Assembly: GCF_002005565.1 (NCBI RefSeq)
Contig: NZ_BDJC01000004.1
Coordinates: forward strand, 62,001 to 126,000
Reading direction: 5' to 3'
Length of the DNA: 64,000 bases
DNA from: Streptomyces sp. JHA26
GTDB lineage: Bacteria > Actinomycetota > Actinomycetes > Streptomycetales > Streptomycetaceae
A program made the translations under genes and the position numbers. Of this stretch, positions 1 to 64,000 are shown piece by piece; position 1 is the stretch's first letter; the number at the start of each line of letters is the position of its first letter. The notes below the pieces were generated by a model that made no database searches, was not told the origin of the DNA, and was given only the letters and a program-made list of their open reading frames with translations.

Positions 1-86
1 ACCGAGGTCAGGGAGTCCTGCCCCCGTGCCGGTTCCTCGGTGTTGACGAGACGCACGGCGTAGTCCGAGTAATAGGCCAGTTCCAC
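1..86 (-). CDS. CGNR zinc-finger (ABATE-domain) protein, N-terminus only
   Basis: This is a partial gene running off the left edge; only the first 28 codons are visible. The GTG start at 86 is preceded by an AAGGA-type ribosome binding site on the minus strand. The visible residues begin MELAYYSDYAVRLVN, which I recognise as the usual N-terminus of Streptomyces CGNR zinc-finger proteins (ABATE domain plus a C-terminal CGNR motif), thought to be DNA-binding stress regulators. The diagnostic CGNR part lies outside the window, so the name rests on recall of the N-terminus. It is divergent from the methyltransferase at 188, so the 100 bp between them must hold both promoters. Confidence 0.6.
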   Translation of the reverse strand, partial: MELAYYSDYAVRLVNTEEPARGQDSLTS

Positions 87-187
87 TTGTAGTCCTTACG
101 AAGGGGCTCTAGGGTCGTGCCTGCGGTCAGGTAACGGCTGATCGTGCCTACAGGGTATTACGCACACCGCCGCGACGGAGGGGTTCG

Positions 188-958
188 ATGACGGATGCGG
201 GGATCACCGCGACCGGTGCCGACTGGAACGCCTGGCAGGAGAGCTGGGACCGGCAGCAGGAGTGGTACATGCCGGACCGCGAGGAACGGTTCCGGATCAT
301 GCTCGACATGGTCGAGGCGCTGACCGGCCCCGCGCCGCGGGTGCTCGACCTCGCCTGCGGCACCGGCACCATCACCGCGCGGCTGCTCGCCCGGTTCCCG
401 GACGCCGTCAGCACCGGCGTGGACCTCGACCCCGCGCTCCTCACCATCGCCGAGGGCACCTTCGCGGGCGACGACCGGGTCTCCCTCGTCGCCGCCGACC
501 TCGAGGACCCCGACTGGCCGGCGAAACTGCCGTACGACTCCTACGACGCCGTCCTGACCGCGACGGCCCTGCACTGGTTCCACGCCGAACCCCTCGCTGC
601 CCTCTACGGTCGGGTCGCGGAGCTGGTCCGCGACGGCGGAGTCTTCATGAACGCGGACCGCATGATCGACGAGACCACGCCCCGGATCAACGCGGCCGAG
701 CGCGCGCAGCGGCACGCCCGCATGGACGACGGCAAGCGGGACGGCGCCCTCGACTGGGCCGAATGGTGGCAGCTCGCCGCGAAGGACCCCGTCCTCGCCG
801 AGCCCACGGCCCGGCGCTTCGAGATCTACGGCGAGCACGCCGACGGCGACATGCCCTCGGCGGCCTGGCACGCGCGCGTGCTGCGCGAGAAGGGCTTCGG
901 CGAGGTGCGGCCGGTGTGGTGCTCGCCGTCGGACACGCTGCTGCTGGCGCTGAAGTAG
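188..958 (+). CDS. class I SAM-dependent methyltransferase
   Basis: A 256-residue cytosolic methyltransferase of unknown substrate. Residues about 51-60 carry the SAM-binding motif I (VLDLACGTG), followed by an acidic residue at the end of the second strand (GVDLD) that would bind the ribose, and a later TALHWF segment typical of UbiE/Trans-aconitate-type methyltransferases. The ATG at 188 follows a strong GGAGGGG site. The gene stands alone: a divergent regulator lies upstream and a strong bidirectional hairpin terminator follows. Substrate cannot be inferred from neighbours. Confidence 0.85.
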   Translation: MTDAGITATGADWNAWQESWDRQQEWYMPDREERFRIMLDMVEALTGPAPRVLDLACGTGTITARLLARFPDAVSTGVDLDPALLTIAEGTFAGDDRVSLVAADLEDPDWPAKLPYDSYDAVLTATALHWFHAEPLAALYGRVAELVRDGGVFMNADRMIDETTPRINAAERAQRHARMDDGKRDGALDWAEWWQLAAKDPVLAEPTARRFEIYGEHADGDMPSAAWHARVLREKGFGEVRPVWCSPSDTLLLALK

Positions 959-967
959 GACCACGCG

Positions 968-1003
968 CCGAGGGGCGGTACGGAGATCCGTACCGCCCCT
1001 CGG
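968..1003. terminator. bidirectional intrinsic terminator
   Basis: A perfect 17-bp inverted repeat (CCGAGGGGCGGTACGGA and its complement) with a 2-nt centre lies between the convergent methyltransferase and ABC ATPase genes. It lacks a U-tract, which is usual in Streptomyces, and could stop transcription from both sides. Confidence 0.8.
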
Positions 1004-1027
1004 CATGCGCGTGCGCTCAGAGGACCC

Positions 1028-1801
1028 TCAGAGGACCTTGGACAGGAACGACTTGGTCCGCTCGTGCTGCGGGTCGGTCAGCACGTCGCGCGGGTTGCCC
1101 GACTCGACCACCACGCCGCCGTCCATGAAGACCAGGCTGTCGCCCACCTCGCGGGCGAAGCCCATCTCGTGGGTGACCACGACCATCGTCATGCCGGACT
1201 CCGCGAGATCGCGCATGACGTCCAGGACGTCACCGACCAGCTCCGGGTCCAGCGCCGAGGTCGGCTCGTCGAACAGCATCAGCTTCGGGTCCATCGCGAG
1301 GGCCCGGGCGATGGCGACGCGCTGCTGCTGGCCGCCGGAGAGCTGCGAGGGGTAGTTGCCGGCCTTGTCGGCCAGGCCCACGCGGTCCAGGAGCTGCATG
1401 GCACGCTCCCGGGCCTGCGCCCTGCTGACGCCCTTGACCTGCACCGGCGCCTCCATGACGTTCTCCACGGCCGTCATGTGCGGGAACAGGTTGAAGCGCT
1501 GGAAGACCATGCCGATGTCCCGGCGCTTGAGGGCGACCTCGCTGTCCTTGAGCTCGTGGAGCTTGTCGCCCTTCTGGCGGTAGCCGACCAGCTCGCCGTC
1601 GACGTACAGACGCCCGGCGTTGATCTTCTCGAGGTGGTTGATACACCTGAGGAAGGTGGACTTGCCGGAGCCGGAGGGGCCGATGAGGCAGAACACCTCG
1701 CCCTGCTTCACCTCCAGGTCGATGCCCTTGAGGACCTCGACCGCGCCGAAGGACTTGTGGACGCCCTCGGCCTTGACCATGGCGTGGGAGGACTGCTTCA
1801 T
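1028..1801 (-). CDS. polar amino-acid ABC transporter, ATP-binding protein
   Basis: A 257-residue ATPase that powers uptake with the permease and binding protein encoded upstream. Visible motifs are Walker A (GPSGSGKS, residues 41-48), ABC signature (LSGGQQQR, about 154-161), Walker B (LMLFDEP, to about 180) and the switch histidine in VVVTHEMGF. Length and motifs fit the GlnQ/HisP family. The ATG at 1801 overlaps the permease stop codon (ATGA), showing translational coupling; a second Met at codon 8 is an alternative start. It is the last gene of a three-gene operon ending at the 968-1003 terminator. Substrate is a polar amino acid, likely glutamate/glutamine or similar, but not provable here. 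Confidence 0.93.
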
Positions 1802-2736
1802 GCCGCGGCTCCCTTCGGGCGGCGCGTGGGCAGGACCGCGGCCTTGAAGCGCTGCAGCGGAGTCGGCGGCAGGGAGCGGCTCGACCCGCGGGCGTAGTAG
1901 CGCTCGACGTAGTACTGACCGACGCTCAGGATCGAGGTCATGATCAGGTACCAGGCGGCGGCCAGGAAGTACATCTCGACCGGGGAACCGGCGTTCTGGC
2001 CGATGTCCTGGGACTGCTTGAACAGGTCGTAGAACTGCACCGCCGAGACGAGCGAGGTCGTCTTCAGCATGTTGATGACCTCGTTGCCCGTCGGCGGCAC
2101 GATGACCCGCATCGCCTGCGGGATCACGATCCGGCGGAGCGTCTTGGTGTGGCTCATGCCCAGGGCGTGCGACGCCTCGGTCTGCCCCTCGTCGACCGAG
2201 AGGAGACCGGCCCGGCAGATCTCGGCCATGTACGCGGCCTCGTTGAGACCCAGGCCGAGCAGCGCCGTCAGCAGCGGCGTCATGAAGGACGACCAGTAGT
2301 CCTTGTAGATCGGGCCCAGGTTGATGTACTCGAAGACCAGGCCCAGGTTGAACCAGACGAAGAGCTGGACCAGGACCGGGGTGCCGCGGAAGAACCAGAT
2401 GTAGAACCACGCCACCGACGAGGTCACCGGGTTCTTCGACAGCCTCATCACGGCGAGCAGGATGCCGCCGGCGATGCCGATCACCATCGAGAGCACCGTG
2501 AGGACCAGGGTGTTCCAGACGCCGTCGAGGATGCGGTCGTCGAAGAAGTACTCGGGGATCGCGCCCCAGTTGATCTTGCCTTGCGCGAAGGCGTAGACGA
2601 CCGAGGCCAGGAGGGCGAGCACGACGACCGCGGACACGTACCGCCCCGGGTGCCGGACCGGAACGGCCTTGATGGCCTCCGGTCCGGCGGGCGGCCTCGC
2701 GTCGGGACCGGTCGTCTTGTTGACGTCAACAGTCAC
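1798..2736 (-). CDS. amino-acid ABC transporter, HisM-type permease
   Basis: A 312-residue integral membrane permease of the His/Glu/Gln/Arg/opine class. A hydrophilic N-terminal 30 residues is followed by a first transmembrane segment (about 33-51), then a typical permease core. The EAA loop that docks to the ATPase is clear at about 166-205 ([13 protein letters not shown], followed by EASHALG and the [10 protein letters not shown] segment). The start is the GTG at 2736 with an AAAGG site. The extra N-terminal segment makes it longer than the usual 220-270 residues. It lies between the binding protein (gap 50 bp) and the ATPase (4-nt overlap), so all three are one operon. Confidence 0.92.
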
Positions 2737-2786
2737 GGATGGAGCCTTTCAGAGCCGCGTCTCAGAGCCGCGTCGAACGGGACGGT

Positions 2787-3752
2787 TCAGGAGCCGCCGT
2801 TGATCTTGGCCTCGGTGATCGCGCCGTCCGCGACACCCCACTTGTCGATGATCTTCTTGTACTCGCCGCTGTCGATGACGGCCTGCACGGCCGCCTGGAG
2901 CGCGTCGCGCAGCTGGGTGTTGTCCTTGGCGACGGCGATGCCGTACGGGCCCGCCTCGACCTGGTCGCCGACGATCTCGAAGTACTTGCCGCCGCCGGAG
3001 TTCTTCACCGAGTACGCGGCGATCGGGAAGTCGGCGGAGACGACGTCCGCGCCCTTGGAGCGCATCCGGGTCTCGGCCTCGGGGTTGGTCGCGAAGTCCT
3101 CGATCTTCAGGGTCTTCTCGCCGGCCTTCTCGCACTTCTGCGCCTGTTCCTTGGCGAGGTCGTGGGAGAAGGTGTTGCGCTGGACCGCCATGGTCTTGCC
3201 GCACAGGTCGTCCCAGGTCTTGATGCCCTGGTCGTCGCCCTTGTTGGTGTAGAGCGAGACGCCCGCGGTGAAGTAGTCGACGAAGTCGACACCGGCGCCG
3301 ACCTTCTTGCCGGTGTCTTCGTCGATGCCCTCCTGCCGCTCCTTGGTGTCGGTCATGGCCGACATGGCGATGTCGTAGCGCTTGGACGCGAGGCCGCCGA
3401 CGAGGGTGTCGAACGTGGCGTTCTGGAACTCGAACTTCACGCCGAGCTGCTTGCCCATGGCGGCCGCGAGGTCGGGGTCGATGCCGGCCGTCCTGCCGGA
3501 GTCGTCCTTGAACTCGACCGGAGCGTAGGCGATGTCGGATCCGACCCGGATGACGCCCTTGTCGCGTATTGCCTGCGGCAGCTTTTCGGCCAGCGGGGCG
3601 TTCGAGGCGGACTGGCTGTCGCCGCCACCGTCGTTCTTCTTGGTCTGGTCGCCGCATCCGGTGAGCAGCAGAGCGCCTGCGACCGCGATCGCACCGACCG
3701 CTGCTAGCCGGGACTGCGCGGCGGTCGTACGACGGGTGGAGCTTGCGGTCAT
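2787..3752 (-). CDS. amino-acid ABC transporter, substrate-binding lipoprotein
   Basis: A 321-residue exported solute-binding protein (SBP family 3). The N-terminus has Arg residues, a hydrophobic stretch and a lipobox LLTGC with the lipidated Cys at residue 33, followed by an Asp/Gly/Ser-rich linker. The mature part has the family-3 landmarks GVIRVGSDIAYAP, GIDPDLAAAMG and RYDIAMSAMTDT. The ATG at 3752 was chosen because GGAGGAACC lies just upstream; a longer in-frame reading upstream has no signal peptide. First gene of the operon with the permease and ATPase, so the promoter is in 3753-4373. Confidence 0.93.
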   Translation of the reverse strand: MTASSTRRTTAAQSRLAAVGAIAVAGALLLTGCGDQTKKNDGGGDSQSASNAPLAEKLPQAIRDKGVIRVGSDIAYAPVEFKDDSGRTAGIDPDLAAAMGKQLGVKFEFQNATFDTLVGGLASKRYDIAMSAMTDTKERQEGIDEDTGKKVGAGVDFVDYFTAGVSLYTNKGDDQGIKTWDDLCGKTMAVQRNTFSHDLAKEQAQKCEKAGEKTLKIEDFATNPEAETRMRSKGADVVSADFPIAAYSVKNSGGGKYFEIVGDQVEAGPYGIAVAKDNTQLRDALQAAVQAVIDSGEYKKIIDKWGVADGAITEAKINGGS

Positions 3753-4373
3753 GGTGGTTCCTCCGGCGGATGATGGAGTTGCCGATGGGACGGGACGCCG
3801 GCCGGGGACCGACAGACGCCGTGGGTCGACGAGAGCACACACCTTCGAGTGCCGCGACCTCGTGTGATTACGGCATCTTGCCATTCGGACTCGTCCATCC
3901 AGGGGAGTCGTCATGTCAAAATCGGATAACGGGTGACCCCCCGAACTGCACCAGGTCGGTACATCACGACCGAACCTTTACGGGAATCGGCCCTTCCAGC
4001 CGGAAGATCTTCGGTATTTCTCGATATGCGGACACGGTTCGCGACTATGCGCCCCTGTCGAGGTGTCGCCTTCCGGGATTGTCAAGAGGCTCCGGGAAGT
4101 TGACCGGATACCTCGCTATGAGTCATGTCACCGGCATGCGACGTGCGGGGTCCGGCATGTGAGCTCGCCCTTATCGGACTCGTCGCGGGAGGCGTCCGTC
4201 GGGTAAGAAGGTTCTTTACACCCCTCATCAGGGGCTCAGGGCGCGTGTGCGGCGCGCCCGTCGCGCAGGGACCCGTGCGCACCAACGTGCCCATGTCCCC
4301 GTGCGGTGCCCGCCCGCTCCTCACCAGGAGCGGACAAACCCTCAAACCATGAACACTTAAGGGGTAAGACAAA
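3753..4373. promoter_or_regulatory. divergent promoter region between the amino-acid transporter and malic enzyme
   Basis: This 621-bp gap has no credible gene. It must carry the promoters for the minus-strand transporter operon and the plus-strand malic enzyme. Structure visible in it: a palindrome GAAGATCTTC near 4004-4013, an imperfect inverted repeat GTAAGAAGGTTCTTTAC near 4203-4219, a short CCCCTCATCAGGGG hairpin near 4221-4234, and a direct repeat CCGGCATG at 4131 and 4152. None can be tied to a known regulator by eye. No convincing -35/-10 pair could be assigned. Confidence 0.4.
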
Positions 4374-5603
4374 GTGGCAGCGGAGATCGTCAATCCTCGC
4401 AGCGACAGTGACGTCGGTACGGACCAGGAGGCCGGGGCCGAGCCCCTCGACCCCTTCGACCCGGCGTTCGCGCTGCACCGCGGCGGCAAGATGGCCGTGC
4501 AGGCCACCGTGCCGATCCGCGACAAGGACGACCTGTCCCTGGCGTACACGCCCGGCGTCGCGAAAGTGTGCAGCGCGATCGCCGAGCAGCCCGACCTCGT
4601 GCACGACTACACCTGGAAGTCCTCGGTCGTGGCGGTCGTGACGGACGGTACGGCGGTTCTGGGACTCGGGGACATCGGGCCCGAGGCCTCCCTTCCGGTG
4701 ATGGAAGGGAAGGCGATCCTCTTCAAGCAGTTCGGCGGTGTGGACGCGGTTCCGATCGCGCTGGACTGCACGGACGCCGACGAGATCGTCGAGACGGTGG
4801 TGCGCCTCGCGCCCTCGTTCGGCGGAGTCAACCTGGAGGACATCTCGGCGCCGCGGTGCTTCGAGATCGAGCGCAGGCTCCAGGAGCGCCTCGACATCCC
4901 GATCTTCCACGACGACCAGCACGGCACGGCGGTCGTGACGCTGGCGGCGCTGCGGAACGCCGCGCGGCTGAGCGGGCGGACGCTGGGTGAGCTGCGGGCG
5001 GTGATCTCGGGCGCGGGCGCGGCCGGTGTCGCCATCGCCAAGATGCTGGTCGAGGCCGGCATCGGGGACGTCGCGGTCGCCGACCGCAAGGGTGTCGTCT
5101 CGGCGGACCGGGGCGACCTGACGCCGGTGAAGCAGGAGCTGGCCTCCTTCACCAACAAGGCCGGGCTCTCCGGCTCGCTGGAGGACGCCCTCGCGGGCGC
5201 CGACGTCTTCATCGGCGTCTCCGGCGGCACGGTGCCCGAGACGGCGGTGGCCTCGATGGCGAAGGGCGCGTTCGTCTTCGCCATGGCCAACCCGAACCCC
5301 GAGGTGCACCCGGAGGTCGCCCACAAGTACGCGGCGGTCGTGGCGACGGGACGGTCGGACTTCCCGAACCAGATCAACAACGTGCTGGCGTTCCCGGGCA
5401 TCTTCGCGGGCGCGCTGCAGGTGCGGGCGTCGCGGATCACCGAGGGCATGAAGCTCGCGGCCGCGGAGGCGCTGGCCTCCGTCGTGGGCGACGACCTCGC
5501 GGCGGACTACGTCATCCCGTCCCCGTTCGACGAGCGCGTCGCACCGGCCGTCACGGCGGCGGTGGCGGCGGCGGCCCGCGCGGAGGGTGTCGCACGCCGG
5601 TGA
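4374..5603 (+). CDS. malic enzyme (malate oxidoreductase, decarboxylating)
   Basis: A 409-residue cytosolic enzyme that oxidatively decarboxylates malate to pyruvate. The N-terminal malic domain shows the YTPGVAKVC motif (about 58-66), GLGDIGPEASLPVMEGKA and the metal/substrate motif DDQHGTA; the C-terminal NAD(P)-binding domain shows GAGAAGVAIAK and the ANPNPEV segment. This is the short bacterial type. From memory S. coelicolor has one NAD- and one NADP-dependent malic enzyme and the one at this locus is the NADP type; the sequence alone does not settle the cofactor. Start is GTG at 4374 after AAGGGG. It appears to be monocistronic. Confidence 0.93.
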   Translation: MAAEIVNPRSDSDVGTDQEAGAEPLDPFDPAFALHRGGKMAVQATVPIRDKDDLSLAYTPGVAKVCSAIAEQPDLVHDYTWKSSVVAVVTDGTAVLGLGDIGPEASLPVMEGKAILFKQFGGVDAVPIALDCTDADEIVETVVRLAPSFGGVNLEDISAPRCFEIERRLQERLDIPIFHDDQHGTAVVTLAALRNAARLSGRTLGELRAVISGAGAAGVAIAKMLVEAGIGDVAVADRKGVVSADRGDLTPVKQELASFTNKAGLSGSLEDALAGADVFIGVSGGTVPETAVASMAKGAFVFAMANPNPEVHPEVAHKYAAVVATGRSDFPNQINNVLAFPGIFAGALQVRASRITEGMKLAAAEALASVVGDDLAADYVIPSPFDERVAPAVTAAVAAAARAEGVARR

Positions 5604-5623
5604 CGGTGTGATGCGTGTGCGGT

Positions 5624-5656
5624 GAACGGCCTCGTCCTCGGTGGGCGGGGCCGTTC
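5624..5656 (+). terminator. intrinsic terminator after malic enzyme
   Basis: An 8-bp outer stem (GAACGGCC / GGCCGTTC) and a 5-bp inner stem (CGTCC / GGGCG, one wobble) around a TCGGT loop start 20 nt after the malic-enzyme stop. There is no U-tract. Confidence 0.6.
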
Positions 5657-5800
5657 GCTGTCGGGCGGGTGCGCGGGGGTGTGCGGTGCCGGTGCCGGGC
5701 GGGGTGACCGTCCGCAGTCCGCGTGGCGGTGTGGCAAGAGGGCGTGTGTCACAGGGCGGCGTGGTTCCGGTCGGCGGAGGCGGAACCTATCGTCAAGGTC

Positions 5801-6766
5801 ATGTTCGCTGCCTACGCCGCCCGAATCGACCGCGACCAGCCGCTGAACGGACTGGAGCTGGGGGAGCGCCCGGCCCCCGAGGCCCGTCCCGGCTGGAGCG
5901 TCGTCGATGTGCGGGCCGCCTCCCTCAACCACCACGACCTGTGGTCCCTGCGCGGTGTCGGCCTTCCGGAGGACCGGCTGCCGATGATCCTCGGCTGCGA
6001 CGCCGCCGGTGTCGACGCCGACGGCAACGAGGTCGTCCTGCACTCCGTGATCGGCCAGACGGGCCACGGGGTCGGACCCGAGGAGCCCCGCTCCATCCTC
6101 ACCGAGCGCTACCCGGGGACGTTCGCCGAGCAGGTCGCCGTGCCGACCTGGAACATCCTGCCGAAGCCGAAGGAGCTCTCCTTCGAGGAGGCCGCCTGCC
6201 TGCCCACCGCCTGGCTGACGGCCTACCGGATGCTGTTCACCAACGCCGGGGTGCGCCCCGGTGACTCGGTGCTGGTGCAGGGCGCCGGCGGCGGGGTCGC
6301 CACGGCCGCGATCGTGCTCGGCAAGGCCGCCGGGCTGCGGGTCTTCGCCACCAGCCGGGACGAGGCCAAGCGGAAGCGGGCCCTGGAGCTGGGCGCCGTG
6401 GAGGCCGTCGAGCCCGGGGCGCGGCTGCCGCAGCGGGTCGACGCCGTCATCGAGACCGTGGGCGCCGCGACCTGGTCCCACTCGGTGAAGTCGCTGCGGC
6501 CCGGGGGCACGCTCGTCATCTCCGGCGCCACCAGCGGCGACCGGCCCTCCCACGCCGAGCTGACCCGGATCTTCTTCCTGGAGCTCAAGGTCGTCGGTTC
6601 CACGATGGGCACCAAGGACGAGCTGGAGGACCTGCTGTCCTTCTGCGCCGCCACCGGTGTCCGTCCGGTCATCGACGAGGTGCTCCCGCTGGACCGGGCC
6701 CGGGAGGGCTTCGAGCGGATGGCGTCCGGCGAGCTGTTCGGCAAGATCGTGCTCAACGCGTCCTGA
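5801..6766 (+). CDS. zinc-type alcohol dehydrogenase / quinone oxidoreductase-like protein (MDR family)
   Basis: A 321-residue NAD(P)H-dependent medium-chain dehydrogenase/reductase. The N-terminal GroES-like part has the SLNHHDLWSLRG and LGCDAAG signatures, and the nucleotide-binding part has VLVQGAGGGVATAAIVLGKAAG, followed by GATSG. Cysteines for a structural zinc are absent, as in quinone oxidoreductases. The ATG at 5801 with an upstream AAGG was taken because it starts the conserved domain; the reading frame is open for 26 further codons upstream. Flanked by terminators, so probably monocistronic. The substrate is unknown. Confidence 0.85.
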   Translation: MFAAYAARIDRDQPLNGLELGERPAPEARPGWSVVDVRAASLNHHDLWSLRGVGLPEDRLPMILGCDAAGVDADGNEVVLHSVIGQTGHGVGPEEPRSILTERYPGTFAEQVAVPTWNILPKPKELSFEEAACLPTAWLTAYRMLFTNAGVRPGDSVLVQGAGGGVATAAIVLGKAAGLRVFATSRDEAKRKRALELGAVEAVEPGARLPQRVDAVIETVGAATWSHSVKSLRPGGTLVISGATSGDRPSHAELTRIFFLELKVVGSTMGTKDELEDLLSFCAATGVRPVIDEVLPLDRAREGFERMASGELFGKIVLNAS

Positions 6767-6790
6767 GCCCTCCTTCCTCCCGAACGTCCG

Positions 6791-6819
6791 CGGCGGGTCC
6801 GGTTCCTCCGGGCCCGCCG
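6791..6819 (+). terminator. intrinsic terminator
   Basis: An inverted repeat CGGCGGGTCCGG / CCGGGCCCGCCG (12 bp with one G-T wobble) around a TTCCT loop, 25 nt after the oxidoreductase stop codon. Confidence 0.7.
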
Positions 6820-6845
6820 TTCGCTTTCCCGCCCCTCGCGATCCA

Positions 6846-6892
6846 GTTGTCAACTGGGGTTGACGACACCGGTCGTGTCAACCTAAGTTGAC
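6846..6892. promoter_or_regulatory. GTTGAC/GTCAAC repeat cluster, probable promoter-operator
   Basis: Between the terminator and the small HTH gene lie GTTGTCAAC (6846-6854), then GGTTGAC (6858-6864) and GTCAACC (6877-6883) as inverted arms 12 bp apart, then AGTTGAC (6886-6892). The TTGACG inside the left arm could double as a -35 box with TAAGTT (6884-6889) as -10, which would place transcription initiation close to the ATG at 6896. The regularity suggests an operator for the HTH protein encoded just downstream; that pairing is inferred. Confidence 0.5.
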
Positions 6893-6895
6893 TTT

Positions 6896-7105
6896 ATGAG
6901 CGAAGCAACGGATCTCGCCGCGCGTGCGGGCGACCGCGACCCGCGAGTCGGGCTGCGGGCCGTCGCCGCACTGCGACGGCTGCTGGAGCAACTGGAGGCG
7001 GTGCAGGTGCGCAGCGCGCGTCATCAGGGCTGGTCGTGGCAGGAGATCGCCACGGAGCTCGGGGTCAGCAGGCAGGCCGTGCACAAGAAGTACGGGAGGC
7101 ATTGA
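6896..7105 (+). CDS. small helix-turn-helix protein
   Basis: A 69-residue protein. Residues about 44-65 form a helix-turn-helix (GWSWQEIATELGVSRQAVHKK), preceded by a single helix rich in Leu and Ala. It resembles the DNA-binding modules of sigma-70 region 4 or MarR-like mini-regulators. No ribosome binding site is obvious, and with the promoter candidate upstream the message may be nearly leaderless. It overlaps the Clp_N gene by one base (TGATG), so the two are coupled. Likely an autoregulator of this pair through the GTTGAC repeats; this is inference. Confidence 0.8.
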   Translation: MSEATDLAARAGDRDPRVGLRAVAALRRLLEQLEAVQVRSARHQGWSWQEIATELGVSRQAVHKKYGRH

Positions 7106-7665
7106 TGTTCGAGCGGTTCACGAAGAACGCCCGCGCCGTGGTCCAGGGCGCCGTCGAGCACGCCGAACGGACACGCGCGGGGAGCGTCGGCGCCGAGCAC
7201 CTGCTGCTCGCCCTGCTGGACCGTGAGGGGAGCCGTGCCTCCTTCGCGCTGACGGCGCTCGGGGGAGGCGAGGGCCGGGAGTCGGTGCGCCGGGCCCTGG
7301 AGGAGGCGCGGCGGCGCGCCGGTCTCTCGCAGGCCGAGGCCGACGCCCTCGCCGGGCTGGGCATCGACGTCACGGAAGTCGTCGCCCGGGTGGAGGAGAC
7401 CCACGGCGTCGGTGCCATGTCCGGCGGGTGGTCGGGCCGGCGCTCGCGGTCGGGGCGCCCCGGCTTCGGCCGGGACGCCAAGGACGTCCTGGAGAAGTCC
7501 CTGCGGATGGCCCTCGCCCGGCGCGAACGGCACATCGGGGACGAGCACCTGCTGCTCGCCCTCACCGTCCGCCCGGGAGTGCCCGCCGAAGTGCTCGCCG
7601 ACCACGGCGTGACCCACGATTCGCTGACCCGGGTGCTCGGCGGTGCGGGGGAGGCCTGCGCCTGA
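7105..7665 (+). CDS. Clp N-terminal domain protein without AAA+ modules
   Basis: A 186-residue protein made of two Clp_N half-repeats. The first has the HAERTRAGSVGAEHLLLALL signature near the N-terminus, and the second has ARRERHIGDEHLLLALTV near residue 145. They are joined by a Gly/Ser/Arg linker around residue 105-120. The Walker motifs and ClpP-binding loop of ClpA/ClpC are missing, so it is not an unfoldase. It may act as a substrate or adaptor-binding module for the Clp system, or as a stress sensor with the HTH protein. The ATG at 7105 overlaps the HTH stop codon; GGGAGG lies 6 nt upstream. Confidence 0.82.
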   Translation: MFERFTKNARAVVQGAVEHAERTRAGSVGAEHLLLALLDREGSRASFALTALGGGEGRESVRRALEEARRRAGLSQAEADALAGLGIDVTEVVARVEETHGVGAMSGGWSGRRSRSGRPGFGRDAKDVLEKSLRMALARRERHIGDEHLLLALTVRPGVPAEVLADHGVTHDSLTRVLGGAGEACA

Positions 7666-7690
7666 CCCGGACGGACGGGTCCTGTGGCAC

Positions 7691-7717
7691 GGGCAGGGGA
7701 GGGCGCCGCCCCTGCCC
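7691..7717. terminator. bidirectional intrinsic terminator
   Basis: A perfect 9-bp stem GGGCAGGGG / CCCCTGCCC with a 9-nt loop separates the convergent Clp_N and PadR genes. Confidence 0.65.
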
Positions 7718-7728
7718 TCGCCGGGGGG

Positions 7729-8802
7729 TCAGTCCTTCGGTGCCCGCAGTATCGCCCCGATGCGGGCCGCCGCGGCCGACAGCTCGTCCCGGGCGTCCCG
7801 GAGCTGGTCGGCCGTGACGCCGTGGTCGCGGGCCGCGTCGCGGATGCCGTCCCGGAAGCGGTCCAGCAGCCGGTCCAGATCGCGTGCCGGGTCGCCGGTG
7901 GACTCCGCGGTGTCCCCGTGGGCCCACGCCGGCTCGTACCCCGCCGGGAAGTCCGCGGGGGTGCGGGAGTGGTCCGGCCGGGAGGCGGACGTGCCGGTGC
8001 CGGTGCCGGTGCGGCCGAAGCCCCAGTCCCTGCCGAGGTCCTTCCCGAAGTCCTTGCCGAACTCGCCGACCTCCTTGAGCAGTTCGCCCAGGCCCTCGCG
8101 CAGTCCGGTCGGCCAGTCGCCCCGCGAGAAGTGGTCCTGCATCTGCTCCTGGACCCGGTGGGCGATGCGCTGCACCTCCTCCTGCGCCTGGGCGCGGGCC
8201 CGCTCCTGCGCCTCCTTGGCCTGGCGGCGGGCCCGCTGGGCCTCGTCACGGGCGCGGCGGCTCTCGTCCTTGGCGCGGCGGGCCTGTTCCTTCCACTCCT
8301 GCTTGACCCGGCGCATCTCCTCCTTGGCCAGGCGCCACGCCTCCTTGTCCCCGAAGTCCGCGGTGTCGCCGAGGTCCCCGGCCCCTTCGGCCCAGGTGCC
8401 CGAGCCGGTGCCGCGGCGGGCCTCGCCGGCCGCCGCCCGCATCTCGCGGCGCAGGTCACCGGCCGCGCCGCGCACGTCGGCCCGGATCTCGGCCGCGAGC
8501 TCGGCGACCGAGTCACGGATCTCCAGCTCCAGGTCGGCCAGCTCGCCGCTGCGGTCGGCCAGCTCGGCGCGGCCCGCGTCGGTGATGGCGTACACCTTGC
8601 GGCCGCCCTCGGTGGTGTGGGTGACCAGGCCCTCGGCCTCCAGCTTGGCCAGGCGCGGGTACACCGTGCCCGCCGACGGCGCGTAGAGGCCCTGGAAGCG
8701 TTCCTCGAGGAGCCGGATCACCTCGTAGCCGTGGCGCGGGGCCTCGTCGAGCAGCTTCAGGAGGTACAGGCGGAGGCGGCCGTGGGCGAAGACGGGGGGC
8801 AT
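7729..8802 (-). CDS. PadR-family regulator with a long charged coiled-coil C-terminus
   Basis: A 357-residue protein. Residues about 1-85 form the PadR winged helix (LLKLLDEAPRHGYEVI, then APSAGTVYPRLAKLE and a wing region ending GRKVYAIT). Residues about 95-270 are Ala/Arg/Glu/Lys-rich with heptad-like spacing, predicted coiled coil, and the C-terminus is helical with many Asp/Arg. Typical PadR proteins have 110-200 residues, so the extension is unusual. The ATG at 8802 sits one base from the stop of the DUF4097 gene, implying co-translation. It most likely represses its own operon through the palindromes at 9782-9812. Confidence 0.85.
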   Translation of the reverse strand: MPPVFAHGRLRLYLLKLLDEAPRHGYEVIRLLEERFQGLYAPSAGTVYPRLAKLEAEGLVTHTTEGGRKVYAITDAGRAELADRSGELADLELEIRDSVAELAAEIRADVRGAAGDLRREMRAAAGEARRGTGSGTWAEGAGDLGDTADFGDKEAWRLAKEEMRRVKQEWKEQARRAKDESRRARDEAQRARRQAKEAQERARAQAQEEVQRIAHRVQEQMQDHFSRGDWPTGLREGLGELLKEVGEFGKDFGKDLGRDWGFGRTGTGTGTSASRPDHSRTPADFPAGYEPAWAHGDTAESTGDPARDLDRLLDRFRDGIRDAARDHGVTADQLRDARDELSAAAARIGAILRAPKD

Positions 8803-8803
8803 G

Positions 8804-9754
8804 TCAGAGCACCTTCTTGTCGGTCGTGCCGTCGGCCGGGGCGCCGGGGACGCCGTCGTCCCGGCCGGAAGCGGAATGGTCCCCCGAGTCGCCCTGCGGA
8901 CCGCCCGCCGGGCCGGTGTTCTCCGGCGCCGGCTCCCACGGCGTCTCCTCCGCCGGCGGCCGGCGCAGCAGGGCGATCGAGCCGGAGACCGTCGTGGCCT
9001 TCAGCCGGCCGTTGCCCGCGCCGAGCCGGCCGGTGATCCGCTTGGCGCCCCACTGGCCGGTCACCCGGAGGTCCTCGAAGGCGCTGGAGAGCGTACCGCC
9101 GGCGGTGTTCGCCTCCACCTGGGCGTCGGCCGGCTGGGGCAGCCGGATGGCGATCTCGCCCGAGACGCCGGTGAGGCTGATGTCGGTGGGCCCGCCGGCC
9201 GGGTCGAGGTCGACGATCATCGAACCGCTCACCGAGTCCGCCTTGACGGACGAACCGGCCTCCACCACGGTCAGGTCCCCGGAGACGGAGTTGAAGCGGA
9301 GCTCCCCGGTGAGCGCCTGGGCCTCCAGGCTGCCCGAGACCGTGGTCGCGCGCACCGGTCCCGTGAGGCCCACCAGCGTGGTGTCCCCGGTGACGCCTCT
9401 CACCTCCGTGCGGCCGTCGACGCCGGAGACGACGGCCGCGGCACCGACGACGCCCACCTCCACGCGGGTGCGGGAGGGGACGGTCAGGGAGACCACCGCG
9501 CGGCGGCGCCGGCTCTTGCGGTCGAGCCACGTGAGGAACTCCTTCCAGGGCAGGTCCTCGTAGGCCACCGTGAGCGTGCCGTCCTGGTGGGTCACGATCA
9601 GGGGCGGGCCCTCGATCTCGGACACCTCCAGGCGGGCGGAACCTTCGTCCGTGCCCACGACGTTCACCGTTCCGTTGACGATGCGCACCTGGAGCTCGCT
9701 CACGGACTCGTCGAAGGTGAGCTTCTCGGGCTCCGCGACGGACCACTCGGACAT
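8804..9754 (-). CDS. DUF4097-family beta-helix (putative adhesin) protein
   Basis: A 316-residue protein without signal peptide or membrane segment. From about residue 100 to 265 it has repeated short beta motifs of the type GVTGDTTL, TVSGSLEA, SVSGDLTV, SVSGSMIV and GVSGEIAI, the signature of the DUF4097 putative adhesin/beta-helix fold. The N-terminal 90 residues and the Pro/Gly/Asp-rich tail are less conserved. The ATG at 9754 follows GGGAGG. First gene of an operon with the PadR regulator. Its function is unknown; similar genes are commonly next to PadR or PspC-type membrane-stress genes (from memory). Confidence 0.85.
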   Translation of the reverse strand: MSEWSVAEPEKLTFDESVSELQVRIVNGTVNVVGTDEGSARLEVSEIEGPPLIVTHQDGTLTVAYEDLPWKEFLTWLDRKSRRRRAVVSLTVPSRTRVEVGVVGAAAVVSGVDGRTEVRGVTGDTTLVGLTGPVRATTVSGSLEAQALTGELRFNSVSGDLTVVEAGSSVKADSVSGSMIVDLDPAGGPTDISLTGVSGEIAIRLPQPADAQVEANTAGGTLSSAFEDLRVTGQWGAKRITGRLGAGNGRLKATTVSGSIALLRRPPAEETPWEPAPENTGPAGGPQGDSGDHSASGRDDGVPGAPADGTTDKKVL

Positions 9755-9781
9755 GGTGCAGACCTCCCGACCGAACGCGCC

Positions 9782-9812
9782 ATATCGCGTCCCTCGTTAG
9801 TCACGATATATC
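9782..9812 (-). promoter_or_regulatory. palindromic promoter-operator of the DUF4097-PadR operon
   Basis: ATATCG at 9782-9787 and CGATAT at 9804-9809 form an inverted repeat 16 bp apart, and GATATATC (9805-9812) is itself a perfect palindrome. This AT-rich block stands out in very GC-rich DNA and lies 28-58 bp upstream of the DUF4097 start. It fits a PadR-type operator overlapping the promoter. Confidence 0.5.
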
Positions 9813-9816
9813 TCGG

Positions 9817-10161
9817 TTAGGGAAAGTCAAGACACCCTTTCCGGTGAACGACGATCACCGGAAGACCGGCACGGGTCCGGTGCGCGGGCACGCCGAAAGG
9901 GGCGCCGCCTCCGCCCTGGGTCAGATGTTCTGTCGCGGCGGCACACCGCCGCACCGGCGCGCTGCCGTGTCGGCGTACCGCCGTACTGGCGCGCTGCCGT
10001 ACCGAGCCGGTCGGGGTGCGCGCCGGCCGGGTCACGTCCGTACAGCCGGAATCCTGTGCGGCCCGCGCTCACGTGCGTGACCCGCTCTCGCGCCCCTCAC
10101 GCGCGGAAGCCGCTCCCCCCGGGGGTACTCCCGGTGCCGCGCGGCCCCGGCTGCTCGCCGA
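9817..10161. other. intergenic stretch without a credible gene
   Basis: It contains a clean hairpin (TTCCGGTGA / TCACCGGAA, loop ACGACGA, 9839-9863) and a 13-bp direct repeat GGCGCGCTGCCGT at 9956-9968 and 9988-10000, 32 bp apart. The open frames here lack ribosome binding sites and protein-like composition. Confidence 0.5.
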
Positions 10162-10344
10162 CTACTCGTCGTCGTCCTCGTCGTCCAGCCGCGCCAGCCA
10201 CGTCGCCAGCCGCTCCACCGGCACCTCGAAGTCCGGATTGAGGTCGACGAAGGTCCGCAGCTGCTCGGCGAGCCACTCGAAGGTGACCTCTTCCTCGCCG
10301 CGCCGCTTCTCCAGTTCCTCGATGCCGCGGTCGGTGAAGTACAA
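10162..10344 (-). CDS. small conserved protein, DUF6104 type
   Basis: A 60-residue acidic protein, starting YFTDRGIEELEKRRG after the initiator and ending in an Asp/Glu run. I recognise it as a short protein conserved across Streptomyces (DUF6104). I chose the TTG at 10344 because it directly precedes the conserved YFTDRG start and has GGAGAG about 5 nt upstream; the frame is open for about 53 codons further upstream but those residues are not protein-like. Function unknown; the helical central part (EEVTFEWLAEQLRTF) suggests a small interaction domain. Confidence 0.75.
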   Translation of the reverse strand: MYFTDRGIEELEKRRGEEEVTFEWLAEQLRTFVDLNPDFEVPVERLATWLARLDDEDDDE

Positions 10345-10452
10345 CGTGCTCTCCGTCGGATGGGTCGACTGGGTCGAACGGGTCGGATATCGGGTGTCGG
10401 TACCAGGATAGGGGCGGTCGGCGGCCGCCCGTCCCGCCGTGGGCGGGAGCAC

Positions 10453-10501
10453 GCGGAGGGGCCCGTCCCGCGTTCGACGAACGCGGGACGGGCCCCTCCG
10501 C
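10453..10501 (-). terminator. long perfect inverted repeat downstream of kgd
   Basis: Two perfectly complementary 24-nt arms flank a single A at 10477 (arms begin GCGGAGGGGCCC and end GGGCCCCTCCGC). In RNA the innermost pairs would open to a small loop, leaving about 22 bp. It lies 20 nt past the kgd stop and is almost certainly its transcription terminator. Confidence 0.85.
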
Positions 10502-10520
10502 ATCAGGCCGGTCCGGGGGA

Positions 10521-13500
10521 TCAGGCCTCGAACACCTCACGCACCAGCTGCTCCTGCTCGGCCTGGTGCCGCTTGGCGGAACCCACGGCCGGGGACGAGC
10601 TGTGCGGACGCGAGATGCGGCGCAGGCGCTCGCCGTGCGGGACGTCGGCGCCGACCGCCAGGTCCAGGTGGTCGATCAGGTTGAGCGCGATGAACGGCCA
10701 GGCACCCTGGTTCGCCGGCTCCTCCTGGGCCCACAGGTACTTCTCGGCGTTCGGGTACTTGGCGATCTCCGCCTGGAGCTCGGCACCCGGCAGCGGGTAC
10801 AGGCGCTCGATGCGGATGATGGCCGTGTCCGTCACGCCGCGCTTCTTCCGCTCGGCCTCGAGGTCGTAGTAGACCTTGCCGGCGCAGAAGACGACCTTCT
10901 TGACCGCGGACGCCTCGACCGAGTCGTCGCCGATGACCGGCTGGAAGCGGCCCGTCGTGAACTCCTCCGCCTTCGAGGCCGCCGCCTTCAGGCGCAGCAT
11001 CGACTTCGGGGTGAAGACGACCAGCGGCTTGTGGTGCGGGTTGTGCACCTGCCACCGCAGGAGGTGGAAGTAGTTCGCCGGCGACGTCGGCATCGCGACC
11101 GTCATGTTGTTCTGCGCGCACAGCTGGAGGAAGCGCTCCGGGCGGGCCGAGGAGTGGTCCGGGCCCTGGCCCTCGTAGCCGTGGGGGAGGAGGAGGACCA
11201 CACCGGAGGTCTGGTTCCACTTCTGCTCCGCCGACGAGATGAACTCGTCCACGACCGTCTGCGCGCCGTTGACGAAGTCGCCGAACTGCGCCTCCCACAT
11301 GACCAGGGCCTCGGGACGGGCCAGCGAGTAGCCGTACTCGAAGCCCATCGCCGCGTACTCGGACAGCAGGGAGTTGTAGACGTTGTACCGGGCCTGGTCC
11401 TCGGCCAGGTACAGCAGCGGCGTGAACTCGTTGCCCGTCTCGCGGTCGATGATGACCGCGTGCCGCTGGCCGAAGGTGCCGCGCTGCGAGTCCTGGCCCG
11501 CCAGGCGCACCGGCACGCCCTCCAGCAGGAGGGAGCCGACGGCGAGGGTCTCGCCCATGCCCCAGTCGATCGTGCCGTCCTCGACCATGGCCGCCCGGCG
11601 CTGCAGCTGCGGCAGCAGGCGCGGGTGGACGGTGACGTGGTCGGGGATGTTGACCTGGGACTCGGCGATCCGCTTGACGACCTCGGCGGAGACCGCGGTG
11701 TTCACGGAGACCGGGAACTCGGCCTGCGGGTCGGAGGGCGCGGCGGCCGAGGGCTGCGAGGTGGCCTCGCGGACCTCGGTGAAGACCTTCTCCAGCTGGC
11801 CCTGGTAGTCCTGCAGCGCCTGCTCGGCCTCCTCCAGGGTGATGTCGCCGCGGCCGATCAGGGACTCGGTGTACAGCTTGCGCACCGAGCGCTTGCGGTC
11901 GATCAGGTCGTACATCAGCGGCTGGGTGAAGGCCGGGTTGTCGGACTCGTTGTGACCGCGGCGGCGGTAGCAGATGAGGTCGATCACCACGTCCTTGTTG
12001 AACGCCTGGCGGAACTCGAAGGCCAGGCGCGCGACGCGCACGACGGCCTCCGGGTCGTCGCCGTTCACGTGGAAGATCGGGGCCTCGATCATGCGGGCCA
12101 CGTCCGTCGCGTACATGGAGGAACGCGAGGACTCGGGGGCCGCGGTGAAGCCGACCTGGTTGTTGATGACGATGTGGACCGTGCCGCCGGTGCGGTAGCC
12201 GCGCAGCTGCGACATGTTCAGGGTCTCGGCCACCACGCCCTGGCCCGCGAAGGCCGCGTCGCCGTGGATCGCCACCGGCAGGACGGTGAAGTCCGTGCCG
12301 CCCTTGTTGATGATGTCCTGCTTGGCGCGCGCGACGCCCTCCAGGACCGGGTCCACCGCCTCCAGGTGCGAGGGGTTGGCCACCAGCGAGACGCGGATCT
12401 GGTCGCCGTCCAGGCCGGTGAAGGTGCCCTCGGCGCCCAGGTGGTACTTCACGTCGCCGGAGCCGTGCATCGACTTCGGGTCGAGGTTGCCCTCGAACTC
12501 GCGGAAGATCTGCGCGTACGACTTGCCGACCACGTTGGCCAGCACGTTCAGCCGGCCGCGGTGGGCCATGCCGATGACGACCTCGTCGAGGCGGGACTCG
12601 GCGGCCGAGTCCAGTACGGCGTCCAGCAGCGGGATGACGGACTCGCCGCCCTCCAGGGAGAACCGCTTCTGGCCGACGTACTTGGTCTGCAGGAAGGTCT
12701 CGAAGGCCTCCGCCGCGTTCAGCCGGCGCAGGATGCGCAGCTGCTCCTCGCGCTCCGGCTTGGAGTGCGGGCGCTCCACGCGGTCCTGGATCCACTTGCG
12801 CTGCTTGGGGTCCTGGATGTGCATGAACTCGATGCCGGTGGTGCGGCAGTACGAGTCGCGCAGCACGCCGAGGATGTCGCGCAGCTTCATCATCGACTTG
12901 CCGGCGAAGCCGCCGACGGCGAACTCGCGCTCCAGGTCCCACAGGGTGAGCCCGTGCTCGGTGATGTCCAGGTCGGGGTGCTTGCGCTGCTGGTACTCCA
13001 GCGGGTCGGTGTCGGCCATGACGTGGCCGCGGACCCGGTAGGAGTGGATCAGCTCGAAGACGCGGGCGGCCTTGGTGACGTCGTCGTCGTGGCTGGCGTC
13101 GATGTCCTTGAGCCAGCGGACCGGCTCGTAGGGGATGCGCAGCGCCTCGAAGATCTCGTCGTAGAAGCCGTTCTCGCCGAGGAGGAGGTTGGCGACCTGG
13201 CGCAGGAACTCGCCGGAGGCGGCGCCCTGGATGACCCGGTGGTCGTAGGTCGACGTGAGCGTCATGACCTTCGAGACGCCGAGCTTGTTCAGGGTGTCCT
13301 GGCTGGTGCCCTGGAACTCCGCCGGGTAGTCCATGGAGCCGACGCCCATGATCACCGACTGGCCGGGCATCAGGCGCGGCACGGAGTGCACGGTGCCGAG
13401 GCCGCCGGGGTTGGTCAGGGAGACCGTGACGCCGGTGAAGTCGTCCATCGTCAGCTTGCCGTCGCGGGCGCGGCGGACGATGTCCTCGTAGGCCTGCCAG

Positions 13501-14335
13501 AACTCGAAGAAGTTCATGGTCTCGGCCTTCTTGATCGCCGCGACGACCAGCTGGCGGTCGCCGTTGGGCTTGACCAGGTCGATGGCGAGGCCGAGGTTGA
13601 CGTGCGGCGGCTTGATGAGCGTCGGCTTGCCGTCCTTCTCGCCGAACGCGTAGTTCATCGCCGGCATGGCCTTGATGGCCTGCACCATCGCGTAGCCGAT
13701 CAGGTGCGTGAAGGAGATCTTCCCGCCCCGGGCGCGCTTGAGGTGGTTGTTGATGACGATGCGGTTGTCGAACAGCAGCTTCACCGGGACGGCGCGCACG
13801 GACGTGGCCGTGGGCAGCTCCAGGGAGGCGTTCATGTTCTTGGCGACCGCGGCGGCCGGGCCGCGCAGCGTCACCAGCTCGGGGCCCTCGGGCGCCTCCT
13901 TGGCGGGCTCGGCCTTCGGCTGCGGCTTCGCGGCCTGCTGGGCGGCGGGCTTCGCGGCCGGGGCGGCGGGGGCCGCGGCGGCGGGCTTCGCGGGGGCGGC
14001 GGGCGGCTGGGGAGCCGCCGGCGCCTGGGCCGGGGCGGGCTGCGCGGGAGCGGCCGGGGCGGGAGCCTGTGCCTGGGGGCGCCGGGGGCGGCCTGCGGCG
14101 CGCTCGTGTCCGTGGCCGTCGCGGAGCCGGACGCGGCCTGGGCGGCGGGCGCCCCGGGCTTGTAGTCGGCGAAGAAGTCCCACCAGGCACGATCCACGGA
14201 GTTCGGGTCCTGGAGGTACTGCTGATAGATCTCGTCGACGAGCCACTCGTTGGCACCGAAGGCCGCGGCGGGGTTCTTGCCCGCTTGGTCGGTGTCGGTC
14301 GAGATGCTCGAGTTACTGGGGGACTGTGGCGACAC
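10521..14335 (-). CDS. kgd: multifunctional 2-oxoglutarate dehydrogenase E1/E2 (Kgd), frameshifted as given
   Basis: This actinobacterial enzyme decarboxylates 2-oxoglutarate and transfers the succinyl group in the TCA cycle. Order: N-terminal segment ([19 protein letters not shown]), Ala/Pro linker, E2-type acyltransferase domain with the catalytic [10 protein letters not shown] motif, then the E1 part with [11 protein letters not shown], the thiamine-diphosphate motif [13 protein letters not shown] and a transketolase-like C-terminus. The GTG at 14335 starts the recognised [11 protein letters not shown]-terminus. The frame changes inside the Ala/Pro linker, around the G5 run at 14075-14079 (C5 on the coding strand); one extra C restores one reading frame of 1271 residues. 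As written, N-terminus and catalytic domains are out of frame. Sequencing error, true mutation and slippage are all possible; the gene is normally important for growth. Confidence 0.88.
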
Positions 14336-14616
14336 GGCGAGAACCGCCCTCTTCCGCTTCACAAGGTGGTGGACAGCGGGAATCAAGGCTACGCCTCCCC
14401 GGACCGGAAGGTCAGACCGGGCCGGTTCAACGTCGTGCAAGTCACATTGCGGAGCGTGTTTCGGCGCTGGAAATGGCGGGAAACAAGCGAAGTTCTGTTG
14501 CGTCAGGGAAGGGGAGACCGGGGCCCGGCGCGAAGAAGGCGCGGGCCTGTGCCTGATCACACGTGTCCACCGGCGCGAACGCCCGTGGATCTTGGTGTTC
14601 CGTTTCGAACCCTACG

Positions 14617-15726
14617 TCAACTCGACGCCGACGGCAGGCCCGGAAGGGTGATGAGGATCCGGCAGCCCCGCTCGGATTCGGCCACACCGATCCGGCCGCC
14701 GTGCAGATCCACCGCCCAGCGGGCGATCGCCAGGCCGAGCCCGGTGCCGCCGTCGCTGCCCGGGCCGTGCGGCCGGGACACCGAACCCCGGTTGAACCGC
14801 TCGAACACCCGTCGCCACTCCGACCGCGGGATGCCGGGCCCCTCGTCCAGGACCTCCAGCTCGAGGGACTCCGGCTGTGCCCCGGCCCGCGCCCTGACCG
14901 TCACCCGGCCGTGCGGCGGGCTGTGCTTGACCGCGTTGTCGATGAGGTTGGCGACCACCTGGTGGATGCGCTCGGGGTCGGCGTGGGCGGTCAGGCCGGC
15001 CGGGAACACGTCGAGGGCCAGGTGCACGTCGGTGCGCGTGTGGCTGCCGGACCCGGAGGCGATGCCCGCGCGCGCCGACGCGACCATGTTGGCCTCCTTC
15101 AGCACGCCCGCCAGATACGGCCACACCTCGAAACGCCGCTTCTTCAGCGGGACGACGCCGTTGTCCAGGCGGGACAGGTCCAGCAGCGTCTCCACCAGCC
15201 GGCCGAGCCGCTCCGTCTGCTTGAGCGCGGTCCGCATGGTCTCCGGGTCGGCCTCGGTGACGCCGTCGACGATGTTCTCCAGCACCGCGCGCAGGCCCGC
15301 GATGGGCGTGCGCAGCTCGTGCGAGACGTTCGCCACCAGCTCCTTGCGCTGGAGGTCCTGGGCCTCCAGGTCGTCGGCCATGCGGTTGATCGTGACGGCC
15401 AGGTCGCCCAGCTCGTCGCGGCGGTTCTCGCGCACCCGGCGCGTGTAGTCGCCGTGCGAGATGGACCGGGTCACGGCGTTCATCTCGTCCAGCGGCGCGG
15501 TCAGCGAGTGCGCCACGAACTGCGTGATCAGCAGCGTGGCGATCATCGAGAAGACCGTGATGAAGCGCAGCTCCGTCTTGGTGTGCACCGCGATCACCGA
15601 CAGACCGGTGGTGATGAGCACCGACGTGACGACCAGCGCGCCCAGCTTGGTCTTGATCGAGAACGGGCGTACGCCGCCCCAGGGTTCCCCGGGGCTCCTC
15701 CGTGCGGCTTCCCGTCCCTCGCTCAT
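14617..15726 (-). CDS. HAMP-domain sensor histidine kinase
   Basis: A 369-residue membrane kinase of a two-component pair. It has two closely spaced hydrophobic segments (about 27-47 and 53-73) with almost no extracytoplasmic loop, a HAMP linker (LTAPLDEMNAV), a HisKA box with the phosphorylated His at about 136 (NVSHELRTP), an N box (NLIDNAVKHSP), and G boxes (DEGPGIP, GTGLGLAIA). The short sensory part suggests membrane or intracellular sensing. ATG at 15726 overlaps the regulator stop by 4 nt. It lies between kgd and lon, in the position of the S. coelicolor SCO5282/5283 pair as I remember it; the signal is unknown. Confidence 0.92.
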   Translation of the reverse strand: MSEGREAARRSPGEPWGGVRPFSIKTKLGALVVTSVLITTGLSVIAVHTKTELRFITVFSMIATLLITQFVAHSLTAPLDEMNAVTRSISHGDYTRRVRENRRDELGDLAVTINRMADDLEAQDLQRKELVANVSHELRTPIAGLRAVLENIVDGVTEADPETMRTALKQTERLGRLVETLLDLSRLDNGVVPLKKRRFEVWPYLAGVLKEANMVASARAGIASGSGSHTRTDVHLALDVFPAGLTAHADPERIHQVVANLIDNAVKHSPPHGRVTVRARAGAQPESLELEVLDEGPGIPRSEWRRVFERFNRGSVSRPHGPGSDGGTGLGLAIARWAVDLHGGRIGVAESERGCRILITLPGLPSASS

Positions 15727-16463
15727 GGCGTCGGCGTCTCCAGCGCGTAGCCCACGCCGTGCACGGTGCGGATGCGCTCGGCCCCGATCTTGCGGCGCAG
15801 CGCCTTGATGTGGCTGTCGACGGTCCGGGTGCCGGAGGCGTCCGCCCAGTCCCAGACCTCGGCCAGCAGCTGCTCGCGGGAGAGCACCGCGCGCGGGGTG
15901 TTCGCCAGGCACACCAGCAGGTCGAACTCGGTGGGCGTCAGGTGGACGTCCTCGCTGCGCACCCGCACCCGGCGCTGCGCGTGGTCGATCTCCAGTTCGC
16001 CCAGGCGCAGGATGCCGCTGCGCGGCGTCGAGGCGGCCACGACGGCCCGCTCCACCCGGCGCAGCAGCACGTGCACGCGGGCGGCCAGCTCGCGCATCGA
16101 GAACGGCTTGGTCATGTAGTCGTCGGCGCCCACGCCGAGGCCGACCAGCATGTCCGTCTCGTCGTCACGCGCGGTGAGCATCAGCACCGGCACCGGCCGC
16201 TGGGCCTGCACGCGCCGGCAGACCTCCAGGCCGTCGAAGCCGGGCAGCATGACGTCGAGGATCAGCAGGTCGGGCTGCCAGGCCTCGGCCGTGTCGACGG
16301 CGGCCGGGCCGTCGCCCGCCGTTTGCACCAGGAACCCCTCGGCGCGCAGGCGGGTCGCGATGGCGTCCACGATCGTCTGGTCGTCCTCGACCACCAGCAC
16401 CCGGCGCTGTGCGCCCTGGGTCGCCGTCGCCGTGCCGTTGTGGGAGGTCTGTGTCTGCTCCAT
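15723..16463 (-). CDS. OmpR-family response regulator
   Basis: A 246-residue regulator. Receiver domain: acidic pocket VVEDD (about 24-28), phospho-acceptor Asp70 in LLILDVMLPG, switch Thr in LMLTARD and Lys119 in YMTKPFS. C-terminal winged helix with VHLTPTEFDLLVCL and RTVDSHIKALRRKIG. A 20-residue Thr/Gln-rich N-terminal extension precedes the domain. The ATG at 16463 has a GGGCGG-like site. First gene of the operon; the 113-bp gap upstream must hold its promoter. Cognate kinase overlaps by 4 nt. Confidence 0.93.
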   Translation of the reverse strand: MEQTQTSHNGTATATQGAQRRVLVVEDDQTIVDAIATRLRAEGFLVQTAGDGPAAVDTAEAWQPDLLILDVMLPGFDGLEVCRRVQAQRPVPVLMLTARDDETDMLVGLGVGADDYMTKPFSMRELAARVHVLLRRVERAVVAASTPRSGILRLGELEIDHAQRRVRVRSEDVHLTPTEFDLLVCLANTPRAVLSREQLLAEVWDWADASGTRTVDSHIKALRRKIGAERIRTVHGVGYALETPTP

Positions 16464-16576
16464 CGCCCGCCCCTGAGGTGTGCTTTCCGGAATCCGTGGG
16501 GTGATCCCATGACTGCGCTCGACGCCTGGATGATCCGCGTCAGGTCAGCAGCGTACGGGGATGCACCGCGGCTTTG

Positions 16577-17266
16577 CTATCCAGGCCCGACGCCGAGGTG
16601 GACGACGTCCGGAACGCCCCGGGCAACGGGGATCTCTTCGGTACGCACCTGCTGGAACCCGGCATTACGCAAGGTTTCTTCGAATTCCGGAGAGGGCTGC
16701 GCGGACCATACGGCGAGTACCCCGCCGGGTCTCAACACCCTTGCGCAGCCAGCGAGTCCGGCCGGTGAGTACAGCCCGTCGTTGCCCTCGGTGACGGTCC
16801 AGTCGGGACCGTTGTCGATGTCGAGGCACAGCGCGTCGTACGTGGCGGATGTCTCATTGACGTGCTCCACCAGATCCGCCTCGACGATCTCCGTGCGCGG
16901 GTCGGCCAGCGCCCCGGCGGACAGCTCGGCCAGCGGTCCGGCGCGGTGCCAGTCGATGACGGCGCGTTCGCGTTCGACGACCGTGATCCGGCCCCAGCGG
17001 GGGTCGGCGGCCGCGTGGACGAGCGAGAAGCCGACGCCGAGCCCGCCGATGAGCACGTGCGGTGCCGCGCGGCCGTCCAGCGCCTCGGCCGCCGCGTCCA
17101 CGAGCCGCCGCTCGGAGCGCCCGTCGGAGGTGTCCATCAGGAAGCAGCCGTTCGCGATGATCTGCAGCAGCGCCCCGTGCCGGCGCAGGACGACCTCGCC
17201 GTACGGGCCCTCGCGACGGTCCAGGACTTCCGGCGTGTCGGAGGAGTCGTAAGAGGTGATGGGCAT
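16577..17266 (-). CDS. spermidine synthase-like (class I methyltransferase fold) protein
   Basis: A 229-residue protein of the spermine/spermidine-synthase fold. Visible: GEVVLRRHG and ANGCFLMDTSD near the N-terminus, the nucleotide-binding motif VLIGGLGVGFSLV (about 75-87), an acidic strand ITVVERERAVI, and CLDIDNGPDWTV. Its short length and missing aminopropyltransferase N-terminal domain mean true polyamine synthesis is uncertain. ATG at 17266 starts the conserved domain. It is divergent from lon across 183 bp, and its own promoter must share that region. Confidence 0.72.
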   Translation of the reverse strand: MPITSYDSSDTPEVLDRREGPYGEVVLRRHGALLQIIANGCFLMDTSDGRSERRLVDAAAEALDGRAAPHVLIGGLGVGFSLVHAAADPRWGRITVVERERAVIDWHRAGPLAELSAGALADPRTEIVEADLVEHVNETSATYDALCLDIDNGPDWTVTEGNDGLYSPAGLAGCARVLRPGGVLAVWSAQPSPEFEETLRNAGFQQVRTEEIPVARGVPDVVHLGVGPG

Positions 17267-17408
17267 CGGCCCATCCTGGCACTCCGGGCGGGGGGAATGG
17301 CCGGGGTTCCGGCCGTGCTGTGGTGCGTGAGGGCGGATTCCGCCCGGCACGCCCCCTTGATCGCTCACAGCGAACAGAGTCCCGGGAACAATCATCGACT
17401 CCCGAACA

Positions 17409-17427
17409 TTGAGTCGGCATAACTCAA
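17409..17427 (+). promoter_or_regulatory. HAIR-type HspR operator upstream of lon
   Basis: TTGAGT-CGGCATA-ACTCAA is an exact match to the core of the HAIR inverted repeat (CTTGAGT-N7-ACTCAAG) bound by the heat-shock repressor HspR, with the 7-bp spacing conserved. It ends 22 bp before the lon start codon, a position that would block transcription. HspR control of lon is known in S. lividans, which agrees with this site. Confidence 0.85.
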
Positions 17428-17449
17428 CTTGACTGCCGAAGGGGAGATC

Positions 17450-19894
<2,445 letters not shown>

Positions 19895-19910
19895 GCACCG
19901 GGAGAGGTGA

Positions 19911-19942
19911 GGGCCCGGGTCCCCGCGCGGGGACCCGGGCCC
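19911..19942 (+). terminator. lon terminator, perfect 32-nt palindrome
   Basis: Both 16-nt arms (GGGCCCGGGTCCCCGC and its exact complement) meet without a spacer, 17 nt after the lon stop. Very stable in RNA once a few central pairs open. It may also serve the convergent lysozyme gene. Confidence 0.75.
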
Positions 19943-20037
19943 GGCCCCTGTGCGGGGCGAGCGCCCGGACCCGGTCCGGGGCGCCTTTCGCCGTGCTCGT
20001 CCGGGGACGGTCCCCGGGCCCGGCCGGGGGGCGTCGC

Positions 20038-20856
20038 TCAGCCGTTGGCGAGTGCCTGGACCCGGTCCAGGGCGCCGTTGAACTTGTCGTGGTCCCCGAC
20101 CGTCGGGCCGGACGAGGTGTACTGCCACATCGTGTAGTAGCCCCAGCCGGCCGGCAGCGTCCCCACCGTGGAGGCGTACCGGGCGATCCACAGCGGGTTG
20201 TTCGCGGCGAAGCCGCCGTAGTTGCCGGTGCACTGGGTCCACCAGCTGGTGGCCGTGTAGATGACGGCGTCCCGGCCGGTGCGGGCCTTGTACTGGTTCA
20301 GGAAGTCCCGGATCCAGGTCACCATCGCGCTCTGCGACTTGCCGTAGCAGGCGGACCCGTACGGGTTCCACTCGATGTCCAGCGCGCCCGGCAGCGTCTT
20401 GCCGTCCCGGGACCAGCCGCCGCCGTGGTCGACGAAGTAGTTCGCCTGCGTGGCGCCGCTCGTCGTGTCCGGGGTGGCGAAGTGGTACGCGCCGCGGATC
20501 ATCCCGACGCTGTAGGAGCCGTTGTACTGCTGGGCGAAGTACGGGTTCGTGTAGTACGTCCCCTCGGTGGCCTTCACGTAGGCCCACTTGACCCCGCTGT
20601 TCCACAGGGTCGACCAGGCGACGTTGCCCTGGTGGCCGGAGACGTCCACGCCCTCCGTCTGGGTGGCGTCGCCGGGGACCGGGGTGCCCTGCTGTCCGTC
20701 GTGGGCGAGGACGCCCATGCCCATGTGGGCGGAGCCGCGGGGCGGGACGTCCGCGGCCGACGAGGGCTGGGCGAGGAGGAGGGAGAGGGCGACGAGCAGA
20801 ATCCCGGTGGCGGCGAGACGCCGGCCGCGGGCCGATCCGGATCTGTGCACGAGCAT
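20038..20856 (-). CDS. secreted GH25 lysozyme (muramidase)
   Basis: A 272-residue exported N-acetylmuramidase that cleaves peptidoglycan. Signal peptide residues 1-34 (Arg-rich start, hydrophobic core ILLVALSLLLA, Ala-X-Ala-like cleavage near SSA). Glycoside hydrolase family 25 landmarks: GVDVSGHQG with Asp71, KATEGTYY, and the catalytic DIEWNP with Asp160 and Glu162, close to Streptomyces cellosyl/mutanolysin. It lacks a C-terminal cell-wall-binding repeat. ATG at 20856 has GGAGG at proper spacing; the 27 upstream in-frame codons are not a signal peptide. Divergent from the MarR gene. Confidence 0.93.
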   Translation of the reverse strand: MLVHRSGSARGRRLAATGILLVALSLLLAQPSSAADVPPRGSAHMGMGVLAHDGQQGTPVPGDATQTEGVDVSGHQGNVAWSTLWNSGVKWAYVKATEGTYYTNPYFAQQYNGSYSVGMIRGAYHFATPDTTSGATQANYFVDHGGGWSRDGKTLPGALDIEWNPYGSACYGKSQSAMVTWIRDFLNQYKARTGRDAVIYTATSWWTQCTGNYGGFAANNPLWIARYASTVGTLPAGWGYYTMWQYTSSGPTVGDHDKFNGALDRVQALANG

Positions 20857-21096
20857 GAACGTGCCTCCGATGGCTCGGTGGTGCTCGGTGGGGGTTGCGT
20901 GGGTGGGGAGAACCCATGAGTGGCGTGAGCATGCCATTCATGGGCCTGGTGAAGACGCTACGCACGTAGAACCGGGGGTGGGAAGAGGGGTCGGAAGCCG
21001 CCGTTGGTCTAAGCCTGCGAAATACTTGCCGAGCTGCGGTGATGGCGGCCCGTGGCGGAAACTTTCAGGACCGGGAAAAACGAGGCAGGGGCTGAC

Positions 21097-21591
21097 GTGC
21101 ACGAAGACGGAAACGACGACGGTCGCCAGGGCGAATCCCGCCTGTCCGGAAGTGGTGTGAACCAACCGCAGTTCCTGGCGCTGGAGCGGGAGTTGACGGT
21201 GCTCTTCCGGCGCGCCCGGGCCAATCAGGGCGAGATGGCGCGGGAGGTCCACCCCGACCTGGAGTCGTCCGCGTACGGCCTCCTCGTCCGGCTCGGCGAG
21301 TCCGGCGGGCAGCGCGCCACGGACCTCGCCGCCTACATCGGGGTCGGCAAGGCGACGATGTCCCGCCAGTTGCGCGCCCTGGAGGAACTCGGCCTCGTCG
21401 CCCGCGAACCCGACCCCGCCGACGGCCGCGCCTGGCTGGTCACCCTGACCCCGGAGGGACAGGAGCGGGTCGGCAGGGTGCGGGAGGCCCGCCGGGCCCG
21501 GTACGCCCGCCGGCTCGGTGACTGGGACCCCCGGGAAGTGGCGGAACTGGCCCGCCTGCTGCACGAACTGAACCGGGGGATGGAGAAGTAG
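21097..21591 (+). CDS. MarR-family transcriptional regulator
   Basis: A 164-residue (as chosen) winged-helix regulator. The core runs from LERELTVLFRRAR through GGQRATDLAAYIGVGKATMSRQLRALEELGLV (recognition helix) and the wing DPADGRAWLVTLTPEG. I prefer the GTG at 21097 because GGCAGGGG lies about 6 nt before it; a GTG at 21052 in the same frame would add 15 residues but has a poor site. It is divergent from the lysozyme gene, so it may regulate that gene or itself; no efflux or degradative gene is adjacent. Confidence 0.85.
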   Translation: MHEDGNDDGRQGESRLSGSGVNQPQFLALERELTVLFRRARANQGEMAREVHPDLESSAYGLLVRLGESGGQRATDLAAYIGVGKATMSRQLRALEELGLVAREPDPADGRAWLVTLTPEGQERVGRVREARRARYARRLGDWDPREVAELARLLHELNRGMEK

Positions 21592-21610
21592 CGCCGGGGC
21601 GCCCCGCCCC

Positions 21611-22402
21611 TCAGAACTCCGCGTACACCACCGTCGCGTCGTCGTGCGTCTTGCTGCGGCCGAGGAACTCCCGCGCCCCCGCCGCGTCCCGGCGCTCCCG
21701 CTCCCGCACCCGGTCCACCAGCGCCTGCGCGCCCTGCTTGCGCACCAGGGCGAGGCAGTCCGCCCAGTCGCCCTCCCGGAACCTCTCCACCCAGCGCGCG
21801 GCCCCGTCCGTCAACGCCACCAGCGTCCGCACCCCGTCGCGCGGCAGGGTCCCCGTCACCGCCCGCGCCGCCACCGCCGGATCGGCCGCGGCCGTGAAGA
21901 AGCCGCCCTCCTTGTTGCGGAAGCCGGTGTCCACGATCGCGTCCGTGGCGAGGGCCGAGCGCGGCAGACGGGCCAGCCGGTCGTCGAGGACCGCCGTGAC
22001 CGCGCCGTCGGGGGCCTCCACCAGCAGGACCGAGTCGGACAGCACCAGGTACTCGACCTGGTCGGGGGACCAACGCGCCAGGACCACGGTCGCCTGAGGC
22101 GTACGCGGGTGAGAAAGCTCACAGGTTTCCCCGTGCGCCGCCGAGGTACGCGCGATGGCGCGGGACAGGACGTCGGCGAGGGGAACATCCGCGAGTGAAA
22201 CGGTCAGTTCGGTCAGCGCCCCACCGAGCCGCGCGGTGAACCAGGGCACGGAATGGAGACAGCCCGTCCCGTCCTTCGGCGGTGTCACCCCGTCCAGCAC
22301 GACGAGTGAACCACCCTGTCCCGAGGCCGGTAGCGCGACGCTCGCGAAGTCCTCGTTGGGGCGGTCGGCGAGGCCTGGTTCCGAAACGAGTTCCGTACGC
22401 AT
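21611..22402 (-). CDS. PP2C-like protein phosphatase domain protein
   Basis: A 263-residue protein with a reduced PP2C fold: RPNEDF near the N-terminus (metal-binding Glu-Asp), a LVVLDGVT strand, ALTDGAARWV, and a terminal THDDATVV, all motifs that carry the Asp/Glu metal ligands. Overall similarity to PP2C is weak and catalytic activity is uncertain. The ATG at 22402 begins the conserved part; 24 further upstream in-frame codons lack a ribosome binding site. Convergent with the MarR gene (19-bp gap). Not obviously linked to the conservon on its other side. Confidence 0.7.
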   Translation of the reverse strand: MRTELVSEPGLADRPNEDFASVALPASGQGGSLVVLDGVTPPKDGTGCLHSVPWFTARLGGALTELTVSLADVPLADVLSRAIARTSAAHGETCELSHPRTPQATVVLARWSPDQVEYLVLSDSVLLVEAPDGAVTAVLDDRLARLPRSALATDAIVDTGFRNKEGGFFTAAADPAVAARAVTGTLPRDGVRTLVALTDGAARWVERFREGDWADCLALVRKQGAQALVDRVRERERRDAAGAREFLGRSKTHDDATVVYAEF

Positions 22403-22842
22403 CAGGCCAGTCTGCACGACCCCTTCACGGTGTCCACAAAAGGCCGACAGGCCTTCCCCGGGCGATGCGGCCACCCAGGTCAGCGGCCTGATTTGGGAGG
22501 GAATGCTTCACTCCGGCAACACGTGGTGGCACATGGTGCCATCGCCTGCCGCAGACGTCCAACCGGCGCACCGTCCGGGCCCGCCGCACGAGCCGCCGGA
22601 ACTTGCCCGCCAACTCCCGTCCGGGGTTCACTCCTTCGGGTGGCGGGTCAGGTGATGCACGCCCACCGTCCACCGGCACTGGGAAGGTCGGGAACCGGTG
22701 GGGGGCCTGCCCTGCTCACGGGGTCTCCCCGTCCGGCGCGCGGCCGGTGGCGGAGAATCGGCCCAGAGCTCGGGAAAGGGTGCACGCGCCGACCGGACGG
22801 TCGACGGAGCGTCACCCGGCCCCACGGGTACACGAGTCAGGA
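22403..22842. promoter_or_regulatory. divergent promoter region between the PP2C-like gene and the conservon
   Basis: No gene is credible in these 440 bp. The region must hold promoters for both flanking genes. I see no clear -35/-10 pair or strong palindrome. Confidence 0.35.
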
Positions 22843-25800
22843 ATGCGAGCACCGGTGCAGAAGACGCGGCCTCGTCGTACAGGCAAGCAGGCGGCCCTCG
22901 TTGGGAGCGCGGAGCGAACGCCCGGCACCCCCTCCACCCCGGCGGCCGAGGCGCCGCCCGTCGGCAAGGGCCGTCCCACCCATGTGCGCAACCGGCTCAT
23001 CGTCGCCGTGGCGGTCGTGGCCGCCGCCGTCGCCGGAGCCGGGGCCCCCTCGATCGTGGCCGCCTCCGGGCGACTGCACGACACGCAGGACCTGGTGACG
23101 CTCGCCGGGCAGACCCAGGACGCGCTGACCCTCGCCCACTCCCTCGCCGACGAACGGGACGAGGTCACCCCCTACATCGCCGCGGGCCGCCCCAGGTCCA
23201 AGGCCCCCTCCGAGCAGCGCAGCGCCCGCGTCGACCGGCAGGTGGAGGAGCTGCTCGCCGACACCGACACGCCCGCGTCCCTGCGCGAGGACCTGGAGGC
23301 CATCGCCGCGCTGCGCCGCTCGGCGCTCACCGGCAGGAGCACCGCCCTGGAGGCGCACGAGGCGTACTCCCGGGCGATCGCCGAGCTCCACGCCCTGGCC
23401 GAGGACCTGGCCGAGCGGATGCCGTCCCGCGCGGGCGCCGGCGCACACGCCCTCGCCGAACTGGACACCGCCGTCCAGCAGGCCGCCGCCACCCGGGGAC
23501 TGCTGCTCGCGGCCCTCGGCGTGCCGAGCAGCACCGAGACCGTCATCGACCCGATCACGGGGCTGCCGACCGAGTCCGTCACCTCCTCGGACGCCGACGC
23601 CGAGCAGCGCGACGCCCTCGCCGCCGCCGCCCAGCAGGCCCGGGTGCGCTCCGACGCGGCCCTCGCCGGCTTCCGCGAGGGGGCGCCCAAGGCGGCGCGG
23701 GACAGCTTCGACGCCACGGTCACCGGACCGGAGGTCAACTCCGCGGAGAAGTACCTCGCCGGCCTCACCGACCGGCCCACCCTCTCCGACGACGACCTCG
23801 GCACCTCCGTCAAGAAGCTGGACGCCGCGCTCTCCGCCCGGATCGACGCCATGCGCGGCGCCGAGTCCGCCCTGTACGACAAGCGCACCCGGGCGCTCGA
23901 GCAGCTGCGCGACGACGACGTGACCGCGCTGGAGATCCGGATCGCCGCCCTCGGCGCGCTGATCCTGCTCGCCCTCGGCATCGCCACCGCCATGGCCCGC
24001 ACCCTCACCCGCCCGCTCTCGGTGCTGCGCCGCGGCTCGGCCCGGCTGGCCGCGGCGCCGGACCCTTCCACCGAGGAGCCGGTGGCCTTCACCGGCCGCA
24101 ACGACGAGTTCGCCCAGGTCGTCCGCTCCGTCAACGCCCTGCACACGCACGCCGCCACCCTCGCCGAGCGCGTCAACACGCTGGAGGCCGACCGCAAGCA
24201 CCTGGTCGGCCAGCGGCAGAAGATGGCCGACGCCCGCGAGGAACTGCGCGCCGAGCTCGCCGAGTCCGCCGCCCAGCTGGAGATCGTCCGCAAGAGCATC
24301 GGCTCCACCTTCGTCAACCTCGCGCTGCGCACCCTCGGCCTGGTCGAGCGGCAACTCGCCGTCATCGAGGGCCTGGAGGAGCGCGAGCAGGACCCGGACC
24401 GCCTCGCCACCCTGTTCAAGCTCGACCACTTCGCCACGGTCATGCGCCGGCACAGCGAGAACCTCCTCGTGCTGGCCGGCACCGAGCACATCCAGCACAG
24501 CGCCGGTCCGGTGCCGCTGGTCGACGTGGTCCGGGCCGCGGTCAGCGAGATCGAGCGGTACGAACGGGTCCGCATCGCCGCACTGCCACCGCACGCGCAC
24601 GTGGCCGGGTTCGTCGCCGACGACCTCTCCCACCTGCTCGCCGAGCTGATGGAGAACGCCACCTCCTTCTCGCCGCCCGACCTGCCCGTCGAGGTCTCCG
24701 GCTGGCTGCTGGAGAACGGCGAGGTGATGCTCTCCGTCCAGGACGAGGGCATCGGCATGGCCACCGATCGGCTCCAGCGGCTCAACGCCCGCCTCACCGA
24801 CTTCGACCCGGAAGCGCCCTACGACCAGGAGGGCGAGGACGGGCTCGGCCTCGGCCTGTACGTGGTGGCCCGGCTCGCCCACCGGCACGGGGCGCGGGTG
24901 CGGCTGCGGGAGCAGAAGCAGGGCGGTGTCGCGGCCGTCGTGGTCCTGCCGAGCACGCTGCTCGCGGCGGCGCCCCCGGCGGCCCTCGCCCCGGTCGCGC
25001 CGGTGTCCGAGGGCACGGGCTCCTTCACCCTGCCGGGCGCCGACGCGGAGGCCAACTCCAACGTCCTGCACGGTCGTGCGGAGAAGGGGACGCGACAGGA
25101 CGCCGACCCGCTGGTGGCCTCGGCGGAACAGGCCGTACGGCGCGCCGAGGCCGAGGCGGAGCCGGTGGCGGAGGCCGAAGCGGAGCCAGTGGCGGACACC
25201 GTCGAGCCGGCGGAGACGGAGGCGGAGACCACCGTCGAGACGGCGGAGACGGGGACGGCGGCCACCACGGTGACCGAGCCGGTGTCGGCCCCCGCCCCGC
25301 AGGAGCCCGCCGACGAGGCCACGGAGGCCGGTGAGGCGCAGGAGGCTCCCGGGACCCAGGAGGCTCCGGAGGCCGAGAGGCCGCACGGTGTCAGGGACTT
25401 CCCCGACGACACCACGATGGAACTCCTGCTCCCGGCACAGGACCAGGCCCGGCCCGAACCCGAGCCCCAGGCCCGGCCCGAACCCGACCCCCAGCCCGAA
25501 CCCGAGGCACCGGCCCCGCCCCCGGCAGCCGAGCCCGCCCCGGCGGAGCCCCTCGCCCAGGAGGAGGCCACCGCCCCGCAGGAGCGCCCCGCTCCCGCCG
25601 ACCCCTACGCCATCGGACCCGAGACCCACGAACGCAGCGCGGACGAGGGCACCGGGCCGGGCGGTGGCGCCGTCACCGCCAAGGGTCTGCCCAAGCGGAC
25701 CCCGAAGCTCACCACACCCGCAGCGGTCCCACGGCCGCGCACGGCGGGTTCCGTCGACGCCGAGGCGCTGCGCCGTCGCCTGGGAGGGTTCCGCCGGGGG

Positions 25801-25926
25801 GCGGAGGCCGGGCGACGCGACGTCGAGGCGGAGATCGCCGAGCGGACGGAACGGAACCAGGTGCCGCCGGCCGCTGGGACGACCGAAGAAGCCACGGGGG
25901 GCACTGTCGAGGAGGCAAGCAGTTGA
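22843..25926 (+). CDS. cvnA: conservon histidine-kinase-like protein CvnA
   Basis: A 1027-residue membrane protein, first gene of a conservon. Layout: basic N-terminus; transmembrane helix about 49-70; about 300-residue extracytoplasmic helical domain rich in Ala; second transmembrane helix (GALILLALGIATAMA); HAMP-like stretch; dimerisation region with KLDHFATVMRRHSENLLVL; HATPase with ELMENATSFSPP, VQDEGIGMA and DGLGLGLYVV; then a 320-residue Ala/Glu/Pro-rich disordered tail with short repeats. ATP binding is likely; in studied conservons it works with CvnB-D in a membrane complex with a small GTPase. ATG at 22843 is used; GTG at 22855 has better spacing from AGGA. Confidence 0.9.
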   Translation: MRAPVQKTRPRRTGKQAALVGSAERTPGTPSTPAAEAPPVGKGRPTHVRNRLIVAVAVVAAAVAGAGAPSIVAASGRLHDTQDLVTLAGQTQDALTLAHSLADERDEVTPYIAAGRPRSKAPSEQRSARVDRQVEELLADTDTPASLREDLEAIAALRRSALTGRSTALEAHEAYSRAIAELHALAEDLAERMPSRAGAGAHALAELDTAVQQAAATRGLLLAALGVPSSTETVIDPITGLPTESVTSSDADAEQRDALAAAAQQARVRSDAALAGFREGAPKAARDSFDATVTGPEVNSAEKYLAGLTDRPTLSDDDLGTSVKKLDAALSARIDAMRGAESALYDKRTRALEQLRDDDVTALEIRIAALGALILLALGIATAMARTLTRPLSVLRRGSARLAAAPDPSTEEPVAFTGRNDEFAQVVRSVNALHTHAATLAERVNTLEADRKHLVGQRQKMADAREELRAELAESAAQLEIVRKSIGSTFVNLALRTLGLVERQLAVIEGLEEREQDPDRLATLFKLDHFATVMRRHSENLLVLAGTEHIQHSAGPVPLVDVVRAAVSEIERYERVRIAALPPHAHVAGFVADDLSHLLAELMENATSFSPPDLPVEVSGWLLENGEVMLSVQDEGIGMATDRLQRLNARLTDFDPEAPYDQEGEDGLGLGLYVVARLAHRHGARVRLREQKQGGVAAVVVLPSTLLAAAPPAALAPVAPVSEGTGSFTLPGADAEANSNVLHGRAEKGTRQDADPLVASAEQAVRRAEAEAEPVAEAEAEPVADTVEPAETEAETTVETAETGTAATTVTEPVSAPAPQEPADEATEAGEAQEAPGTQEAPEAERPHGVRDFPDDTTMELLLPAQDQARPEPEPQARPEPDPQPEPEAPAPPPAAEPAPAEPLAQEEATAPQERPAPADPYAIGPETHERSADEGTGPGGGAVTAKGLPKRTPKLTTPAAVPRPRTAGSVDAEALRRRLGGFRRGAEAGRRDVEAEIAERTERNQVPPAAGTTEEATGGTVEEASS

Positions 25927-26426
25927 CCGCTCCCAGTACGTTCGGACTGAGCAGTGAAGCCCGTAATCTGCACTGGCTGCTGACCAACCTCGTCGAGGAG
26001 GTCCCCGGCATCCTGTCCGTCGCCGTGGTCTCCTCCGACGGCCTGCTCCTGCTCTCCTCCGACCAGGACAGGAACGAGGCGGCCCGGGTGGCGCGGGGCG
26101 AACGGCGCACCGGCCCGCGCGGCTCCGCCGCCGACCTCGCCACCGTCGTCTCCGGCGTGGGCAGCCTGACCGTCGGCGCCGCCCGGCTGATGGACTTCGG
26201 CGGCGTGAAGCACACGATGGTCACCATGGACGAGGGCAGCCTGTTCGTGATGTCCATCAGCGACGGCTCGCTGCTCGGCGTGCACGGCTCCGCGGACGCC
26301 GACATGAGCGTCATCGCGTACCACATGGCGCTGTTCGTCGGCCGCGCCGGCCACGTCCTGACCCCCGAACTCCGCAGCGAACTGCGGAAGTCGCTGGAGT
26401 CCGAGTCGACGGGGAGCGCCCGATGA
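25923..26426 (+). CDS. cvnB: roadblock/LC7-domain protein CvnB
   Basis: A 167-residue protein of the roadblock/LC7 family, predicted GTPase-activating or scaffold partner of CvnD. The conserved core spans NLHWLLTNLVEEVPGILSVAVVSSDGLLLLSS to SLFVMSISDGSLLGV. The TTG start overlaps the cvnA stop (TTGA), with GGAGGCAAGCAG upstream; this unusual start is supported by the spacing. Coupled to cvnA and cvnC by 4-nt overlaps. Confidence 0.92.
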   Translation: MTAPSTFGLSSEARNLHWLLTNLVEEVPGILSVAVVSSDGLLLLSSDQDRNEAARVARGERRTGPRGSAADLATVVSGVGSLTVGAARLMDFGGVKHTMVTMDEGSLFVMSISDGSLLGVHGSADADMSVIAYHMALFVGRAGHVLTPELRSELRKSLESESTGSAR

Positions 26427-26872
26427 GCAGTGGCCCCGGCAGGAAGCCGAAGCACCCGACGAGCCTCCCCGTGCGCGGCGCGGACCGCAGGCCCGCCCGC
26501 GTCCGCCCCTACTCGCTCACCGGCGGCCGCACCCGCTTCGGCCACGTCCTGCTCGTCGAGACGTTCGTCGGCGCCACCGCGGGCACCGCCGCGCTCGAAG
26601 CGGCCGAGCAGCGGAAGGAGTTGACCAACGGCGGTCTCACCTCCCGCGTGATGCCGGAGATGCGGGCCATCGTCGAACTGTGCCGCCGTATGCGTACGGT
26701 GGCCGAGATCGCCGCGCTGCTGAAGATGCCGCTCGGCGTGGTCCGCGTGCTCCTCAGCGACCTCGCGGACCAGGGAAAGATCCGTGTGTACGGCACCGGG
26801 ACCGGCCACGGCACGGGCCGCCCGGACCGCGCTCTGCTCGAAAGGGTGCTCAGTGGACTCCGTCGTCTCTGA
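26423..26872 (+). CDS. cvnC: DUF742 protein CvnC
   Basis: A 149-residue DUF742 protein. It has the RPYSLTGGRTR motif in the N-terminal half and a winged-helix-like C-terminus with RTVAEIAALLKMPLGVVRVLLSDL, typical of the third conservon member. The role is unknown in detail; the helix-turn-helix-like fold may mediate protein contacts rather than DNA binding. ATG overlaps the cvnB stop (ATGA), and its own 3' end overlaps cvnD by 20 nt. Confidence 0.92.
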   Translation: MSSGPGRKPKHPTSLPVRGADRRPARVRPYSLTGGRTRFGHVLLVETFVGATAGTAALEAAEQRKELTNGGLTSRVMPEMRAIVELCRRMRTVAEIAALLKMPLGVVRVLLSDLADQGKIRVYGTGTGHGTGRPDRALLERVLSGLRRL

Positions 26873-27491
26873 CGCCGCCTACGGCGTCTCCCCCCTCGTC
26901 GACCCGGACGAGACCCTGCAGCCCTGGCAGACGGACCGCACCCGTGCGCCGATCGCCACGAAGATCGTCGTGGCGGGCGGCTTCGGCGTCGGCAAGACCA
27001 CGCTGGTCACCGCCGTCTCGGAGATCACGCCCCTGCAGACCGAGGCACTGATGACCGAGGCGAGCGAGGACACCGACGACCTCACCGCCACCCCGGACAA
27101 GATCACCACCACCGTGGCCATGGACTTCGGCCGCATCACGCTCGACGACGACCTGGTGCTCTACCTGTTCGGCACGCCGGGCCAGCAGCGCTTCTGGTTC
27201 ATGTGGGACGACCTGGTGCGCGGCGCGATCGGCGCCGTCGTCATGGCCGACACCCGCCGCCTGGAGGACTGCTTCCCGGCGCTGGACTACTTCGAGAGCT
27301 GCGGACTGCCGTACATCGTGGCGGTGAACCACTTCGACGGCAGCGAGCTGTTCGAGGCGGAGGACGTGCGGGAGGCGTTGACGATCCCCGCGCACATACC
27401 TGTAATGATCATGGATGCGCGCCGCCGGATCTCGGCCATCGAGACCCTCTTGTCCCTCGTGGGCCACGCGCTCGACGAAACCCCCGAGTAG
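26853..27491 (+). CDS. cvnD: small GTP-binding protein CvnD
   Basis: A 212-residue Ras/MglA-like GTPase. P-loop GGFGVGKTT (about 44-52), a switch-II region FGTPGQQRFWFMW and the guanine-specificity motif NHFD. The GTG at 26853 is preceded by GAAAGGG and lies inside the cvnC 3' end (20-nt overlap), indicating strong coupling. In known conservons CvnD cycles with the roadblock protein on the CvnA receptor and tunes development or secondary metabolism. Here the operon continues with a flavoprotein gene 14 nt later. Confidence 0.93.
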   Translation: MDSVVSDAAYGVSPLVDPDETLQPWQTDRTRAPIATKIVVAGGFGVGKTTLVTAVSEITPLQTEALMTEASEDTDDLTATPDKITTTVAMDFGRITLDDDLVLYLFGTPGQQRFWFMWDDLVRGAIGAVVMADTRRLEDCFPALDYFESCGLPYIVAVNHFDGSELFEAEDVREALTIPAHIPVMIMDARRRISAIETLLSLVGHALDETPE

Positions 27492-27505
27492 GAGACGTAC
27501 CCCGC

Positions 27506-28768
27506 ATGCGGAAGATACTCGTCGTCGGAGCCGGCCAGTCCGGTCTCCAGCTCGCCCTCGGCCTCCAGTCGCACGGCTACGAGGTCACCCTGATGTCCAA
27601 CCGGACCGCGGACGAGATCCGCACCGGCCGGGTCATGTCGACGCAGTGCATGTTCCACACGGCACTCCAGCACGAGCGCGATCTCCAGCTGAACTTCTGG
27701 GAGTCCCAGGCCCCGAAGATCCAGGGGCTCGGCGTCTCGGTGGCGGCCCCCGGCTCCTTCGACCCGGGTCCCTCGCAGCGGGCGATCGACTGGCTGGGAC
27801 ACCTGGACGGCTACGCGCAGTCGGTCGACCAGCGGGTGAAGATGGCCGGCTGGATGGAGACCTTCGCGCAGCGCGGCGGCCAGCTCGTCATCCACGGCGC
27901 GGCCGTCGGCGACCTGGACTACTTCTCCCGCGCCTACGACCTCGTCCTCGTCTCCGCCGGCAAGGGCGAACTGGTGCAGATGTTCGGCCGGGACGCCTCC
28001 CGCTCCCCGTACAGCACGCCGCAGCGCGCCCTCGCCGTCGCCTACGTCCACGGGCTGGGCCCGCGCCCCGAGCACCCGGACACGGAGGCCGTGCGCTGCA
28101 ACCTGGTCCCCGGTGTCGGCGAGATGTTCATCATGCCGACCCTCACCACCTCGGGCCGCGCCGACATCCTGTTCTGGGAGGGCATACCCGGCGGCCCGCT
28201 CGACGCCTTCAAGGACGTGAAGGACCCCTCGGAGCACCTCTCCCTGACCCTGGAACTCATGGAGAAGTTCCTCCCCTGGGAGTACGCGCGGGCCACCAAG
28301 GTCGAACTGACCGACGCCGGCGGCACCCTCGCCGGCCGCTACGCCCCCACCGTCCGCAACCCGATCGGGCGCCTGCCCGGCGGCGGTGCGGTCCTCGGGG
28401 TCGCCGACGTGGTCGTCGCCAACGACCCGATCACCGGACAGGGCTCCAACTCCGCGTCCAAGTGCGCCGCCTCCTACCTCGCCTCGATCCTGGAGCGCGG
28501 CGACGAGGAGTTCGACGAGGCCTGGATGCAGCAGACCTTCGACCGCTACTGGGAGACGGCCCAGCACGTCACCAAGTGGACGAACACCATGCTCGCCCCG
28601 CCGCCGGAGCACGTCCTGAACCTGATCGGCGCGGCCGGTCAGCTCCAGCCGGTCGCCGACCGCTTCGCCAATGGCTTCAATAACCCGGCGGACTTCGAGA
28701 ACTTCTTCTACGACCCGAAGAGGACCGAGGCCTACCTGATGGAGGTCTCCGGCGCGGCCGGCGCCTGA
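27506..28768 (+). CDS. styrene/indole monooxygenase StyA-like FAD oxygenase
   Basis: A 420-residue flavoprotein of the StyA/SMO family. FAD-binding GAGQSGLQLALGL at the N-terminus, then the family segments STQCMFHTALQHE and GQGSNSASKCAASY near the C-terminus. Such enzymes use FADH2 supplied by a separate reductase to epoxidise alkenes or indole; no reductase gene lies next to it. The ATG at 27506 has GGAG upstream and starts 14 nt after cvnD, so it is likely the fifth gene of the conservon operon. Its 3' end overlaps the convergent NlpC/P60 gene by 37 nt. Confidence 0.88.
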   Translation: MRKILVVGAGQSGLQLALGLQSHGYEVTLMSNRTADEIRTGRVMSTQCMFHTALQHERDLQLNFWESQAPKIQGLGVSVAAPGSFDPGPSQRAIDWLGHLDGYAQSVDQRVKMAGWMETFAQRGGQLVIHGAAVGDLDYFSRAYDLVLVSAGKGELVQMFGRDASRSPYSTPQRALAVAYVHGLGPRPEHPDTEAVRCNLVPGVGEMFIMPTLTTSGRADILFWEGIPGGPLDAFKDVKDPSEHLSLTLELMEKFLPWEYARATKVELTDAGGTLAGRYAPTVRNPIGRLPGGGAVLGVADVVVANDPITGQGSNSASKCAASYLASILERGDEEFDEAWMQQTFDRYWETAQHVTKWTNTMLAPPPEHVLNLIGAAGQLQPVADRFANGFNNPADFENFFYDPKRTEAYLMEVSGAAGA

Positions 28769-29886
28769 GCCGCGGCGTACCCCTCGTCGGATCCGCCCGT
28801 CGCCCCCACGGGGAGCCTCGGCGGCGTGTACCGCGGCAGAGGCTTCCCGAGGGGATCGGGCCGTACGGCGCCCAGCACCGGGTTGGCCGCGATCGGTGAC
28901 ACCTTGACCTCGGCCCCCGGCCGCGGGGCCTGGACGACCAGGCCGTCACCGAGGTACATCGCCACATGGGTGGCCTCGGGGAAGTAGACGACCAGGTCGC
29001 CGGGCCGCAGCCGGTCCAGCGGGACGCGCTCCAGCCGCGCCCACTGCTCCTGGCTGGTCCGCGGGATCGGCGTCCCGGCCCGCTCCCAGGCCACGGAGGT
29101 CAGCCCCGAGCAGTCGTACGACGCGGGGCCCTCCGCGCCCCACTGGTACGGCTTGCCGAGCTGCTCCACCGCGAAGCGCACCGCCCGGTCGCCCTCCGCG
29201 GACGGCCTGTCGTCCTCGCCGATCGCGCCGGACGCCAGGAACCGCTGCTGGGCCTCGGCGATGCCGTTCTTCTCGGCGGCGGCCAGCTCGGCCAGCTGTT
29301 CGGTGCTGAGCGAGGCGAGCAGTTCCTCCACGGCGCGCAGCCGGACGCGTACGCCGTCCCGGTCCTTCTTCTGCCGTTCGGCGAGGGCGATCTGCTCGTC
29401 GAGGGCCGCGCGGGCCCGGCGGGCCAGGTCGTCGGCCTTCTTCTCGTGCTCGGCCAGGCGGTCCACCGTCCCGGCGCGCTCCCGGGCCAGCTGCCCGATC
29501 ACGTGCCCCTGGTCGAGCGCGTGCTGGGGATCGCGGGCCAGCAGCAGCCGCAGGTAGGGGGAGAGGTCGCCGCTGTCCCGGTACTGCTGCCGGGCCAGCC
29601 GGCCCACCGCGCCGCGGCCCTCGCGCAGGGACAGCCGGGCCCGGGCCAGCTCGGTCTCCAGCCGCTGCACCTTCGCACGCTGCCTGGTCAGCTTCTCCTC
29701 GGTTCCGTTGTAGGCCTCCGTGGCCTTCTCGGCCTCCCGGTACAGCCCCTGAAGGTCCGTCAGCAGCTCGGCCACGGACCGCTCGCCGGGCGCGGGCCCG
29801 GGTTCCGCCGCGGCGGACACGGGCGCGAGCACGATCCCCGCCGTCACCGCCGCCGTACAGGCCAGTCGGAGAAGCCTTCCTGACAC
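28732..29886 (-). CDS. secreted NlpC/P60 peptidoglycan endopeptidase with coiled coil
   Basis: A 384-residue exported hydrolase. Signal peptide about 1-30 (RLLRLACTAAVTAGIVLAPVSAAA), then a long coiled coil (about 45-230, Glu/Arg/Leu-rich) like RipA-type hydrolases, and a C-terminal NlpC/P60 domain with catalytic Cys in YDCSGLTSVAW and His in THVAMYLGDG. The C-terminal tail is Pro/Ala-rich. The GTG at 29886 has a strong GGAGGTGA site. Probably cleaves peptide cross-links in the wall. Convergent with and overlapping the StyA-like gene. Confidence 0.93.
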   Translation of the reverse strand: MSGRLLRLACTAAVTAGIVLAPVSAAAEPGPAPGERSVAELLTDLQGLYREAEKATEAYNGTEEKLTRQRAKVQRLETELARARLSLREGRGAVGRLARQQYRDSGDLSPYLRLLLARDPQHALDQGHVIGQLARERAGTVDRLAEHEKKADDLARRARAALDEQIALAERQKKDRDGVRVRLRAVEELLASLSTEQLAELAAAEKNGIAEAQQRFLASGAIGEDDRPSAEGDRAVRFAVEQLGKPYQWGAEGPASYDCSGLTSVAWERAGTPIPRTSQEQWARLERVPLDRLRPGDLVVYFPEATHVAMYLGDGLVVQAPRPGAEVKVSPIAANPVLGAVRPDPLGKPLPRYTPPRLPVGATGGSDEGYAAAQAPAAPETSIR

Positions 29887-29991
29887 GTTGTCACCTCCGG
29901 TGCGGCGGCCCCTTCGTCCGCTCCGCACCGCGAGCATCGGGCCGGCTCCCGGAACCCGCGCGCCGAATGTGCGCGGTTCGGCGCAATGCCG

Positions 29992-30306
29992 TCACCCGTC
30001 GGCGTCGTCCGGCTTGCCGCCCGGCGTGGCGTCCGGACGGGACCACGGCCAGCGCGGGCGGCTCCTCGCGCCGCCCTCGGGGTCGTGCACGTACTTCCAG
30101 CGGGCGAACACCTTCCCCCCGGCCGGGCGCGGCACGCGCCGGTAGACGAGCACGGTGGGCGGCCCGCCGTCCGGGTCCGGGACGGGGATGCGGTACGTCT
30201 TCGGCGGGTGCCCGGTCATCCCGACCAGGACGGGCAGCACCCGTCCGTCCATGGGGCCGCCCTCGAAGGGGGTGTCTTCGCTCTTCACGGCACCAGTGTC
30301 AGACAT
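29992..30306 (-). CDS. conserved hypothetical protein
   Basis: A 104-residue soluble protein with no recognised domain. It contains EGGPMDGRVLPVLVG, a basic Trp-containing segment KVFARWKYVHDPEGG, and a Pro/Asp-rich C-terminus; it looks like a small beta-rich protein found in streptomycetes. Its ATG overlaps the last 8 nt of the TetR gene, so the two are co-transcribed. No function can be assigned. Confidence 0.7.
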   Translation of the reverse strand: MSDTGAVKSEDTPFEGGPMDGRVLPVLVGMTGHPPKTYRIPVPDPDGGPPTVLVYRRVPRPAGGKVFARWKYVHDPEGGARSRPRWPWSRPDATPGGKPDDADG

Positions 30307-30952
30307 CCTCCGCCAGCGCCTCGACCAGCGCCGCGGTCTGCGGGTCGCGCCGCGCGGTGACCGACAGCGCGGCCAGGAACTGCTCCACGAGCCAGTCCCG
30401 CAGCTCGTCGACGGGCGGCTGCTTGCCCTCGTCCAGCCAGATCAGCGAGGCCGCCTCCACCGCCGTGATCCACATCCGCACGGTCATCCGCAGCCGTGGG
30501 CCGACCTCGGTGACCTCCAGGTGGCTCATGATGTGCTCGGCGGCGGCCCGGCGCACGCCGTCCACGATGGCCGACGTCCGCGTGGTCTCGGCCACGCTGC
30601 CGCCCCGCAGCAGGGCGCTGAAACCGGTGTCGTGCTGGTCGACGAAGGCCAGGTAGCGGTCCAGGGCGCGGGACAACCGGGCCGGCATCGGCCCCTCGCG
30701 GGGTTCGTCGAAGCACTGCCGCAGCTCGTCGGCGGCCGACCTGAGCGCGGCCTCGTAGAGCTGCTGCTTGCCGCCGGGGAAGTACCGGTAGACCAGCGGA
30801 CGCGAGACCCCGGCCTGCTCGGCCACGTCGTCCAGGGAGACCTCCTCCGGCGGCCGGTGGGCGAAGAGGGCGAGCGCGGCGTCGAGCAGCTGACCGCGGC
30901 GCTCCTCGACGCTGAGCCGGCGGTAGGCGGGGGTGGGGGCCTGCGGGGTCAT
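30299..30952 (-). CDS. TetR-family transcriptional regulator
   Basis: A 217-residue regulator. The N-terminal HTH is at about 24-70 (LLDAALALFAHRPPEEVSLDDVAEQAGVSRPLVYRYF); the rest is the helical ligand-binding domain. ATG at 30952 starts the domain; the frame extends 45 codons upstream without protein-like character. It lies 186 bp downstream of the AurF-like oxygenase on the same strand and overlaps the following small gene. It may regulate the oxygenase through the palindrome at 32142-32156. Confidence 0.9.
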   Translation of the reverse strand: MTPQAPTPAYRRLSVEERRGQLLDAALALFAHRPPEEVSLDDVAEQAGVSRPLVYRYFPGGKQQLYEAALRSAADELRQCFDEPREGPMPARLSRALDRYLAFVDQHDTGFSALLRGGSVAETTRTSAIVDGVRRAAAEHIMSHLEVTEVGPRLRMTVRMWITAVEAASLIWLDEGKQPPVDELRDWLVEQFLAALSVTARRDPQTAALVEALAEDV

Positions 30953-31138
30953 GGACCGCAGCGTAATCGCTCCGCAGGGCGGGGCCGGGGGGCCGGTGGG
31001 GCCGACGGCGTCCGGATCGTGCCGTCCGGTGCGGCGGGGCCGGGGCGGGGCGGGCCGCGCGGCCCGGCGCCGAGGGGTGCCCGGCACCGGGGCGACCCGG
31101 GTGGGACGCGGCGCCCGGCCCCGCGGCTGCGCGCGTCC

Positions 31139-32077
31139 CTACGCCAGCAGGCCCGAGGACTTCCACAGGCGGCGGCCCACTCCGCGCAGGACGCCGATGT
31201 CGTCCAGGAAGTCGGTCAGGCGCTTCGCACCGGTCTGCATGACCTCCTTGCGGTGGCCGCTGGCCCTGACCTGGGCCATGGCCTCGCGCTTGTCCAGGCC
31301 GACGTTCGTGTAGACCTCGGGGTTGACGAAGGCGACGGAGAAGACGCGGGCGAACTCGCCGGAGGTGATCCGGGTGAACTCCTGCGACCACTTCGGGGCC
31401 GTCACCATCTGGCGGCGCAGCTCCTCGCGGGCGTAGCGCACGTGGCGGGCCTCCTCCACGACGTGGATGCGCGTGACGCCCCGGATCAGTGTCTGGACCC
31501 GCTCGTCCGGGAAGGTCAGCCGCTGCATCCAGTCCAGGACCTCCTCGCCGAGCAGCGTGGCGGTGAAGGAGCCGGGCGTGGTGGAGATCGTCTTGAACAG
31601 ACGGCCCAGGTGCTGGTGGACCGGGCTGACCGGGTACCACGGGGTCTCACCGCGCGATATCAGCCGGGCGAACATCTTGGAGTGCCGGCACTCGTCCTCG
31701 ATCTCGGTGAGCGCGTAGCGCACGTGGGCGCTCGTCGCGGCCTTGTCGTAGATGTGCCGCACCAGCAGCTGCATCAGGATCAGCTCGAACCAGATGCCGA
31801 GCGAGGCGAGCGCCGCGGCCTCGTGCTGGGAGAGCAGGATGCGCTGCTCCTCGCTCATCCGCTTCCACATCGGGGTGTCGTACAGCGACACCAGCTCCGG
31901 CGGCCAGAACCACTTGCCCTCCTCGAAGGGCGCGTCCCAGTCCAGTTCCTTGTCCGGGTCGAAGGAGTGCTTGGCGGACGAGTCGAGGAGCCGTTCGGCC
32001 ACCTGCTCCCGGTCCTTGAGCAGGCCGAGCGCGTCGCGCAGGCCCTCGAGCGCGTCGGCTTCCGTCAGCGTCGTCAT
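31139..32077 (-). CDS. AurF-like diiron oxygenase
   Basis: A 312-residue protein of the AurF/p-aminobenzoate N-oxygenase-like diiron family. Helical, with iron-ligand motifs ALTEIEDECRHSKMF and VVEEARHVRYAREEL, plus an upstream Glu in LSQHEAAALAS. These enzymes oxidise aryl amines or related substrates; the substrate is unknown and no biosynthetic cluster adjoins it. The ATG at 32077 has GAGGTGGG upstream. Likely paired with the TetR regulator that follows it. Confidence 0.85.
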   Translation of the reverse strand: MTTLTEADALEGLRDALGLLKDREQVAERLLDSSAKHSFDPDKELDWDAPFEEGKWFWPPELVSLYDTPMWKRMSEEQRILLSQHEAAALASLGIWFELILMQLLVRHIYDKAATSAHVRYALTEIEDECRHSKMFARLISRGETPWYPVSPVHQHLGRLFKTISTTPGSFTATLLGEEVLDWMQRLTFPDERVQTLIRGVTRIHVVEEARHVRYAREELRRQMVTAPKWSQEFTRITSGEFARVFSVAFVNPEVYTNVGLDKREAMAQVRASGHRKEVMQTGAKRLTDFLDDIGVLRGVGRRLWKSSGLLA

Positions 32078-32141
32078 GGTTGTGTCCCACCTCGTCGAAC
32101 AGATCGTGTCACCCGCGGTCGCTCCAGCGTGCTCCGACTTA

Positions 32142-32156
32142 TGAGACTGCCTGTCA
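32142..32156 (-). promoter_or_regulatory. candidate TetR operator upstream of the diiron oxygenase
   Basis: TGAGACTGCCTGTCA is a partial palindrome (TGAnA-N5-TnTCA) lying 65-79 bp before the oxygenase start. A TTGACG (minus strand, 32164-32169) and an AT-rich TCATAAGT block flank it and could be -35 and -10, though the 19-nt spacing is long. Assignment to the neighbouring TetR protein is inferred. Confidence 0.35.
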
Positions 32157-32224
32157 GCAAGCTCGTCAATCCCCTGCGCGGAACTTGTTGACCGCGAGTA
32201 AAGAAGCGGGACGTGATCGGATCC

Positions 32225-32731
32225 CTAGCGGGAGCGGTCCAGCCCCTGCGGCACCTCGCCGGGCACGGGCTCCGACGCCCCCGCCGGGTAGGAGGTCCGC
32301 AGCGTGAAGGCGTACGGCGTCGGCCCGTGGGTGCGCAGGTGGAGCAGCCGGGCCTCCGCCTCCGCGACCGTGGGACGGTGGCCTGCCGGCACCCACCACA
32401 GGGTCGTGACGGCCTCCGCCGGGCGCTCGAACCACTCGCGCCGCCGCGCGAGCACCTCCCGGTGCCGCCCCTGGTACATGAACGCCGTCAGCGCGTCGGC
32501 GTCCCGCCACACGGACAGGTTGACGATCAGCCAGGAGTCCCCGAAGACGGGGACGTCGGTCGCGTCCCCGCCCTCGCCCTGCAGGCGCCACACGAACCCG
32601 TCCGCCGCGTCGGCGGACGCGTTCACCGGATCGAGGGCGTCCACGAAGTCCTTCAACTGCGGTGAGTCCAAAGGGGCCTTGAGACGGGCGATGTTGACCT
32701 GGGCGAGTTCGTGCACGGCGTCGTCAGTCAT
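32225..32731 (-). CDS. DUF3291 (antibiotic-biosynthesis-monooxygenase-like) protein
   Basis: A 168-residue protein of the DUF3291 family, a ferredoxin-like dimeric alpha/beta fold. Landmarks: ELAQVNIARLKAPLD at the N-terminus, a central NLSVWRDADALTAFMYQ and a late WWVPAGHRPTVAEA segment. The family is thought to bind small molecules; no reaction is known. It stands alone, with no obvious operon partner. Confidence 0.85.
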   Translation of the reverse strand: MTDDAVHELAQVNIARLKAPLDSPQLKDFVDALDPVNASADAADGFVWRLQGEGGDATDVPVFGDSWLIVNLSVWRDADALTAFMYQGRHREVLARRREWFERPAEAVTTLWWVPAGHRPTVAEAEARLLHLRTHGPTPYAFTLRTSYPAGASEPVPGEVPQGLDRSR

Positions 32732-32776
32732 GGACCGAACGGTAGGTCGGGAGCCTTGCGGCGCGGTATCCCCGTC

Positions 32777-34234
32777 TCAGCGGGTGAGCACCGCCTCCAT
32801 CACCGCCCGTGCGATCGGCGCCGCCAGCCCGCCGCCGCTGACCGTCTCCCGGCCGTCCGGGGAGCCCTCCACCACCACCGCCACCGCGACCTTCGGCTCC
32901 AGGTCCCCGTCGGCCTGCGCCCAGGAGACGAACCAGGCGTACGGGGTGCCCGAGTTGCCCACGCCGTGCTGGGCCGTGCCGGTCTTGCCGCCGACCGTGG
33001 CACCCGGGATCGCCGCGTTCGCGCCGGTGCCGTCCTCCACCACGCCGGTCATCAGCTCCTTCAGCCGCTTGGCCGTCGACGGCCGCATCGCCTGCCGGGC
33101 GGGCCGCGACCCGGCCGTCGCCACCACGCTGCCGCCCGCCCGCACCGTCCGCTCCACCAGGTACGGCGCCCGCACCTGCCCGCCGTCGGCCACCGCGGCC
33201 GCCACCATCGCCATCTGGAGCGGGGTGGCCCGCGTGTTGTACTGACCGATCGACGACAGCCCGAGCTGCGCCCGGTCCACCGAGGTGTCGAAGGTGGACC
33301 GCGCGACCGAGAAGGGGATGCGCAGCCCGTCGTCGTTGAAGCCGAACGCCTCCGCCGTCGCCGCCATGCCCGCCACGCCCACGTCCACGCCGAGCTTGGC
33401 GAACACCGTGTTGCAGGACCACTCGAAGGCCTCCCGCAGCGAGGCGTCCCGGCACCCCTCGCCCTCGTTCGTCAGCCGCGTCCGCGTTCCGGGCAGCGTG
33501 TACGGGTCGGGGGAGCGGGTCGGCGCGTCGAGGTCCCGGACCACGCCCGCGTCCAGCGCCGCCGCCGCGGTGACCACCTTGAACGTCGAACCCGGCGGAT
33601 AGGTCCGGCGCACCGCCCGGTTGAGCATCGGTTTGTCCGGGTCGCCGTTCAGCCGGGCCCAGGTCCGGACGGCGGCCGTGCTGTTGCCGGAGAGCGCCTG
33701 GGGGTCGTAGGACGGGGTGGACACCAGGGCCAGGATCCGCCCGGTGGACGGCTCGATCGCGGCCACCGCCCCCTTGCGCCCGCCGAGCCCCTCGAACGCC
33801 GCCCGTTGCGCGGCCTCGTCGATCGTCGTCACCACGTCGCCGCCCGGGTTGCGGACGCCCGTGACGTCGTTCCACAGCGGGAGCGGCGCGAGCATCGGGT
33901 CGGCGCCGGACAGCAGGCCGTCCTCGGCGTGCTCCAGCAGGGTCGTCCCGTACACCTGAGAGGCGAAGCCGGTGACCGGCGCGTACATCGGGCCGTTCGC
34001 GTACGTCCGTTCGAAGCGCAGGTGCTCGCCGGTGTCCCGGGAGCCGGTGACCGGCTCGTCGCCGACCAGGATGTCGCCGCGCGGCTGCTGGTACCGGGCG
34101 ATGTCCGGGCGGCGGTTGGCGGGGTTGTCGTCGTACTCCGGCGCCTGGACGATCTGCACGCGGGCGGCGTTCACCAGCAGGGCGACCAGCAGCAGGGCGC
34201 AGAAGGCGGCGGCGTGCCGGATGTGCCGGGTCAC
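32777..34234 (-). CDS. class B penicillin-binding protein (transpeptidase)
   Basis: A 485-residue membrane-anchored D,D-transpeptidase. One N-terminal transmembrane helix (about 8-25), a dimerisation region with PRGDIL, and the penicilloyl-serine domain: SxxK Ser216-Lys219 (GSTFK), SxN Ser273-Asn275 (SCN) and KTG 417-419. GTG at 34234; the gene is 16 nt after the FtsW/RodA-like gene, so both form one SEDS-PBP synthase pair that polymerises and cross-links peptidoglycan. The pair stands outside the main division cluster; from memory S. coelicolor SCO5301/5302 occupy this position. Confidence 0.93.
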   Translation of the reverse strand: MTRHIRHAAAFCALLLVALLVNAARVQIVQAPEYDDNPANRRPDIARYQQPRGDILVGDEPVTGSRDTGEHLRFERTYANGPMYAPVTGFASQVYGTTLLEHAEDGLLSGADPMLAPLPLWNDVTGVRNPGGDVVTTIDEAAQRAAFEGLGGRKGAVAAIEPSTGRILALVSTPSYDPQALSGNSTAAVRTWARLNGDPDKPMLNRAVRRTYPPGSTFKVVTAAAALDAGVVRDLDAPTRSPDPYTLPGTRTRLTNEGEGCRDASLREAFEWSCNTVFAKLGVDVGVAGMAATAEAFGFNDDGLRIPFSVARSTFDTSVDRAQLGLSSIGQYNTRATPLQMAMVAAAVADGGQVRAPYLVERTVRAGGSVVATAGSRPARQAMRPSTAKRLKELMTGVVEDGTGANAAIPGATVGGKTGTAQHGVGNSGTPYAWFVSWAQADGDLEPKVAVAVVVEGSPDGRETVSGGGLAAPIARAVMEAVLTR

Positions 34235-34250
34235 CGCGGCCCCTCCCCGC

Positions 34251-35624
34251 TCACGGCGCCGACCGCCCGTCGCCCAGGCTGCGGGCCGCGTGGCTGACCC
34301 GGAGCAGCAGCGCCACGATCGCCCAGTTGGTGACCACCGACGAACCGCCCTGGGCGAGGAACGGCATCGCCATGCCGGTCAGCGGGATCAGCCCGGTCAC
34401 GCCGCCCGCGATGACGAACACCTGGAGCGCCACGATCGAGGAGAGGCCGACCGCGAGCAGCCGGCCGAACGGGTCGCGGGCGGCGAGGCCCGCCCGGAAC
34501 CCGCGCTCCACCAGCAGCGCGTACAGCAGGAAGATCGCGGTCAGGCCGAGGAAGCCCAGCTCCTCCCCGGCCGTCGCCAGGATGAAGTCGGACTTGACGG
34601 CGAATCCGATCAGCACGGAGTGCCCGAGACCGAGGCCCGTGCCGGTCACCCCGCCCGCCGCGAAGGCGAACAGCGACTGGGCGAGCTGGTTGGCACCCCC
34701 TCCGGCCTCGATCGACGCGAAGGGGTGCAGCCAGTCCTCCACCCGGTTGTGCACGTGCGGCTCCAGCCAGCCCACGGCGACCGCGCCGAGCGAGGCCAGC
34801 AGCAGGCCGACGGCGATCCAGCCGGTGCGGCCGGTGGCGACGTAGAGCAGGACGACGAACAGGCCGAAGAACAGCAGTGAGGTGCCGAGGTCGCGTTCCA
34901 GGACCAGGACGCCGACGCTGACCAGCCACACGGCGACGATCGGGCCGAGCACCCGGCCGGTGGGCAGCTGCAGCCGCCACACGTGGCGGCCCGCGTACGC
35001 CAGGGCGCTGCGGTTGGCGGCCAGGTACGCGGCGAAGAACACGGCGAGGAGCACCTTGGCGAACTCGCCGGGCTGGATGGAGAAGTCCTCGATCCGGATC
35101 CAGATGCGGGCGCCGTTCACGGCCGGGAACAGGATGGGCACGGTGAGCAGGACGAGGGCCGCGGCGACGCAGACGTAGGCGTAGCGCTGCAGGGCGCGGT
35201 GGTCGCGCAGGAGCAGGACGACGACGATGAACAGCGCGACGCCCAGCGTGGACCACACCAACTGGGCCGGGGCCGCCCGGTCGCCCGGCGTCTCCAGGTC
35301 GAGCCGGTAGATCAGCACCAGACCGAGGCCGTTGAGCAGCACCCCGATGGGCAGCAGCAGCGGATCGGCGCAGGGGGCGCGCAGCCGTACCGCCAGGTGC
35401 GCGAGCACCGCGAGCACCCCGAGTCCGGCACCGTAGCCCGCGGCGCCGGGCGGCAGGGCGCCCTGCTGGGCGAGGCCGACGTTGCAGTAACCGAACACCG
35501 ACAGCAGGACGGCCATGACGATGAGGGCGAGTTCGATGCCACGGCGCCGGGGGAGGCGGGCGGCGGGAGCGGGGGTGTCCGCCTGTGCCACGGTGATTCC
35601 GGTCTCGGTTCCGGCCTTGGTCAT
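34251..35624 (-). CDS. FtsW/RodA/SpoVE family SEDS glycan polymerase
   Basis: A 457-residue polytopic membrane protein with about ten hydrophobic segments. SEDS signatures include the FILATAGEELGFLG segment, IPLTGMAMPFLAQGGSS, and the terminal SVVTNWAIVALLL. It polymerises lipid II with its partner PBP encoded immediately downstream. The ATG at 35624 precedes a Thr/Ala/Pro-rich 25-residue cytosolic leader. First gene of the two-gene operon. It is not the ftsW of the division cluster, so a role in sporulation or elongation is more likely. Confidence 0.93.
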   Translation of the reverse strand: MTKAGTETGITVAQADTPAPAARLPRRRGIELALIVMAVLLSVFGYCNVGLAQQGALPPGAAGYGAGLGVLAVLAHLAVRLRAPCADPLLLPIGVLLNGLGLVLIYRLDLETPGDRAAPAQLVWSTLGVALFIVVVLLLRDHRALQRYAYVCVAAALVLLTVPILFPAVNGARIWIRIEDFSIQPGEFAKVLLAVFFAAYLAANRSALAYAGRHVWRLQLPTGRVLGPIVAVWLVSVGVLVLERDLGTSLLFFGLFVVLLYVATGRTGWIAVGLLLASLGAVAVGWLEPHVHNRVEDWLHPFASIEAGGGANQLAQSLFAFAAGGVTGTGLGLGHSVLIGFAVKSDFILATAGEELGFLGLTAIFLLYALLVERGFRAGLAARDPFGRLLAVGLSSIVALQVFVIAGGVTGLIPLTGMAMPFLAQGGSSVVTNWAIVALLLRVSHAARSLGDGRSAP

Positions 35625-35667
35625 GTCCGGTATTTACCCACATGGTGCGGTGCGCGGGCCGACGGTG

Positions 35668-36105
35668 TCAGCACCAGCGCGGCGCGGGACCGATGTTCGC
35701 GATGTAGCGGGCCGACCCCCAGGCCCAGGTGCCGTCCGCGAGGAGGTACCAGCGCGGGTTGCCCTGCACCGTGTCGCCGGGGGTCTTGCAGTAGATGTGG
35801 ACGATCTCGCCCCGGCGGGCGTACCGGACGACCTCGGAGCCGCGGGACGGCGAGGTGCGCAGGGCGAGCCGCTCGGCCGTGACGCGGCCCAGGTAGTCGC
35901 CCTGCGGCCGGCCGTCCTGCCCGGCGGCGTCGCCGCCGTCGCCCCCGGCGGGCCGGTCGGCGACGGCGCCCGAGCCGGGGTCCCCGCCGCCCCGGTGGTC
36001 GTCCGCGGCGGCGGGCGTGACGGCGACGGCGGCGGCGAGCGCGCCGGCGGCGGCCGTCACGGCGATGCGCCGGGTCAGGGCGGAACGGGCGTTCAGCAGC
36101 GACAT
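35668..36105 (-). CDS. secreted SH3-like domain protein
   Basis: A 145-residue exported protein. Signal peptide about 1-40 (RRIAVTAAAGALAAAVAVTPAAA with a likely Ala-X-Ala cut), a Gly/Asp-rich low-complexity linker, then a bacterial SH3 domain (about 78-145) with ERLALRTSPSRGSEVV and a C-terminal Cys; two cysteines may form a disulphide. The ATG at 36105 has GGGAGGTACC at good spacing, better than an earlier GTG-like start. Probably binds cell wall; function unknown. It follows the SEDS operon promoter and is oriented the same way. Confidence 0.82.
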   Translation of the reverse strand: MSLLNARSALTRRIAVTAAAGALAAAVAVTPAAADDHRGGGDPGSGAVADRPAGGDGGDAAGQDGRPQGDYLGRVTAERLALRTSPSRGSEVVRYARRGEIVHIYCKTPGDTVQGNPRWYLLADGTWAWGSARYIANIGPAPRWC

Positions 36106-36247
36106 GGGTACCTCCCGGGAGGCGAGGGCGCCGACGCGGTCGAAGGTGCCGACGTGGTCGAAGGTGACTAACCGCCACATTAGGAGCGGTGCGCGGGGGC
36201 CGCCCGTCGCACTGCGCCATCGGGGAAGGAACGGGAGGGCCCGCCGG

Positions 36248-37492
36248 TCAGGCCCGCTGAGGCAGCGTCAGGGACGCCAGCGCCCCGCCGCCGGGCGGAT
36301 TGGCGAACTCCAGCCGCGCGCCGAGCACCTCCGCCTGCCCGAGCGCGATCGTCAGCCCGAGCCCGTGCCCCTTCGTGCCGCTCTCGGTGCGGAACCGCTG
36401 CGGCCCGTGCGCGAGGAGGTACTCCGGATAGCCGTCCCCGTGGTCCCGCACGGTGATCACCGGGCCGTCCACGGTGACCACCACCGGCGCCCGCCCGTGC
36501 CGGTCGGCGTTCGCGACGAGATTGCCGAGCACCCGCTCCAGCCGCCGCCGGTCCGTCTCCACCCGCGCGTCCCGCACGACGTCCACGCGCGCCTCGGTGC
36601 CGGAGCCCCGCACGACCCGCCGGACCAGCGCGCCCAGCTCCTCCGGATCCGCCTCCAGGCGCTCCCGCCCGGTGTCCAGCCGGGAGATCTCCAGCAGGTC
36701 CTCGGTGAGCGTGCGCAGGGCGGCCACCCGGTCGCGCACCAGCTCGGTCGGGCGGCCCGGCGGCAGCAGCTCGGCCGCCGCGTGCAGCCCGGTCAGCGGG
36801 GTGCGCAGCTCGTGCGCCACGTCCGCGGTGAACCGCTGCTCGGCGAGCAGCTTGCCCTGCAGCGACGCCGCCATCGAGTCCAGCGCGGCGGCGACCGAGG
36901 CCACCTCGTCCTGCGGACGCGTCGGATCCTTCGTCCGGGGGTCGCCGACCCGCGCGTCGAGGTCGCCGGCGCTGATCCGCCGCGCCACGCGCGCCGTCGC
37001 GTGCAGCCGGCGCGTCACCCGGGTCACCGCGAACGCGCCCACCACCAGCGTCGCCCCGATCGCCAGCCCCGACGACCACACGATCGCCCGGTCCAGGCCG
37101 TCGATGGTGCGCTCGCCCTGGGAGTGGTCGACCCGCACCGCGAGGACCCGACCGCCGTCGGCCGGGCCCGCCGCCCACATCGTGGGGCCCCCGTCGCCCT
37201 CGTCGACCATCGTCCCGCGCCGGCCGGAGACGGCCAGCTCCCGCAGCGGCCGCGGCAGCCCCGGCGGGTCGACGCCCGCGCCCCGGCGCAGCGGGTCCCC
37301 CGCCTCGTACGCCTCCGTCGCCTCCCGCAGCCGGGCCAGGGCGGTCTTCCGGGCCTGTCCCACGGTCTGGTCGGTCACCGAGACGTGCACCAGGACGCCG
37401 AGCAGCGCGGCGAGCGCGCAGCACATCACGGTGATGAAGACGGCGGCCTTCAGGGCGAGCGGGCCGGCCCACCGCGCGAGGGCGCCCCTCAC
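36248..37492 (-). CDS. sensor histidine kinase without an adjacent response regulator
   Basis: A 414-residue membrane kinase resembling CseC. Two transmembrane helices (about 17-37 and 137-157) flank a 100-residue extracytoplasmic sensor; then HAMP (RRISAGDLDARVG), the H box FTADVAHELRTP, an N-box-like NLVANADRHG and G box TKGHGLGLTIA. The start is a GTG that overlaps the stop of the lipoprotein gene (GTGA). No response regulator lies within several kilobases, so it is an orphan here. The lipoprotein next to it may deliver a cell-envelope signal, as CseA does for CseC (inference from similarity). Confidence 0.88.
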   Translation of the reverse strand: MRGALARWAGPLALKAAVFITVMCCALAALLGVLVHVSVTDQTVGQARKTALARLREATEAYEAGDPLRRGAGVDPPGLPRPLRELAVSGRRGTMVDEGDGGPTMWAAGPADGGRVLAVRVDHSQGERTIDGLDRAIVWSSGLAIGATLVVGAFAVTRVTRRLHATARVARRISAGDLDARVGDPRTKDPTRPQDEVASVAAALDSMAASLQGKLLAEQRFTADVAHELRTPLTGLHAAAELLPPGRPTELVRDRVAALRTLTEDLLEISRLDTGRERLEADPEELGALVRRVVRGSGTEARVDVVRDARVETDRRRLERVLGNLVANADRHGRAPVVVTVDGPVITVRDHGDGYPEYLLAHGPQRFRTESGTKGHGLGLTIALGQAEVLGARLEFANPPGGGALASLTLPQRA

Positions 37493-38238
37493 CGGGTGCC
37501 CGCCGACGGGGAAGGGGAGACGGAGGGGCGTTGCGCGCCCGCTCCGTCACCGGTGCGCAGCATCTCGTCGCGGGTGAGGAGCATCGCGTCCTGGTCGGGG
37601 TCCCAGGTCCACTGGAGCCGGTACTCGTAGCCCGCCACCTCCGACGGCGACCGGACGACCACCGACCGCCCGGCCAACTCGACCGCGCTCACGGCGTCCT
37701 CGTAGGACATGACCCGTACGAGCCGGCCCTTCTCCACGCCGTAGACGCGCACGGCGGTCATCTTCTCGGGCAGCAGCCGGAAGCCCAGCGTCATCTCGGG
37801 GCGCCCGTCACCGGTCAGGTCCCGGTAGTACGGCCGGAGCACGGGGCAGCGGGCGCTCTCGCCGGCCGCCGCGCAGTCGGCCATGCGGCGGGCCGTCTCG
37901 CGGTACGGGGCCTTGTCGCCCGCGTAGTCGTCCGGGTGCGCGGCGATCTCCGCCCGCACGGCGGCCACCGGGTCCGCACGGCGGATGTCGCCGCCCGGTA
38001 CGGCGACGCCCTCGACGACCTCGTGGTCCACCTCGCCGATGTCGTAGGCCGGGGACGACGCCGGCGTCAGGTCCGGCCACAGCCGGAGGGGGCTGACCGC
38101 GGTCGGTGCGGCGCCCGCGCTCCGCAGCCCGCCCGTGTCACCGCAGCCCGCGACCGTCACCGAGGCCGTCGCGGTCGCCAGCAGCAGTACGCAGGCGGCG
38201 GGGACACGGGCCGGGCGCCCACGGCGGCTGGGGAGCAC
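37489..38238 (-). CDS. CseA-like lipoprotein paired with the kinase
   Basis: A 249-residue lipoprotein. Signal sequence ending in the lipobox VAGC (Cys about 32), then a mature domain with ADPVAAVRAEIAAHP and the repeated-looking DLTGDGRPEMTLGFRLLP motif, similar in outline to the envelope lipoprotein CseA. GTG at 38238 with AGGAG. It overlaps the kinase gene start by 4 nt (GTGA), so the two are coupled and probably act together at the membrane. The typical cseB regulator and sigE gene are absent. Confidence 0.78.
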   Translation of the reverse strand: MLPSRRGRPARVPAACVLLLATATASVTVAGCGDTGGLRSAGAAPTAVSPLRLWPDLTPASSPAYDIGEVDHEVVEGVAVPGGDIRRADPVAAVRAEIAAHPDDYAGDKAPYRETARRMADCAAAGESARCPVLRPYYRDLTGDGRPEMTLGFRLLPEKMTAVRVYGVEKGRLVRVMSYEDAVSAVELAGRSVVVRSPSEVAGYEYRLQWTWDPDQDAMLLTRDEMLRTGDGAGAQRPSVSPSPSAGTR

Positions 38239-38438
38239 GGCACTCCTGCGGTTCGGTGAGGTCGTCGGTGGCCCGCACCCTCGTTCGTACGGGAGTCCAT
38301 TTTGCCTGCCCGGCCGCGTCCGGGGCCACCTGGCCGGCTTCCCGGCCCGCCCGAGGACCCGCCCCGCCCCCGTGCCGCGGCGGCCCGGTCTTGCCCCCGG
38401 GGCACCCTCCTGGTCCCATGGTTCCGGGGTGATGGTGC

Positions 38439-39242
38439 ATGAGCGGACTGCGCGTCGTACCGACCCGGCGGCACGGCCGGGAGCGGCTCTACGTCCGCCT
38501 CGCGGACGGCCGGGACATCGCCTGGTACGACCGTGAGGCGGCCCGGGTCAGCCTGCTGAGCGACGAGTGCGAGGACGAGGTGCTCGACGCCCTGGCGCCC
38601 TTCGTCACCGGCCCCGTCACCGTCGGCCCGCCCCCGGTCCCCACCCCCGCCGAGCTGGCCCGGCTCTTCCTCCACCCGGACGACGACCTCGCCCCCAACC
38701 GGCCCGGCGAGGCGCTCCTGGTCGCCCTGGACCGCGCCCCCGGCCCGGCGCACCGGCTGCGCCGCGACCCGCGCCGCCGGGAGCTGGCGGCCGAACAGCT
38801 GACCGGGCAGGTCCTCGACCGGCTCGACGGCGCCGGCTGGCGCACCCTGCACTCCGTCCCGCTGCCCGGCGGCGACCGCATCCACCACCTGGTGATCGGG
38901 CCCGGCGGCCTCTTCGCCGTCCACGTGCAGCCCGCCCGCAGGCAGCGGGTGCGGATCGCCGACCCGCTGGTCACGCTGGGCCGCCGCGCGCCGTGGCCCC
39001 TGCTGGACCGGGTCCGCGCCGACGCCGACCGCGCCTCCCGCGCCCTGACCGCCGAGGTCCGTCCGGTCCTGGTCCTCGTCGGCCCGGCCGGCGTCGAGGC
39101 CACGGTCCCGCCGCGCGGGGTCCGCGTCCTCACGGCCGAGGAGCTGCCCGGCCTGGCCCGCCCGGGCGGGGTCCTCAAACCGGCGGACGTGGAGGCCCTG
39201 CACGCGACGGCACGCGACCGCACCGCGTGGACACGGGCCTGA
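38439..39242 (+). CDS. NERD-domain (nuclease-related) protein
   Basis: A 267-residue protein. Its C-terminal half is a NERD domain: LDGAGWRTLHSVPLPGG, then HHLVIGPGGLFAV and later ALTAEVRPVLVLVGPAG. NERD domains resemble restriction-type nuclease folds, but here the usual acidic catalytic residues are partly replaced (HHL instead of DHL), so activity is uncertain. The N-terminal 110 residues are a distinct Arg/Pro-rich region. ATG at 38439; convergent with the DUF4142 gene. A second, disrupted NERD gene with the same architecture is at 56303-57157. Confidence 0.85.
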   Translation: MSGLRVVPTRRHGRERLYVRLADGRDIAWYDREAARVSLLSDECEDEVLDALAPFVTGPVTVGPPPVPTPAELARLFLHPDDDLAPNRPGEALLVALDRAPGPAHRLRRDPRRRELAAEQLTGQVLDRLDGAGWRTLHSVPLPGGDRIHHLVIGPGGLFAVHVQPARRQRVRIADPLVTLGRRAPWPLLDRVRADADRASRALTAEVRPVLVLVGPAGVEATVPPRGVRVLTAEELPGLARPGGVLKPADVEALHATARDRTAWTRA

Positions 39243-39264
39243 CCACCCGGACCGCCGGCCGCGG

Positions 39265-40002
39265 TCAGGGGGACGGCGTCGGTGTCGGTGAGGCCGTGTT
39301 CACGTTCAGGTCGGGGCGCGGCCTGAGGACGAGGACCCGTTCTCCCGGCCGGGGCGGGGGCGGGGTGACCTTCTCCTTCGGGAGCTTCGCCGGGCCGGTC
39401 TGCTGGAAGGTGACCCGGTCGTACTCGACCAGCCCGGTCCTCTCCAGGACCGTGATGTGGTCCAGGACGGTGTCGTTGGCCAGGTCGGCCAGCCGCCGCA
39501 CGAGCGTGTTCTTGGTGGTGGCCCGGATCCTGGCGATGGCCGGGAAGATCTGGCCGTGCGTCACGCGCATGATGTTGACCGCCGAGGAGTCGAACTCCTT
39601 GCCGTTCTTGGCGTCGACGGTCGCCACGAAGCCCTGCTGCTGCGGGGAGGCCTCGTTGGGCAGGGTGATGCCCAGCTCGGGGGCGATCTCGCGGCACATC
39701 GCGTCGAGGCCGGCGTGCCCGACGACCAGGTGCTCGCCGGCCGTGCGCATCTCCTCGGTCGTCCCGCGCCGCATGGCCATCTCGCCCAGCGGGTACTCCC
39801 ACAGCCCGGCGGCCCGGACCTTGACGACGAAGTCGCGGTCGGCCTCGGTGAGCGGACCGTACTTCGTGCTCGCGACGACGCGGTCCTGACCGCCGTCGGG
39901 CCTGTCCACACCGAGCAGGGCCGGGAAGGCCAGTGCGGTGAGGGTCAGGGTCATCGCGGCGAGCAGGACGACGACTCCGATCCTGCCGCGGGACAGCCGC
40001 AT
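39265..40002 (-). CDS. DUF4142 exported protein
   Basis: A 245-residue protein with an N-terminal membrane-spanning signal (VVVLLAAMTLTLTALAFPALL). The DUF4142 core (about 52-200, all helical, ferritin-like) contains LTEADRDFVVKVRAAGLWEYPLGE and RTAGEHLVVGHAGLD. The C-terminus is Pro-rich and ends in a Ser/Thr/Pro tail. Found in many actinobacteria; function unknown. The ATG at 40002 is the first in frame with a signal. Confidence 0.87.
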   Translation of the reverse strand: MRLSRGRIGVVVLLAAMTLTLTALAFPALLGVDRPDGGQDRVVASTKYGPLTEADRDFVVKVRAAGLWEYPLGEMAMRRGTTEEMRTAGEHLVVGHAGLDAMCREIAPELGITLPNEASPQQQGFVATVDAKNGKEFDSSAVNIMRVTHGQIFPAIARIRATTKNTLVRRLADLANDTVLDHITVLERTGLVEYDRVTFQQTGPAKLPKEKVTPPPPRPGERVLVLRPRPDLNVNTASPTPTPSP

Positions 40003-40127
40003 GATGCCTCCAGGGCGACGCGTGGGACTCGTACGCCAGGAAGTACGCGAACGGCGGCCGGATCGATCACCGTTCCGGCAGGAAAATCGGACCGGCCCGC
40101 CGCCCCGCCCCGTCCCACCCCGCCCGT

Positions 40128-40505
40128 TCAGCCGAGATCGGCCCCGTAGACCCGGTCGACGGTGATCGTGACCAGCACCCGGCGGTCGGACACCATGGCC
40201 GCGCGGTACTCGTCCCAGTCCGGGTGCTCCCCGGCGGCCGCCCGGTAGTACTCCACGAGCGCGTCGACCTCGGGCCCGTGCGGGTCGGTGCCCGGCCCGG
40301 TCAGGGTCGCCGTGCCCTCGGCGGTGGCCCAGGACCTGCCGTCCGGGGCGGTCACCTCCAGCGCGGCCCGCGGGTCCCGGCGCAGGTTGGCCGTCTTGGC
40401 CAGGCCCTCACGGGTCGAGACGCGGACGACGCCCGCCCCGGGGTCGTAGGACGGGGAGACGGGGGACAGCTGCGGGCGGCCGTCCGCCTTGATCGTCGCG
40501 AGCAC
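40128..40505 (-). CDS. PPOX-class F420/FMN-dependent enzyme; N-terminus uncertain
   Basis: A protein of the pyridoxamine-5'-phosphate-oxidase-like split-barrel family (PPOX-class, F420-dependent subset). It contains LATIKADGRPQLSPVSPSYD and STREGLAKTANLRRDPRAALEV. The first in-frame standard start is GTG at 40505 (125 residues), but the family N-terminus (FDPRALLAQSRLGV) lies upstream in frame to 40562, where the expected initiator position reads ATA instead of ATG. Either the gene has lost its start and uses GTG 40505, CTG or ATA, or the base is an error. Single gene. Confidence 0.78.
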   Translation of the reverse strand: MLATIKADGRPQLSPVSPSYDPGAGVVRVSTREGLAKTANLRRDPRAALEVTAPDGRSWATAEGTATLTGPGTDPHGPEVDALVEYYRAAAGEHPDWDEYRAAMVSDRRVLVTITVDRVYGADLG

Positions 40506-40630
40506 GCCGAGCCGGCTCTGCGCCAGCAGGGCGCGGGGGTCGAAGGAGGGTGTGGTGGTTATGGAGCGATCATCACCCCTCGCCCCGCCGCCTGTCCCGC
40601 GGACCGCCCGACGAGGGGGGCCGACCGTGG

Positions 40631-41554
40631 TCAGGGAACCGAGGGACCGCCCAGGTAGTCGCCGTCACGGTCGTAGGGCCAGGCATTGGCGACGCAGCCC
40701 TTGAGGCCCTTGATCTGCTGCATCATCGCGGGGGCGGGCCGGCCGGCGCCGGGGCAGGTCTCGTGGCCGTGGCCGATGCGGTGGCCGACCTCGTGGTTGA
40801 TGATCAGTGCCCGGTAGTCGCCGATCGGACCGTCGAACTCCGGGGAACCGAGCACCCAGCGCTTGAGGTTGACCACGACGTCCTTGCCGACGCTGCAGTT
40901 CACCTCGCCCCGGGTGAGCAGGCCCGCCGCGCCGCAGATCTCGTCGACGGTGCCGGGCGTGGCGATCCTCACCACGAAGTCGTACGAGCCCGAGCCGACG
41001 AGCCGGAAGGAGTCGGTGCCGTTGCGGGTCCAGCCGCGGGGGTCGGCGAGCACGTCGGCTATCTCGGCCGCCGCCGCGCCCGGCCGGATGTCGATGCCCT
41101 CCTCGACGAGCACCTTGTACCGCCGGACGCGGCCGCCGGTGCCCACCGTCGTGCCGTCGGCCCGCGCCGTGGTGAAGGTGCCGGGGCCGGTCGCGGGGAC
41201 GGCGACGGTGGAGGCGGACGGGGACGCGGAGGCGCCGGGGGACGCGGAGGCGGACGCGGAGGCGTCGGCGGACGGGGACGCGGACGGCGGACCGCCGGCG
41301 GTGCGGGGCCCGGCCGTCCGCTCGGCGGCCTCCACCGCGTCGGTCACGTCGGCCGCCTGATCGTCCGTCACCGCGGACCGGCCGTCGCGCCAGTGGGCGA
41401 CGGCGGCACCGGCGCCGACCAGCACGGCGCCGAAGGCGACGCCGGCCAGGGCCACGCGGAACGGACGCCGTCGCCGTGCCCGGCCGTGGCGCCTCGGCCC
41501 GGCACCACCCGACGCGGATCCGTGACGGGGCCGGCGGGCGGTGGATCGACCCAC
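40631..41554 (-). CDS. DUF3152 protein, predicted membrane-anchored metallopeptidase
   Basis: A 307-residue protein. Basic N-terminus, one transmembrane helix (about 33-54), a Ser/Ala-rich repetitive linker (about 85-115) and a C-terminal DUF3152 domain with a zincin-type motif NHEVGHRIGHGH and downstream Cys pair. Predicted extracellular zinc metallopeptidase, substrate unknown. GTG at 41554 after GAGAGG. Long linker with repeated SAS/SPS units is unusual but common in secreted actinobacterial proteins. Confidence 0.88.
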   Translation of the reverse strand: MGRSTARRPRHGSASGGAGPRRHGRARRRRPFRVALAGVAFGAVLVGAGAAVAHWRDGRSAVTDDQAADVTDAVEAAERTAGPRTAGGPPSASPSADASASASASPGASASPSASTVAVPATGPGTFTTARADGTTVGTGGRVRRYKVLVEEGIDIRPGAAAAEIADVLADPRGWTRNGTDSFRLVGSGSYDFVVRIATPGTVDEICGAAGLLTRGEVNCSVGKDVVVNLKRWVLGSPEFDGPIGDYRALIINHEVGHRIGHGHETCPGAGRPAPAMMQQIKGLKGCVANAWPYDRDGDYLGGPSVP

Positions 41555-41872
41555 GACGTGCTACCTCTCTCCTGGTCGGCGGGGCGGCGGATCGTGGTCC
41601 GGCCGCCGCGGGGACCCGGCACGGCAGAGGTGCCGGGCGGTGACACGGGTGCGGCGCACCCCCCTCGACACCCCTGGGCGTCGATGTGTCACAAAGATCA
41701 AACCGGAAGTGCGTGCGAAACCGTCGCAGGTCCTCGCGTGGGGCTTCTCACGCCGGTGCCCGGCCCCGGCGGGGCAACCCTCGGCCGTCCTCGGAGGTCC
41801 GCGCGTACCTCCGGCACACGCGTCGGGGCCGCCCGCGGAAGGCGGGCGGCCCCGACGCTCGACGGACCGGCG
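41555..41872. other. intergenic region between DUF3152 gene and whiE
   Basis: 318 bp without a credible gene. It holds the promoter of the DUF3152 gene and, at its right end, the terminator of the whiE minus-strand operon. Confidence 0.5.
41821..41857 (-). terminator. terminator of the whiE ORFI-VII operon
   Basis: A perfect 16-bp stem (CGTCGGGGCCGCCCGC / GCGGGCGGCCCCGACG) with a 5-nt GGAAG loop, 16 nt past the whiE ORFVII stop codon. Confidence 0.85.
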
Positions 41873-42208
41873 TCAGCCGGCGCTGGTCCGGTCCCAGGTG
41901 TAGAAGCAGCGCGCCATCGCGTCCTTGGGACTGCGCCAGGTCGCCGGGTCGTACGCCGACACGTACGGTTCGAGCCGCTCGCTGACACGGCGGAACTCCG
42001 GATGCCCGGTCAGCCGGCCGATGGTCGGGGCCGGGTCCTCGTCGCTCTCGATGAGGTGCAGGTACACACCGTCACCGAACTCGAAGAGACTGCGCCGGTT
42101 GACGCCCACCAGGTGGGGCAGCTCGCCGCGGTCGGACTCGGCGAACACCTTCGCGATGTCCGGTGCCGCGCCCGGTGCCATCCGGGCGACGATCAGGGTG
42201 TGGTGCAT
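41873..42208 (-). CDS. whiE-ORFVII: whiE ORFVII, TcmI-family polyketide cyclase
   Basis: A 111-residue protein of the TcmI/second-ring cyclase family, dimeric ferredoxin-like fold (HTLIVARMAP start, YLHLIESDEDP, and a C-terminal FYTWD). It is the last gene of the spore-pigment operon, 40 nt after the aromatase gene. It probably guides late ring closure of the polyketide. ATG at 42208 with GGGCACC-like spacing. Confidence 0.9.
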   Translation of the reverse strand: MHHTLIVARMAPGAAPDIAKVFAESDRGELPHLVGVNRRSLFEFGDGVYLHLIESDEDPAPTIGRLTGHPEFRRVSERLEPYVSAYDPATWRSPKDAMARCFYTWDRTSAG

Positions 42209-42248
42209 GGGGAGGTGCCCTTCGTCGGTGCCAGTCGGTTCGGCGGGG

Positions 42249-42999
<751 letters not shown>

Positions 43000-43096
43000 G
43001 CGAGGTACTCCTTCACTCGGATCGGCGCGCACCGGGGGCGGCGCCCGCTCGGGATGGTGGTGGCTCGGGGCGGGGTGGGACGGGTCCGGCCGGCGC

Positions 43097-44344
43097 TCAG
43101 CCGGTGGGCGCGCCCTGCCGCAGGACCAGCGCCGAGTTGCCGCCCATGAGCCCCCGGCCGAGGACCAGGGCCGTGCGCGGCTCGGCGGCCCGGGCCCGGC
43201 CGGCCACCAGGTCCAGGTCGTGGCAGACGTCGTACACGTTCGGGGTGGGCGGGATCAGCCCGTGCTCCATGGCGAGCACCGCGGTCGCCACGTCCAGCAC
43301 CGGTGCCGCGCAGTACGCCCGCCCGGTCCCGGTCTTGGGCGCGGTGACCGGCACCCGCCGCGCGTGCGGCCCGAGGGCGTCGGCGAGCGCGAGGGCCTCG
43401 GCCCGGTCGGCCTCCGGCACCCCGAGGGCGTCCGCGAACACCACGTCCACCTCCTCGGGCCGGCAGCCGGCCTCCGCCAGCGCGCCCTCGATCGCCCGCG
43501 CCAGCCCGGCCCGCGACTCCTCCCAGCGGGAGGCGCCGGTGAAGGTCGCCGCGTGCCCGGCCACCGTCGCCCGCACTTCGGCCCCGCGCTCGCGCGCCGC
43601 GCCCTCCTCCTCCAGCAGGAGCACGGCCCCGCCCTCGGCCGGCGCGAACCCGCAGGCCGCCTGCGTGAACGGGCGGTAGGCACGGTCCGCCTCGGTCGCC
43701 CGGCTCAGCTCGGGGTAGCCCAGCTGGCAGACGATCGAGTACGGGGCCAGCGGCGCCTCCGTCGCACCGCACACCACCGTGTCGGTACCGCCCCGCACGG
43801 TCAGTGCCGCGTGCGCCAGGGCGTCCAGACCGCCCGCCTCGTCGGCGGCGACGACACCGCAGGGACCCTTGAAGTCGTTGCTGATGGAGATCTGGCCGGT
43901 GCTGGCCGCGTAGAACCAGGCGATCGACTGGTACGGGCCGACGTACCGCGAGCCCTGGCCCCACAGGTTCTGCAGCTCCCGCTGCCCGAACTCGCCGCCG
44001 CCCGACCCCGCCGCGGTGACCACGCCCACCGAGTACGGCGAGGCGACGTCACCGCGGCCGAACCGCGCGTCGGTGAGCGCGAGCTGCGTGGCGCTCATCG
44101 CGAAGTGCGTGAACCGGTCGGTCTGGACGAGATACCGCTCGTCGATCAGTTCCGACGGGTCGAAGCCGCGTACCTCGCCCGCCACCTTCAGCGGCAGGTT
44201 CCCGCAGCCCTCCCGGGTGACGGGCCCGAGACTGCTGGTGCCGTCCGCGACCGCCTTCCAGTGCGCCTCCGCCCCGATGCCGTGCGGGGACACCACGCCG
44301 AGGCCGGTGACGACCGCCCGCCGGGGCCGTTGCCGTCCGCTCAT
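43097..44344 (-). CDS. whiE-ORFIV: whiE ORFIV, ketosynthase beta (chain-length factor)
   Basis: A 415-residue KS-beta that pairs with ORFIII and helps set chain length. It is KS-like ([12 protein letters not shown]) but the active-site Cys position is Glu169 ([10 protein letters not shown]), where most chain-length factors have Gln. The ATG overlaps the ORFIII stop by 4 nt (ATGA). The Cys in PCGVV is not at the catalytic position. Confidence 0.95.
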
Positions 44345-45630
44345 CGCGGCCCTCCTTCCAATCCGGGACCAGAACCGGAACCGCTGAGTACGACGGCGGA
44401 CTGGAAGCCGCCGAAGCCGCTGCCCACCGACAGCACGTGCCGAAGCGAACGCTCCCGGGCCTCGCGCGGCACGTAGTCCAGGTCGCACTCGGGGTCGGGG
44501 GTCGTGTAGTTGGCCGTGGGCGGCACCACCTGGTGGTGCATCGCCAGCACGCACGCGGCCAGCTCGATCGAGCCGATCGCGCCGAGCGAGTGGCCCACCA
44601 TGGACTTGATCGAGCTCATCGGCGTCCTGTACGCGTGCTCGCCCAGCGACCGCTTGACCGCGGCGGTCTCGTGCCGGTCGTTCTGCTGGGTGCCGGAGCC
44701 GTGCGCGTTGACGTAGTCGACGGCGGTGGGGTCCAGCCGGGCCATGTCCAGCGCGGTGTCGATCGCCCGCGCCATCTCCAGGCCCTCCTTGGTGAGCCCG
44801 GTCATGTGGTAGGCGTTGCCGAAGGTCGCGTAGCCGGAGATCTCGCAGTACACGTCCGCGCCGCGGGCCCGGGCGTGCTCCAGGTCCTCCAGGACGAGCA
44901 CCGCCGCGCCCTCGCCCATGACGAAACCGTTGCGGTCGGCGTCGAAGGGCCGGGAGGCGTGCTCCGGGTCGTCGTTGTTCGGCGAGGTCGCCTTGATGGC
45001 GTCGAAGCAGGCCATGGTGATCGGCGATATCGGGGAGTCCGCCGCGCCCGCCAGGCACACGTCGACACGTCCCTCGGCGACGGCGTGGTAGGCGTACCCC
45101 ACCGCGTCCAGACCGGACGTGCACCCGGTGGACACGGTCTGCACCGGCCCGCGCACCCCGAACTCCTCGGCCACGGCCGACGAGAGCGTCGCCGGGGTGA
45201 AGGCCCGCTCCAGGTGCGGCTCGGCCCGCCGGTCGTCCACGTCCCACCGCGAGCCGCGCTCGCTGACCAGGACGTAGTCGTGCTCCAGCCGGGTCGTGCC
45301 ACCGACCGCGGTGCCCAGGGTGGCACCGGCCCGCCACGGGTCCAGCCGGCCCGGGTCGAGCTCCGCGTCGCGCACCGCCTCGGCGGCGGCGACGAGCGCG
45401 AACTGCACGTACCGGTCGCACCGCTGCACGGTGGCGAGGTCCAGCCCGAACGCGGACGGATCGAAGTCGCACTCGGCGGCGATCTGCGACCGCAGCCCGG
45501 CCGGATCGAAGAGGGAGATGCGGCGTGTCGCCGTACGGCCGTCGGACAGCAGGCCCCAGAACTGGGGCACGCCGATCCCGCCCGGGGCGACGACGCCTAT
45601 GCCCGTGACGGCGACCCGTCGCCGCGTCAT
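44341..45630 (-). CDS. whiE-ORFIII: whiE ORFIII, ketosynthase alpha
   Basis: A 429-residue type II PKS condensing enzyme. Catalytic Cys170 ([10 protein letters not shown]), His310 (VNAHGSGT) and His347 (SMVGHSLG) are all present. It extends malonyl units with ORFIV and ORFV to the spore-pigment polyketide (long chain, possibly dodecaketide as for curamycin-like pigments). ATG at 45630 overlaps ORFII by 4 nt. Expressed late in aerial hyphae in S. coelicolor. Confidence 0.97.
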
Positions 45631-46094
45631 GACACCACCTCGGCCGCGGCGGCGGGACGCCCGTGCCCGGCGCACCCCGCGTGGCCGTCGAGCGGCAGGG
45701 CGTTGCCCTCCGCGTCCTCCGTGTCGACGTGGCCGAGCTCCGGCCGCGGGGCCAGCGGCCCCAGGTGGAACACGATCCGCGCCTCGACGTCGCCGACGTT
45801 GCGGAAACGGTGGCGCACGTTCTGCGGGATCAGCACTCCCTGCCCGACGGAGAGCGCGTGCGGCGCCCCGTCCAGGTCCACCTCGAGCGCGCCGTCGGTG
45901 ACGTACACGAACTCCTCGGAGTACGGGTGGTAGTGCTCGGCGATGCGGTCGCCGGGCTGCACGATGGCCACGCCCATGAAACCGCTGGTCGACCCGGCGG
46001 TGGTGGGCGTGAGAAGGGCGCGGAGGTCTCCGCCGCGGCGCGTGTTGGGCGGGATGTCGCCGAGGGAGACGATGCGTACCTGCTGGTCTGTCAT
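45627..46094 (-). CDS. whiE-ORFII: whiE ORFII, cupin-type cyclase
   Basis: A 155-residue single cupin domain. Metal-binding residues appear in [13 protein letters not shown] and VRHRFRN. It is a pigment-specific cyclase/stabiliser. I chose ATG at 46094 (GGAG 8 nt upstream); a GTG at 46103 in frame is also possible. Overlaps the KS-alpha gene by 4 nt. Confidence 0.92.
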
Positions 46095-46171
46095 GTCGGT
46101 CACTCCGGAAGGACGGAAGGCGGTGGGGAAGACCGGCGCGCGGCCCGGCCCGCGGGCCGCGCGCCGACGGG

Positions 46172-47395
46172 TCAGGAGGGGAGCGAACGCCGGTCGGTCA
46201 GCGGGGTCATGCGGGCCCGCGCGAGCAGCCGCGACAGCGTCCCGGCGTCCGACAGGGGCCCGTCGATGCCGACCGAGGCGGTGTCCAGCAGCCGCTCGGC
46301 CACCGCGACACCGGCCGCGTCGGCCGACCCCTCGCGGTCGTGCAGCCCCAGGACGAACGCGGGCGCCTCGTCCGGGTCACCGGCCACGTCGACGAGCCGT
46401 ACGACCAGGTCGTCGCGGTGGAAGACGGTGGCGGCGAGGACCGGACCGTCCGGGGTGTACACGGCGGACGCGTCCTGCCGGGCCAGCAGCCGGGCCAGTT
46501 CCGGCCCCGCACCGGCCCGGACCGGATAGAGCAGCGCACACCGCTGCGGGCGCGCCTCGGCCCCCGTCGCGGACGCCACGTGGTGGACGGCCGGCATCGC
46601 GGCCAGGGTGAAGAACCGCCGGGCGGAGTGCGGGTCCTTCAGGTCGCGGTCCTGTTCCAGGTACGGGTTCAGGGCCTCCTCGACCGCCCGCACCCCGGGC
46701 TGCCGGGCGACGTGGCGCAGCGCGGTCTGCAGATCGCCCCGCACCTCCACCGCCCGCACGATCCGGTTGCCGTGCATGAACAGCGAGGTGCGCAGCAGCC
46801 GGGTGTTCTCGTCGACCTGCGCCTCGGGGGAGGCGTAGTTGGACAGCAGCTCGGCGACCTTGGCCTCGCTGCCGGGCCGCACCGTGAAGGTCAGGGCGTG
46901 CCGGACGACGTTGCCCCCCACCCGGGGAGCGGCGCGCAGCGCCTCACCGGCCGCGGCGGACGCCCCGGCACCGTCGGCCGCGGTCTCCCGCAGCACGCTG
47001 TAGCGCAGGGAGCGGGTGTCGCGGACGCAGTCCTGCAGGGGCTCGACGGCCGTCAGGTGCTCGTCGCTGTTGACCCACGCCAGGAAGGGCGCCGCGCTCT
47101 CCCACTCACTGGTGAGCAGCCACTGCGTCGGGTTCTCCAGGGACTGGCACAGCTGGTCGCTGACATGACCCGGCACGGCCGCGACCCGGTGACGGATGCG
47201 CTCGTAGGCGTCGAGGAACTCCTGCTGCATGCCGTCGTGGATGTCCAGCATCAGCACGACCCGCACGCGCGATCCGTCGAACGCGGATATCGAGACGCCG
47301 CCCGCGTCCGCGGACACGGCGGCCGTCGCCCCGGCACCCGTGGCTGCGGCATTCGTCGATCCGGTGTCCGACGACACGACGGGAGAGACCGTCAT
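46172..47395 (-). CDS. whiE-ORFI: whiE ORFI, SchA/CurD-like protein
   Basis: A 407-residue protein with an N-terminal antibiotic-biosynthesis-monooxygenase-like domain ([22 protein letters not shown]) and a C-terminal SchA/CurD-type region ([18 protein letters not shown] and later [14 protein letters not shown]). The family occurs only with spore-pigment clusters, as far as I know. ATG at 47395 with GAGGTGGG upstream. First gene of the seven-gene operon; a 77-nt gap separates it from ORFII. Confidence 0.9.
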
Positions 47396-47663
47396 CCGGC
47401 CCACCTCTTCTCAGGGGAACTTCCTCGTGTATGTGGGGATGCGACCGCCGCTGCGCGTGCCGTGTGCGGCGGGATGCGCCGGTCGCGTAAGCACGATCGT
47501 GGGCCGTGCCCGCGGGGACCGCGAACCAGACGGGTTAAGCGGGTGAAGCCTGAGCCGTCGCAGGCGTCGCGGGGCATGCATGAGAGCCCGGCCCCCTGCA
47601 TGTCACGGGACCTGCCACTCGACGACGGCCCGACCGGGGCCCGACGCAATGGAGGAACGCACG
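47396..47663. promoter_or_regulatory. divergent whiE promoter region
   Basis: 268 bp between ORFI (minus) and ORFVIII (plus). In S. coelicolor this gap holds the two developmentally controlled whiE promoters, one depending on the sporulation sigma factor SigF. I cannot place exact boxes here; a GTTAAGCGGGTGAAG stretch near 47534 lies upstream of ORFVIII and could be part of one. Confidence 0.6.
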
Positions 47664-49328
47664 ATGAAAGAAAGAGCCGATCGATCGGAACCCGGGGGCC
47701 ACCGCGTCCCGGTGCTGATCGTCGGAGGTTCCCTGGTCGGCCTGTCGACCTCGGTTTTCCTGGGCCGGCTCGGCGTTCGGCACACCCTGGTGGAACGGCA
47801 CGCCGGCACCTCCATCCACCCCCGGGGACGAGGCAACAACGTCCGCACGATGGAGCTGTTCCGGGTGTCGGGCACCGAGCCGGCCATCCGGCGGGCCGCC
47901 GCCACGCTGGCCGACAACCACGGCATCCTCCAGACCCCGACGCTGGTCGGCGACGCGGGGGAGTGGCTGTTCAGGAAGATCGACCCGGGCAACGGACTCG
48001 CCCGGTTCAGCCCCAGCGGGTGGTGCCTGTGCAGCCAGAACGACCTCGAGCCCGAACTGCTCGCCCACGCCCGCGAACTCGGCGGCGACCTGCGCTTCGG
48101 CACGGAACTGCTGTCGTTCGACACGGACGCCGACGGGGTCACGGCGGTCGTCGGGAACCGGGAGACCGGCGAGCGCACCACGATCCACGCGAACTACCTG
48201 GTGGCCGCCGACGGCCCCCGCAGCCCCGTCCGCGAGCGGCTCGGCATCGGCCAGAGCGGCCCCGGCGACCTCTTCCACAACATCAGCATCACCTTCCGCT
48301 CCCGCCGGCTCGCCGACCTCGTGGGCGACCGCCGCTTCATCGTCTGCTACCTCACGGACCCGGACGCGGACGGCGCCCTGCTCCCGGTGGACAACCGCGT
48401 GGACTGGGTCTTCCACGCCCCCTGGCACCCGGAGAACGGCGAAACGGTGGAGGACTTCACCGACGAGCGCTGCGCCGACCACATCCGCCGCGCGGTCGGC
48501 GACCCGGACCTCGACATCGAGATCACCGGCAAGGCCCCCTGGCACGCCGCCCAGCGCGTCGCCCGCAGCTACCGCTCGGGCCGCGTCCTGCTGGCCGGCG
48601 ACTCGGCCCACGAGATGTCCCCCACCGGCGCGTTCGGCTCCAACACCGGCATCCAGGACGCCCACAACCTCGCCTGGAAGCTGGCCGCCGTCCTCGACGG
48701 CTGGGCCGGCGACGGCCTCCTCGACACCTACGACGCCGAACGCCGCCCGGTCGCGGAGGCCACCAGCGCCCGCGCCGCCGCCCGCTCCGCCGAGCACAGC
48801 CACCCCGGCTTCGCCCCGCCCCCGGCGGCCGGAGGCGGCGGCGGCCCGCAGCGCGGCATCCTCAACGTCGCCCTCGGCTACCGCTACCCCCAGGGCGCGG
48901 TCGTCGGCGCCGACCCCGCGACGCCGGTGGTCCCGGAGGAACTCTCGCTGACGGGCGAACCCGGCAGCAGGGCCCCGCACCTGTGGCTGCTCCGCGGCGA
49001 CGACCGCATCTCCACGCTCGACCTCTACGAACGCTCCCTCGTCCTGCTCAGCGACGCGACGGAGCCCAGCGGCTGGCACGAGGCGGCGACGCGGCTGGCC
49101 GACGAGATGCGGATCCCGCTGGCGTCGTACCGGGTGGGCAAGTCCCCGGACGCCGACCTGCTGCCCGAGAACGACGACACCGACTGGGCGAAGGCCCACG
49201 GCGTGACGCGCGGCGGGGCGGTCCTGGTGCGCCCCGACGGCTTCGTGGCGTGGCGCGCCCCGGGACCGGCGCCGGACCCCGCGGCGATGCTGCGCCAGGT
49301 GGTGACGTCGGTCCTGTCCCTGGCCTGA
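47664..49328 (+). CDS. whiE-ORFVIII: whiE ORFVIII, FAD-dependent polyketide hydroxylase
   Basis: A 554-residue aromatic-ring hydroxylase (PheA/TfdB class). FAD motif GGSLVGLSTSVFLGRLG at the N-terminus, central DG motif (VAADGPRSPVRERLG), GD motif (LLAGDSAHEMSPTGAFG) and a thioredoxin-like C-terminal domain. It tailors the spore pigment after the PKS step. ATG at 47664 with GGAGG 8 nt before it; an ATG at 47649 in frame has poorer context. Divergent from ORFI, as in S. coelicolor. Confidence 0.94.
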   Translation: MKERADRSEPGGHRVPVLIVGGSLVGLSTSVFLGRLGVRHTLVERHAGTSIHPRGRGNNVRTMELFRVSGTEPAIRRAAATLADNHGILQTPTLVGDAGEWLFRKIDPGNGLARFSPSGWCLCSQNDLEPELLAHARELGGDLRFGTELLSFDTDADGVTAVVGNRETGERTTIHANYLVAADGPRSPVRERLGIGQSGPGDLFHNISITFRSRRLADLVGDRRFIVCYLTDPDADGALLPVDNRVDWVFHAPWHPENGETVEDFTDERCADHIRRAVGDPDLDIEITGKAPWHAAQRVARSYRSGRVLLAGDSAHEMSPTGAFGSNTGIQDAHNLAWKLAAVLDGWAGDGLLDTYDAERRPVAEATSARAAARSAEHSHPGFAPPPAAGGGGGPQRGILNVALGYRYPQGAVVGADPATPVVPEELSLTGEPGSRAPHLWLLRGDDRISTLDLYERSLVLLSDATEPSGWHEAATRLADEMRIPLASYRVGKSPDADLLPENDDTDWAKAHGVTRGGAVLVRPDGFVAWRAPGPAPDPAAMLRQVVTSVLSLA

Positions 49329-49922
49329 CACCCCGGGCCCCGCTCGACCGGACCCGGGCGACAGGGTTCACGCCGACGGGTGAATACCCGCAGGTACGTC
49401 CGGTCCGCCCCCGCCCGGTGCGCTGTGCCGAGTCCGCCGGGACACGGCGCACCGTCATCGGGCAGGAGGAACGGAACACGTGGACGGGGTCGTCCCGGGC
49501 GCCTGGCTGCCGGCTGCCGGCTGCCGACCACGGCCCCGGGCGCCTGCCTCGCCACCGTCATCGGACCGGCCGCCACCCACAGGCCACCGGCACGGCGGAA
49601 CGCCCCTTCCCGCCGACCGGGGTGGTCGCCCACGGCACGAGCGCGGGCGCGACGGTGCTCCCGGTCGTCCCGGTGGTGCTCCGCCAGGCCTGAGGACGGG
49701 GCCGGGCGCTGCCGACGGCCGCGCGGCCGGGCGGGCGCAGGGGACGGCCGGGGACGACCGGGGCACGGCCGACCGCGTTGTCAGTCCCCCCTGTCATCAT
49801 CCCGCCATGCCGAACGACACCTTGGTGACCCGGCCCCACGGCCACGACTCGCCCGACGACGCGAGGCGCACCGCGCCCCGGACCGGGGAGGACGGGCGGC
49901 CCACGGCCGGGAGGGGTGCCCG
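49329..49922. other. intergenic region without a clear gene
   Basis: 594 bp. Several short open frames overlap in the stretch 49480-49691 (one ends VVLRQA at 49691 in frame with a GTG-rich start), but none has consistent coding bias or a recognised product; a decayed small secreted-protein gene is possible. A CTGCCGG tandem (three copies near 49505) is present. The promoter of the DUF4132 operon must be within it. Confidence 0.4.
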
Positions 49923-52241
49923 ATGAGCCACGCCGCCCGGCTGATGCGCGCGCTGACCGACCCGGAGTCCACCGACGAGGACGAGCGCCCGGACCCGTCC
50001 CGGGTCACCGACGAGGAGCTCGGCGACCTGTTCGTCGCGGCCTACCGGGTGGACACCTCGGACGCACTCGTGCGGCGTACGGCAGCCGCCGCGGTCCGGG
50101 CCGCGGCCGGGGAACGGCAGCCGCGCTACACGCCCGCCGCGTGCCGCCGGATGTTCGACCTGCTCGTCGAGGAGTGCGAGGAACACGGCTGGGCCGACCT
50201 CACCCTGGGGCTCGACGCACTGCGGCACTGCACCGGACCGCGGCCCGACGTGTCCGAACCGGCCCGCGCCCTGGTCGGGTTGTGGCAGGACAAGGCCTCC
50301 GTGCGCCAGCCGTACGCGCTGCTCGCGGTCGCGGCGCTCGCCGGGGACGAGACGTCGGCGGCGGCCGTGGAGTGGCTCTCCCGCGACGTCGGCCCGATCG
50401 TCGCCGACGAGACGGCCGTCATCGCCCGACTCGCCCCGGCCGAACAGGCGGCACTGTCCGAGATGGGCCGGGAGAACAGGTTCGTCCCGCCGCCGGCCCA
50501 CACCTGGCACGCGTCGGCCGAGACCCCGGCGTACGTGGCGTTCACCCGCCGCGCGCTGGAAGCGGCCGCCGACCGCACCGACGCCATCCGCGCCGGCGAG
50601 ATCCCCTACCGGGCGGACAAGGCGTTCACCGACCGGGAGGTCACCACGCTCGGCCAGGCCCTGCGGGTCGCGCTGCTGCGCGACGAACCCTGGCTGCCCG
50701 AGCTGTTCGACCGACTGCTGCCCGGCATCGCACTCGCCCCCACGGCCGCGAAGACGCTCCCGTCCCAGGCCCTCCTGTACGAAGTGGTCCGCGCGGCACA
50801 GGACTTCCCGACGCCCGAGCTGGCCACCGCGATCCGCACCGTGCGCGGCACCGTCCGGCACGCCGGGGTGCCCAGGCAACTGGACAAGATGCTCAAGAAG
50901 GTGGACGCGGCCCTGGCCGAACGCACCGACGTGGCCCTCCGGCTGCCCAGAACGGACTTCGACGACGACGGCGTCCTGCGCCGGCCGGCCGGCGACCACG
51001 AAGCGGTCGTCACGGTCACCGACACCGCCACGCTCACCTGGGAGAAGGACGGCCGCCCGCTGCGCACCGTCCCGGCGCCGGTCCGCCGCGACCACGCCGC
51101 CCTGGTCAAGGAACTCCGCGACCTGGTGAAGCGGATCAACGCCCAACTGGCCACCCTCCTACGGGCCCTGGAGGGCGGCTTCACCACCGACGCCGTCCAC
51201 CCGTACGGCTGGTGGCGCACCGAGCTGGCCGGCCACCCCCTCGCACGGACCCTCGTGGGCCGGCTGATCTGGGAGATCGAGGTCGCGCCCGGCGAGTGGC
51301 GGGCCGTACTCCCCGAGACGGACCGGGCCGCCCTGCCCGACGCCCCCGACGACGCCTCCGTACGGCTCTGGCACCCGCTCCGCTCCGCCCCCGACGCCGT
51401 GGGGGCCTGGCGGGACCTGCTCACCGAACGGCGCATACGCCAGCCCTTCAAGCAGGCGTTCCGCGAGATCTACCGCCTCACCCCGGCCGAGGAACGGACC
51501 GGCGCCTACTCGAACCGCTTCGCCGGTCACCTCGTCCACTACCGCAGGATGTTCGCCCTGTTCCGCGCCCGGGGCTGGCGAAGCCGCCTGCTCGGCCCCT
51601 GGGACGCAGGGGACGGCGACGAGGCCGAGCGCACCCTGGCGGCGGGGGAGTGGCGGATCCGCTTCCGCCACACCTGGTCCGACCAGGCGGGCGAGAACGA
51701 ACTGGCCACGACCGACCAGGTGCGCTTCAACCGCCGGCAGGAGGACACCTGGCACGAGACCCCGCTCGCCGACGTACCCCCGCTGGTGTTCAGCGAGGCC
51801 ATGCGCGACGTGGACCTCTTCGTCGGCGTAACCTCGATCGCCACCGACCCCGACTGGACCGACGGCGGCGACCGGCGCGCCTACTGGGAGCGGGCGGCGT
51901 TCGGCGAGTTGCCGGAGACCGCCCTGGCCCGCCGCGACGCGCTGGAACGACTCCTGCCCCGCCTGAAGATCGCCGACCGCTGCACCCTCGACGGCCGCTT
52001 CCTGCGCGTCCGGGGCGATCTGCGCACCTACAAGATCCACCTCTTCTCGGCCAACGTCCTGATGGAACCGGACGACAGCTACCTGTGCGTCGTCGCGGCA
52101 CGACGCCCGGCGGACCGCACGGTCTTCCTCCCCTTCGACGACGAACGGCTCGCGCTGATCCTCAGCAAGGCGTTCCTGCTGGCCGCCGACGCCGACATCA
52201 CCGACGAGACCATCCTCCGCCAGATCGATCGAGGTGCCTGA
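49923..52241 (+). CDS. DUF4132-domain protein
   Basis: A 772-residue soluble protein ending in the DUF4132 domain (C-terminal region of MolR-like proteins). Diagnostic C-terminal pieces are FREIYRLTPAEERTGAYSNRF, VPPLVFSEAMRDVDLFVGV, GDLRTYKIHLFSANVLM and VFLPFDDERLALILSKAFLLAADADITD. The N-terminal half is helical, HEAT-like in appearance, without a WGR domain. ATG at 49923 follows GGGAGGGG. Its stop overlaps the next ATG (TGATG), so it is coupled to a small Gly-Gly-tailed beta-grasp protein. Biochemical role unknown. Confidence 0.85.
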   Translation: MSHAARLMRALTDPESTDEDERPDPSRVTDEELGDLFVAAYRVDTSDALVRRTAAAAVRAAAGERQPRYTPAACRRMFDLLVEECEEHGWADLTLGLDALRHCTGPRPDVSEPARALVGLWQDKASVRQPYALLAVAALAGDETSAAAVEWLSRDVGPIVADETAVIARLAPAEQAALSEMGRENRFVPPPAHTWHASAETPAYVAFTRRALEAAADRTDAIRAGEIPYRADKAFTDREVTTLGQALRVALLRDEPWLPELFDRLLPGIALAPTAAKTLPSQALLYEVVRAAQDFPTPELATAIRTVRGTVRHAGVPRQLDKMLKKVDAALAERTDVALRLPRTDFDDDGVLRRPAGDHEAVVTVTDTATLTWEKDGRPLRTVPAPVRRDHAALVKELRDLVKRINAQLATLLRALEGGFTTDAVHPYGWWRTELAGHPLARTLVGRLIWEIEVAPGEWRAVLPETDRAALPDAPDDASVRLWHPLRSAPDAVGAWRDLLTERRIRQPFKQAFREIYRLTPAEERTGAYSNRFAGHLVHYRRMFALFRARGWRSRLLGPWDAGDGDEAERTLAAGEWRIRFRHTWSDQAGENELATTDQVRFNRRQEDTWHETPLADVPPLVFSEAMRDVDLFVGVTSIATDPDWTDGGDRRAYWERAAFGELPETALARRDALERLLPRLKIADRCTLDGRFLRVRGDLRTYKIHLFSANVLMEPDDSYLCVVAARRPADRTVFLPFDDERLALILSKAFLLAADADITDETILRQIDRGA

Positions 52242-52633
52242 TGGCCGCCGTGACCTTCCGGGACGAGACGCCGACGGGCAAGCGGATCGCCGAGTGGGAA
52301 CTGACCGGCCTGCCCGACCGGATGACGGTACGGGAGCTGATCGCCCTCCGGGTCCGCGAGGAGACCACCCGCCACCACGCCCACCCCGGCGACCACTTCA
52401 CCGGCCTGGTCCGCCCCGAGGACGCCGAACCGGCCCCGAACGGCCACCGCCTCCCCGAACCCCGCCCCGTCGACCCGGCCCGCCAGACGGAGGCAGCCGA
52501 GAACGCCTTCCTGACCAACGGCTTCTTCGTCCTGTCCGACGACCGCCAACTCGAGTCCCTCGACGAGACGGTGGACCTGACACCGGGCCCCACCCTGGTC
52601 TTCGTCAAGCTGGTCGCCCTGGTCGGCGGCTGA
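52241..52633 (+). CDS. beta-grasp (MoaD/ThiS/ubiquitin-like) protein with C-terminal Gly-Gly
   Basis: A 130-residue protein. The N-terminal strand pair (VTFRDETPTGKRIAEWELTG), a helix TVRELIALRVREE, and a C-terminal block of strands (FFVLSDDRQLESLD, then TLVFVKLVALVGG) follow the MoaD/ThiS pattern, including the terminal VxGG that in those proteins is adenylated or thiocarboxylated. A middle insertion with FTGLVRPEDAEPAPNG and ENAFLTNGFFV is extra. The stop codon directly follows Gly-Gly, so no processing is needed. Overlaps the DUF4132 gene by one base. I recall similar small proteins next to DUF4132 genes elsewhere. No E1-like or JAB protease gene is adjacent. Confidence 0.75.
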   Translation: MAAVTFRDETPTGKRIAEWELTGLPDRMTVRELIALRVREETTRHHAHPGDHFTGLVRPEDAEPAPNGHRLPEPRPVDPARQTEAAENAFLTNGFFVLSDDRQLESLDETVDLTPGPTLVFVKLVALVGG

Positions 52634-52896
52634 GACGGCCGCACCGCGCCCAGGGCATCCGGACGCACCGAGGAGAGCACGGCCACCACAGGGGTGAAAC
52701 TGCCCGAACCCCCGGGCGAACGGGACGTGACCGTCGACAACCGCACGGAGGCCCGGGCATGTCGCCTGGACCTCCGTCAGGAAGGCCTGTCCGGCGGGCT
52801 TCCGGGCGTACACCGTCGGGCATCTCGCCCATCCCGGTGCGATGTGTGGAAGGGTCGGACGCCGTTGCCCGCGCCGGCCGGACGAGACGGGGTCGG

Positions 52897-53157
52897 ACCG
52901 AGACGGTGACCGACCCGGCCCCTCTTCACCGCTTCCGGCCGAGCTGTCCCGCGGTCGTGCCAGGGAGCCGCCGGCGTCCTCCCTGCGGCGACGCGCCATC
53001 CGGACAGAACGAGTCCAGCCGCGTCGCCTGCTCCGCGGTCTTGTGGAACTGCGCGTCACGCGTGGGAAGCGGTACGGGCGTGATCGTCCGTACGCCGACC
53101 TGCCTGGCGGCACCGCGGTCGGTCGGGCGGACGTCACGACGGGGGACATCACGGTCC
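52897..53157. repeat. diverged direct repeat, copy 1 (5' region of NERD gene)
   Basis: 261 bp here match 56098-56416 in the same orientation along the whole length, with scattered substitutions and one 60-bp gap. It begins ACCGAGACGGTGACCGACCC and ends ACATCACGGTC. The gap corresponds to 56243-56302 of copy 2, bounded there by short CTTG repeats, consistent with slippage deletion. The shared sequence is the upstream region and first codons of the NERD gene, so this is a partial duplication. Confidence 0.85.
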
Positions 53158-53160
53158 TTT
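53043..53160 (+). pseudogene. truncated N-terminus of a second NERD gene
   Basis: About 39 codons (starts VELRVTRGKRYGRDRPYADLP) match the N-terminal part of the 56303 gene (VELRVTRWKRYGHDRLYADLP) residue by residue, then diverge at ACGGTC and read into an unrelated Pro/Arg-rich frame that collides with the DUF2332 start. It has no NERD domain and is a remnant of the duplication. Confidence 0.75.
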
Positions 53161-53269
53161 CGAAGACGGACGATCTCCTGGAACCGCCGGCCGCACCGGC
53201 CACCAGGCCCGGAGGGCGTCGGGCCCGGTGGCCTAAGCTGCCGTTCGGCCGGCGGAAAGGGGAGCGGCG

Positions 53270-54265
53270 GTGGACACGGCTGAGCGGTACCGGCGGTTCG
53301 CGACGATGGAGGCGCGGGGCCACTCCCCGACGTACGAGCGGCTGACCGCCGCGATCGCTGACACCCCGAGCCTGTTGGCGATGATCGACCGACTGCCGAC
53401 TGCCAAGCGGCAGCCCAACCTGCTGCTGGCCGCGGTGCGCTTCCTGGGCGGACCGGTCGACGACCTCGCCGCATTCCGCGAGTGGACCACCGCCCACTGG
53501 GCCCGAGTGCGCGCCACGATGCTGGAGCGGCGGACTCAGACCAACGAGCCGGGCCGGTGCGCCGTCCTGCTTCCCGTGCTGGCCCGGCTGCCCCAGCCGC
53601 TGGCGCTCATCGAGGTCGGCGCCTCGGCCGGACTGTGCCTCTATCCCGACCGCTACCGCTACCGCTACGACGAGGGGCCCATGTTCGGCCACCCGGACAG
53701 CGCGGTCGTCCTGGAGTGCGGCACGACCGGCGCCGTACCGCTGCCCACCCGGCTGCCGGAGGTCGCCTGGCGGGCCGGTGTCGACCTGAACCCGCTCGAC
53801 GTGGCCGATCCCCAGGACACACGCTGGCTGGAATGCTTGGTCTGGCCCGAACAGCACCAGCGCCTGGCCCGGTTGCGGGACGCCGTGCGGATCGCGCGCA
53901 CCGAGCCCCCGACGCTGGTGCGCGGCGACCTCAACGAGACCGTCCGCGACTTGGTCACCGCCGCCCCGGCGGGCGCCACCCCGGTCGTCCTCCACAGCGC
54001 GGTCCTCGCCTACCTGCCGCCCGAGGAGCGCGAGGCCTTCACCACCACCATGCGGGAGCTCGGCTGCCCCTGGATCTCCAACGAGGCCCCGGGTCTCCTC
54101 CCTGCCGTGGACCACCGGCTGCCGTCCGACCCCCGCCCCGACCGCCTGCTGTTCACCCTTGCCCTGAACGAGCACCCGCTCGCCCGCACCGGCCCGCACG
54201 GCCAGCACCTGGAGTGGCTGCCCACGCAGGCGGTGCCTGATGAGCGGTCAGGTGCCCGCCACTGA
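53270..54265 (+). CDS. DUF2332 protein
   Basis: A 331-residue soluble protein of the DUF2332 family, which resembles SAM-methyltransferase folds. Visible: RYRRFATMEARGHSPTYERLT and later LALIEVGASAGLCLYPDRY with a G-x-S-x-G-like motif, then VDLNPLDVADPQDTRWLECLVWPEQ. GTG at 53270 after AAAGGGGAG. Probably a genuine gene that sits between the duplicated segments; substrate unknown. Confidence 0.87.
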   Translation: MDTAERYRRFATMEARGHSPTYERLTAAIADTPSLLAMIDRLPTAKRQPNLLLAAVRFLGGPVDDLAAFREWTTAHWARVRATMLERRTQTNEPGRCAVLLPVLARLPQPLALIEVGASAGLCLYPDRYRYRYDEGPMFGHPDSAVVLECGTTGAVPLPTRLPEVAWRAGVDLNPLDVADPQDTRWLECLVWPEQHQRLARLRDAVRIARTEPPTLVRGDLNETVRDLVTAAPAGATPVVLHSAVLAYLPPEEREAFTTTMRELGCPWISNEAPGLLPAVDHRLPSDPRPDRLLFTLALNEHPLARTGPHGQHLEWLPTQAVPDERSGARH

Positions 54266-55026
54266 AGGCCACTTTCACCTGAAGTGCCCTGTCGTCCGTG
54301 TCTCTCAGGCTGCCGGACCGGCTGCTGCAGGCCGTTGATGCGGTGGGAGTCCGTGGGCCTGGCAGGCCGACATCCGGGCGCCGGCGGCCTCGTAACGCGG
54401 CGCGTCGAGCTCCTTTGGCTCCAAGATCATTGCGTCCCCATTACGCAGGCGCCCTGTCAGCCCAGGGACGCGCCCCGCAAGGCCGGACCCATGATCTCGG
54501 GCAGCGACGGCGCACCGGAAGACGGCGACAAGACGGCCTTCACGGCGGAGGCTGCGACCTCCATCCTCCGGGACGCCTGCCACGCCCGGCGCCGAAGGCC
54601 TCGCCGCGCAGCTAGCGGCGCTCGGGCCGGAGATCGGCTTTCCGGGCCTCGCAGTGGACGTGACTGTGCGGGGCGACGGCCTGGTCCGACTCGGCGCGGG
54701 TACGCCCTGACGTCGTACTACCGCTGGCACGGCTCATTGAGGCCGGCACTGCGGCACAGGAGCGCAAGACACGCCCGCACCTCAGTGCCCGGAACCGAAC
54801 GACTCGAAGCCTTCATCTTTTGTGGCTGAGCAGCAGGCCATAGCGCCGTTGGGGCCATCAGCTTGGGAAACTGCGATTTCTTGAAGCTGCCTCAGGCGCT
54901 GACCTGGGCAGGAAAGCCGAACGGTGGCTCGTCGACTTCGGCGGCTTTCACCGTGGTTCCTAGCTGTTCCCCACGCGATTGGTGCGGTTGTGATGCGAGT
55001 CCTGGCCCGTCCGCGCCCCGTCGACG
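54266..55026. other. degenerate intergenic region
   Basis: 761 bp. No frame has sustained coding bias. One fragment (about 54597-54710, plus strand) reads EGLAAQLAALGPEIGFPGL followed by AVDVTVRGDGLVRLGAG and a stop, and looks like a decayed gene end. Another minus-strand fragment around 54315-54437 starts MILEPKELDAPRYE. I read the stretch as gene remnants. Confidence 0.4.
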
Positions 55027-55146
55027 CTAGCGGGCGTAGGCGTACAGCAGGACGACGACCACCACGACGCCCAGCCAGACCGGCATGCCGGTCTTGGTGA
55101 ATCGGCCGCGGTTGTCCCTGGGCTGCGGCCTTCGACGCTTCGCCAT
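55027..55146 (-). CDS. 39-residue single-pass membrane protein
   Basis: A very short gene. The product is MAKRRRPQPRDNRGRF in its basic N-terminal half, then TKTGMPVWLG and a transmembrane helix VVVVVVLLYAYAR. ATG at 55146 follows GGGGGAT. Positive-inside orientation is clear. It may be a small membrane regulator; similar tiny proteins exist in streptomycetes but no function is known. Confidence is moderate because the codon composition alone supports it weakly. Confidence 0.6.
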   Translation of the reverse strand: MAKRRRPQPRDNRGRFTKTGMPVWLGVVVVVVLLYAYAR

Positions 55147-55438
55147 ACATCCCCCTACGGTCGTGACGCCCCTCCATGGCCCAGAGTGCGGTTGGCCGGA
55201 GCATGGAGGTAGAGCGCGAATCAGACACGGGGCATGGATGTCACGTGACGAACGAGTTTTGACGTGCAGGGATTGCCGACAAGCATGGAACTGGAGGAGA
55301 GCGAGCCGCATCAGCCGTTGCTCAACGCGCTTTCCAGCTGTGTTGGTGGGAGCTGGACGGTGAACCGGCCTGAATGAGAAGGAAACCGAGACGGTCCGTC
55401 CGGCGGTCGTTGTCAGTGGCCATACCTAGTCTCCGGCC

Positions 55439-55939
55439 ATGAGCATGATCGGTGAGTACCTGCGTGTCACGACTGCTGAGCTTGATCGAGCGATCCGAGA
55501 CCCCGACTGGGCTCTGGGCTTCGCCGAAGAGGTCCAGGACGCCGAAGAGGAGACGGAGCCTGCGCCGGATAAAGCGCTCCATTTCAGTACGTACAAGGCC
55601 TGGGATGTGCTCCGCTTCCTGCTGGCGCGTGCGGAGTTCCCCGTGAACGTGATCCACGGTGAGGAGTCGTTCGCCAAGGATGAGGACTGGGGCTATGGGC
55701 CTCCGAAGTACCTGCGGCCTGAGCGGGTCCGGATCGCGGCGGAAGCTTTCCGGACCATCAGCTATGACCACCTCGTCAGGGGTGTGGATCCTGCCGAACT
55801 GACCAGCGCCGAGGTGTATCCCTTTGGATGGGGCGAGCCTGGTGCACTGGAGTGGGGTCGTCACTGGTACGACGGCCTCACTCAGTTCTTTGAGGCCGCC
55901 GCCGGAGCGAACCACGCGATGGTCGTCTGGTTGGACTGA
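55439..55939 (+). CDS. DUF1877 (YfbM-like) protein
   Basis: A 166-residue cytosolic protein of the DUF1877/YfbM family. Landmarks: MIGEYLRVTTAELDRAI at the N-terminus, DKALHFSTYKAWDVLRFLL in the centre, and PFGWGEPGALEWGRHWYDGLTQFF near the end. The family is alpha/beta and of unknown function, sometimes linked to toxin immunity. Standalone. ATG at 55439. Confidence 0.88.
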   Translation: MSMIGEYLRVTTAELDRAIRDPDWALGFAEEVQDAEEETEPAPDKALHFSTYKAWDVLRFLLARAEFPVNVIHGEESFAKDEDWGYGPPKYLRPERVRIAAEAFRTISYDHLVRGVDPAELTSAEVYPFGWGEPGALEWGRHWYDGLTQFFEAAAGANHAMVVWLD

Positions 55940-56097
55940 TGCCGTAGGCGTGGACTTCGGCATGAGGATCTCCCTGGTGATCGAAGACCCAGGCGTCAAC
56001 GATGATCATCGGTTGGGGACTCCGCGTAGTGGCGCGGCGGTCGGCGGCACGATCAGGTGATCTTCTCCATGCTCCGCGCGGAGCGGCCCGGCGGCGA

Positions 56098-56416
56098 ACC
56101 GAGACGGTGACCGACCCGGCCCCCTTCACCGCTCCCGGTCGAGCTGTTCCGCGGTCGTGCCAGGGAGCCGCCGGTGCCCTCCCTGCGGCGACGCGCCATC
56201 CGGACAGAACGAGTTCAGCCGCATCGCTTGTTCTGCGGTCTTGCGGTCCCGTCTCCCTTGCTGCTGGCATGGCGGCGACGTCACGGGAGTACGGGGGGCC
56301 TTGTGGAGCTGCGCGTCACGCGTTGGAAGCGGTACGGACATGATCGTCTGTACGCCGACCTGCCCGATGGCACCGCGGTCGGTTGGGCGGACGTCACGAC
56401 GGGGGACATCACGGTT
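56098..56416. repeat. diverged direct repeat, copy 2
   Basis: 319 bp matching copy 1 (52897-53157) in the same orientation, 3.2 kb away. This copy has the extra 60 bp at 56243-56302 and runs into the longer NERD gene. The two copies flank the DUF2332 gene, the small membrane protein and the DUF1877 gene. Confidence 0.85.
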
Positions 56417-57157
56417 TTGCGGGCCGAGTGTCGTGACGACGTGATCGCCGTGCTCACGAAGCACTTACAGAACCTCGCCGAGCCTGTCCCGCCAGGCAGG
56501 GCGCCGGAGGTCCAGGCGCGTCCGACGCTGCCGCCTCTGACGCCGGCCGACGACCTGGCCGCCACCCCTCCCGGGCAGGCGTTGCGTGATCTGCTCGCCG
56601 AATCCGGCCCGGGGCTGATGGAGCGAGTCGTTTCACGGCTTCTGCGGCGGCCGTCCGAGTGGGACTCCTGGCGAAAGGGACTGGTGGGGGAGCGATGAGT
56701 GGGAGCCGAGCTGAACCGCCTGGGGCGCCACGGCTGGCGCGTCCTGCACTCCGTTCCCCTGGCCGACAAAGTGGATATCGATCACTTGCTGATCGGGCCT
56801 GGTGGAGTGTTCAGCATCAATACGAAGCACCACCACAAGCGGGCCGTATGGGTCGGGGACGACTCCGTGAAAGTCGATCACGGAAAACCGGCGCCCTACG
56901 CACGCAAGAGCCGGGCGGAGGCCAAGCGGGTCGCCCGAGTGCTCGAGCGCTATTGCGACTTCCCCGTACCGGTGGAGCCGGTGCTCGTCTTCGTCGGTGT
57001 CACCGAGCTGAAGGTGGTCGCCACGCAGCTCGACGTCCGGGTGTACCAGGAACGCCAGGTTTCGGCCCTCGGTCCGCTCTCAGGCGTGCTCACGACCGAC
57101 CAGGTGGAGCAGGTGTACGGCGTCGCTCGCCATCGCCGGGCTTGGAGTCGGGCCTGA
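56303..57157 (+). pseudogene. NERD-domain gene interrupted by an in-frame TGA
   Basis: One frame runs from GTG 56303 to 57157 (285 codons) with a single TGA at 56696-56698 (codon 132). The first part is VELRVTRWKRYGHDRLYADLP to SEWDSWRKGLVGER; directly after the stop the frame resumes with VGAELNRLGRHGWRVLHSVPL and the NERD core DIDHLLIGPGGVFSINTKHHH, then PYARKSRAEAKRVARVLERYC. Homologues I remember are continuous through this junction with a charged residue there, so a CGA-to-TGA change fits. The downstream part could restart at GTG 56699 and still make a NERD-only protein (152 residues). Its paralogue at 38439 is intact. Confidence 0.82.
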
Positions 57158-57306
57158 GCCGGTGCGTCTCAGCGAGGCGCAGGCCTTCCCTGCGGGGCCT
57201 GTGGGTGGTCTCCAGGGTGTGACCCCCGTCGGAGCGGGGTGCCCTGTCAGTGCCGTCGCTTACGCTCCGCTCCTGAACATGCAGTTCGAGTGGAGAGGGG
57301 ACGCGG

Positions 57307-57729
57307 ATGGGTGGCGACGCGTGGACTCATACGGGCCCGTATCAGCGTGATCTGGCGGCCGCGTTCCGGAAGGAGCAGGAAGACGAGCTGGCGCGGGACA
57401 ACCACGGCTTCGAGGGGCGGTCCGTCGAGGAACTGTGGGACGACCCGGAGTGGCAGGAGTACATCTTCACCGGCGGCACGAGCTCCGTGCTGGACTTCCC
57501 TTGCATGATCGAGTCCGCGGACACCGATGACGGTCCGTTCATGCGGCCGCTGACCGACGACGAGGTGCGCGCGTGGGCTCCTCACGGCCGGCCCACCTAC
57601 GAGGAGTGGGACGCCGCGCTCGACTCCGAGCAGCTGGACTTCCCGGGCCGCGCCCAGGGGAACTGCACAGTGCTCTACCGCGACGGCAGGCCCGAGCAGA
57701 TCGCCTACTGGGGGGTCACCGCCGACTAG
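57307..57729 (+). CDS. conserved hypothetical protein
   Basis: A 140-residue acidic soluble protein with no domain I can name. It has SVEELWDDPEWQEYIFTGG, a central Cys in DFPCMIESADTDDGPF, RPTYEEWDAALDSEQLDF and a C-terminal QGNCTVLYRDGRPEQIAYWGV. Aromatic and acidic residues suggest a small alpha/beta protein. ATG at 57307 follows GAGAGGGGAC. It is the last gene before the island border; base composition is still host-like. Confidence 0.75.
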   Translation: MGGDAWTHTGPYQRDLAAAFRKEQEDELARDNHGFEGRSVEELWDDPEWQEYIFTGGTSSVLDFPCMIESADTDDGPFMRPLTDDEVRAWAPHGRPTYEEWDAALDSEQLDFPGRAQGNCTVLYRDGRPEQIAYWGVTAD

Positions 57730-57893
57730 GGGAGCCGGTACCGCCTTGCACCGTGGCCCCACACCTGTCCCGGGTCCGGGGGCACATCGTTTTGCGGGCT
57801 GACCTGGGAGAACGCTCCAAGCCCCCGTCCACGCCTTCGTCCACAGACCCCGACGTACGGCCGCTCCGGGCCGCACACGCACGCACATACGCG

Positions 57894-57933
57894 AAGACCC
57901 CGGCCTCAGCGTTTCCGCTGGTGACGGGGTCTT
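57894..57933 (-). terminator. terminator of the original tRNA-Arg gene
   Basis: A 9-bp outer stem (AAGACCCCG / CGGGGTCTT) with an inner CAGCG-TTTC-CGCTG hairpin lies 17 nt beyond the 3' end of the tRNA fragment, in the orientation expected for the tRNA transcript. It followed the intact tRNA before the island inserted. Confidence 0.7.
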
Positions 57934-57949
57934 TGGGCACCTCATACAG

Positions 57950-57993
57950 GGTGCCCCCGGCAGGATTCGAACCTGCGCACACGGCTCCGGAGG
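57950..57993 (-). other. 3' fragment of tRNA-Arg(CCG), probable att site
   Basis: Read on the minus strand, this 44-nt stretch gives the anticodon loop CTCCGGA, the 3' half of the anticodon stem (GCCGT), the T arm GCAGGTTCGAATCCTGC and acceptor strand CGGGGGC with ACC. The 5' half (acceptor, D arm and 5' anticodon stem) is missing: beyond 57993 the sequence no longer pairs. It cannot be a functional tRNA. A 3' tRNA fragment of this length is the classic footprint left by integration of a tyrosine-recombinase element. Confidence 0.85.
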
Positions 57994-58326
57994 GCGCTGC
58001 AGTGGAGGCTCAACGTGCAGGTCAGAGGGCTAGAACCGAAGGCCGAGTGTCGAGCCGTCCACAGATAGTCCAGGGCCTCACACTGTGTGCTGACGCCTCG
58101 CTGCCACGAGATGCTCGCGAGTCTAGAGCGGCCCTCGCACCAGCGGGGCCATTGCGGTGACGTTTCACAGTTATACCTTTAAGGCCCTTCTCCTGTGCAT
58201 TGTCCAGTTTTATTCCGGCTGGCAAACGACGTGCCGCCCGAGAATCTGTCTGTACAACTCCCTACAGACGTGCGATCGGTGCTACTGTCATCCGCAGCAA
58301 CAGGACGCCTACAGAGGGCAATTGAC

Positions 58327-58935
58327 ATGAGACTTGCTGATGTCTGCACCATCAGCACCGGCTACACGCCGCGGACTCGCTTTCAGTCCGTAGAGGTAGG
58401 CGGCGTACCCATTGTGCAACTTGGCGACTTGTCGCCTGATGGCCACATTGATGTCGCGGGTTTGATCAAGGTTCCGCATAATCCTGGGCTTGACCGCTAC
58501 ATGGTTCGTCCCGGAGACGTTCTATTTCGCTCACGCGGCGCACGCAATACGGCCTACGCCCTGAGTGAAGAGTTCAAAGATCCTGTTGTAGCCGTCTCCC
58601 CACTTTACATATTGCGCCCCAACAGGAGCTTGATCCTACCGAATTACCTTGCGTGGATCATAAATCAAGGTCCAGCGCAACGTTACTTCGACAGTACGGC
58701 CCGCGGCACCAATATGCGGATGGTGCCCAAAACCAGTCTGGATCTTCTCGAGATTCGCCTTCCTGCCATAAAGAGCCAAGAGTCAATCGTGGCCCTGGAC
58801 GCGCTGGCGGAGCGTGAGCTCCGCCTGTCGAATCTTGCCACTCAGAAGCGGCGCCAGCTGGTCAGCCACCTACTCGTTAACTGGCTTAACAAAGTAAATG
58901 ACGAAACCTCAGAGCAAGAGGAAGATGATGACTGA
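58327..58935 (+). CDS. hsdS: half-size type I specificity subunit HsdS-like
   Basis: A 202-residue protein with one target-recognition domain: LADVCTISTGYTPRTRF, then VPIVQLGDLSPDG, YMVRPGDVLFRSRG, a loop with ARGTNMRMVPKTSLDLLEIRLPAI and a C-terminal helical spacer (QESIVALDALAERELRLSNLATQKRRQLV). Full HsdS has two such units, so this is a half subunit that could dimerise or be an exchange partner. ATG at 58327 has GAGGG upstream; the frame opens 44 codons earlier without a start context. It overlaps hsdM by 8 nt, so both are co-translated. Confidence 0.85.
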   Translation: MRLADVCTISTGYTPRTRFQSVEVGGVPIVQLGDLSPDGHIDVAGLIKVPHNPGLDRYMVRPGDVLFRSRGARNTAYALSEEFKDPVVAVSPLYILRPNRSLILPNYLAWIINQGPAQRYFDSTARGTNMRMVPKTSLDLLEIRLPAIKSQESIVALDALAERELRLSNLATQKRRQLVSHLLVNWLNKVNDETSEQEEDDD

Positions 58936-60445
58936 CCGACTCACACAACAGCAGGTCAATCAAACGGCATGGGCAGCATGTGACACCTTCCGAGGCGTTG
59001 TAGATGCCGGCCAGTACAAGGACTACATCCTGGTGATGCTGTTCCTCAAGTACATCTCCGATCTATGGGACGATCATCTCAAGACGTACAGGCAGCAGTT
59101 TGGCAACGACGAGATTCGCATCCGACGCCGTTTGGAGCGTGAGCGATTCGTCCTCCCGGAAGGGGCCAGTTTCTACGATCTATACGAGCAGCGGACTGCG
59201 GCCAATATCGGCGAGCTGATCAACATTGCACTGGAGCGAGTCGAAGACGCGAACAGGGCGAAGCTGGACGGTGTTTTTCGCAACATCGATTTCAACTCAG
59301 AAGCAAACCTCGGACGGGCGAAGGACCGCAACCGTCGTCTCAAGAACCTGCTGGAAGATTTCGCCAAGCCTGCCCTTGACCTTCGTCCTTCGCGGGTCAC
59401 TGAGGACATCATTGGTGAATGTTACATCTACCTTATCTCCCGATTCGCTTCGGACGCCGGAAAAAAGGCCGGAGAGTTCTATACGCCCGTAGCAGTCTCA
59501 CGGTTGCTTGCTCGACTTGCGGCCCCCAAGGCCGGCGACACAATTTGCGACCCCGCCTGCGGCTCTGGTTCGTTGCTGATTCGAGCGGCGGAGGAGGTCG
59601 GCTCTGACAACTTCGCTCTCTACGGGCAAGAGGTGAATGGAGCGACCTGGGCTCTAGCGCGTATGAACATGTTCCTGCACTCCAAAGACGCTGCCAGGGT
59701 TGAATGGTGCGATACCCTCAATAGCCCGTCGCTGGTCGAGGGTGACCACCTCATGAAGTTCGACGTAGTCGTAGCTAATCCACCATTCTCGCTCGACAAG
59801 TGGGGGGCAGAGAATGCGACAGACGACCAGTACGGACGGTACTGGCGTGGTGTCCCACCCAAGTCGAAGGCCGACTATGCCTTCATCACTCATATGGTGG
59901 AAACAGCTAAGCGGCAGAGTGGTCGCGTCGCGGTTATCGTGCCGCATGGCGTTCTCTTCCGTGGCGGAGCGGAAGGCGAGATCCGGAAAAAGCTTATCAA
60001 GCAAAATCTTCTTGATGCTGTTATCGGTCTCCCGGCCAATCTCTTCACAACAACCGGCATCCCAGTCGCCATCCTAATCTTCGACCGTTCCAGGGAGAAA
60101 GGGGGAGTCAATGAGGCGCGTACTGATGTGCTTTTCATCGACGCGAGCAAGGATTTTGTGACCGGTAAGACTCAAAACGTCATGCAAGAGGAGCACATCG
60201 CAAAAATTCTGGAGACATTCAGGGGTCGCACGGAGGTTGACAAGTACTCTCACCGGGCGAACCCGGAAGAGATCGCTGAGAATGAGTTCAACCTTAATAT
60301 CCCTCGCTACATCGATGCTTTCGAGGTAGAAGAGGAGGTAGACATCACTGTCCTCCAAAGCGAGATTGAAAACCTCGAGGACGAACTAGCTGATGTCAGG
60401 AAGCGCATGACGGGGTACTTGAGGGAGCTTGGTATCGATGTATGA
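58928..60445 (+). CDS. hsdM: type I restriction-modification DNA methyltransferase HsdM
   Basis: A 505-residue N6-adenine methyltransferase. N-terminal helical HsdM domain (DYILVMLFLKYISDLWDDHL), SAM motif DPACGSGSLLIRAA, catalytic NPPFSLDKWG, and FFTTTGIPVAILIF-like C-terminal elements. It modifies the target adenine with HsdS. I chose ATG at 58928 (AGAGGA 5 nt upstream); ATG 58925 and 58898 are also in frame. Overlaps the preceding S gene by 8 nt and the following hsdS by 8 nt. Confidence 0.95.
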   Translation: MTDRLTQQQVNQTAWAACDTFRGVVDAGQYKDYILVMLFLKYISDLWDDHLKTYRQQFGNDEIRIRRRLERERFVLPEGASFYDLYEQRTAANIGELINIALERVEDANRAKLDGVFRNIDFNSEANLGRAKDRNRRLKNLLEDFAKPALDLRPSRVTEDIIGECYIYLISRFASDAGKKAGEFYTPVAVSRLLARLAAPKAGDTICDPACGSGSLLIRAAEEVGSDNFALYGQEVNGATWALARMNMFLHSKDAARVEWCDTLNSPSLVEGDHLMKFDVVVANPPFSLDKWGAENATDDQYGRYWRGVPPKSKADYAFITHMVETAKRQSGRVAVIVPHGVLFRGGAEGEIRKKLIKQNLLDAVIGLPANLFTTTGIPVAILIFDRSREKGGVNEARTDVLFIDASKDFVTGKTQNVMQEEHIAKILETFRGRTEVDKYSHRANPEEIAENEFNLNIPRYIDAFEVEEEVDITVLQSEIENLEDELADVRKRMTGYLRELGIDV

Positions 60446-61646
60446 GGACTGGAAGCCCAAGTGCCTTTCCGATCTCATGGAACTGCGCAATGGAGTGAAC
60501 TTCAGGCGAGCCGCCAGTGGACAGGCGGTTAAGGTCGTTGGTGTTGCCCATTTCCGAGACAGAGAGGTACTGTCGGACTTCGCTGATGTGGATTCCGTAA
60601 TCCTCAACGGGGGTATCGCCGAGGACGACCTACTATCTAACAACGATCTTCTCTTCGTTCGCTCCAATGGTAACAAGGCACTGATCGGGAGATGCCTGCT
60701 AATCAAAGACGTCACCGAACCTGTCGCATTCTCGGGTTTCACGATTCGAGCACGGATCACGTCAGATGAGGTAGACCCGGACTTCCTTTCCAGGGTTGTC
60801 CGGTCCCCGTTGTTCAAGCAGCACTTGCACCGTAACGGCGGTGGTTCCAGCATTAGCAATCTCAGTCAGAAGACGCTCGCCGAGTTTAGCTTCCTACTGC
60901 CTTCCTTGCCGGAACAACTCCGGATCGTGGAAATTTTGCGGGCTTGGGATGTGGCGCTAGAGAGGCTACGGGCCCTTCGCCAGGCAAATCACAAGCGCAG
61001 CATCTGGTTCCGCAATGAACTATTTAGCGGAAAGCGACGCCTTCCTGGCTTCACGAAGGAGTGGCGTGAAGTCCGCCTCAGCGAGGTTCTCACAGAGCAC
61101 GGTCTCCGGAGCGCAGGGACCGAGGAAGTTTTCTCGGTGTCAGTGCACAAGGGTTTGGTGAATCAGGTCGAACATCTTGGGCGCTCTTATGCGGCCAGTG
61201 AGACCTCTCACTACAACCGGGTTCTTCCTGGCGATGTGGTTTACACGAAGAGTCCGACGGGTGACTTCCCCTTGGGAATCATCAAACAAAGCAAGGTTGA
61301 CCGAGAGGTCATCGTCTCCCCGCTATATGGAGTTTTCACCCCCCTCACCTACGACCTTGGTGTAATCCTCGATGCATACTTCGAGTCACCAGTGACCGTT
61401 TGGAACTATCTGCACACACTAGTGCAGAAAGGTGCAAAAAACACGATCTCCATTACCAATACGCGTTTCCTGGAAGGGAAGCTTCGACTGCCGCTCGACC
61501 CTAAAGAGCAGAAGGCAATTGCGGAAGTAGTCGAAACCAGTCGGCGCGAGCTTGCGGCTATCGAGAGTCAGATCCGCGCAGTCAGCCAGCAGAAGCAATC
61601 ACTCCTGCAGAAGCTGCTCACCGGCAGCGTGCGGGTCGGCATCTAA
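60438..61646 (+). CDS. hsdS: type I specificity subunit HsdS (two target-recognition domains)
   Basis: A 402-residue specificity subunit of normal length with two target-recognition domains separated by conserved helices: the first ends LPSLPEQLRIVEILRAWDVALERLRAL, the second ends LDPKEQKAIAEVVETSRRELAAI. The ATG at 60438 overlaps hsdM by 8 nt; TTG 60429 is an alternative. It determines the bipartite recognition sequence. Only about 50 nt separate it from hsdR. Confidence 0.93.
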   Translation: MYEDWKPKCLSDLMELRNGVNFRRAASGQAVKVVGVAHFRDREVLSDFADVDSVILNGGIAEDDLLSNNDLLFVRSNGNKALIGRCLLIKDVTEPVAFSGFTIRARITSDEVDPDFLSRVVRSPLFKQHLHRNGGGSSISNLSQKTLAEFSFLLPSLPEQLRIVEILRAWDVALERLRALRQANHKRSIWFRNELFSGKRRLPGFTKEWREVRLSEVLTEHGLRSAGTEEVFSVSVHKGLVNQVEHLGRSYAASETSHYNRVLPGDVVYTKSPTGDFPLGIIKQSKVDREVIVSPLYGVFTPLTYDLGVILDAYFESPVTVWNYLHTLVQKGAKNTISITNTRFLEGKLRLPLDPKEQKAIAEVVETSRRELAAIESQIRAVSQQKQSLLQKLLTGSVRVGI

Positions 61647-61696
61647 GTCTTCAGGTCCTTTACCTGGGAAGTACGAGTAGTTTCTGAGGTGGTCTC

Positions 61697-64000
61697 ATGA
61701 TCTTCAACGCGGCTGAGAAGTATCAATCCCAGATCCCTGCGCTTCAGATGTTGGTCAGCCTCGGCTTCACGCCGCTGTCCCAGAAGTCGGCATTAGAGAT
61801 GCGCGGTGGCCGACTGAGTAACGTCATCCTAGACCGAGTACTCATCGACCAAGTGCTGAAGATTAACCGTTTCCACTACCGGGGACACGAGCACTCTTTC
61901 AGTCATGAGGACGCTAACGAGGCCCTTCGGCGTCTGAAGCCGACTCCCGATCGAATCAAAGGGCTCCGGAGCACGAATCAGGAAATCTACGATACGCTCG
62001 TTCTTGGAACTACGATCACAAAGACTGTCGGCGGTGGTTCTAAGAGTTTTACCCTGCGTTTCATTGACTGGGATCGGCCGGAACGAAATACGTTCCACGT
62101 GACTGCGGAGATGCCGGTAGAGCGACACGGAAGTAAGATTCGCAAACGCTGCGACATTGTCGCTTACGTCAACGGAATTCCTTTTGTCGTCATTGAGACC
62201 AAGCGGCCAACTGAGAGCCTCGTGAAGGCGAATAGCCAGCTCATCGGCTACCAGCATGAAAACAAAATTCCTCAACTCTTTTACTTTACCCAACTGCTGC
62301 TGACGATGAATCGGAAGGAGGCGCGCTACGCCACAGTAGGGACGCCGCAAAAATTCTGGCAGTCTTGGCGGGATGAAGAAGACACTGATCAGGCCATCGC
62401 CCCTTACGCTAATCGGCTCATGACCAATGCTGAGAAGGAGGCGGTATTCTCAGGCGATCTCGCAGATGCACGCCTTCACTTCGATGTAGTCGGTGGAGCA
62501 ATGCATCGAACTGTAACTCCGCAGGACCGTGCCCTCTACGCCCTGTGCCGGCCTGAGCGGCTCCTGGATTTGGTGCGTCGGTTTACGGTCTTTGACGGAG
62601 GAGTGCGTAAGGTCGCACGCCATCAGCAGTTCTTTGCTATCCGAAGCGCCATCAATAGAGTCAAGCAGTTCGACTTCGATGGTAGTAGAAAGGGGGGAGT
62701 CGTCTGGCATACGCAAGGTTCAGGGAAGTCCCTAACCATGGTGATGTTCGGGCGCGCGCTTGCCCTCGACAGGAACATCGCTAACCCTCGGATAATCATC
62801 GTCACCGACCGCGATGATCTGGATAAGCAGATTAAGGGAACGTTCAAATCGTGTGAGTTGGAACCAGTGCGAGCTAGAAGTGGCGCACACCTTGTCGAGC
62901 TGATCCGGAACAAGACTGCGCTCGTCACCACCATCATCAACAAGTTTGACACGGCTGCGAGAAGCAGTCGATTTGTAGATGAAGATGCGAACGTTTTCGT
63001 TCTGGTAGACGAAAGTCATCGCACCCAGGCTGGACGTCGCGGTGGTCACGGAAACCTTGCTCTGAAGATGCGACGCTGTCTCCCACGGGCTTGTTATCTA
63101 GGCTTCACTGGAACGCCGCTTCTCAAGAAGGAGAAGAACACCTTCCTTGCCTTCGGAGGCTTGATTCATCGATACACGATCGACGAGGCAGTCAACGACG
63201 GCGCTGTTGTGCCACTGCTGTACGAAGGAAGAATTGTCGAACAGCAAATCGCCGGCCATGTGATTGATCGTTGGTTCGACAAGATAAGTGAGGGCTTGAC
63301 CGACAAGCAGAAGGCTGACCTCAAGCGTAAGTATTCGCGTATGGATGCGCTCTCCAAGACGGAACAATCTATCCACGCGAAGGCCTTCGACGTCTCGGAA
63401 CACTATCGTCAGCATTGGCAGGGCACTGGGTTCAAAGCGCAGCTTGTGGCCCCGTCGAAGGCAGCGGCGGTGCGCTTCAAGAATGCGCTCGACGAGATTG
63501 GGCATGTCACAAGCGAAGTCGTCATTTCTCCACCGGACGATAATGAGGGGCATGAAGACATCGACAATGAGTCGAAGGATCTTGTCCGTGGGTTCTGGAA
63601 TAGAATGATGGCTCGCTTCAAAGATGAAGAGGAGTACAATCGACAAGTTATCGATGCTTTCAAAGGGTCTGGAGACCCCGAGATCCTCATCGTGGTATCA
63701 AAGTTGCTGACGGGCTTTGATGCTCCGCGAAACACCGTCCTCTATATTTGCAGGACGTTGCGTGAGCATAACCTTCTGCAAGCCGTAGCGCGTGTAAACC
63801 GCCTGTACCAGGATGATGCATCCGAGAAGCAGTTCGGGTTCATCATCGACTATGAGGGGTTGCTGGGTGAGTTGGATCAGGCGCTAACGAGCTACAGTGC
63901 CCTGGAGGGGTATGAGGCAGCTGATCTTATTGGAACCGTTCGGGATGTTCGTGATGTCATCCGTAGGCTGTCCCAGCTCCACAACCAACTTTGGGATCTA
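61697..64000 (+). CDS. hsdR: type I restriction endonuclease subunit HsdR, partial
   Basis: At least 768 codons, open to the window edge. N-terminal nuclease domain with the D-ExK motif (CDIVAYVNGIPFVVIETKRP), helicase motor with Walker A HTQGSGKSLTMV, IIIVTDRDDLD, a DESH box (LVDESHRTQ), FTGTPLL and the motif-VI-like QAVARVNRLYQ. It translocates DNA and cuts unmodified sites with the M and S subunits. ATG at 61697 has GAGGTGG upstream. The gene carries the low-GC codon use of the island. The C-terminus and anything after it are outside the window. Confidence 0.95.
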   Translation, partial: MIFNAAEKYQSQIPALQMLVSLGFTPLSQKSALEMRGGRLSNVILDRVLIDQVLKINRFHYRGHEHSFSHEDANEALRRLKPTPDRIKGLRSTNQEIYDTLVLGTTITKTVGGGSKSFTLRFIDWDRPERNTFHVTAEMPVERHGSKIRKRCDIVAYVNGIPFVVIETKRPTESLVKANSQLIGYQHENKIPQLFYFTQLLLTMNRKEARYATVGTPQKFWQSWRDEEDTDQAIAPYANRLMTNAEKEAVFSGDLADARLHFDVVGGAMHRTVTPQDRALYALCRPERLLDLVRRFTVFDGGVRKVARHQQFFAIRSAINRVKQFDFDGSRKGGVVWHTQGSGKSLTMVMFGRALALDRNIANPRIIIVTDRDDLDKQIKGTFKSCELEPVRARSGAHLVELIRNKTALVTTIINKFDTAARSSRFVDEDANVFVLVDESHRTQAGRRGGHGNLALKMRRCLPRACYLGFTGTPLLKKEKNTFLAFGGLIHRYTIDEAVNDGAVVPLLYEGRIVEQQIAGHVIDRWFDKISEGLTDKQKADLKRKYSRMDALSKTEQSIHAKAFDVSEHYRQHWQGTGFKAQLVAPSKAAAVRFKNALDEIGHVTSEVVISPPDDNEGHEDIDNESKDLVRGFWNRMMARFKDEEEYNRQVIDAFKGSGDPEILIVVSKLLTGFDAPRNTVLYICRTLREHNLLQAVARVNRLYQDDASEKQFGFIIDYEGLLGELDQALTSYSALEGYEAADLIGTVRDVRDVIRRLSQLHNQLWDL

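Follow-up and report, generated by a model that had tools for sequence, protein, structure and literature searches.

Two genes that overlap by a single base lie in the 64,000-nt stretch of Streptomyces sp. JHA26 DNA that we analysed (hereafter the window; Table 1). At their junction, TGATG, the last base of the stop codon of the larger gene is also the first base of the start codon of the smaller, so that the overlap claimed in the original prediction can be read directly in the DNA. The same is true of the LVGG terminus assigned to the small protein, whose translation closes with FVKLVALVGG followed by TGA, and the identification of the large protein as a DUF4132 protein is borne out by a match to PF13569 far over the curated cut-off of 27 bits (E 6.9e-45; 153.6 bits). 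Just 5′ of the pair, translations point to what looks like a whiE-like spore-pigment-type aromatic polyketide cluster (window positions 41873–49328), and 3′ of it to type I restriction–modification genes, HsdS-like then HsdM-like (58195–60445). None of the PADLOC defence models matched the pair, and an anti-phage defence identity was dropped on that ground. Viral origin or mobility was also dropped, because a profile search of viral contigs returned no relative and phage records held no DUF4132; with the Bacteroides member described below as the query, viral contigs gave a single 20-residue match.

Table 1 Features of the gene pair, in window positions
Feature	Position	Strand	Remarks
DUF4132–DUF7737 partner gene	49923–52241	+	772 aa; helical repeats N-terminal, then DUF4132, with DUF7737 C-terminal
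Predicted helical part, HEAT/ARM-like, partner residues 1–340	49923–50942	+	From the structural model
DUF4132 domain, partner residues 377–552	51051–51578	+	Pfam match; carries the family motif
DUF7737 domain, partner residues 669–768	51927–52226	+	Follows the small protein in its occurrence
Gene of the small protein, read as β-grasp (ubiquitin-like), 130 aa	52241–52633	+	
Tail L-V-G-G, small-protein residues 127–130	52619–52630	+	Modelled as disordered; Gly-Gly end conserved

Fold and Gly-Gly end of the small protein

The small protein matched no Pfam or NCBIfam family, PF02597 (ThiS/MoaD) included, above noise, and its hhalign comparison with two ThiS/MoaD proteins of its own genome was not significant. 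An AlphaFold model built with 28 aligned homologues (mean pLDDT 89.6, pTM 0.83) places strands at residues 2–9, 15–24, 95–99, 102–104, 110–112 and 118–123, and helices at residues 30–47 and, as an insertion, 79–91. Foldseek returned nothing for this model with E below 0.001, and structural realignment put human MOCS2A/MoaD first (Z 7.7 over 80 residues, 3.7 Å), followed by mycobacterial MoaD (Z 6.9), SAMP1 (Z 6.8) and many ubiquitins (Z about 6.5–6.8). Although a Z under 8 is weak by itself, the matching topology, a set of hits drawn consistently from one family and the position of the tail together make a β-grasp fold a sound reading of the model, and predicted structure and PDB comparison thus agree with the β-grasp order first read from the translation. 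Independently of our model, I-TASSER had returned 5MPO (MOCS2) and 3PO0 (SAMP1) for the Deinococcus member (PMC9650054). Four separate PF02597 genes are present in the genome of the window. The same genome encodes a CysO-like protein (L225:7409–7696) that ends in VAGGMA rather than GG, near JAMM-protease-like and cysteine-synthase-like genes; this protein may need C-terminal trimming.

Homologues were collected by a search that did not depend on the tail, across 199 Streptomyces genomes, and 30 loci were read. GG stands directly before the stop codon in all 30 homologues, which fall into two subgroups with 65–70% and 44–51% identity to the window protein, compared with about 13 of ~775 other genes in the same stretches (about 1.7%); the Gly-Gly end is therefore not a matter of chance. 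After the addition of four relatives at 28–32% identity, 9 invariant columns remain, the last two of which are the final Gly-Gly. Conservation of the tail, on which the original prediction had been staked beforehand, thus extends from Streptomyces to distant relatives. The best 80 of 467 relatives from a GTDB-wide scan all end in GG at the stop codon (58 in LVGG and 22 in LAGG), a figure in which only the stop position is independent, because the scan pattern included the tail. The GG tail is also found in Deinococcus and Novosphingobium members (the latter ending in LTPLKGG), and in a compact member of 66 aa (L271:11367–11567, minus strand) that is missing the central part with the insert, keeps an LAGG end and adjoins an intact DUF4132 gene.

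Linkage of the small gene to a DUF4132–DUF7737 partner

In one Streptomyces subgroup the gene order is that of the window, DUF4132 first; in the other the small gene comes first, and the pair usually lies between sdhB and a VOC-like gene. Among the best 80 GTDB loci (from Streptomyces, Actinomadura, Nonomuraea, Herbidospora, Streptosporangium, Blastococcus, Micromonospora and others), DUF4132 was found within 6 kb of the small gene in 75/80, and the two genes abut in 71 by script and in three more that had been mis-parsed; a few intact small genes are without an adjacent partner. Where DUF4132 is upstream, the overlap is exactly one base in 33 of 39 cases. Two or three tandem DUF4132 genes or segments accompany one small gene at 27 of the 80 loci, many of them in Actinomadura (for example L121, L130, L131, L136, L144, L145 and L147, among others).

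The co-occurrence expected of a dedicated pair was found in either gene order, and two genome sets each gave a Fisher p of about 1e-34. Across the 199 Streptomyces genomes, 41 have both genes, 6 the small gene only, 1 DUF4132 only and 151 neither (p = 7e-35); across 395 genomes of the class, 28 have DUF7737 and the small gene, 4 the small gene only, 4 DUF7737 only and 359 neither (p = 2e-34). Among the discordant Streptomyces genomes, the sole DUF4132-only genome (G134) has a compact 66-aa GG protein, four small-gene-only genomes (G041, G046, G131 and G172) have DUF4132 remnants or fragments, and the other two (G178 and G190) are themselves weak hits. As to the genomes with DUF7737 only, decayed fragments are all that is present in G395 and G321, and G490 is a sub-cutoff hit. 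A true exception is G405, with an intact DUF4132–DUF7737 gene and no small gene; an Acetobacter locus (L233), with a full-length partner match and no small protein detected, is a possible second. In 120 loci, no further gene accompanies the pair nearly so regularly, E1, E2, JAB and desulfurase genes do not recur, and the window itself has no E1, JAB or cysteine desulfurase beside the pair, as had been noted at the outset. The gene at window position 53270, which we take to be DUF2332, has a counterpart in just one other locus of the 120.

Plasmid and second-chromosome records added pairs from Deinococcus, Novosphingobium and Bacteroides; in Deinococcus, the small gene stands 2 bp before a DUF5724–DUF4132–DUF7737 gene. 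The pair is inherited together in at least four bacterial phyla. In one single-contig genome, a single frame (L093:6338–9298, minus strand) encodes the small protein (…FIRLVPLAGG), a linker and DUF4132 in succession, and is either a natural fusion or the product of a lost stop codon. Decay fossils at three further loci (L094:9030–9437, L096:9274–10071 and L053:10403–10995) are either internal deletions, which fuse the beginning of the small gene with the last part of DUF4132, or a DUF4132 cut down to 53 aa.

Besides DUF4132, the partner matches DUF7737 (PF24879; E 3.3e-38); these two are the only domains over cut-off, and a WGR domain is absent. The DUF4132 family motif is H484-P485 … Q507-P508-x-x-Q511-x-x-R514, of which H484-P485 and most of Q507, P508, Q511 and R514 are common to DUF4132 proteins with and without the small partner. 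Conservation that is peculiar to the partnered proteins is seen in DUF7737, at six residues (Y703, H706, S709, K749, D761 and Q767) that are invariant in 8 diverse members. The DUF4132 paralogues in the genome of the window (L101–L103) and E. coli YehI have no Gly-Gly small neighbour, and in these proteins the family match stops before DUF7737, which L101 lacks and of which the E. coli genome contains none. YehK, encoded beside E. coli yehI, was considered as a hidden ubiquitin-like protein (Ubl) and rejected: it has 105 aa, no GG and no profile match. The partner of the small protein is therefore specifically the DUF7737-bearing form of DUF4132.

In the model of the 772-aa partner (pLDDT 80, pTM 0.50), helical repeats with a weak resemblance to karyopherin/HEAT proteins extend to about residue 340, and α/β structure follows after residue 350; in longer relatives, a HEAT-bearing DUF5724 occupies the position of the helical part. 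No solved relative was found by sequence. The C-terminal half (DUF4132–DUF7737) had no significant structure match in the PDB and no E1, E2 or E3 fold, a result that says nothing on novelty of fold, given the low pTM and the fact that the domains were not folded alone. With this pTM and no PDB match, any active site is a guess from the conserved residues.

Tail and partner were compared in natural exceptions. In eight genomes of one other family of the phylum (L214–L221), the homologue is without GG (ending, for example, in VLERSVVASGS) and has no adjacent DUF4132, and DUF4132 was found nowhere in these genomes, some of which are incomplete; for GG homologues in the same survey, DUF4132 was present in 5/5. 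The GG-less homologues form one clade with 100/100 support and therefore represent one evolutionary event, not eight. On one Bacteroides finegoldii plasmid, the small gene (L232:1580–1999) lies beside a DUF5724–DUF4132–DUF7737 gene and its product ends in LSGRLW, not GG, which indicates that the partner is not always in need of GG.

The Deinococcus radiodurans pair and published work

The published DdrO site of DRA0165, GGTTATGCTATTTACATAAC, has one exact copy in D. radiodurans DRR11 (L231:3233–3252), 82 bp upstream of the small gene, which identifies the D. radiodurans pair as DRA0165–DRA0166; in D. psychrotolerans, a site with one mismatch to the DdrO consensus occupies a comparable position. 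DRA0166 is the long form, DUF5724–DUF4132–DUF7737. Both genes belong to the DNA-damage regulon and are DdrO-dependent, and DRA0166 is induced by mitomycin C (PMC8533742). The small protein, as DR_A0165 (SEP068184), becomes more abundant after exposure to gamma rays and to H2O2, its deletion gives higher H2O2 survival, it binds Trx1, and its model has been likened to molybdopterin synthase, as MoaD-like (PMC9650054). The same study describes it as restricted to Deinococcus and without a DdrO site; both statements are contradicted by the homologues outside Deinococcus and the site reported here. The words 'ubiquitin' and 'glycine' are absent from that paper, which mentions neither the GG tail nor the pairing.

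A text search of two β-grasp surveys (PMC1779556 and PMC1949818) did not find a pairing with MolR, and a paper on vWA–MoxR conflict systems that covers Ubl systems (PMC7159879) does not mention WGR, SWIM or DUF4132. In the searchable literature, outside paywalled work, DUF4132 appears in three papers and DUF5724 in none. Within that same scope, the pairing, its breadth and the rule that links tail and partner appear to be undescribed. The original prediction of an undescribed module therefore stands for the pairing rule and the Gly-Gly tail, but not for the MoaD-like model (PMC9650054) or the damage regulon (PMC8533742), which had already been published for one member.

Interpretation and comparison with known systems

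We lean towards a single module, composed of a Gly-Gly carrier and a dedicated DUF4132–DUF7737 enzyme, in which the tail is activated and then delivered. The small protein would be a MoaD-, SAMP- or ubiquitin-like carrier with the flexible C-terminal Gly-Gly as its working end. In a putative complex, the helical-repeat arm of the partner and DUF7737 would hold the β-grasp body, and the tail may reach a conserved polar site of the partner, comparable to the insertion of the MoaD tail into MoaE. For activation of the terminal carboxylate, the likeliest candidate is a housekeeping E1 of the MoeZ/ThiF type, encoded away from the pair; a ThiF-family E1-like gene, MoeZ-like by its translation, is present in trans (L223:7154–8332). 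The activated end might then be delivered in the form of a thiocarboxylate, or of an acyl group for transfer to a target, and in Deinococcus DNA damage induces the module. Fold, tail and co-occurrence all argue for the original prediction of a modifier or carrier that has its own partner, and do not separate conjugation, thiocarboxylate formation and non-covalent docking.

The main rival, which we consider possible but doubtful, is that the small protein is a non-covalent regulatory or structural subunit, with its Gly-Gly conserved for docking in a groove of the partner and not for activation. The failure of E1, E2, JAB or desulfurase genes to recur beside the pair, the strict pairing with its one-base overlap, the loss of the tail where the partner is absent and the Bacteroides member that keeps its partner without GG are all consistent with docking, which, however, makes no obvious demand for a strictly terminal GG in so many lineages.

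Within the carrier module that we favour, sulfur transfer and conjugation are about equally likely, each of them unlikely when taken singly. For sulfur transfer, a thiocarboxylate made by a MoeZ-type E1 would feed the DUF4132 enzyme, possibly with a link to molybdopterin through MolR. MoaD is the closest fold, the tail (P/A-L-V/A-G-G) resembles MoaD tails, the D. radiodurans pair stands beside trxC and YeeE/YedE family genes and near modA, and a possible involvement of DUF4132 in molybdopterin biosynthesis is repeated in PMC8533742; yet the genome of the window already has its four ThiS/MoaD genes, moeA and moeB are unchanged with the DdrO regulon (PMC8533742), and the sulfur-related neighbours are not common to D. 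psychrotolerans or actinobacteria. For conjugation, DUF4132–DUF7737 would act as a ligase or transferase after DNA or oxidative damage, a role consistent with the DdrO control, with the site upstream of the pair, with the response of DR_A0165 to gamma rays and H2O2 and the altered survival on its loss, and with the speculation that D. radiodurans has a Ubl system that works with DRJAMM (PMC8832034). Against conjugation, no conjugates have been reported, the 157 co-immunoprecipitated proteins common to N- and C-terminally tagged DR_A0165 baits favour binding over attachment (PMC9650054), and the partner has yielded no E1, E2 or E3 fold.

More tentative still is a two-gene Ubl system, previously undescribed, spread over at least four phyla and damage-induced in Deinococcus, in which a partner unrelated to known E1, E2 and E3 enzymes, PafA and the MoaE/ThiG partners would handle the Gly-Gly tail unaided and pass it, or its sulfur, to targets. 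That an ordinary housekeeping MoaD/ThiS gene sits beside a MolR-like gene by chance would account for the fold and the GG end, but it is refuted by the co-occurrence, which holds whichever gene comes first and across several phyla, and, with no PF02597 match for the small protein and four separate PF02597 genes elsewhere, we regard it as extremely improbable.

The only indication of DUF4132 chemistry so far is the old molybdate phenotype of molR, and a dedicated Gly-Gly β-grasp partner gives the family a concrete, testable biochemistry. Two branches of DUF4132, with and without DUF7737, can now be separated, and for D. radiodurans, with its previously studied JAMM protease and suspected Ubl system (PMC8832034), the pair supplies a stress-induced candidate Ubl together with the identity of its partner. 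Should the tail prove to be conjugated or thiocarboxylated, the pair would be a further Ubl or sulfur-carrier system, with a new type of partner; should it be neither, it would be a clear case of a Gly-Gly tail retained for docking.

With MoaD/ThiS proteins (PF02597; human MOCS2A, CysO), the module would share a β-grasp fold, a flexible C-terminal Gly-Gly and a dedicated larger partner, but the small protein has no profile match, is about 130 aa long, carries an insert that separates helix 1 from the later strands, and is paired with DUF4132–DUF7737 instead of MoaE, ThiG or CysM, with no linked E1. The predicted β-grasp fold and exposed GG end also recall archaeal SAMPs and bacterial Ubls (SAMP1, TtuB and CBASS/Bil-type operons), whereas the present pair has no linked E1, E2 or JAB. 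MolR/YehI-type (WGR-)DUF4132 proteins have the same DUF4132 core with its H-P … Q-P-x-x-Q motif but are without DUF7737 and a Gly-Gly neighbour; the context of E. coli yehI is one of MoxR (yehL), vWA (yehP) and SWIM (yehQ) genes. D. radiodurans DRA0165–DRA0166 is a member of the module itself, in the long form that includes DUF5724, which the window form lacks. The kind of carrier is a known one, and, in the searchable literature, the type of partner, the rule that ties tail to partner and the distribution of the pair appear to be new.
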